64,000 nucleotides of DNA from Glandiceps talaboti (Eukaryota; Hemichordata; Enteropneusta; Spengelidae): NCBI RefSeq assembly GCF_964340395.1, contig NC_135557.1, positions 6,953,216-7,017,215 of the forward strand. The letters run 5' to 3'. Positions 1 to 64,000 of the stretch are shown here, piece by piece; position 1 is the stretch's first letter; each line of letters opens with the position of its first letter. The notes beneath the pieces were generated by a model. The model did no database searches, had not been told where the DNA came from, and saw nothing but the letters and a program-made list of their open reading frames with translations. The translations under genes and the position numbers were made by a program.

Positions 1-335
1 TATTGTAAGCTATTGAAATGTAGGGGAACATGTAGTGCATGTGTTGGGAAGAATGGTGGAGAGAGTTAGGACGACATTACTGTTGTGGAGGGGAGTGTGT
101 TGGGAAGACCATGTTGGATAGAGGAGTGTGTTGGGAAGAGTGTTTGAAAGGGGAGTGTGTTGGGAAGAGTGTTTGAGAGGGGAGTGTGTTGGGAAGACAG
201 TGTTTGAGAGGGAAGTGTTTTTGGAAGTGTTGGAGAGTGCTAAGATGACATTATTGTTGTGGAGAGGAGTGTGTTGGGAAAACCGTGTTGGAGAGAAGAT
301 TGTGTTGGGTAGACACTGTTTGGGAGAATAGTGTG
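1..335. repeat. ~32-bp GT-rich minisatellite
   Basis: Imperfect tandem copies of a unit containing GAGTGTGTTGGGAAGA and GTGTTTGAGAGGG run from the window edge to about 335. The array probably continues to the left. Open frames on both strands here are only the repeat translated. Confidence 0.8.
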
Positions 336-381
336 TTGAGAAGACATGTCGGAAACACGTCAAGTACATGTACACGCTGTT

Positions 382-545
382 CAATTTATCACCATCTTCG
401 GGAAAATAGGCTACATAACGTCATCAAATCTACCTGTTGGTTCAAGCATTTACTCTCTTCTAAACTCGACTATGGAAATGCAGTGTTCAAAGGTCTCCCA
501 AATGAATATTTAGAACCACTTGAACCACAGAACACTACAATAGAG
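382..545 (+). mobile_element. LINE reverse-transcriptase fragment
   Basis: The plus-strand frame reads about 50 residues including HLLSSKLDYGNAVFKGLPNEY. This resembles the C-terminal part of non-LTR reverse transcriptases, where an SRLDYGN-x-L-x-x-GLP motif is typical. No flanking RT domains or 3' tail are visible, so this is a truncated remnant. Assignment rests on the motif only. Confidence 0.6.
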
Positions 546-2004
546 TCCATCATGCAGGCTATGAAATGTGATCAGGGACTGGACAGTAATTACAGGGAGA
601 AGTGCCTGTGTTTTACAACAGAAAACCATTGACCTTGCCCTGAGTGGTTGCACAAAATTGTTAAGCATCTCCCTCAAATAAATACGACATCCAGTACAGT
701 AAGTTGTTGTTCATTTTCCATATCTAGTAAGTAACAATGGCTGTAAAATTTCACTTTCATCACTGCATGATGGGTCTTCGATATTCCCTTTCTGTGTTGT
801 CAGTAGCAGATAAATTGCATAATTCACCAAATATTGTACAGTATCTTTAATCTTCTGAACTACCCCTTCTTGTGATAAATAACCCTCCCTACTTCAGTGA
901 AGACAACTGCAGAGCCAATCATGCACAAGCAAATGATATCTGCCCCACATATATACTTGCTCTAAAGTACTAAATAAAAAGTACAGTAACTGTCATGTTA
1001 CTACATGTAATGGTGTCAAACTTATAAAATTGACTCGCCTCTAGGTGGCGGTATAACAGTACAATGATTCAGAACAGTCAGTATAGTACTACTAATGGTA
1101 CTATATTACTAGTGCAAAAAAATGAGCTTTAGCAAAACTGACATGAAACTCTGCAAAAATACAATACTCTCAAAAATACTCATCACAATGAAATAGAAAC
1201 ACGTACTCATCATCTGGAAACTATCGTTAACGTTACAAGTACAAAGCGTCTCAAACTACAGTATGCACCAGTTGACTTAGTCTTGCTGCTAGACGTTCGG
1301 GCTTTCTTTCGATGCTATAAGCTATAAGCGAACGAAGTTCGCATGTGAGGGCTTGCTCGGATGTTCCATCCTCGATAGCTTTGTTCGGCTGTGTGTCGTA
1401 TTTTATCGGAAGAACATCCGAGGGCTAGCTGCTGATAGACTACAGTTAACTGTGTATGTAACGGCTATAAATAGAACACATGTCGTCGCTAACTTTTGGA
1501 AGCAATTGACACGTTCAAGTTCAAAATGCTACACAATCAACACTATAAATATTGTGTTAACGTACCTGTGAAAGAAGTAGAGAGTTGTTAATTACTGTAG
1601 GGAAACCATTCTACGGCAAATCTTGCGGGAAATACGAAAAACAGAGAGAAAACAACATTTCGCCGTTCACTCAAGAAGTAGTTTAATGGAATCTGCTGAT
1701 GCACTCGAGTAGATTACGGCGTGTGACAAACGCGTTAATTTATTCAAAATGCCGTTACTCATGAATAATTCATGAGCTACTATAATTCACCCCAGGTGGT
1801 TAAGACAAGGACTGAGAGTGGAAGATTATCACTTTTTCTGTGAACTTAAGTGATTATCGAGTGATGAAATATTCATTTTATGATATTTAATTTGTAAATG
1901 TGAAAATCTGTATTGTAATATTATATAACTATATATATATGATGATTGCACAATGCTTGAAACTCTGAGTTACAACCAAGAAAGAGTTCCAGTACTACCA
2001 AAAC

Positions 2005-2047
<43 letters not shown>

Positions 2048-2998
2048 ACTTATGTATATGTATATATGTATGTCTATTATTTGTCATGGTAAAGTTGCAT
2101 GTTTTGAGTAAAACTAAATATTTGCAGACATTCAAACACACACAATAACTCATGAGAAAAGAGACAAATACTACAAATAGTTTTACTACTGTAGGGATAA
2201 CTGTAGTTTAATAAGTTCACACTTTAAATATAATAAAAACATTTTGACATAATGTACTCATGTTATAATTTGATTAGGAATGCAACTGTTGTTGTGGCCT
2301 ACAGTTATATCATAATATTCACTTATTATAAGTGAGGCTATACATGTGTGACCACACATTAACACAAAAACATCAGCAAACATTGTAAGACCTGTGTATT
2401 TCAATGTGTACACTGTAATTATGCCATATGAGTAAGAGATCCAACTGCATACATAACTGACGTAGTGGAAATTTCTCAGAAGCCCATATTTATCTATTTC
2501 ATTTTTAGTAAACACTTCTGCTGCCATATATTCACATCACTGTACTAAAGAAATATCACAATAAATACATGAAAATAATACTTCTCCTTGCAAAGATTAT
2601 AAATGTGAACTCATATCATTATATGGATCAGTGGAATTAAAAAACACAAACTATGTTATCACCAAAGTCATACTTTGAGTTCACTATATTTTCATCTGAC
2701 ATTTGTTCTCAAATTTAACACTTTATATTTTCATGTCAGTTTACTCAGGTCTCATATTTATTTTATAAATTTATTCTTCTCACATTAAATGTCAAAGTAG
2801 GATGGAGGGGTTTCTAAAATTGCATAGCACCTCTATCTGTGCACATATACTTGATGTCATAGCAAGGTTATTTAAATGCTCACATTTTTCTCACACAAGA
2901 AAAGGGAAGATATTGAGTGATGTCATCAAATCTTGATATCTTTCATGAGATTTTCTGTAATTGTGTGAAAAGTAATAACAGTGTTGGTGGCAATCATT
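546..2998. other. Intergenic, no gene recognised
   Basis: AT-rich sequence without a convincing coding exon. It holds a (CA)n microsatellite at about 2012-2043 and a more CpG-rich patch at about 1240-1740. That patch contains GCGAAC/GTTCGC (1328-1342) and an 11-bp perfect inverted repeat CTCGGATGTTC (1356-1366) / GAACATCCGAG (1412-1422). AATAAA-type signals on the minus strand near 2759 could serve the gene ending at 2999. Confidence 0.5.
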
Positions 2999-5900
2999 TT
3001 AAGAATCATGTTGAGAAAGTATTCCCCAACGTTTTAGGATGCCCTGAGAAATTAATTTTTCTTCAAACAGTGTTTTTGATTCTTTGCATTTTCTGATGTC
3101 AGGTGCTAATGGTTCCCTATTATGATTAACAAAGAAATCAGTTTCCCAATGTTGCAGATCTTTCTTGCTATTCCTGTACTTTGTGACAACCAGTGTCTGT
3201 ATTATTGCCAAAGATCTTTCATATTGGGCTATATACTGTTTGTCTTGTGGGAATTTCTTTAGTAGCAGTCTCAACCGATCAAGGGTATGTAATTCATCAC
3301 TGTTGATGATCTTACTTATGGTTACACATGTTGATGTCTTTAATTCACTGTTTGATGTGTGATCGTTGTTTAGTTCAGGTGTAATGGGTTTGTCAGTGTT
3401 ACTTGAATAACAGGTAGCATCATCTGGGATATTATCGGTGACAGGATCACTACAGATGAAACCAACAAGTGTGTCTCTATCTATATCTCTATCACCATTG
3501 ATGTCAGTATCCTCTACATCATTTTCAGCATTCAAATTTTGAAGGTGCTCATGATTGTTGTCCTCCTGGGCTTCATTTTGCAGGACTGGCTCAGATATAT
3601 TTACATCATCCTCATCAGTCTGTTCCAACTCTGTGTCATCAAGGCTGTTCAATGTATAGGTGGTGTTGATTACTTTGATTACTTTTTGAGGTATGAATAT
3701 CTTCAGGATTGGTAACTGTAACTCCCCATTTTGCATCTTATTTATGCACATTTCCCATACTGTTTCCAGATAATTATATTCATCCTTGATAGATGAAGAA
3801 CGAAAATGGTGCATATTTGGACCTTCAGGGTGAGTTTCAGTTTCATTAGGACCATCCATAAATTCAACCCCTGTATCACACCTTCTCCACCATACATCTT
3901 CTCCTTGTAGTAAGAAGTCACCAATCCTCTTCAAATGGGCCTGATATTGCCTTTGTTTACTCTTGATAATATCATATGGAATGATAGTATTTGTACGCTG
4001 GGGTAATAAGCTTGATTCTAGTGTTGTGATTCTTGACTCAGACTTTTTGAGTGATGACTTCTCAGCAGATTTCTGTTCAGCCTGTAGTCTTACAAGACCA
4101 TTTGGTACAACCTCCCCAGGTCTTCTGCTGGATGTTGTCAAAGAAATACCTGATATGGCACTGAATATTCGTTCTTGTTCCTCAGCATTCACAGATCGTG
4201 GACAAACAATCCTCGCCTCAAGTGATGCATGTCCAATAAGAGCATGCCAATATAGACCATACAGTTTCCTTTTTGTTAGTATCTTTGGGTTTGGTCCGAC
4301 AATTTTTTTCAGTGACATGGCATGGAGGAACACTGTATTGCTAAGTCGTAGCAGGTACTTGGGACTTCTTTTGTAATCTTGGCTGTACAAAAGGAGACTA
4401 ATTTCTGAAAGGGTGGATAAAAGTGTGATAATATCTGCCCTTGCCTCAGCTTGTATCATCTGTTTCAGCAAATATATCAAACCTTCACGGTAATCGACTC
4501 CCCGGATAACATGTTTGTTTCCAAATAGTATCGTCAGTGTGGCTTCAAATACTTCCCTCTCATTTGAGGACAAATGAGGAGGTAGTTCGGTGATAATGTT
4601 TTTTATGTGTTCTTTCATCACATGCAGTGGTTCTGTTGAAAGAACTTCAAATAGATGTAGGTGAATATCTGCTAGGGTTGCTCTCTCTGTGGACAATAAC
4701 AATGCAGGCAATCTTTGTACTCCACCAAGGTGTTCTTTTAGTGCACTTTCAATCTCCCTCTTGTTACCTTCAGCCTGCATGCCTCTCACTGTACATTCTC
4801 TCCTAAGTTTCTGTATAGTCATACCATGAAAAGGCTTGACACCATTATTTCGATTGTTAACACCAGCTGGTCCACCCTTTACAACATCAATCCTGTCTTG
4901 GAATGATAGTATTGGTGTCTGCAGTAGATGCCAGAGGTTTTCATTCTTGTCATTATGAAGCTGGCACAGTCCACAACCATAGTCACCCCCTTTTTGTTCT
5001 CCAATTTCAAACTGCAGTGCAGGTTTATCACCATTCATAAACCTCATCACATCTTTAACCTGAGCCCCATTAGCTGTTTCAAGTTGGACTTCCATGTCTC
5101 TCAAACAGTCTACTCGTGTGTCAATGTATGACAACTGGTCTGCTTCAGTAGCTCTGCTTTGGCCAAGTATGTAAATATGTGGTTCTTCAACTATGGTTTG
5201 TACATCTAAACCACCCATTTCTTCTCTTGTAAAATAGAAGGCTGGATCATACATACAATTGACAGTGAATGCCATATGGCCAGAATTTAACAGAGTACTG
5301 TGGTCATGCCATATCATTATATGGCGTGTTGTTTCACACTGCTTTAACTTTGACCTCATTGATGGGATATCATCATTGGGATCAAACTCCCCTATAGCTT
5401 TTAATTTCTCTTGCAATATTCTGACATCAAGTGAGGAATAGAACAATGAAGACTGAGCCCTAACAATACCCATGTCTTCATGCTTCTTTAAAATTCTTTT
5501 CCTTATTTCAAGCAAGGGAATTTTCCTACCACTTACTGTAAATGTAATCTCTTTTAACTCCCCGTTACTTTCCTTCACAAATTTCTTATACGTTCTTGGC
5601 ACAATTACTTCACCAAGAAGAAATTCCTCTTTATCTAACTTACATTTTATTGTTTGTCTAACTGCCTTATTAGTCCGTGTAACTGGTCCTCTCACATCTT
5701 TTCTTCTCTAGGGTCTTTGGATCGCTCTTCTTGGTTTGCGTTTTTGTGTCTTGTGATACTGTGTGAGTTTTGTCAGGTTGCTACCACTCTCCTCTAGAAA
5801 TGCTTTGACAACCATGTTGCCTCTTGTTCCATCTTTAACTTTGTACTTTCTTGCTATTTCACTGAAATTAATCTGTAAACACACACACAAACGGATATCT

Positions 5901-7175
5901 AAATTATAATACAAATATTACATTCTGCAATTATTTAAGTGAATGTAAATGTAAACTGATCATCTTGATATTGTTATATAAATTTGTAATTAGGATATTT
6001 TCAGGATTGGTCTGTGGTTAACAATTAATGTACAGGTTGATATGATCTGTATAGTTTGTTTATCATCCTTTGCTATTGACCATCTTAGCTGTCATCTTTT
6101 ACACTTATATTTCATGGAGTAAAACATAAACAAAATGTACATCTTAAAACCCTAGGGTTTTAATAGTAATGTGACTTGTCTTTGTCTTTTATCAATGCAA
6201 CATATCAATCTATCCTACCTTGTCACCTTCTTTGTAATTTTTAACCTCATTTAATAAGCCTTCTTTGTTGAAATCCATATTCTGCCAATTAGAACAGTGT
6301 TTTTTCTTCTTACATTCACCATTATCTTCCCTTTCTCTGCGTCTCTTCACTCTTTCATTAGCTGCTGCTGGTGTTTCAAAATACTGGCATAGTCTCCGCC
6401 TGCTTCTCTTATTAAAGGATTCACCGGTTGATAACACTATATCTGCATCATTTCTCTCCCACTTGTCTTCAAGTGCTGTTGTTGCCTCCCTCAGTGCTGC
6501 GCGCCGAGCTTTCTGTTTTTGTGCCCTGCTGCGTTTAACTTCAAGACCCCCCTTTTCACAGGGTAGAGCAATCAGGGTATCTACAACTTTTGTTCCCTTT
6601 TCATCAAGAGGTTTATCCAACATCTGTCGTACTTCCAAACCAATATTATACATCTCTGCCTTGCTAAGACATTCTGGTGTGGAATATTCTTTGAAAAGTG
6701 CATTCTCATGGATACTTTGTTGTCTCATGTTTTGAGTGTTTGTATTGTCTGATAAAGGGATATTGGAGGATGTGATTGACTGACATCCTCTCTTTACACC
6801 GTGTCTCTTATTCTCATGATACAGGCTATGATAATCATTATGGTACTGCTCGCACATCTGGCATTGTCTTAGCGTATGACATGATTGTTCAGATGCTGTC
6901 AAATCAGACCATGCCTTCTGAGAAAAATGGATCATATATTTTTCAAAATCGGTTCTTCTGACACTTGATTGTTTTCTCCAAAGATCAAAATCACGAAGAA
7001 GTTTCTTCCCCCTCACTTTGAATGTATCAAGGGTGATTTCGAATGACTTGTGGCCTTGAAATGTTGTTAGAAAATACTGGTGTCTCTTCCCCCATTCGGT
7101 CGGTTTTATATCTCCTACTAAGCCAGTATACCTTACCGCAGCTCTTGCAAAACCACAACCAATTGCTCCGGACAT
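2999..7175 (-). pseudogene. Transposase-like gene of an uncharacterised invertebrate family, one in-frame TAG
   Basis: Two exons: 7175-6219 (319 codons, donor AAG|GTAGGA) and 5872-2999 (acceptor TTTACAG|ATT), joined in phase 0, about 1276 codons in all. The only lesion is TAG at 5710-5708 (codon 374); the frame is open on both sides and the next 902 codons are intact. Exon 1 carries a C-x2-C-x4-H-x3-H-like cluster (QCQMCEQYHNDYH) and a basic region. Exon 2 opens with INFSEIARKYKV, a short motif I associate with multi-copy uncharacterised proteins of corals, molluscs and similar animals. It then shows IWHDHS (Asp near joined residue 509), NGDKPALQFEIGE (Asp near 601), a C-x2-C-x2-H cluster (near 619), an SAP-like helix-extension-helix (near 667-701), RSVNAEEQERIFS (acidic residues near 883-886) and an acidic C-terminal tail. 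An RNase-H-like DDE transposase fold is my inference. It could be a transposon copy or a domesticated gene; no terminal repeats were found. Confidence 0.7.
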
Positions 7176-7253
7176 ACTTTCACAACACTTTCAGAGAAAC
7201 AGCACACGAAATCGTACTTGAACGCATCCAGTGTATATGTACACAGCAGTGAC

Positions 7254-7293
7254 AGTCCGCCAAATTTGACGAAAACAGGTCAAATTTGGCGCG
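7254..7293. promoter_or_regulatory. 13-bp inverted repeat with paired E2F-like sites
   Basis: CGCCAAATTTGAC at 7258-7270 and its perfect reverse complement at 7279-7291 are separated by 8 bp. TTTGGCGC (7286-7293) matches the E2F consensus TTTSSCGC, and the opposing CCGCCAAA is one mismatch away. The pair lies about 80-115 bp upstream of the minus-strand ATG at 7175, a plausible promoter position. Binding is inferred. Confidence 0.4.
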
Positions 7294-8248
7294 CATCTCA
7301 CAGTGCAATCGATATTTTGGAATTCGGAAAACTGATACACTGTTGGGACATTAAGAATAAATCTTGCTGTCGAATTTTCTCTTCTAGTGTTGTGGTTTTG
7401 TCAATGGAAACACACATACTACACGCAAAAAATAAATCACCAGACACTTTGTGTAACGTTTATGTCGTATATTTATCAAAAAAACACGGAATATACATAC
7501 CACATTTTCACCCGGGGAGACAACGATATTCAAGTATACCCTTCGATGTTCAAATGAAAAAAATATACAATTTTTACTCAATGTGGAGAGGTTTTTCTCC
7601 GCCCGTAGCTGGTAGATCTCTGGAAGCTGCCATTTTGTTCTTATATGACCTTTGCAGTTTTGAACCCAGGTCGCGAGCATTGATTGGTGAATGAAAAGTC
7701 ACGCAAATGGGGGTCAGCGAACTTTCCGCCCGAGGCTAAAACGCGAACTTCGAATCTTTTGACATCAAACCGCACGAACTTACCGGTTGTTTCTGTGGAT
7801 TATTTTCTTGTTAGATATTCAGTATGGTTAAGTACTTGAATATGTACGGGGAAGGGGGTGTTCTTGTAAGTTCGTTTTAAAGTTAGCATCAGTTAAATCC
7901 TGTTTTACCGATTATGGGATAAACCTCGTAAATATATACTTTTGTGAAACAAAAAATAAATGGACTTACAAAGTTTATCTTACATGGTTATTACAATAAA
8001 ACAATTGAAGATAATTTCTGAGATTTCAATTCAGTAATATTTTGAGATCCTGTGCGTCCGATTTTGGAAAGAAAAACATTGTGTAATTTTCGGCGTTTAA
8101 ATGATGACGTCATCAACAAACTTGGCGAAAGAGTGATTCTGTTATGGTGATTTAGATCAACAACATAAAGAGAATATCTCCTGCAAATTTCATGGTCTTA
8201 TGTTACATTTATCACAAGATATGCAGTATACTTTTTTGTTTAAACTCT

Positions 8249-8417
<169 letters not shown>

Positions 8418-8719
8418 AGTTATAACAAGGACTCTGTGACATCGTTGCCCAGAGGACTAGTACTGTGAATAACTTGTTGGCCCATCATTTAAGTCACAAT
8501 GTGGAAACAGGTATTACTTTCAGTGAACAACCGATATATTGACTGTGAAACGACATCGGACTAATCTAGACTTATACCGATGATCGTAGGACATTAGAAT
8601 AGTTTCTAGAAGTTATTATATTTGATTTGCTCGATTAAACTTACTGTGGCTTTGGAATCAGTGTGACAATGGACGAATGATTCCAGTGTATGGTGAATAA
8701 AACAACCTGATTAAAATTT

Positions 8720-8900
8720 AATGTGGTGGTGGAAGCAGCCAGATGCCTTTATTTACCTCTATATATTTCAATCGTTTTGTGTCGTTTGTTTTGTTCCAAG
8801 AGTGATCGCCGCTGCCTTACCACTCGGAACAAAACAAACAACACAAAATGATGGAAATAGAGGTAACAAAATATAGGCATCTAGCCGCTTTCACCACATC
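8720..8900. mobile_element. Foldback (MITE-like) hairpin
   Basis: The left arm begins ATGTGGTGGTGGAAGC and the right arm ends GCTTTCACCACAT. Both arms share GTTTGTTTTGTTCC in inverted orientation around a loop near GATCGCCGCTG. The arms are about 75-80 bp and imperfect. No transposase is encoded. This is probably a non-autonomous foldback element; the arms are long for a microRNA precursor. Confidence 0.6.
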
Positions 8901-9119
8901 AGAGTTTTCTCAGATTGGTGAGTAACCTACTGTAGGATATTGGATCTAAACGGACTTGCAGAAGTATATAAACACGCACGTACATACAAGGCGATCCAGA
9001 GAACTTTTAGGTATGTATAAGGCTGCAACAAACTACATCCCCTGCCGTAAATTCCAGACCTGATCCCAGCCTAAGTGCTCTGAAAATGTATAGCCTGTGT
9101 GTACGTGTACGTGTACTGT

Positions 9120-9234
9120 CAGTCATGACGTCATGCATGACATTTATGACCTCTTTCTATTCAGCTGATGACGTGGCAGCAGTGTTTACTGGTATTAATA
9201 CAAGTGAATATATTTAAGGCAGAGGGCAGAAAAC
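9120..9234 (+). promoter_or_regulatory. P450 proximal promoter with CRE-type sites
   Basis: A perfect CRE palindrome TGACGTCA lies at 9126-9133 and an ATF6/XBP1-type TGACGTGG at 9169-9176, both within about 110 bp of the P450 ATG. A TATA-like TATATTTAAG at 9209-9218 sits only about 17 nt before the ATG, so its use as a TATA box is doubtful. Confidence 0.35.
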
Positions 9235-9942
9235 ATGGCGTCTATTGAGTCTTACATTACGTTAAGCACAACACAGTTGTTTATTGTCTTTTGGATAACA
9301 TTTTTCACGATAGTGTGGATTCACCGTCGTCCACGCAATCTACCTCCTGGACCGACTGGACTTCCTATCATAGGCTGTTTGTTTTCTCTTGGTAGTAAAC
9401 CGTTCAAGACGTTCCAGAAATGGGGTCAAGTATATGGAGGTGTGCTGAGTGTTCGACTTGGAACGGAATTGGTCGTGGTACTGAACAGTCGTGAAACTAT
9501 GAAGGACGCCTTGGTTAAACAGAGTGCTAAGTTCTCTTCGAGACCGGCGAACTCAAATATTGGAAAACTGACAAAAGGAAAAGGTAATGTGAATAAATGC
9601 AAACTTTAGTCAAAGTATAATTAATATAAGTTTCATTATCTATTGCAAAACTGACCCAACAGAAAGGTATTGTGCAAGAAATGAATTGTATGTTTATGAG
9701 AATAAAAAACTCCTACGTTGCGAGCATGTATGGAGGGACAAGTTAATCTGCGTTCTGCATGCGTCCAACATTCAACATTTTATTTTAGGGACCGGTCAGT
9801 TTCTTCAGCCTGGGGGGGGGGGATTCTTAAATTGGGCCGACAAAAAGTCACTGACCCCCCCCCCCCCACACACACACACACATGTAAAGTCAAAAACAGG
9901 CTGACCCCCCCTATCACTTTATTCTAAAACATGAAGACCCCC

Positions 9943-10026
<84 letters not shown>

Positions 10027-13000
10027 CACATGACAGGTATTTTTTTTATCGTGGCTCAGTGTGGACTGCTTGACTGTCTTGTATCTACTTTATAAGATCC
10101 TGGGTTAGCACTATCATAATTGTAATTATTGACTACACAGGGTAAATATATTCCAAAAGGAGTTTAATATCATCTTGACAGTGAAAGATATTGGAAAGCT
10201 TGAGCAGGGAATATGTATATCTCTTATGGGGGGTCGTAGGGGGTCTCCCCCTAGAAGCCCTGGAGTTTTTTTACCCTGAAAAGTCAAATTTGAGACTATT
10301 CAGGCCCTTTCAGACAATAATTTCCAAGCTTTACAAGACAGCACCAACATGTAAAAAGAATAAAATATATTTGAAACATTAAGTTTGATAGCATCTTGAC
10401 AGTAAAAGGTAGGGGGAAGAGCTTGAGACTGGGATGTGTATACCTCATGTAGTGGGGGGTGTTCCTAGGGGGTCTCCCCCTAGAAGTCCTGGAGATTTTT
10501 TACTGTGAAAAGTCAATTTTGAGACTATTCAGACCCTTTCAGACAATAATTTCCAAGCTTTGCAAGAAAGACAGCACCAACGTGTAAAAGGCAACTACAC
10601 AGGGTTGAAATACTTTTTAAATATACTTTGATAGCATCTTGACAGTTAGAGGGGAAGCGCTTGAAACTGGGATATGTCCACCTCATGTGGGGGATCCAAA
10701 GGGGTCTCCCTCTAGAAGCCCTGGAGGATTTTTACTCTTAAAGCCAATTTTTAGGCTATTCAAACCCTTTCAAGCAATAAGTCAATCCATGCTTTACAAG
10801 ACAGCACCATCAAGTATCAGAAACTATTCTTTATAACTTACACAGGGTTGAAATATGTTCTTAAAAAGTTAAATGGCATCATTATTTACATGTAGTAAAG
10901 GTCAGCACATCTACTGGTAGGGGAGATTTGGAGTTTAAGGCAATTTTAGACTACCTTGGCAAACATTTCACATCTTTAAAAGACTATCATCTCAAAATAG
11001 AATTGGGTGAAAATATTTAAGAAAAGTTTAATACCATTATGACTGTAAAAAGGTTGTTGGTGCATCTGAGTGTTGGTTGAATGCTTGAGTGACCTCTGGG
11101 GTGAGGGAGTACGAGTCCTTGGGCGTTTTCCCCTGGCAGATCTGCAGTTTTATGCTTCTATTAAGGCAATGTTTAGGTTATTCATAGCATTTGAGATAAT
11201 ATTTCCAAGCTTCGAATAGCTAACGTAAATGAGTTTCCCATGTCACATAAAAGTGGCCCGTAACATTGGTATAGTGGCATTAATATTGCATGTATAGTAA
11301 ATAAAGTCACCGGTATGTTAGAGAACTTTAGGTGGTCATACCTAGTGTATAATAGAAACTGGAATCTGATGAGAAGTGGTAATTTGTAGTGTCAATAACA
11401 TGTAGTGTCCAAAATAGAAAGTGTATTAATCCCTACTGACAAGTTCATAGTGTCGAGTAGAACATTTTAAATTAACTTCTTTTATAAACTATCTATGAAG
11501 ATTACTATTATGAAACCTTCAAGTTCACTTTTGCCCCAGAGTACAATATAAGTGAAGCATTGATTGTGAAACAGCCAAGCATTTACATGACATGTTCTGT
11601 AACGTATGGTAGCTAGGTAATACATATATATGTATATTTATAGTTATGATTGGACTAATAAGTAAGAATTCATGTAAGAAACAGGGAGAAAAAAACTAAT
11701 ATTTACATGTACCACATTTCAGACAACTTGCTATATGCCATTGTAGAAAAAGTTTTTTTTCTTCTAATCACAATCTAAAACACAATGACCCCCCTATCCA
11801 TAATTTTGAAAACAGTATGACCCCCTACTGCCAATTTAAAAAACAGGGTGACCCCCTCCCAATCCACCGGTCCCCCCCCCCAGGCCGAAGAAACTGACCG
11901 GTCCCTTATCACAGGGAGCAGGGGAAACAATATTTGACATTCTGCCGTTTTCGTTATTTATATTTTTTTCTATTTTACTTCTTTTTTCTACTTTACTCAA
12001 TAAAGACGATGCTACAAATGACTAATGTGTTTTATTTCCATTACTTTATCTCTTATCTTTTGTATCTGTTATCAGGTAATTCCACTAAATATACCCATAG
12101 TGTGTTAATGGTCTTAATTCCGTCTGTATAAAACATTTGTAGTGTGTCTTTTATGGATTAACAATAGCAATGACAATGAGGTTTTTGATGACAATGTTTT
12201 ACAAATATAAAGTTACACGTACTAGATACATACTTCTGTACAATACAAGCAAGTTGCCAAAGTGCTATAACCCACAGTCATATACGTAATTAATACAAGT
12301 ATGTTAATGTCAGAAATGAGTCTGACTTGACTTTACCTTTAAGTTGATAGCAGTAATCAATACAAGTGTACTAAAGGTAGAAATAAGTCTGACTGGACTT
12401 TTCCTCTAAGTTGATAGCAGTAATCAATACAAGTGTACTAAAGGTAGAAATAAGTCTGAATTGACTTTTCTTCTAAGTTGATAGCAGTAATCAATACAAG
12501 TGTACTAAAGGCAGAAATAAGTCTGACTTGACTTTTCCTCTAAGTTGATAGCAGTAATCAATACAAGTGTACTAAAGGTAGAAATAAGTCTGACTTGACT
12601 TTTCCTCTAAATTGATAGCAGTAATCAATACAAGTGTACTAAAGGTAGAAATAAGTCTGACTGGACTTTTCCTCTAAGTTGATAGCAGTAATCAATACAA
12701 GTGTACTAAAGGTAGAAATAAGTCTGACTGGACTTATCCTTTAAGTTGATAGCAGTAATCAATACAAGTGTACTAAAGACAGAAATAATTCTGACTGGAC
12801 TTTTACTTTACGTTGATAGCAGTTGCCAGTAATCAATACAAGTGTACTAAAGGTAGAAATAAGTCTGACTGGACTTTTCCTCTAAGTTGATAGCAGTAAT
12901 CAATACAAGTGTACTAAAGACAGAAATAATTCTGACTGGACTTTTACTTTACGTTGATAGCAGTTGCCAGTAATCAATACAAGTGTACTAAAGGTAGAAA

Positions 13001-16000
13001 TAAGTCTGACTGGACTTTTCCTCTAAGTTGATAGCAGTAATCAATACAAGTGTACTAAAGGTAGAAATAAGTCTGACTGGACTTTTCCTCTAAATTGATA
13101 GCAGTAATCAATACAAGTGTACTAAAGGTGGAAATAAGTCTGGCTGGACTTTTCCTTTAAGTTGATAGCAGTAATCAATACAAGTGTACTAAAGGCAGAA
13201 ATAAGTCTGACTTGACTTTTCCTCTAAGTTGATAGCAGTAATCAATACAAGTGTACTAAAGGTAGAAATAAGTCTGACTTGACTTTTCCTCTAAATTGAT
13301 AGCAGTAATCAATACAAGTGTACTAAAGGCAGAAATAAGTCTGACTGGACTTTTCCTCTAAGTTGATAGCAGTAATCAATACAAGTGTACTAAAGGCAGA
13401 AATAAGTCTGAATTGACTTTTCCTCTAAGTTGATAGCAGTAATCAATACAAGTGTACTAAAGGCAGAAATAAGTCTGACTGGACTTTTCCTCTAAGTTGA
13501 TAGCAGTAATCAATACATCTGTACAGAAGGCAGAAATAAGTCTGACTTGACTTTCCCTCTAATTTGATAGCAGTAATCAATACAAGTGTACTGAAGGCAG
13601 AAATAAGTCTGACTGGACTTATCGTTTAAGTTGATAGCAGTAATCAATACAAGTGCACTAAAGGCAAAAAATAAGTCTGACTGGACTTCATTTTTAATGA
13701 ACACCCAAATTTCTCTCCAATATTCAACCAAATTGGAATGACGATTCTTTTCTTCTCTACTTCTAGGAATACTTGATGCACCTTTTCCAGTTTGGCAAGA
13801 CATGCGTAAATATTCATTGAGAAGTCTGCATGATTACGGAATGGCAAGGAATCTAACAGAGCAACGTATTCATGATGAATGTGGCTTTCTGATGGAACAA
13901 TTCGATAAACATGTCAACAAACCGATTGATATCCATTATCTAGTCATGAATGCTGTTTCTAATATCATGTGTGCGATGTTGTTTGGTCACAGGTTTGACT
14001 ACGATGACAAGGAATTCAAACAACTCCTGAAGTTGCTCGCCACATTCGCTACAGACATCAATTCGTCGAATTTGTTAATGTTCATTCCAGCACTGTGGTA
14101 TTTGCCTTTGCCACTAAAGAACAGTCTTGCAAATAGCTTCAAAACATTGCTCGACTTCATAAATAAGGAAATTGACAAGCGAAAGCTAGAATTGAACAAT
14201 AAAAGTGAGGGTGACTGTTACATAGATTCTTACCTGCTTAAAGTCAAAGAAACTTCACACCTTCACCAAGCTTTCTTTGAAGACCCTGACAATCTTACAA
14301 CAAATTGTGTGATCTTCTTTGGTGCAGGAACTGAAACAACAGCCACTACCTTAAGGTGGGCTGTACTTTTCCTTAGTTTACATCCAGATATCCAGGAAAA
14401 GTGTGTGAATGAGATTAAAAATGTAATCGGCTTTGACAATACCCCAACCTTTGCTGACAAATCGAAACTTCCTTTCATTGAGGCTACTACACTTGAAGTC
14501 CAACGGATAGGGTCCATACTACCACTTGGTATTCCTCATATGACGTCAGAACCGGCATCTCTACATGGCTACTCAATCCCAAAGGATACAATGGTTTTGA
14601 CAAATATTTGGGCCGTCCATATGGATAACACTGAATGGGAGAATCCTGAAGAATTTAACCCTGGACGGTTTCTCGATGATAGTGGAAGTGTTGTGAAAAG
14701 AGACCGGATCATGCCATTTTCTCTTGGTATGTTAGAATTATTATTTCAAATGGCCCATGGTATATTATTATATGACTCAACATCGTGACTAATTTGTAGT
14801 TGGGAGGCAACAGTCGTCTGAATTATACACTGACACGTGTGGGTCCCATGCTACAAAAACCTATCCAGTAACTTGGTACGCTCAAACAACATTATTTCCG
14901 AGCAGAAATTTTAACAGGTTTACAAAAGACTTCTACATGTCATAGAGTATTTATTTTACGACAAATTAAACTAACAAAATACAGGAATTGACAGCACACA
15001 TCCACATTGAAATGTTACATTTTACCACACTGTCAGCGAAAGCGTAGCTTTAGGTATAGGTGGGTATTGAGGTATTGAGTATAGGTGAATCATTGGTGTC
15101 CGTCAACTTTTTATATTTTCATCATCTTCTCTGAAAGTGACAGTCAGAATTCTTCGATATTTGGTGTGCATGTTCCCTGGGGGAGGCTATTCAGATTTGT
15201 TCATGCCAAGTTGATCTGTGCCATTTTCAATTTTTTATGATTTTTTCAAAAATGATATTATAATCATCTCCTCAAATACTACTTGTCAGATTGCTTTGAT
15301 ATCTGGTGTGTTGATGCGCAGGGGGTAGCTTACTCAGATTTGTTAGTTGCAAGTCAGCACATCTTCTTTTCTATTTTTTATGATTTTTTTTTGTAATTTA
15401 ACCAAAAAATTAATATGTTAATGAGCATTGTGATTGACGCCATATTGGAAATCAGTCCATGAGACTTTAAGTAAACTGCCACTTTTCAAAAGACACTATT
15501 GACGTCCAACAAGCAATGTAATATGTCCTATAGTCATAATTCTACGCATTGTGTGCCCAAATGACAAGTGTTTGTTCAAAATAGTGTTGTAAACTTCAAA
15601 TCCAAATTTTGCACCCCTCCTACATAATCAGCCAGTCCACAATACCCTCATTTGCATACAAGCTATCCTCCAGATAGCGAACGTTACACTTTGAATGGCT
15701 GCTCACGGGCCTTATTTTCCGGTATTTTCAACTCGCCGTAACTCTCACTAGAGTCCACCATTTTAGATACTGTAAACACCTAAACCTCAACTGACATCTC
15801 TTCTTTCGTGCCAGCACAATAAATTTTGGCATTGCATTTAGGAATACTGATTTTCCGATGAATTTGGGATGCATACTTGAGGCCGTGAAATTTCGAACCG
15901 GTTTTTCGCTCATAGTTTCCTCAATACGGACTGGAAAGTTTACAAATTTCACAAAAGGTGGATTTTTATGTGTTTTAAATAACCATGGCAAGTAAATTTA

Positions 16001-17695
16001 GTAGGATCATTGTGTAACTGTCAGGACCGTTCAAGAATTTTCGGTAGAAAACGACTGATTTGACCCGGAAGTTGAAGCTGGCCTAGTTTGACCGGGCGAT
16101 TTTCCACAGCAGCTAGCAACGCAGGATTTCTTGGTACTCACTAAAATCACACTTCAGACCCACTATAAAAGTTTGATGTTTTCAGATAACATGTAACTTG
16201 TGATTAATTCTATATTGTCGTGCAATCTGGAGTGACAGTGAACTAGAATGAAGACAACTTGCGTAAGCAAGGCAAGGCATGCCTAACACCTAGGCCATAA
16301 AGGAGTACGTACAGTGAATCAACCAAACTTTGTTTATTGGCTGACAGTTTACATGTAAACACAGATAACTAGTGTTAGTTATATATTATGTAAAGGACAT
16401 GAACATGTCTTGCCATTTCCAAAATGCAAATATTTGGCAAGTAAAAATAATTAAAATAATTACAACTTTAATTTGGCTTCAGGCTTTGCAAATTGCATTA
16501 TGTTTTGCGTATCTTTCCCCATGTTACATGTAAATCCGAAAAGGTTCTCTCTAGTCATGTCAGTGATCATACCGGGGCTGCTTTGAGTACGAGCGAGGTG
16601 AAGCATGTTGAGGTATTTCGTTGAGAATTATGAATATTGCGAAATGTCAAGTACAAGGTTTAAATACAATGGAATGATGAAAAAAAATTGGCCGAGTCTG
16701 CTGACAGGTGCCGGTCACAAGACACTCCGTAAATTTTATATATTAGACGATGCATAATGGACGATGTTATGTCTACTACAAGTTGAATGTTGTTGACAAT
16801 GAAGCTTATGGAAAGTGTTTTTGGTAATTTGTTAGAAAATTGAAATTCTAATCGCCTCAAAATTATTTTAGATCCCTAGTTTATTTCATTCATTATTAAA
16901 ATTTTCTAGGGTTAAAGGTGTAATTATTTATTGCCAACCTCAATAATCCCGGTCATTATTTTTCTGAGATTTGGTGTAATTTTCATAAAGTAAATCTTTT
17001 TTATAAAATGGTGACTATGGCATAAAAGTACAATATTTTACCAACTTTCTGTGTAAAATGTGTTTTATAGTAAGACATCGTATGAAACCACTAACCACTT
17101 TATTACATCGCTTCCAAAATAAAAACTAAAAAGAACAGCGGAGCTATTCTGACTGATAGGTCGCTTGTTTTTATGTTTGATCACTAAAAAGTTTTGTCCT
17201 TGTTTCATCTGACTGCATTGTTGATTTGTGTTGCCAGTGAGATCAAATATATGCTGTCAGTGTCTTTATTTTGTTTTATGTAAATGTAACAAACAAAACT
17301 TTGTGTGGGAAATGAAAACATTATGCTGTGTGTATAGTCACTGTGGTTTGGTAGGAAAACACTCAGATCTTGTCTTTGTATAATTGTCGGCAAAAAAGGT
17401 ACAGTAGTATTATAAATAGCCTAAAACATGAATCATATTCCAGTCATGGTATCTGTATTCTCTTACATTTGTTCAATATCTATAATTTAAATTTTCTCTG
17501 AATTGTAATTCTACAGGTAGCCGAGAGTGTCTTGGCCTTGAACTTGCTAAGATGGAGATATTTGTATTCCTGACAATGCTACTTCAAAGGTTCCAGTTGG
17601 GGATACCAGAAGGTGACCATCCATCGATGGAAGGCTCTCTTGGAATCGTTCACACGCCTCGACCATTTAACGTCATCATTCGTAAACGTCAATAA
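9235..17695 (+). CDS. Cytochrome P450, CYP2-clan type (3 exons, 495 aa)
   Basis: Haem-thiolate monooxygenase, expected to be anchored in the ER membrane and supplied with electrons by NADPH-P450 reductase. Exons: 9235-9583 (donor AAG|GTAATG), 13767-14726 (acceptor TTCTAG, donor GTATGT), 17517-17695 (acceptor CTACAG, stop TAA). Both junctions are phase 1 and the sum is 1488 nt. An N-terminal membrane anchor (about 12-30) is followed by the proline-rich hinge LPPGPTGLPIIG (36-47). Other hallmarks are C-helix WQDMR (126-130), I-helix AGTETT (303-308), ExxR as EVQR (360-363), NPGRF (414-418) and haem loop FSLGSRECLG with ligand Cys441. The haem signature is completed only by splicing exon 2 to exon 3, which confirms the model. 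Length is normal for the family and nothing is missing. CYP2 clan is inferred from the hinge, the I-helix and the phase-1 end of exon 1. The substrate cannot be told. Confidence 0.93.
9788..11905. mobile_element. Non-autonomous DNA transposon, Harbinger-like, in P450 intron 1
   Basis: Terminal inverted repeats start GGGACCGGTCAGTTTCTTC at 9788 and end with the reverse complement at 11905. They match over about 34 bp with one mismatch and lead into G/C runs. Both ends are flanked by TTA (9785-9787 and 11906-11908). A 3-bp TWA target duplication and GG-rich ends are typical of PIF/Harbinger. The interior carries TGACCCCCC motifs near both ends, a (TA)n tract at 9944-10022 and four to five diverged ~230-bp direct repeats. 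No transposase frame is present. Confidence 0.65.
10141..11260. repeat. ~230-bp diverged direct repeats inside the element
   Basis: Successive blocks near 10160, 10380, 10620, 10850 and 11030 share ATCTTGACAGT, GGGGTCTCCC and TAGAAGCCCTGGAG, then a CTATTC-CCTTT-CAATAA segment and ACAAGACAGCACCA. Similarity falls toward the last two blocks. Confidence 0.7.
12274..13690. repeat. 67-bp tandem array in P450 intron 1
   Basis: About 20 copies of a unit with GTTGATAGCAGTAATCAATA and AAATAAGTCTGACTGGACTT at 67-bp spacing. Two units carry a 7-bp TTGCCAG insertion. The array stops about 75 bp before the exon-2 acceptor. Confidence 0.95.
14727..17516. other. P450 intron 2
   Basis: No further exon or complete mobile element recognised. 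About 15130-15400 holds two diverged ~135-bp direct repeats sharing GATATYTGGTGTG, CAGATTTGTT and TTTTTTATGATTTTTT. Confidence 0.5.
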
Positions 17696-17733
17696 TTATG
17701 TACATATTTAGCCCACATACAGTTTGTGGCATC

Positions 17734-17734
<1 letters not shown>

Positions 17735-17823
<89 letters not shown>

Positions 17824-18062
17824 TTCTCGTAAGTCTATTTAGAATACTTTTGACTTATGTCTGTACATTGTAGCTGTAAGTGTAACTCACATTTAAAGTG
17901 TGTTCAAATGTAGTAGTATTACTACTACTCTAGCGTGAACATGCACGTGTTTTTAGTCTGGCATAATTGTATGGCTCACTCTATCATCTCTTATTGTAAT
18001 GGCTATAACATTCTCTTAAACGAAAGATTTTAAAGTCATTTTATAAAGTTTAGAGGTCACAT
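17735..18062 (+). repeat. Dispersed repeat with embedded (GA)n
   Basis: (GA)n is followed by about 245 bp that recurs inverted at 29583-29870. Shared blocks include TTTAGAATACTT, AGCTGTAAGTGTAA, TTTTTAGTCTGGCAT and ATCTCTTATTGTAATG. Both copies carry the same microsatellite edge, so it is part of the mobile unit. Confidence 0.75.
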
Positions 18063-19154
18063 ATTTTTCATACATTTCAACTTTTTAATAACTTACACAT
18101 AATGAATACAGTTTTATTTTTTTCTGTTTGTATACACTCTTTACAATAATGACAGCAGAAAGAACATCACCTCCAGCAATTTTAGGACTATGTGTAATAG
18201 ATAATGCTGTTGTGTACATATACAATTTTGACACTACTGGTAAAGGATAATCAGACAAGTTGATTTTCATAACATGTCAGTTTTGAAATCATTAGCGGAG
18301 TAACATATATATTCTCTCCATATTTCAGAAAAAGTTGGCCTAAGGGTTAAAACAAATAATATAATTTGCACATTAGTAATTTGTTCATTTTGACTTGATA
18401 AATCTACCATTTTGACACCAAATGTAACATACACTGGTCCACAGTTGTTGTTTTTCTTCTAATATTAGTTCGTTTCACAAACACACAATGCGGCGCATAG
18501 CACTTCACAAACGATGGAGACCTTCCCTGTTCAGTTCGGCTAGCACTGCACCTGGAAACCAAAATCTTAAAGTGGACTTGCTGTTACTTTGTTCAAGTAC
18601 CCCGACTAAATTTTTTTAAATTTCCAGAAATAAAATCAGGGTTACCACACAATTTGTTTTGGAACTCTACGGGCAAATACAAGAGAATTGGTTTCCTTGA
18701 GTGGACTAGGATCATGCTTGCATATGGCAAAAGAGATGTTATGGGGATATTGGTATAATAAATAAAAATTAAATAAACATTTTCCTCTCAAAATAGTCCA
18801 CACTTTATTAATACATACCAGTTGGCCCTTTCATGCATGAGACTTTATAGTGTTTTCGGATTCTTTCCACAACAGTTGTTTCCCTTTATTATGAGAACAG
18901 CAGCTAATAAACAGTCCTTTGTACAATTAACTGTGAGGGCGCTATTCTTCATATCTGTGTGACATGGGGTATTTTTACCTTTGCTATGTTATTAGTACGT
19001 GTGCATGAAGGACTGCATGGTGTGTGTGCGTGTGCATATATAACTTTACACTGATGTTCTGTGTATAAATAATCGTGAACAATACAATTCTGACCCAAAT
19101 ATTTCGAAAAGACTGAACTCTCCAGTTCTGTCAAAGAAATCTAGTTCTGCTATA

Positions 19155-19198
<44 letters not shown>

Positions 19199-19794
19199 TA
19201 CTGAATGGCTAGACTTGATTAGTTTATATAAGACTATTTCCTAACTTCACTCCTACTATTTTGAAATACTTGGTCAAAGTGAATTTTACATCTGATTTGC
19301 TCTGTTATTTGTAGACAAATAGATTTAGATTCATTCATTTACTCTAACTTAATAGTGACATAGACAACTTTACATATATGTCTTTGTTTATTGTAGTTTT
19401 ATTGCAACAGATGTTTACATGATACTATTCACCAGACATGATTATTAACACAATTTTAGAGTTCAATCACTTTAAGGGCAAATGGTCTTCAATAAAGAGG
19501 ATACTATGACTGTTGAGTATAATTCATTTCCAATGTTTATCTTCAACAGCTTGTTCACCAAGTGTACTCATGTGTGAATATTATCATCTCACTTATCTGG
19601 TAAGGGGAAGGAATTCCTTCTTACCATAAGCTAGACGATGAATGTTTAAAAGGGAGAGATAGGTGTGGTAGAACAATTAATAGCTTATGTGTACTCACAG
19701 TGCTGATAACAGCTGTAGGGAAGAAATGGCATCAATTTAAGTACATCTTAGACTGTGGAGGGATAATGTAGTATAATGATAAAAAATAGTAGTT

Positions 19795-20120
19795 TTTATA
19801 TAGTGCTTTCCCACTTTGTGCTCAAAGTGCTTTACAGTTGTTACCCATGTCACGGATCTATATATAGAATAACAATGGCTCTTTTATACTTCCTCAACTC
19901 TGTGGGAAGGATACAACCCATTGCAGCCTCTATAAGCGCATAGGATTAAAGCACATTGCAATTTGCATCTGACCAGGTCCCTAATTATACAGCTGGGTTG
20001 ACTATGGTACAAACATGGTTCAAATCTTGTCCAATGATTTTAGATATTCAGAAACAATTGCAACACTGGGGCTCTAACCAGCAACTTACAGATTCCAAGC
20101 AGAGTATTTGCCCATCATGA
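19795..20120 (-). mobile_element. SINE/LINE-tail composite, reverse orientation
   Basis: Read on the minus strand, it shows a degenerate tRNA-like head (CATGATGGGCAAATA, near 20120), a central CAGCTGTATAATTAGGGACC block and a tail with AAAGCACTTTGAG and AAAGCACTATATAAA. The central block matches the SINE at 57507-57700. The 19850-19955 part matches 58025-58115. Confidence 0.55.
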
Positions 20121-21641
20121 CTTCAAAGTACATGTAAGTATCGTTTGTATTGAACATAAAAGTCTAACACATATCTTAATTTGCATATATTCCTCCTCTA
20201 CCCTGTGGTTTCCGTATTTGTAATTGTAGAACAATAAAAGCAGTCGGCGATGTGTGTTATTTTTATTCATAAATAGTTTACATAAATTAATATTTGGGCA
20301 ATAATTGATAACTACATGTATATAAAATGTTTTGGTGAATAGAACCATGTATATATGATATTTTATTTACATCATAGTAAAGTAACTAAACAAACTGGTA
20401 TCATTACTGATTCACAGCAGGCACTCTCTAAATCAGATCTTAATATTTTGCTTTATCAGCAAATTTGTGGGTAACATTGTAACAAAGACCGCACTGTTCA
20501 GAACATCTTACCATTTCAGAGTTATAAAAAAGATTTCAAAGTTTACAAAATACAAACGGGAAAGCATTTAAAGATATTTACACGACATGACATTCAAGAG
20601 CAGCAGCTGTATGTAGTTTTCACCAAAAAATATATTACATTCATAATATTTTAAGCGTACATCAACCAGATCATATTCTAAGCATACGTCCGCAAGTAAA
20701 TCTTACAAATAATTTATATGGAAGTCTTTGGTGGAAAAATTAAGTCAAATATTTCCAAAAGTTACAAAGCATCTCCATTTTTGAATATGTTTAACATTGC
20801 CTATATATGTTATCCAACTGTCAATATGCAAATAGGGGTAAGAGTTCATTTTGCACCCTCCTCCACCACAGTGTTGAGTTTGACTATATTTTGTCATTAT
20901 TTTATTCAGAAAATAAAACAAAATGTAACAAAAAGCTGCTAACTCAGGTTTAGGTTTGTTAGTTGGTGTGGTTTATAGGGCAATAAATGTGGGGTTTTCT
21001 TTCCACTTTTGACATTATTGAGAATAAATGGTGGGAGGTAAAAAGGAACTCTTTCCTCTTTGAAAAATATGATCAACTTTGCTTAATATTTTATCCAGCT
21101 GCAAATATGCAAATTGGTATCATTAGTATGCAAGTCTACAGGTGTTTTTTCTAAGTAGGTGACCGAACGCTAGATCACTGAAGGAGAATCCTACAAATCA
21201 GGTATTTTTTTAGGATATAGCAAGACTATTATGACATCAATTTTTACTGAAGGGGTATATGGTATCAATTCTTAGGTGCATGTCGGATGTTTACAGAGAA
21301 TTTAAATACAAAAAATGTGTTTGTGACTAGTATTGTTTTGTGCTTTTGTCCCAAACTTTGTTTTCATCGTAGTAGGAACAATTTCCAATACAACAAGGAA
21401 CTTAGGATATGACATAGAAGACACAACATTGCTCATTAGTAGCTTAGCTGGTTCATATGAAAAACTCAATGCTATTGAATGAATTACACATTCGATACAG
21501 AAGATAAAGCAATATTTTGGATTGGCAGATGCTGCTTTTTGAGGTCAATTCACAATTCTGTCAGTGGCCAGATTAAGAATTGTGATATGTAGATGAAACA
21601 ATATCACTGATTGGTGGAAATGTGGCTGGATAGGACAACTT

Positions 21642-21843
21642 CATTGGTTAGTGCCAGTCATGTGACAGGTCACAGTATATATCATTAGTCCATTGGTTAA
21701 TGTTCATCATGTGACTTGTAACTGTTCAAATCTGTCTATTCCATTGGTTAATGCCAATCATGTGACTTGTCACAGTCCAAATCTGTGTATTCCATTGGTT
21801 AATGCCAATCATGTGACAGTTTACAGTACAAATCTGTCAGGTT
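21642..21843 (-). repeat. ~51-bp tandem repeat overlapping the IFT46 stop codon
   Basis: Four units begin with CATTGG at 21642, 21691, 21742 and 21793 (plus strand). The last overlaps the final codons and TAA of IFT46, so the array forms the start of its 3' UTR. On the IFT46 sense strand each unit can form a small ATTGG/CCAAT stem with a 6-nt loop. Confidence 0.75.
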
Positions 21844-24800
21844 CTTCTGTTGATTGATTGATTGATGCACCACTAGGTTTACCTTTGAGTGCATTATCTA
21901 ATTTGTTTTCTGCTGCAAGGCTTCTGAAATGCTGTGAAAACAAACAAAAATTAGTGTTAATACATTACATACCCAGAGTAACTTGACTATTTGTGTGCCA
22001 GGGTTGTTTTGCTACATTTTGCATGCCAGTAGAGTAGTTTTGCTACATTTTACATGCCAGAGTTGTTTTGCTACATTTTACATGCCAGAGTTGTTTTGCT
22101 ACATTTTGTATGCCAGAAGTTGTTTTGCTACATATTGCATGCCAGAGTTGTTTTTGCTACATTATGCATGCCACAGTTGTTTTTGCTACATTTTGTTGTT
22201 TTGCTACATTTTATTGACTGCTGCATTCACAGCTTGTGATTTTAAAGTGGAGATATCAGATGAGGATTGGGTATTTATTTTAGATTTTTAATTTATAAAA
22301 CAATTTCATCATGGCTTCCTACTTAGAAATGAATAGTGAAACAACATATGCCAAGTCCTTGTTTGTGACGCAATAAATTGCAAAAGGTTAATAAATAATA
22401 TGTTTGTTATTTTTCGTACAACAACAAACTTTTGTACACATTTTTTTGTTTATCTTTTTGCAATGTATTGAGTCACAAACAGATTTTGTCTAGGTTGTTT
22501 CACATTGAACTTCTAAGTAGGAAGCCATGATAAAATTGTTTTATAAATTAAAAATTAAACGTAAATACCAAATCCTCATCCAATATCCATATAACTATGT
22601 AATATCATTTTTTCCTCAAGTGGTGTGCCCTCTCGATCTTGTTACGTCTCTTTTGAAAAATGACTCAATGGAGATAACATAGTTGTGTATGTCATTGGTT
22701 CTTCAGTGCTCAGCATATGACTTTCTTTCTTTAGTCAACCAATAAAAGTGCATTGACCTAGTTGCATTATTTCAAAGCATTTAAAATCACTGAGCCAGAA
22801 AACACTAGTGGTACATGCAGGGTTTGTCGTAACTACTGTTCAACTCGTAGTGACAGGGTTTCGTAAGTCACTAGTATTTTCTCTAAGCTGAACGAAGAAA
22901 CATATTTAAAGTGGCCATATGGATGAGAATTTTGTATTTATTTTGGATTTTTATTTGATAAAATAGCTTCACTATGTTTTTCTACTTGAAAAAATAATGT
23001 CTATGTTCATAACTCAATAAACTGCAAAACGCTAAACACTTTTTCTATCTTTTTGCAATGTATTGAGTTATGAACATGGACTTGGTATATGCTCTTTCGC
23101 AAAACGCTAAACAATGTATAAAATGTTTGTTATTGTACGTACAATAACAAACTTTTTACACTTTTTCTATCTTTTTGCAATGTATTGAGTTATGAACATG
23201 GACTTGGTATATGCTCTTTCGCATTATTTTTTCAAGTATAAAAACAAAGTGAATTTGTTTTATCAAATAAAAATCCAAGATAAATACCAAATTGTTATCC
23301 ATATGGCCACTTCAAGAATAGAATCTAATGATATGCACAAGCCAAATTATTGTCATTGAACAGAAAATATTTGATAACATAACCTGGTTCTTCTACGTCA
23401 TGACAACCCATGTCTACGTCAGTTGTTTTGTGATGAATACCATAATTTTACCAGTGCCAGTAATACCATATAAAAATCAGGGAAAGTGATGTCATCAATT
23501 TTGAACATGCTGACTCATACTTCAAACACAGCAGAACCAGTGATGTAGACACGCACTGTTGTGACAAAGACGCACGTTGTGGTGATGTAGAAAGACCAGA
23601 GTATAAATTCCATATTTTTGGCTTATGCATGGTATAATATCTAATTGTAGACAACTTACTTGTGAATTCTTGAACTCCGAATAAAGTGTGAATAGGACAT
23701 GAAGACTTTGTATTTTATTTTTATAAATAGGGATATCTAAGATAGCACAGATCATATCAACATATTCAGACAAACTGCAATCCAACTCAGCTGTTGGCAG
23801 ACCAACTTTATTCAACAGATCTTCAAATTCTGGTGGCCATTCCTGCATCAAATCATCGATGTCTGGCATGGTCCTGAAACAAAATATTCAACAATAAATC
23901 ATCGATGTCTGGCATGGTCCTGAAACAAAATATTCAACAATAAATCATCGATGTTTGGCATGGTCCTGAAACAAAATATTCAACAATAAATCATCGATGT
24001 CTGGCATGGTCCTGAAACAAAATACTCAACAGTACATGTAAATCTAGAAATTTTATATTCACGTCAATGATAATCAACATCCAAATACACCCTTTTAACT
24101 TATACTGCATTAGTAGGACGTGGTTTTGATGGCCTATGTACTTCACTCAATATGTTACCCTAAGTTACTGGTTATAATCAATAAATGACACCTTAACTTA
24201 CTTGTTGTAGTGTACAGTAGGAGGTGGTTTTGACCGATGTAGTTCACTTATACTATCTATCCAGTTCTGTATTGATTTAGGATTCTTGTCGGCTTCTTCT
24301 ATACTTCGTACTTGGACGGACTTTGTTGTGGTTTGTTTGGAGATTGCTCTCAACTGAAGATCTAACACTGTTGGATCTGACTGCTTCGCACATGGTTCAT
24401 CCAAAACAGATAACCCAAGGGTACTGGGTTTACCATCTGGTCTGTTAACCTATCAAATTACAGGACCAGGTAAGAAAATAAAATTAGTCAAAATATGAAC
24501 ATGTCTAACTGACTTTTCATTTAAGAGTTTTTTTTTGTTTTGTTTTTTAACACAGGTGGACGTGAGACAATTGTGTACTTCACGTTTGACACATGGTGAA
24601 TAGACAAGAAAAATCTTTAGAATACATGGAAATACAATTAATCCTCACCTTGATAAAGGCATCGATGTCACCAACTGCTGGAATGAAATCAGGAATGAAG
24701 GGTTTAAGTTTGTGTTCTAGTTCTATGGTTTGTGGTGTATATCGTGTGATATACTGGAACAATTCCTTGATATCAGGGGCAACCGGTAGATGTTCATAGT

Positions 24801-27800
24801 CTGCTGGGTCATAGGCGCTGAAAAAAATGAAGTACAGGGGTTAAATTAAGGTGAGATTTAAAAAGAAACAAAGTCTTTAAAAGATTCAAATATAATATGC
24901 TATGATTTCACTTTAACCATAGTCTTGTACAAGTTGTAGTAAGACCATGGATCTGCATGTTTGGTGGTTGCTGAGTAAGTTGAAATAGGGCTTAAAATTA
25001 ACATTTTTTTACGGTAATCCCAATGAGCTACCAATTTCAGAAATTAGTAGCCCAAAGGATGTGACAATAGTTCTATATTCCTGAACTGAAAACAGAGTTC
25101 CTCTATTGGAAATATGTGTCTTACTAAAAATACTTTTATGTCTATAAATCTTCTATCCTTTAAATCATCACATAATCAGTGGTAGCCTGAGTGGGCTACC
25201 TGCTGCAAATTTTGGTAGCCCCATGTCAAGAATTGGTAGTCTGTGGAGTCAAGACTTAGTCTGTTAATTCAAGCCCTGTGAAAGGTTATGAGTACCTCTC
25301 GCTGGTTGTAACTAGTGTTTTCAGTGGTTACCTGAGTCACTTTTAAAGGTGATGAGTACCTCTCGCTGGTTGTAACTAGTGTTTTCAGTGGTTACCTGAG
25401 TCACTTTTAAAGGTGATGAGTACCTCTCACTGGTTGTAACTAGTGTTTTCAGTGGTTACCTGAGTCACTTTTAAAGGTGATGAGTACCTCTCACTGGTTG
25501 TAACTAGTGTTTTCAGTGGTTACCTGAGTTACTTTTAAAGGTGATGAGTACCTCTCGCTGGTTGTAACTAGTGTTTTCAGTGGTTACCTGAGCCACTTTT
25601 AAAGGTGATGAGTACCTCTCGCTGGTTGTAACTAGTGTTTTCAGTGGTTACCTGAGTTATTTTTTTAAATAAGCAGGTTAGCCCGATGCTATAACACCAT
25701 GTGTTTGTCTTCACGGTATTTCTAATAAAAGAACTTGGAATAAATAACCTTATTGTAATTCAAACTTCCACCTTACCCTTCAACAGTTCCTCCATGTTCA
25801 TCATCATCATCATCGTCGTCGTCGTCATCATCATCATCTCCAGAAGAATCTGATGCATCATCGTCATCATCATCATCGTCATCATCATCATCATCGTCAT
25901 CTTTGTAATGGGTCGGCTGTAGTTCTTTCAATTGACCGGGCTGGCCTATGGGCTGTTGTAAATACACATGGATTGTATATACAATTAGTAGAACATAAAT
26001 GAACAATGTTAGTACTACAGTAAAAGGCTAAACATTGTGCAGGGGTTAGTAGTATTACTGTTTTTTACTTCAAACCTTAAACTAAATACTAATTTGGGAT
26101 TTGCTTCCAAGAATTTCTGTTTTGACTCTGTGAGTAGAAATATTCATATACATGTAAGTAAGTATGAACTCAGAGTCAATGATGTGAATATTCATTCTCG
26201 AATTTCACGTACAAATTAATAACAATTTTTTTTTCACATCTTTTAGCTTTCTTGCATTGTATTGAGTTACAAACACAGATGTGTCTATGTTGTTTCAAAA
26301 TATTTTTTTTCAAGTAGGAAGCCATGATAAAACTCTCTAGTTTCATATCAAATCATAAACTGAAAATCAAAAGTTAATACTAAATCCTCATCAATATGGT
26401 CACTTTAAAAAGCCAATGAGATAAGTCTACAAGTTATTACTTTGTTGCACAAACATTAATCTGGATGTCAACATGGTTTCTAACTAAATCATGTGAGTGG
26501 AGGTGTAAATGGTAACGATACTGTATAGGAACTAGACTATGTGAGTGGAGGTGTAAATGGTAACGATACTGTATAGAAACTAGACTGTGAGTGGAGTTGT
26601 AAATGGTAACGATACTGTATAGGAACTAGACTATGTGAGTGGAGGTGTAAATGGTAACGATACTGTATAGGAACTAGACTATGTGAGTGGAGGTGTAAAT
26701 GGTAACGATACTGTATATATGTAGGAACTAGACTATGTGAGTGGAGGTGTAAATGGTAACGATACTGTATAGGAAATAGACTGTGAGTGGAGGTGTAAAT
26801 GGTAATGATACTGTATAGGAACTAGACTACATGTGAGTGGAGGTGTAAATGGTAACGATACTGTATAGGAACTAGACTATGTGAGTGGAGGTGTAAATAT
26901 GGTAATGATACTGTATAGGAACTAGACTATGTGAGTGGAGGTGTAAATGGTAATGATACTGTATAGGAACTAGACTATGTGAGTGGAGGTGTAAATGGTA
27001 ATGATACTGTATAGGAACTAGACTATGTGAGTGGAGGTGTAAATGGTAACGATACTGCATAGGAACTAGACTATGTGAGTGGAGGTGTAAATGGTAACAA
27101 TACTGCATAGGAACTAGACTATGTGAGTGGATGTGTAAATGGTAACGATACTGTACAGGAACTAGACTATGTGAGTGGTGTAAATGTTAACGATACTGCA
27201 TAGGAACTAGACTATGTGAGTGGAGGTGTAAATGGTAACAATACTGCATAGGAACTAGACTATGTGAGTGGAGGTGTAAATGGTAACGATACTGTATAGG
27301 AACTAGACTATGTGAGTGGAGGTGTAAATGGTAACGATACTGTATATATGTAGGAACTAGACTATGTGAGTGGAGGTGTAAATGGTAATGATACTGTATA
27401 GGAACTAGACTATGTGAGTGGAGGTGTAAATGGTAATGATACTGTATAGGAACTAGACTATATGAGTGGAGGTGTAAATGGTAACGATATTGTATAGGAA
27501 CTAGACTATGTGAGTGGAGGTGTAAATGGTAATGATACTGTATAGGAACTAGACTATGTGAGTGGAGGTGTAAATGGTAACGATACTATATAGGAACTAG
27601 AACATGTGAGTGGAGGTGTAAATGGTAACGATACTGTATAGGAACTAGACTATGTGAGTGGAGGTGTAAATGGTAACGATACTGTATAGAAACTAGACTA
27701 TGTGAGTGGAGGTGTAAATGGTAATGATACTGCATAGGAACTAGACTATGTGAGTGGAGGTGTAAATGGTAACGATACTGTATAGGAACTAGACTATGTG

Positions 27801-29806
27801 AGTGGAGGTGTAAATGGTAACGATACTGTATAGGAACTAGACTATGTGAGTGGAGGTGTAAATGGTAATGATACTGCATAGGAACTAGACTATGTGAGTG
27901 GAGGTGTAAATGGTAACGATACCGTACAGGAACTAGACTATGTGAGTGGAGGTGTAAATGGTAACGATACCGTACAGGAACTAGACTATGTGAGTGGAGG
28001 TGTAAATGGTAATGATACTGTATAGGAACTAGACTATGTGAGTGGAGGTGTAAATGGTAATGATACTGTATAGAAACTAGACTGTGAGTGGAGGTGTAAA
28101 TGGTAATGATACTGTATAGGAACTAGACTATGTGAGTGGAGGTGTAAATGGTAACGATACTGTATAGGAACTAGACTATGTGAGTGGAGGTGTAAATGGT
28201 AACGATACTGCATAGGAACTAGACTAGGTGAGTGGAGGTGTAAATGGTAACGATACTGTATAGAAACTAGACTATGTGAGTGGAGGTGTAAATGGTAACG
28301 ATACTGTATATATGTAGGAACTAGACTATGTGAGTGGAGGTGTAAATGGTAACGATACTGTATAGGAAATAGACTGTGAGTGGAGGTGTAAATGGTAATG
28401 ATACTGTATAGGAACTAGACTACATGTGAGTGGAGGTGTAAATGGTAACGATACTGTATAGGAACTAGACTATGTGAGTGGAGGTGTAAATATGGTAATG
28501 ATACTGTATAGGAACTAGACTATGTGAGTGGAGGTGTAAATGGTAATGATACTGTATAGGAACTAGACTATGTGAGTGGAGGTGTAAATGGTAATGATAC
28601 TGTATAGGAACTAGACTATGTGAGTGGAGGTGTAAATGGTAACGATACTGCATAGGAACTAGACTATGTGAGTGGAGGTGTAAATGGTAACAATACTGCA
28701 TAGGAACTATAGACTGTGAGTGGAGGTGTAAATGGTAACGATACTGTATAGGAACTAGACTATGTGAGTGGAGGTGTAAATGGTAATGATACTGTATAGA
28801 AACTAGACTATGTGAGTGGAGGTGTAAATGGTAACGATACTGTATAGGAACTAGACTATATGAGTGGAGGTGTAAATGGTAACGATATTGTATAGGAACT
28901 AGACTATGTGAGTGGAGGTGTAAATGGTAATGATACTGTATAGGAACTAGACTATGTGAGTGGAGGTGTAAATGGTAACGATACTATATAGGAACTAGAA
29001 CATGTGAGTGGAGGTGTAAATGGTAACGATACTGTATAGGAACTAGACTATGTGAGTGGAGGTGTAAATGGTAACGATACTGTATAAGAACTAGACTGTG
29101 AGTGGAGGTGCAAATGGTAATGATACTGTATAGGAACAAGACTGTGAGTGGAGGTGTAAATGGTAACATTACTGTATAGGAACTAGACTATGTGAGTGGA
29201 GGTGTAAATGGTAACGATACTGTATAGGAACTAGACTATGTGAGTGGAGGTGTAAATGGTAACGATACTGTATAGGAACTAGACTGTGAGTGGAGGTGTA
29301 AATGGTAATGATACTGTATAGGAACTATACTATGTGAGTGGAGGTGTAAATGGTAACGATGCTGTATAGGAACTAGACTATGTGAGTGAAGGTGTAAATG
29401 GTAACGATGCTGTATAAGAACTAGACTATGTGAGTGGATTTGTAAATGGTAACGATACTGTATAGGAACTAGACTATGTGAGTGGAGGTGTAAATGGTAA
29501 CGATGCTGTATAGGAACTAGACTATGTGAGTGGATTTGTAAATGGTAACGATACTGTATAGGAACTAGACTATGTGAGTGGAAAAATGTGACATAACTTT
29601 ATAAAGTGACTTTAAAATCTTTAGTGAAAGAGAATGTTATAGACATTACAATAAGAGATGACAGTGAGTCATACAACCATGCCAGACTAAAAACACATGC
29701 ATGTTCACACTAGAGGCTAGTAGTACTACATATGAACACACTCTACATATGAATTACACTTACAGCTACAGACACAAGTATTCTAAATAAAGACTTGCTA
29801 GAAACA

Positions 29807-29872
<66 letters not shown>

Positions 29873-32800
29873 CTCATGCCAACACTAATCTTTCCATCCC
29901 TCTTCCTCCTTGTTTCTCTTGTCCCTCCCTCTTTCTTGTTCTCAACCACCCTCAACCCTCTCTTACATGTACATGTACCCCACTCACACAGGACCCTATT
30001 TCAAAACCATCTCCCTCACATTTCAATCCCTACTCATTCTCTTCATTTCTCCTGCCCTCTACTCTCTTTGATCTTCTCAACCACCCTCTCCTCAGTCCAA
30101 ACCCTCTCTGACCCCCCACTTATCCCATCCTCTATTTCAAACCTCCTTCTCTCTCACTACTCCTTTCCTCCTCCCCCCCCCCCCCATTCTGATTTTTTCA
30201 CTGTACATAGTAGAAAGAACACAGCAGAGCTAGAGATGACAAGGTGAGGCACATTAAAGATGGCAATAAGGAAAGCATAGACTTGATAGATATTATAATT
30301 ACAAAATTCTTCAGATTATTTCACATGATTTACAAAACAATATATTCACAGTAAAATTTCACAATGTAAAGATGATTATGGTTAGCAAATGGTCTGTCTT
30401 GGAAGTTTGGTGATCTCTGTCTTCAAACTTAAAAGGCAATTGTTGTTATCAACATATTTAGTTATCTGTTTTGGAAATAAAAGTTAGAGAGTAGAATGAC
30501 AGCCTAACATGACAGGTATGTAATGACAGCCTAACATGACAGGTATGTAATTACAGCCTAACATGACAGGTGTGTAATGACAGCCTAACATGACAGGTGT
30601 GTAATGACAGCCTAACATGACAGGTATGTAATTACAGCCTAACATGACAGGTATGTAATGACAGCCTAACATGACAGGTATGTAATGACAGCCTAACATG
30701 ACAGGTATGTAATGACAGCCTAACATGACAGGTATGTAATTACAGCCTAACATGACAGGTATGTAATGACAGCCTAACATGACAGGTATGTAATGACAGC
30801 CTAACATGACAGGTATGTAATTACAGCCTAACATGACAGGTGTGTAATGACAGCCTAACATGACAGGTGTGTAATGACAGCCTAACATGACAGGTATGTA
30901 ATTACAGCCTAACATGACAGGTGTGTAATTACAGCCTAACGTGACAGGTGTGTAATGACAACCTAACATGACAGGTATGTAATTACAGCCTAACATGACA
31001 GGTATGTAATGACAGCCTAACATGACAGGTTTGTAATGACAGCCTAACATGACAGGTGTGTAATGACAGCCTAAATGACAGGTGTGTAATGACAGCCTAA
31101 CATGACAGGTATGTAATTACAACCTAACATGACAGGTATGTAATTACAACCTAACATGACAGGTGTGTAATTACAGCGTAAAATGACAGGTATGTAATGA
31201 CAGCCTAACATGACAGGTGTGTAATGACAGCCTAACATGACAGGTGTGTAATTACAGCGTAAAATGACAGGTGTGTAATTACAGCCTAACATGACAGGTG
31301 TGTAATGACAGCCTAAATGACAGGTATGTAATTACAGCCTAACATAACAGGTATGTAATGACAGCCTAACATGACAGGTGTGTAATGACAGCCTAATATG
31401 ACAGGTATGTAATGACAGCCTAACATGACAGGTGTGTAATTACAGCGTAACATGACAGGTGTGTAATGACAGCCTAACATGACAGGTGTGTAATGACAGC
31501 CTAACATGACAGCCTAACATGACAGGTGTGTAATTACAGCGTAACATGACAGGTGTGTAATGACAGCCTAACATGACAGGTGTGTAATGACAGCCTAACA
31601 TGACAGGTATGTAATGACAGCTAAAATGACAGGTATGTAATCACAGCCTAACATGACAGGTATGTATTGTACAGCATGCAATCATTCATATCATGCCAAG
31701 CTGATAATATGCTGTACTGTACAGTACCTTGATCTTTTGCCTTGGTTTAAGAGTCTGAAGAGATAGTAGATAGGGACAATGAAAGCACAATGGATTATTT
31801 CCAAGTAGACATCAAAAGTACAATGATAAACAAGTCAAAGTTGATGTAATATATGCAGAATCATTAGAATGTGTACATGTACAGTTTGTATACATGTATT
31901 TAACTGTATGTGTATGCACTTACATTGTACATGTGCAAATGCATTTATGTGATGTCCCTTGTTCTGACACTTTGGTAACAAGAAGCTCAGAGCTAAGATT
32001 TTTTTCTTCTTAAAATGAGATTTCAAATAAACTTAAAATCAATCAAATTGTTAACATCTGACAATCCCTGACACTGCTGAATCACATCCTGGCTAATGAG
32101 CTTGTTGTTGTATTCAAGTGTACATCATGTACATTTTGTACATGATATACAAGTGTACATGTAGGTATGTGATACATGTACATATGCAAATGTATGTACA
32201 ACTATCTGTACATGATGATACACAACAGTCTGTATATGATGATATACAAGTGTACATGTACATGTATGTACATTATAATATGGTGTCTATCCATGATATA
32301 CAAGTGTCTATACATGGTATACAAGTGACATACAAGTATATGTGCATGATATATATATATGTGCATGATATATACATTGTAAGTGTATGTATATGATATA
32401 CAAGTGTATGTATATGATATACAAGTGTATGTGCATGATATACAAGTGTATGTATATGATATATAAGTGAATGTATATGATATATAAGTGTATGTATATG
32501 ATATATAAGTGAATGTATATGATATACAAGTGTATGTATATGATATATAAGTGTATGTACATGATATATAAGTGAATGTATATGATATACAAGTGTATGT
32601 GCATGATATACAAGTGTATGTATATGATATACAAGTGTATGTGCATGATATATAAGTGTATGTATATGATATACAAGTGTATGTATATGATATATAAGTG
32701 AATGTATATGATATATAAGTGAATGTATATGATATACAAGTGTATGTATATGATATACAAGTGTATGTACATGATATACAAGTGTATGTACATGATATAC

Positions 32801-35800
32801 AAGTGTATGTGCATGATATATAAGTGTATGTGATATACAAGTGTATGTACATGATATACAAGTGTATGTACATGATATACAAGTGTATGTACATGATATA
32901 CAAGTACAAGAATCTGTACATGATATACAAGTGTTTGTACATGATATGAAAGTGCATGATATAGGAGTAACAAAACACACACAAGATGAAATGTTATCAG
33001 TTGGCACACTGTGAAAGGAACAGAAAGAAAGCACAGCTAGACAGTAAGTGAATATCCCTATATAACAAAAACTAGGTTGATGTAAAGAGATATGAACTCT
33101 ACTATTAAATAATCAGTAATTTACTAACTGAAGCTACATATCTACTGACACATGAGTCACTCCACAATAATTGTTCTATGTGAACTAAGCCTGGTTATCT
33201 ACCAGATCACAATTTTTACACAATTTTTATATCGGTACTGCTGTCTGGATGACAGTCTTTTGGAAGAAAATATCTCTCATCCAGGTCTAAATTTTATATC
33301 GTTCTATCTCTGATGCAACGTGGGGCAACTGAAGATTAGGGATAACACATATTTGTACACGTAACCAGTCCAGAACCTTCGTAACACCTGTTGTACATGT
33401 ATAACATTAACAATTATTTTGTAAAGCCTTCAGTGATTGGCTTAGATCATGTCATGTTGTATGGAATAGTGACCTACAGTGACCTTAATTTGCATAGAGC
33501 ATGCACTTGTCGTGTTCTATTTTCTGTAGGGCACTTTCCTGATAGCATGGGAGTTCTACTGGGGATTTGTTTAGATTACATTGAAAAAATTTGTGCCTGA
33601 GAATATTTGAGCACTATAATAAATGTCATACTACCCTTCTTGTTAAGTGGCAACCCAACTACATTTCCCAACGTTTTCAGCCATGGGGAAATAGTTACTG
33701 CATATAAATAGACTTGAGGTAAGAGATCTCTACTCATGCCCTAATACATGTTAGCCGGGCAATGATTGTATTGTATTACAGTCTTTCTATTTATGCTTGT
33801 TTTTTGAAATATGTTAGGTTCAACAAAACATGACATGACAAACTTCGTTAATTTGGTTTTTTCAACACTGTAGGTTTTGTGTTTTCCGTAATCTTCAGTC
33901 TTATTTGTAACATTATTGTCGAATGCCTCACTTTTTTTTTTACACTAACACAGCAAACACTAAACTTTACAAAGATCAAAGTTTTCACTCTCACAGGAAA
34001 TAGAATAAAATAAACTACACAACAAGACAGGGTTCTCCCTTCACTTGTTACCACTGGTTGGTACCTATTAAAAATTAAAACTGTCTATATGGATAAGGAT
34101 TGGGTATTTATTTTTGCATTTTTAATTTATAAAACAATTTTAAATTATCACGGCTTCCTACTTGAAAATCAATGTGAAACAAATAATACCAAGTCCTTAC
34201 ATGTAACTCAATAAATTGCAAAAGATTAATAAATGTGTAAAATGTTTGTTATTGTACGTATAAAACAAACTTCTACACATCTTCAGTATTTTGCAACATA
34301 CTGAGTTACAGACACAGACTTTGTCAATGTTTTTTTCCACATGGATTTTTCAGGTAGGAAGCCATGATAAACTTATTTTATAAATTAAAAATCCAAAGTA
34401 AATAAACAACCTTCATTCTTATGGCCAATTTAACAGTCAGAAAAGGTATCAAAAACTTTACAAACATGTAACATGTAGTTGATTTCTTTTGACACTAATT
34501 TTTAAATTTACATAACATGATCAGATCATGTCATGAATATTAATAACCAACCAGTACTTGTTTTAGTAGGGAGAACTCTAAGAACGATATACTACACATG
34601 TACACGTATACAGCTCATTGCAAGTTAGATTTCACTGGCTGTGTTTGATGCAACGACACTGAAACCAATAAGAAACGACACATGCCCTACTCTAAACATA
34701 GCATAACCATAATATCTTGTTACATTTTACCTTAATAGAATAAACCATTCAAACATAGTGCAACTAGACACAGACACACCGACACCAATGTTTTGCTGTC
34801 TGCATTTGATATCAGTATAGTGGCAAGTTACTATTGCATGTTAATTTAATGTAGATACAATGTTGCAAGATACTGTTTTCATTCAATCTTTATCTAAAGT
34901 GTAGCAGTTTCTTTGTTGCTTCTGCATTGTTGTATCAAACAGAGCCAGTGAACACTAACTTGCAATGTGCTGTATACATATTTACAAATATATATTGTAG
35001 TAGTAGTAGTAGTGGAAAAACTGGTAACTTTAATTCACACTTTCAGTAGTGACATTATGGGATATTACTACCAGGAAACTGTGAGGTTGAGAAGAAGAAT
35101 CGGTCTACACATCTACTAAAAGTCACATACTGGTACAATTGAGAGTAATCTACTGTAATCACACTGCACACATCAAGTGATAAGGTCAGTGCTTGGACAG
35201 AGTATAATTTCCATTTTTGTCAGGAATCTCTTAAACCTGAGTGATTTTGTTCCTTCTTTAAAATTAAAGTCACTCTTTATAAACATCATTATCCAAGAAT
35301 GTACAGTACAGCTCAAGAACTTTACCAATCACAGGCTATATGTGCCTCTGTCCTAAAATTAAGCTAATTCAATGCTAGCACTGGTCTCACATTTATGCCT
35401 CACCAGCATGTGTGAGTAACTGGAAGGGTCAATGCCTTCACCAGCACTGGTGTGAGCACTATTATGATAAAATAAGTCTAGCTCTGTGCAACAACTGGTC
35501 TGGCACTTACAAATGTACTCCTCATCAGAATGTGTTATGTTAGCAACTGGAAGGAGTAATGACTGTACCAGCACTACAATGTATGTGATAAAGTAAGGCT
35601 AGCTCTGTGCAATTGCTGGACTGGCACTTATCCCTCATCAGTAACTAGAATAGTACTTGCACTGAGCTACATTGTGTACAAGTACATTTGTATGTTAACA
35701 CCAGACTAAGAATAGTTTATTGTTATCAATATATCATAAGGCTGATAGCGATACTGAGCTGGTACATCTAAACAGATTTCTTGAGCTGTATACTGTATAG

Positions 35801-38800
35801 TTACGGTAGTGTGTAGAGAAACAAACCAATTTATATAACAAAGACTTTCTGAGATTCCTGTACAAAGAAGAAATAATGCAATGACAAATGATTCTGACCT
35901 GATCAACATGTGAAAGAATTCTGATCAGTAATATTATTGAAATAAGCACTGATACTTCAAATGCTTAGATCAAAAATACTTCAAATAAAGAAGGCCCATT
36001 TGGATTCTGCTTTGCACACTGGCAACAGACACAAACAGGTGAGACGTAAAATTTGGATTTTCTATGCATGCACAAATGTAGTTTCTTGATACTCAAATTG
36101 TAAAATGAATGGAGCATGTCACGATATCCATACATGTAGTGATGAGCTTTCTACATGTAAGTGTGACAGAAAAAAATGATGATATATATGTAGCAAATGA
36201 AATGTTCACTTTACATGAAATGTGGATTTTCCTTTTCAATATCTGAAGTAACTGATTTAAAAAATTAGCACACTTTTTAAGTAAATGCTAATTTCAAATA
36301 GATGCTGATTTTACGCATGTCAGAATTCTTTCATAGTTTTGTCCTACTCTGTACTTTACATTGTGGTGGATCTTTTTATGTTTCAGCTGAGACCCGAACA
36401 AAGTACAGAGCAGTGTGCCCTCTAATGATAGCCAAAGTTTGTTGAACATTGTGAGTCAAAATGAGAAAAAACTGGGATTTCTTGTGAGTCATTACATAGT
36501 AAGAGATATGGGGAACACCAAATTTTGGTGTGTCACGAGAAATTGTGTGTGTCAGTGGAACGTCAAATTGGTTTAGAGGGCACACTGGTACAGAGTAGCT
36601 CAAGGAAATCTGAAGTAACTAAACAGTGGTAAGCCAGAGAGAAATGCAATACACAGCAGCCAGAGTGTAGCACTACAAACTATGTGGACGTGATGTAGAG
36701 GAGACAAAATACAAAATTGAAATCTACCTGTGCAGGCTGAATCAATTGATTGATTTGCTCAGACTCCGCCTCTAAAGGCTAGATGGTGATAAAATAAGCA
36801 ATGAAAAATGCAAGAAATTTTGATTGACTTGCTTTGACTCTGCCTCTTAAAGGCTAAACAGTGATAAATTAACGAATGGAAAAACTTGATGTTTTGATTG
36901 ACTTGCTTTTGACTCTGCCTCTTAAAGGCTAAAAAGTGATAAATTAATGAATGGAAAAACTTGATGTTTTGATTGACTTGCTTTGACTCCGCCTCTTAAA
37001 GGCTAAACAGTGATAAATCAACTCATGGAAAAGAGTACAAGCTTTGACTGACTCAACTTAGACTGATTTGGAAATACAAACAGTCTGATTGACTTGAATG
37101 ACACTGCCTTAATTCGCAATATGCAGCTAATAAAGCAATGGAAAGAACAAACAACATTTACTTCCGGGGGAAGTTCCCTTCTGTAATTCACTTCAATCAA
37201 AGCTACAAACTATCAAATGACTCAATATTTCAATATGTAAAGCAGACATCAGGCTGTATCTTATGAGTTTTACCATTTCCTTATCAGCTCTCATAACCAC
37301 ATACATTCATGCATGATAAATAGAATGTATATATTTCCATGTGCAGAGGGCGCTCTCTTGCGGTATACTGATTATCTTTAATGGAATATATACGTGTAAT
37401 AAATAATTTTCAAAACATCAGAGTACACACAAACATAGACATGAAAGCAGATACTCTCTCTTTGAAGTCTACTTAACATTTATAAATTTACTTAAATAAT
37501 TTTTGGGCTATATACAATAAAATCTACTTGTGTTTTATTATACACTATATTTAATATTATGTCAATTTATTCATATTACAAAATCCATCTAAAATTTGCG
37601 AAATAATTCAGAACAGGAAACCAAACATTTAAAAAATACACCACTTTTTCATTTTTTATGTGATCCTAGTAAACAGCGCCCTCTATCAGAGCTTGCAGTC
37701 AAAATATCTGAGTTTATCAGGTTATGTTTCCTGTACACGTATTGGGTAAAGTTTTATAGTAGTCAGATATGTACCTTGTTTTCCATAGTGCCTGCCTCAT
37801 ATTCATCAATATCGCTGCCCGACATTGAGCCAGGTGGTGAGCTACCTCTTGTGCTTGGCCGCAAACTGCTACTGCGACCTGTATATATGTATAGAACAAA
37901 TTATTCAGTATGATTTTATATGTTGTGCATTGATGGTCCATCAGAAATATGGGGAGTTGGGTAACGACATAACCTCCATGTACATTTGTACACTGACCAT
38001 TGTCGGGCTATCAGAAATATGGGGAGGAGGGGGGTGGACGACAACAAAACCTACATTTGTACACTGATCATTGTCAGGTGATGACATAACCTACATGGTA
38101 CATTGACCATTGTTGGGCCATCAGAAATATGGGGAGTGGGGGTGTGACGACATACATATAACCTACATTTGTACACTGACAACTGTTGGGCCATCAGAAA
38201 TATGGGAGTGAGGGGAGTGAGACGACATAACAGAAGGCATGTGCTTCAAAATCATTCTACCATCCTTGAGCTTGAGCAATCTAAATGAAAGACAATATCA
38301 GAAATATACATGTACTTTCACATGAAGAGAAATATCTGATTCCAATGTACATGTGTGTACAATATATATGTATGTGTTAAAATAAACATGTCAGAGTTTG
38401 TTCTAGTGTTGAAGACATGCATATTATTAATTATATGCTGATCACTATCCATACCAATATGCAGATTACCATGGTATTTATATGTAAATTAATATGCAAA
38501 TTAGTCATCAGCCTTGCAATCTATCCTGGGGAGAAATCAGCACAATGGTCCACAACATCTAAAGAAATGGTGAGATGAGATGAGACGGTTATATATTAAA
38601 GTCTTGGATAGCCTCTAGACTAGCTGAAGAGCTACATGTACATGTACATGAACTGTAGTAGTACAAAATAAGTTCCTACCTGGGGCACCTGGTATTCTTG
38701 GTGTTGGAGTGTAAGTAGATGCTACTTCTTCTGCGTCAGGAACTTCTAATGATTCGTCGTATGGCTGATTGACAACAAGTTTAGTCTGTCAAAACAAAAG

Positions 38801-41800
38801 AACATCAGGTCTTCTAATTATACTAACCACAAAGGAAATACAGATCTAGGGAACTGTGAATAAACTGAACAAATATATACATTCTATATCTAGGGAACTG
38901 TGAATAAACTGAACAAATATATACACTCTATATCTAGGGGACTCTATTAATAAACTGAACAAACCATACGCTCTATATCTAGGGAACTCTATGAATAAAC
39001 TGAACAAACCATACACTCTATATCTAGGGGACTCTATGAATAAACTGAACAAACCATACACTCTATATCTAGGGAACTCTATGAATAAACTGAACAAACC
39101 ATACACTCTATATCTAGGGGACTATATGAATAAACTGAACAAACTAATACTCTATATCTAGGGGACTCTATGAATAAACTGAACAAACCATACACTCTAT
39201 ATCTAGGGGACTATATGAATAAACTGAACAAACTAATACTCTATATCTAGGGGACTCTATGAATAAACTGAACAAACCATACACTCTATATCTAGGGGAC
39301 TCTATGAATAAACTGAACAAACCATACACTCTATATCTAGGGGACTCTATGAATAAACTGAACAAACCATACACTCTATATCTAGGGGACTCTATGAATA
39401 AACTGAACAAACCATACACTCTATATCTAGGGGACTCTATGAATAAACTGAACAAACCATACACTCTATATCTAGGGGACTCTATGAATAAACTGAACAA
39501 ACCATACACTCTATATCTAGGGGACTCTATGAATAAACTGAACAAACCATACACTCTATATCTAGGGGACTCTATGAATAAACTGAACAAACCATACACT
39601 CTATATCTAGGGGACTCTATGAATAAACTGAACAAACCATACATTCTATATCTAGGGGACTCTATGAATAAACTGAACAAACCATACACTCTATATCTAG
39701 GGGACTCTACATAAACTGAACAAACCATACACTCTATATCTAGGGAACTCTATGAATAAACTGAACAAACTAATACTCTATATCTAGGGGACTCTATGAA
39801 TAAACTGAACAAACCATACACTCTATATCTAGGGGACTCTATGAATAAACTGAACAAACCATACACTCTATATCTAGGGGACTCTATGAATAAACTGAAC
39901 AAACCATACATTCTATATCTAGGGGACTCTATGAATAAACTGAACAAACCATACACTCTATATCTAGGGGACTCTACATAAACTGAACAAACCATACACT
40001 CTATATCTAGGGAACTCTATGAATAAACTGAACAAACTAATACTCTATATCTAGGGGACTCTATGAATAAACTGAACAAACCATACACTCTATATCTAGG
40101 GAACTCTATGAATAAACTGAACAAACTAATACTCTATATCTAGGGGACTCTATGAATAAACTGAACAAACCATACACTCTATATCTAGGGGACTCTATGA
40201 ATAAACTGAACAAATATATACATTGTATATCTAGGGGACTATATGAATAAACTGAACAAATATATACATTCTATATCTAGGGGACTCTATGAATAAACTG
40301 AACAAACTAATACTCTATATCTAGGGGACTCTATGAATAAACTGAACAAACCATACACTCTATATCTAGGGGACTCTATGAATAAACTTAACAAACCATA
40401 CACTCTATATCTAGGGGACTCTATGAATAAACTGAACAAACCATACACTCTATATCTAGGGGACTCTATGAATAAACTGAACAAACTAATACTCTATATC
40501 TAGGGAACTCTATGAATAAACTGAACAAATATATACACTCTATATCTAGGGGACTCTATGAATAAACTGAACAAACCATACACTCTATATCTAGGGGACT
40601 CTATGAATAAACTGAACAAACCATACACTCTATATCTAGGGGACTCTATGAATAAACTGAACAAACCATATCTAGGGGATTCTATGAACAAACTAATACT
40701 CTATATCTAGGGGACTCTATGAATAAACTGAACAAACCATACACTCTATATCTAGGGGACTCTATGAATAAACTGAACAAACCATACACTCTATATCTAG
40801 GGGACTCTATGAATAAACTGAACAAACCATACATTCTATATCTAGACTCTATGAATAAACTGAACAAATATATACATTCTATATCTAGGGGACTCTATGA
40901 ATAAACTGAACAAACCATACACTCTTTATCTAGGGGACTCTATGAATAAACTGAACAAACCATACACTCTATATCTAGGGGACTCTATGAATAAACTGAA
41001 CAAACCATACACTCTATATCTAGGGGACTCTATGAATAAACTGAACAAATATATACATTCTATATCTAGGGGACTCTATGAATAAACTGAACAAACCATA
41101 CACTCTATATCTAGGGGACTCTACATAAACTGAACAAACCATACACTCTATATCTAGGGGACTCTATGAATAAACTGAACAAACCATACACTCTTTATCT
41201 AGGGGACTCTATGAATAAACTGAACAAACCATACACTCTATATCTAGGGGACTCTATGAATAAACTGAACAAACCATACACTCTATATCTAGGGGACTCT
41301 ATGAATAAACTGAACAAACCATACACTCTTTATCTAGGGGACTCTATGAATAAACTGAACAAACCATACACTCTATATCTAGGGGACTCTATGAATAAAC
41401 TGAACAAACCATACACTCTTTATCTAGGGGACTCTATGAATAAACTGAACAAACCATACACTCTATATCTAGGGGACTCTATGAATAAACTGAACAAACC
41501 ATACACTCTATATCTAGGGGACTCTATGAATAAACTGAACAAATATATACATTCTATATCTAGGGGACTCTATGAATAAACTGAACAAACCATACACTCT
41601 ATATCTAGGGGACTCTATGAATAAACTGAACAAATATATACATTCTATATCTAGGGGACTCTATGAATAAACTGAACAAACCATACACTCTATATCTAGG
41701 GGACTCTATGAATAAACTGAACAAACCATACACTCTATATCTAGGGGACTCTACATAAACTGAACAAACCATACACTCTTTATCTGGGGGATTCTATGAA

Positions 41801-43012
41801 TAAACTGAACAAACCATACACTCTATATCTAGGGGATTCTATGAATAAACTGAACAAACCATACACTCTATATCTAGGGGACTCTATGAATAAACTGAAC
41901 AAACTAATACACTATAGGGGACTCTATGAATAAACTGAACAAACCATACACTCTTTATCTGGGGGATTCTATGAATAAACTGAACAAACTAATACTCTAT
42001 ATCTAGGGGACTCTATGAATAAACTGAACAAACTAATACTCTATATCTAGGGGACTCTATGAATAAACTGAACAAACCATACACTCTTTATCTAGGGGAC
42101 TCTATGAATAAACTGAACAAACCATACACTCTATATCTAGGGAACTCTATGAATAAACTGAACAAACTAATACTCTATATCTAGGGGACTCTATGAATAA
42201 ACTGAACAAATATATACATTCTATATCTAGGGGACTCTATGAATAAACTGAACAAACCATACACTCTATATCTAGGGGACTCTATGAATAAGCTGAACAA
42301 ACCATACACTCTATACCTACATGTAGACTCTATAACGAATATTAATACTATATATATTACCAGTAAATAGACAAGTGACAGGGCAGATACACGTACAAAT
42401 GTACCTCACTTCATGTATTTTATTGCTATGAGTTTCATAATTATCACACATCATGAGTTAACGATGTCATTGTAATTCGAGACTATATTATACGGATCTT
42501 GTCTCTGAGAAAATTAATAAATTTCATGAGGTGGACCTAAAAACAATCCCGTAAATATATCTGCTAACTATTACCAAAATACGCCATTAACGGCGTTTAG
42601 TCAAGACGTAAACATGACAACATGGGGTGCACTCAACAGCGATGTGGATATTGATATCACGTACAGCAAAACCTTATCGACACATAATGAACATTTCAAC
42701 CGTTACTAATGTGAACGCAATAAGAAAAATACTGCTTTTACAGACATATCATACATGTATATTTTTTGTTGTGATCAAAAATGTGTGAACCTTTCGACTT
42801 TCTCCAAGTCCAAATAACCGGATCTCGTAAATTTGGGACTCGCGCGAGTCCTGTGAACATATTTACATTTTTCGGTTCAAAAAATAGTTAAACGTGGAAT
42901 GGTAACACGGTTTTATAAGTGTTAACCAAATACTTCAGTGATATCACGTTTACTTTTGAAAGATATACGAAATTCTGCTTACCTGGCTCTCGTCCTCGTC
43001 AAAGTCGGCCAT
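21821..43012 (-). CDS. IFT46: Intraflagellar transport protein 46 (9 exons, 399 aa)
   Basis: Subunit of IFT complex B, needed for anterograde transport and ciliary assembly. In well-studied species it docks outer dynein arm cargo and binds IFT52/IFT88. Exons (high to low): 43012-42983, 38785-38680, 37878-37775, 36769-36728, 25952-25777, 24817-24649, 24449-24202, 23873-23660, 21931-21821. Phases agree throughout and the total is 1200 nt. Exon 1 encodes MADFDEDESQ. Exons 2-4 are low-complexity N-terminus. Exon 5 holds two Asp runs (15 and 13). Exons 6-9 are the conserved core: YDPADYEHLP, IPDFIPAVGDIDAF (exon 6), LDEPCAKQSDPTVLDL and ISELHRSKPPPTVHY (exon 7), MPDIDDLMQEWPPEFEDLL and IQSLHVLFTLYSEFKNSQ (exon 8). 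Exon 9 ends EEPDRFVL. Exon 4 (42 nt, phase 0-0) is the least certain; skipping it keeps the frame. Introns 1 and 4 are dominated by minisatellites. Confidence 0.93.
21998..22215. repeat. ~29-bp tandem repeat, IFT46 intron 8
   Basis: About seven copies of TTGTTTTGCTACATTTTGCA-TGCCAGAG, 65 bp beyond the exon-9 acceptor. Confidence 0.85.
22239..22602. mobile_element. Foldback MITE family A, copy 1
   Basis: A long palindromic element. The left arm is TTTAAAGTGG, GATGAGGATTGGGTATTTAT, AATTTATAAAACAATTT, ATGGCTTCCTACTT; the right arm is the reverse complement. The centre contains TTTGTTATT/AACAAACTTT. Closely similar copies lie at 22905, 34078 and 49257, and a half copy at 26222. Confidence 0.85.
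22905..23312. mobile_element. Foldback MITE family A, copy 2
   Basis: Ends TTTAAAGTGGCCATATGGAT and ATCCATATGGCCACTT. An internal ~80-bp segment (GCAAAACGCTAAACA to ATGCTCTTTCGCA) is duplicated, making this copy longer than the others. It lies in IFT46 intron 8. Confidence 0.85.
23332..23425. repeat. Dispersed repeat related to 61990-62100
   Basis: ATGCACAAGCCAAATTATTG, AACAGAAAATAT and ACCTGG/ACAACC blocks resemble the intron sequence just after the exon at 61904-61969, which is itself duplicated there. Confidence 0.5.
23850..24035 (-). repeat. 46-bp tandem repeat of the IFT46 exon-8 acceptor
   Basis: The segment spanning the exon-8 3' splice site (GTTTCAG|GACCATGCC) and the first ~24 exon nucleotides is present four times. 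The AG|GAC junctions fall at 23873, 23919, 23965 and 24011. The 23873 copy leads into the full exon; the others run on into TTATTGTTGA and the next copy. Confidence 0.92.
24987..25277 (+). mobile_element. hAT-like MITE, copy 1
   Basis: Ends AGGGCTTAAAATTAAC and GTTAATTCAAGCCCT form short inverted termini. The interior has GGGCTACC/GGTAGCCC motifs and TTTAAATCATCACATAATCA. Related copies are at 44668-45005 (inverted) and 60930-61169. hAT affiliation is suggested only by CAGGG-type ends. Confidence 0.65.
25277..25662. repeat. 64-bp tandem array, IFT46 intron 5
   Basis: Six nearly identical copies with GGTGATGAGTACCTCTCGCT and AACTAGTGTTTTCAGTGG. In the IFT46 sense each copy contains CTCAG|GTAACC, a good 5' splice-site match. 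Confidence 0.93.
26222..26405. mobile_element. Foldback MITE family A, half copy
   Basis: Only the right half is clear: TTGCATTGTATTGAGTTACA, AAGTAGGAAGCCATGATAAA, AATCCTCATCAATATGG and CACTTTA. It lies in IFT46 intron 4 immediately before the 48-bp array. Confidence 0.65.
26467..29583. repeat. 48-bp minisatellite, IFT46 intron 4
   Basis: About 64 copies of a unit with GGAACTAGACTATGTGAGTG, GAGGTGTAAATGGTAACGAT and ACTGTATA. Point variants are TGATAC, TGCATA and short deletions. The left edge (AACATGGTTTCTAACTAAAT) and the unit match a LINE tail at 63056-63126. The unit length is a multiple of three, so minus-strand HLHLHSHSL frames stay open without being genes. Confidence 0.96.
29583..29870 (-). 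repeat. Dispersed repeat with (CTGT)n/(CT)n
   Basis: Inverted copy of 17735-18062, ending in (CTGT)n at 29808-29838 and (CT)n to about 29870. A pyrimidine-rich tract continues to 30180. Confidence 0.75.
29871..30486. other. Pyrimidine-rich intron DNA
   Basis: C/T-rich sequence to about 30190, including a C-run at 30172-30185, then ordinary AT-rich intron. No exon recognised. Confidence 0.5.
30487..31672. repeat. 27-bp minisatellite, IFT46 intron 4
   Basis: About 44 copies of AATGACAGCCTAACATGACA plus GGTATGT or GGTGTGT. MLGCHYIPV-type frames on the minus strand are translated repeat. On the plus strand (antisense to IFT46) many copies read ACAG|GTATGT. Confidence 0.96.
31673..32209. other. 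Intron DNA without recognised content
   Basis: AT-rich, with clustered TACATGTACA words toward the end; nothing else supportable. Confidence 0.4.
32210..32960. repeat. 21-bp minisatellite, IFT46 intron 4
   Basis: About 36 copies of ATGATATACAAGTGTATGTA with one-base variants (TATAAG, TGAATG, TGCATG). All three minus frames are open because the unit lacks stops on that strand. Confidence 0.95.
32961..34077. other. IFT46 intron 4, unremarkable stretch
   Basis: No exon, array or complete element recognised between the 21-bp array and the MITE at 34078. Confidence 0.4.
34078..34435. mobile_element. Foldback MITE family A, copy 3
   Basis: Left arm TATGGATAAGGATTGGGTAT with AATTTATAAAACAATTTT; right arm AGGTAGGAAGCCATGATAAA with AAAATCCAAAGTAAATAA and TTATGGCCAATTTAA. 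Central TGTTTGTTATTGTACGTA. Confidence 0.85.
34605..34982. mobile_element. MITE with ~85-bp inverted ends and TA flanks
   Basis: The left end is TACAGCTCATTGCAAGTTAG, then TTCACTGGCT. The right end is AGCCAGTGAA, then CTAACTTGCAATGTGCTGTA. Terminal TA on both sides fits a Tc1/mariner-type insertion. No coding capacity. Confidence 0.65.
35360..35655. repeat. ~125-bp diverged direct repeat
   Basis: Two to three copies share CTAGCTCTGTGCAA, CTGGCACTTA, CTCATCAG and AACTGGAAGG. They lie in IFT46 intron 4. Confidence 0.6.
36745..37145 (-). repeat. ~75-bp tandem repeat carrying the IFT46 exon-4 acceptor side
   Basis: Copies begin with GATTGA at about 36748, 36822, 36896 and 36971, with one or two decayed copies to 37145. 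In the IFT46 sense each has GCCTTTAAGAG then GCAGAGTCAAAGCAAG, matching the exon-4 acceptor and first ~27 nt. Only the 36728-36769 copy keeps a donor (CACAG|GTAGAT). Confidence 0.75.
37920..38230. repeat. ~75-95-bp direct repeat, IFT46 intron 2
   Basis: Four copies share GCCATCAGAAATATGGGGAG, ACGACATAACCTACAT and TTGTACACTGACCATTG. Confidence 0.8.
38846..42320. repeat. 45-bp minisatellite, IFT46 intron 1
   Basis: About 75 copies of a unit containing GAATAAACTGAACAAACC, ATACACTCTATATCTAGG and GGACTCTAT. Recurrent variants are AAACTAATAC, AAATATATACATT and ACATAAACTG. Both strands stay open for long frames (MNKLNKPYTLYLGDS and its complement YGLFSLFIESPRYRV) because the unit is 15 codons. These are not genes. 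Confidence 0.97.
42837..42850. promoter_or_regulatory. 14-bp CpG palindrome GACTCGCGCGAGTC
   Basis: Perfect palindrome in the 5' end of IFT46 intron 1, about 130 bp downstream of exon 1. Function is not known; position suggests a promoter-proximal element. Confidence 0.3.
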
Positions 43013-43600
43013 CAGAAGAAACAGAAAATGCTAGGCAATGGAATGCTTTGAAAATACGTGATCTCGCGAGATTAGCCGATACCTCATTTTGACCTAGCAA
43101 TAGATTCTGCGTCATAATTATATTCCACGAGATGTTGATGCACGCATATGCATATGTGTTATGGATTGCCAGGCGGTATGGATTGTCATGAATAAATTCG
43201 AAATATTCCTTCTGTTTTCATGTGTTTATTTTTCATTACTTCTTTTGTATTTAGTTTGAAGTGTCCATTAGTTAACAACATTTTTGTCAAATATGGAAAC
43301 ATATTTATCGTCTCAGGACACAATCGATATTCAAACTTAACTCAGGGCGTTAAATAATCTAGGTATATTGTTTAAATAAAACCTGGTAACTCTCTAAATC
43401 TTAAAATAAAGGTGACTTAATAATTTGATCGGTCTGAAGATTGAAATGTTGGGAGTCGGATCTCATGCTGCATATGAATCTATTGCTTTGTCAAAAATCA
43501 GACTTTCACTTCGGTCAAAGGTTAATCATTGAAAATGGTCGACATAAGCAGTTGAGTGAATGTGGTTTCTCGGCAGAGTCGCGAAAACAAACGCGACTTA
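43013..43600. promoter_or_regulatory. Bidirectional promoter, IFT46 / unknown gene
   Basis: 588 bp separate the two start codons. The palindrome TCTCGCGAGA lies at 43062-43071, 50 bp upstream of the IFT46 ATG. This motif is known from divergent housekeeping-type promoters. Two weak X-box-like half sites (ATTGCCTAGCATT at 43029-43041, complement strand, and a second near 43093-43106) could bind RFX factors, as expected for a ciliary gene, but neither matches fully. A seven-codon upstream frame (ATG at about 43535) precedes the plus-strand gene. Confidence 0.6.
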
Positions 43601-61954
<18,354 letters not shown>

Positions 61955-61969
<15 letters not shown>

Positions 61970-62260
61970 GTAAATCTTATATTTAGTATTATTATTACAC
62001 ATGCACAAACCAAGTTATTGTTTTCAAACAGAAAATATGGATTATGCATGTCAGTATCTTTGTCATTTGATGTAACAACAACCTGTGTCCTTTGTTACTA
62101 TGTACTTTCTCTTTAGTAGACAGGTAAATCTCATACATATATTACACCATGCACAAACCAAGTTATTGTCTTCAAACATAAAATATGGATATTATACAAA
62201 TGTCTATCCCAATTATTCTACATCACAACAATCTGTGTCTACATGTATGTCATTACTTCA
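61955..62260 (+). repeat. 154-bp duplication of the exon-2 donor
   Basis: CTTTAG-AGACAG|GTAAATCT and the following intron (ATGCACAAACCAAGTTATTG) recur 154 bp downstream at 62111 as CTTTAGTAGACAGGTAAATC, giving a second potential donor. A third, weaker unit may start near 62255. Confidence 0.8.
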
Positions 62261-64000
62261 ATAGTACTTTTTATAAGCACAGCTGACAATATAAGTCAGA
62301 ACATCCCAAATCATCTTTATATTTTTTCCCAATTTTTTTCGTAAGTTATGTTAGAGGAAGTATAATTAACGTTTTGTGTTGTCTGCTGAACAAAGAATAT
62401 AGAAATGTGGAATAGTAACTAATTTAATGAATTATAGATAAATTTAATAAATGATTTATTACTACTTTCACTAATAATTATAATACAAACTCTTGGATAT
62501 CATTATTTTTCAATAATTCTCTTCTACGTTAAGACAGAAATTGTAAGCGATATAAGGAGGTTTGTTACTTGAGTAGAAACTAGATACATATCTTGTGAGA
62601 AGTAGTTACGGCTGAATGAAGACAAATATTGTAGAATAATACATTATTGTACTTGTACAAACAGTGAGGAATATATCAATTCTTGGTACCTGAAATAGAA
62701 TATTACTGCCTATATACATGTAGGTGCATCATAAAAATAATGAAAATTCGGTTTCTAGGTCAACTTCAGAATTTCTGCTTCATGCGCTTCACATCATGCA
62801 TTACTATAGGCATGCATGATGAGAATACAAAATGTAAGTCGATTCTCTTTAAGTGTTCTATTTTGTGTCCTGTAGTATAAGGTAAGGTACTGAGAATAAG
62901 TCAACCATCTTGTTATCATCAGATTACCGACAAATTTACCACCTATAGCAGTCATTCATTCTCATATGTTGCCCCCAAACTACATGACGGAACACTTTGC
63001 CTTAACATTCACCGAGCCTCCAGAGTGGATTGTTTCAAAACAAAACTGAAGTCTTCATCAACATGGTTTCTAACTAAACCACATCAGTGCAGGTGTAAAC
63101 CATAACGATACTGTATAGGAACTAGACTAGTATTAATACTAGCCAACCCTGCTAAGTCCCAATAAAAAAAATTTTGTAGTTCCAGTTACACTCAATTTGG
63201 TGGGGAGGTAGATTTTTTATTTTATTTTATTATATTTTTCCCCCATCGACTATTTCTGGTGAGACTTCACAATTTTCCCAATTTTATTAATATAATTTTT
63301 CTCAAATACATAAAAAAAAAAGAAGAAGTTTACGGTCGGCAGTAAAAAACTAGGTGGGGTTGGGTAACCAGAACCAAATAATTTTTTTTTCTAGGCCTAA
63401 CCAAGAAAGTTCAAACTGTCAAATTTGTCTACTATCTTACTAACCAGTTTACATCACGATGCAATCTCTGTTTTACTGTCTCCTTGGTTTGTAATGTAAG
63501 ACTAAAGCAAAAACACAGATTGCGATGTAAACAGGCTACTATCTCACAGGTAGACAACATCTTATGATGCATGTTGTACTTATTATATAACATTGAAGTA
63601 TTATATTTCCATGGTAACCGTTGTCTGGATGCCAACATACATGGTCTCGAAGTCTAAAACACATCTGGTCAAATTCCCTCAATCAGCACAAAAAGTTGTT
63701 CATCCAATCAGTGAACCCCAACTGTTATAATGATGTAAATAACTTTTAGGTCCTGAGCTGACAAATATATCATATTTGGACATTACAAAACTGCCCCAGT
63801 AAACATTAACTTTATGAGCAGAGGGACTGTGTTATTGGTTAGAATTTTGTGATTTTGTGATTAATTAACAGAGATATGATGTGAATGACTATGTGGGTGG
63901 CTGTGGGTGAATTTTATATTGCATCTCATGCATTTCAGGACTTGTAGAGTACTGGCTTTGACTATACATGTACTTGGAGTGGAGATGTAAATCGTAATGA
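62261..64000. other. Intron DNA to the window edge
   Basis: No further confident exon. It includes the LINE tail at 62930-63130 and a GGAGTGGAGATGTAAAT fragment at the right edge that resembles the 48-bp array unit. Confidence 0.4.
62930..63130 (+). mobile_element. LINE tail remnant, source-like for the 48-bp array
   Basis: The plus strand reads HSFSYVAPKLHDGTLCLNIH, then RASRVDCFKTKLKSS, a decayed RT C-terminus like that at 49988-50222. It continues into CAACATGGTTTCTAACTAAA and ACGATACTGTATAGGAACTA, the same sequence that starts and builds the 48-bp array at 26467. Confidence 0.75.

Follow-up and report, generated by a model that had tools for sequence, protein, structure and literature searches.

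How is the correct 3' splice site chosen when four near-identical acceptors stand in tandem before one exon? The question is raised by a 64,000-nucleotide stretch of DNA, the window analysed here, in which an array of short repeats lies across the start of the penultimate coding exon of an IFT46 gene. All IFT46 features described below are on the minus strand.

Results

A tandem array lies over an acceptor of a single-copy IFT46 gene

The gene had been assigned to IFT46 in the original prediction, and a full match to PF12317 (E 8e-104) bears this out. Its five 3'-most coding exons translate into a single intact protein, which aligns over a long stretch with PDB chain 8bd7_D, named IFT46. These five are exon A, containing an Asp-rich stretch (25777..25952, from translation, with the acceptor placed by eye); exons B (24649..24817) and C (24202..24449, donor CAA/GTAAGT, the slash marking the junction), both supported by translation and by the PF12317 match; the penultimate coding exon D (23660..23873, 214 nt, with its acceptor at 23873 and donor CAA/GTAAGT after 23660), placed by its frame-keeping start and by the PF12317 and PDB alignments, both of which run through it; and the last coding exon (21821..21931, from sequence), which ends in TAA. 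The long Asp-rich stretch of exon A corresponds to a degenerate TCA repeat at 25798-25901, read as GAT and GAC on the minus strand. A PF12317 profile search of the 590-Mb genome gave three matches, all of them exons of this gene, and found no second IFT46 copy that would relax constraint. A 221-bp query also matches a single place in the 590-Mb genome, which rules out a dispersed element. No relatives of the IFT46 exon were confirmed among viral_contigs.

The array occupies positions 23850..24031, ahead of exon D, and is reported by TRF as a single array of period 46, with 4.0 copies, 97% matches, no indels and a score of 350. Read on the minus strand, each 46-bp unit combines 22 nt from the 3' end of the intron with 24 nt from the 5' end of the exon, with CAG/GACC at each junction, and the first exon base falls at 24011, 23965, 23919 and 23873, precisely where the four junctions had been predicted. 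Besides the true acceptor at 23873, this gives three decoys in the sequence: decoy 1, the outermost (24011..24012, predicted intron of 190 nt and exon of 352 nt), decoy 2 (23965..23966, 236 nt and 306 nt) and decoy 3 (23919..23920, 282 nt and 260 nt). The copies had been described as exact, and this is true of the core, GTTTCAG/GACCATGCC, common to 4/4 copies, but not of the rest of the unit: the exon piece of the copy at 23965 carries one change (CCAAAC for CCAGAC) and the intron piece of the outermost copy reads ACTGTTGAG for ATTGTTGAA. The latter change produces an additional AG (24025..24026, in GAG) at -15/-14 of the outermost acceptor, present in that copy only and flanked by its candidate branch point on one side and its CAG on the other. 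All four acceptors are alike in the last 13 intron bases, and all three decoys keep CAG. A four-copy array of this kind is far beyond chance; that some array should strike a junction is less surprising, because 21 merged arrays of period at least 10 cover 21.6% of the window.

Only the exon-proximal acceptor maintains the reading frame

Among the four possible starts, the IFT46 frame continues, on translation, from 23873 only. Each decoy leads instead to an in-frame TGA at nt 65-67, located at 23945..23947 for decoy 1, 23899..23901 for decoy 2 and 23853..23855 for decoy 3 (the first base of each stop being 23947, 23901 and 23855). Depending on the decoy, 285, 239 or 193 nt separate the TGA from the end of the exon, and the coding exon at 21821-21931 lies downstream of all these stops. 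Use of a decoy would have the character of poison splicing, with translation ending prematurely ahead of a later exon junction. A premature stop with a coding exon downstream makes a transcript a candidate for nonsense-mediated decay. Sequence and translation thus confirm the proposed anatomy of three decoy acceptors ahead of the true one, all of them frame-breaking if used, and the expected in-frame TGA holds for every decoy. The supporting argument that 46 is not a multiple of three fails for the outermost decoy, which lengthens the exon by 138 nt, a multiple of three, and yet the TGA is reached all the same. Recursive re-splicing as a rescue of decoy use is ruled out, since the post-decoy joint, CAA/GAC, makes no new GT.

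Candidate branch points and the choice of acceptor

As described in the excerpted text of PMC1431707, the first AG beyond the branch point is taken, with exceptions for AGs within ~12-15 nt of the branch point. Ahead of the array, a TTTAC motif places a candidate original branch-point A at 24039, -28 of the outermost acceptor, and from this position the first-AG rule would choose the outermost decoy; the extra AG of the outermost copy is 13 nt from this A, near the bypass limit. Since the first-AG rule favours the outermost decoy, correct splicing needs an extra assumption. The true acceptor would obey a scan to the first AG only if the branch point sat inside its own last unit, because an AG is present in every upstream unit. 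The 35 nt between the last upstream AG and the true acceptor hold a TTTAT motif whose A, at 23895, is a candidate branch point at -22 of the true acceptor, located at the joint of an exon piece and an intron piece. It is the one yUnAy in the 60 nt ahead of the true acceptor and, having been made at the duplication joint, it would provide the last unit with its one consensus candidate; yUnAy occurs in 49% of random 30-mers from the window, so that the motif alone is weak evidence. Under exon definition, with the donor at 23660 as anchor, the shortest exon would be favoured, of 214 nt versus 260-352 nt for the decoys, and this could account for the use of 23873.

Other repeats in and around IFT46

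The intron that holds the acceptor array also contains, at 24070..24147, an older duplicate of the 3' end of exon C with its donor (source 24174-24248); it has decayed, and its local alignment score is 70. This score was reached by 0/2000 dinucleotide shuffles (maximum 52), and the best of 1985 random stretches of the window scored 48. By eye, the donor GT of this decayed copy appears altered. Altogether, 2/9 IFT46 edges are positive for boundary copies. A 51-bp minisatellite of 3.9 copies (21642..21838, from TRF, with the unit read by eye) covers the stop of IFT46 together with the codons just before it and extends into the 3' UTR. Within another stretch of IFT46 intron, at 25281-25664, we noticed six near-identical 64-bp units, several of them with CTCAG/GTAACC and GAGAG/GTACTC, AG and GT pairs that look splice-like. 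At one donor and one acceptor of a cytochrome P450 gene in the window, read by eye, no boundary copies were found.

Minisatellite cover amounts to only 1.9% in nine remote 10-kb samples (L012-L020). It is also high near the window (L002-L011) and is thus very uneven along the genome. C46 (17 kb), considered as a possible mitochondrial genome, was rejected, its first 300 bases being repeat-like.

Boundary copies recur at kinesin exons

The IFT46 array had been treated as a single case, a view that does not survive a survey of kinesin exons in the same genome, where boundary copies recur. The sample consisted of 80 of 142 Pfam kinesin matches, picked by hand, largely among those heading the list, without the near-identical clusters at profile 245-320. 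Kinesin edges are here the ends of Pfam matches rather than proven splice sites, and each was compared with its own flank; 5 of 160 edges were dropped because the available flank was shorter than 60 bases. Among edges of the first 40 exons, 5/76 score at least 39, whereas cross-locus controls gave 0/2964; this cut-off was chosen once the scores of these exons and of their controls (maximum 38) were known, and it was left unchanged for the second 40 exons, where 2/79 edges reach it and controls gave 0/3081 (maximum 37). Pooling both sets, 7/155 kinesin edges are positive and 0/6045 controls.

At the positive loci the repeated units comprise either the exon end and the donor or the acceptor and the exon start. 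Junction copies are present in 6/7 of them, at donors in L038, L051, L056 and L062 (a weaker positive, with a score of 39) and at acceptors in L035 and L104, while L095 (score 49) holds a remnant that is scattered and not cleanly tandem; L053 (score 33) was left uncounted. TRF, which was run on the first set only, recovered L038, L051 and L056 independently. The array at L056:498-816 repeats a kinesin exon end with its donor in ~6.5 copies of 49 bp, and of its five in-register decoys the two nearest keep GT and the three farther ones have lost it. At L035:110-360 the start of a kinesin P-loop exon has three acceptor copies, of which the middle one lost its AG (TTG) and the outermost retains it. 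For the IFT46 acceptor together with the kinesin cases, seven read in register, AG or GT is kept in 11/16 decoys and lost in 5, a count that omits L056 position 715 and L104 position 150 as out of register or chance.

Contigs C22, C23, C9, C11, C12, C2, C5 and C18 contain numerous kinesin matches at profile 245-320 whose scores are similar. Several of these matches stand in clusters, ~2 kb apart, which suggests amplification of a gene or element.

Exon edges compared with their flanks

Preferential targeting of boundaries by duplication is unsupported by these data, as 7/155 edges (5/76 in the first set) compare with 67/608 non-edge flank probes from the first 40 kinesin loci. After a simple-repeat filter, applied to the probes while the edges stayed unfiltered, 54/608 of the flank probes, which overlap and are not independent, are positive. 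Random probes in the window are positive in 24% of cases (22% filtered). Exon-internal probes gave 3/172 positives, in L035, L038 and L051, all of them loci with boundary copies. The boundary itself is probably not special, and the duplication process looks blind to gene structure, because edges are not enriched over the nearby flank. Arrays seem to form regardless of exon edges, to be nearly absent inside exons and to be tolerated at edges, a pattern that would fit a blind mutational process followed by filtering through selection on the protein.

Discussion

Origin and effect of the IFT46 array

Minisatellites that lie across an exon-intron boundary have been named 'mirages' in lancelets, where the available portion of PMC3087553 describes them in globin genes of B. 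floridae and cites Adh3 as an earlier case. According to the same portion, the Adh3 data and the authors' own RT-PCR suggest regular splicing free of interference, although cryptic use of the copies as splice sites, or their recruitment as exons, is considered possible (PMC3087553). The excerpt of PMC3902484 adds PGBD5 to the mirages, cites troponin C, and mentions a gene model that annotates the PGBD5 repeats as exon, with no transcript support.

In our view the IFT46 array is, with good probability, a near-neutral minisatellite of this kind straddling the boundary, with the exon-proximal acceptor at 23873 being mostly used. A 46-bp stretch over the IFT46 acceptor would have been duplicated in tandem, and unequal exchange or slippage would then have raised the number of copies to four. 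The three outer copies are now intronic, and the spliceosome would mostly take 23873, because only 23873 yields IFT46 and no second gene copy was found. The array is probably near-neutral, with a variable copy number. The original prediction offered two alternatives, strong preference for the last acceptor or decoy splicing that tunes the dose of the protein, and the first is the better one, because RT-PCR on lancelet boundary minisatellites suggests undisturbed splicing; this precedent concerns other genes in lancelets, and the present animal is probably not Branchiostoma. As the copies are 97% alike, their intact AGs are a sign of recent origin and speak neither for neutrality nor for selection.

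Dose control would mean that decoy use is itself regulated and that the premature-stop transcripts are lost to nonsense-mediated decay, thereby setting the level of IFT46. Decay is plausible, as every decoy stop is 193-285 nt upstream of the exon end with a further coding exon downstream, and the decoys share CAG and the last 13 intron bases of the true site. We nevertheless consider regulation unsupported here and unlikely, because arrays of this class are also found at unrelated exons, where some decoys are intact and others decayed, because edges are positive no more often than nearby flank, and because the lancelet cases are reported, in the published passages at hand, as splicing normally. 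The array could also be a young, mildly harmful allele whose decoys leak unregulated mis-splicing, and whose copy number is polymorphic or zero in other individuals. The high identity among the copies agrees with youth, the outermost acceptor retains a consensus branch-point candidate, and the excerpt of PMC3087553 gives 6 versus 3 units between haplotypes for the globin Gb6 mirage of B. floridae; against this, the intron still carries an older boundary copy, now decayed, so that copies of this type can apparently persist, and we hold a harmful young allele to be improbable. An inflation of the copy number by the assembler has some precedent, since a draft genome contained a misassembled lancelet mirage (excerpt of PMC3087553) and the numbers of PGBD5 repeats are unequal between two lancelet assemblies (excerpt of PMC3902484). 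Here, however, the array is just 182 bp long and lies inside a 26.7-Mb contig of a 47-contig assembly, single-base variants set its copies apart and similar arrays are present at several other exons, all of which makes an artefact very improbable indeed. The reading that we prefer is thus a near-neutral boundary minisatellite with 23873 as the main acceptor.

Implications for splice-site choice

Engineered duplications are the usual material for testing how the spliceosome decides between competing acceptors. The loci described here are repeated natural duplications, among them the acceptor present four times in IFT46, a cilia gene found as a single copy, and the kinesin donor present ~6.5 times in L056; they bear on whether exon definition overrides the first-AG rule and on how much safety is provided by the decay of decoys. 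We tentatively propose, as a generalization that may well prove too broad, that boundary minisatellites are common in a non-lancelet genome, at ~1/20 exon edges, and that the spliceosome routinely ignores near-identical acceptor or donor copies favoured by the first-AG and proximity rules. If this is true, each array is a natural experiment on exon definition as well as a stock of pre-made splice sites for intron shift or gain. Should the animal prove not to be a lancelet, such arrays would have a broader distribution than the published mirage accounts that we found describe. The interest of these arrays is moderate and resides in their recurrence across the genome, perhaps outside lancelets, each case being a test of splice-site choice.

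Comparison with known systems

The IFT46 array fits an already published kind, the mirage. Its repeat unit spans the exon-intron boundary (22 nt of intron and 24 nt of exon, in four copies), and the functional exon runs on from the copy nearest to it, at 23873, leaving the additional copies outside. As far as the excerpted reports go (PMC3087553, PMC3902484), the lancelet mirages in Adh3, Gb6, Gb9, troponin C and PGBD5 are likewise tandem duplications of a boundary, 5' or 3', often with AG or GT kept; in contrast to them, the present case has a 46-bp unit and is found in IFT46, probably in a non-Branchiostoma genome. The argument against Branchiostoma is weak and has three parts. At least 21 contigs measure 19-36 Mb, whereas Branchiostoma has 19-20 chromosomes. 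A GFP family search gave no match, and its controls likewise gave no signal, whereas Branchiostoma has many GFP genes. One tektin of this genome is identical at 213/284 positions to PDB 8snb (sea urchin) and at 165/284 to a chain of 8i7o (mouse), those two sharing 158/284, over three hand-picked aligned blocks; a second tektin likewise has 8snb as its best match, which would fit an echinoderm or a hemichordate. Within the open-licence papers searched, the named mirage kind was found only for lancelets, and the kind of minisatellite that it denotes may reach beyond them. A possible relative outside lancelets is the earthworm metallothionein clone Lr6F14, for which the accessible part of PMC12783039 reports tandem duplications of the fourth exon that are absent from the transcript. 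These are described there as exon duplications, whereas the IFT46 unit is short and spans the boundary.

NAGNAG tandem acceptors are also competing AGs near one exon start. Their spacing is 3 nt, versus 46 nt in IFT46, where each copy has a full tract, AG and exon start and where all the alternatives meet a stop. Intron gain by tandem duplication does not describe the IFT46 case: the unit, read by eye, has no strong donor, and the CAA/GAC joint is without a new GT. The AGGT model of intron gain, as outlined in the excerpt of PMC3443670, similarly relies on a short within-gene tandem duplication that supplies splice signals, but there a new intron arises from an exonic duplication, whereas in IFT46 an existing acceptor was copied and no new intron was made. 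The biology of AG exclusion zones, in the part of PMC1431707 that treats it, likewise deals with competing AGs near one exon start.
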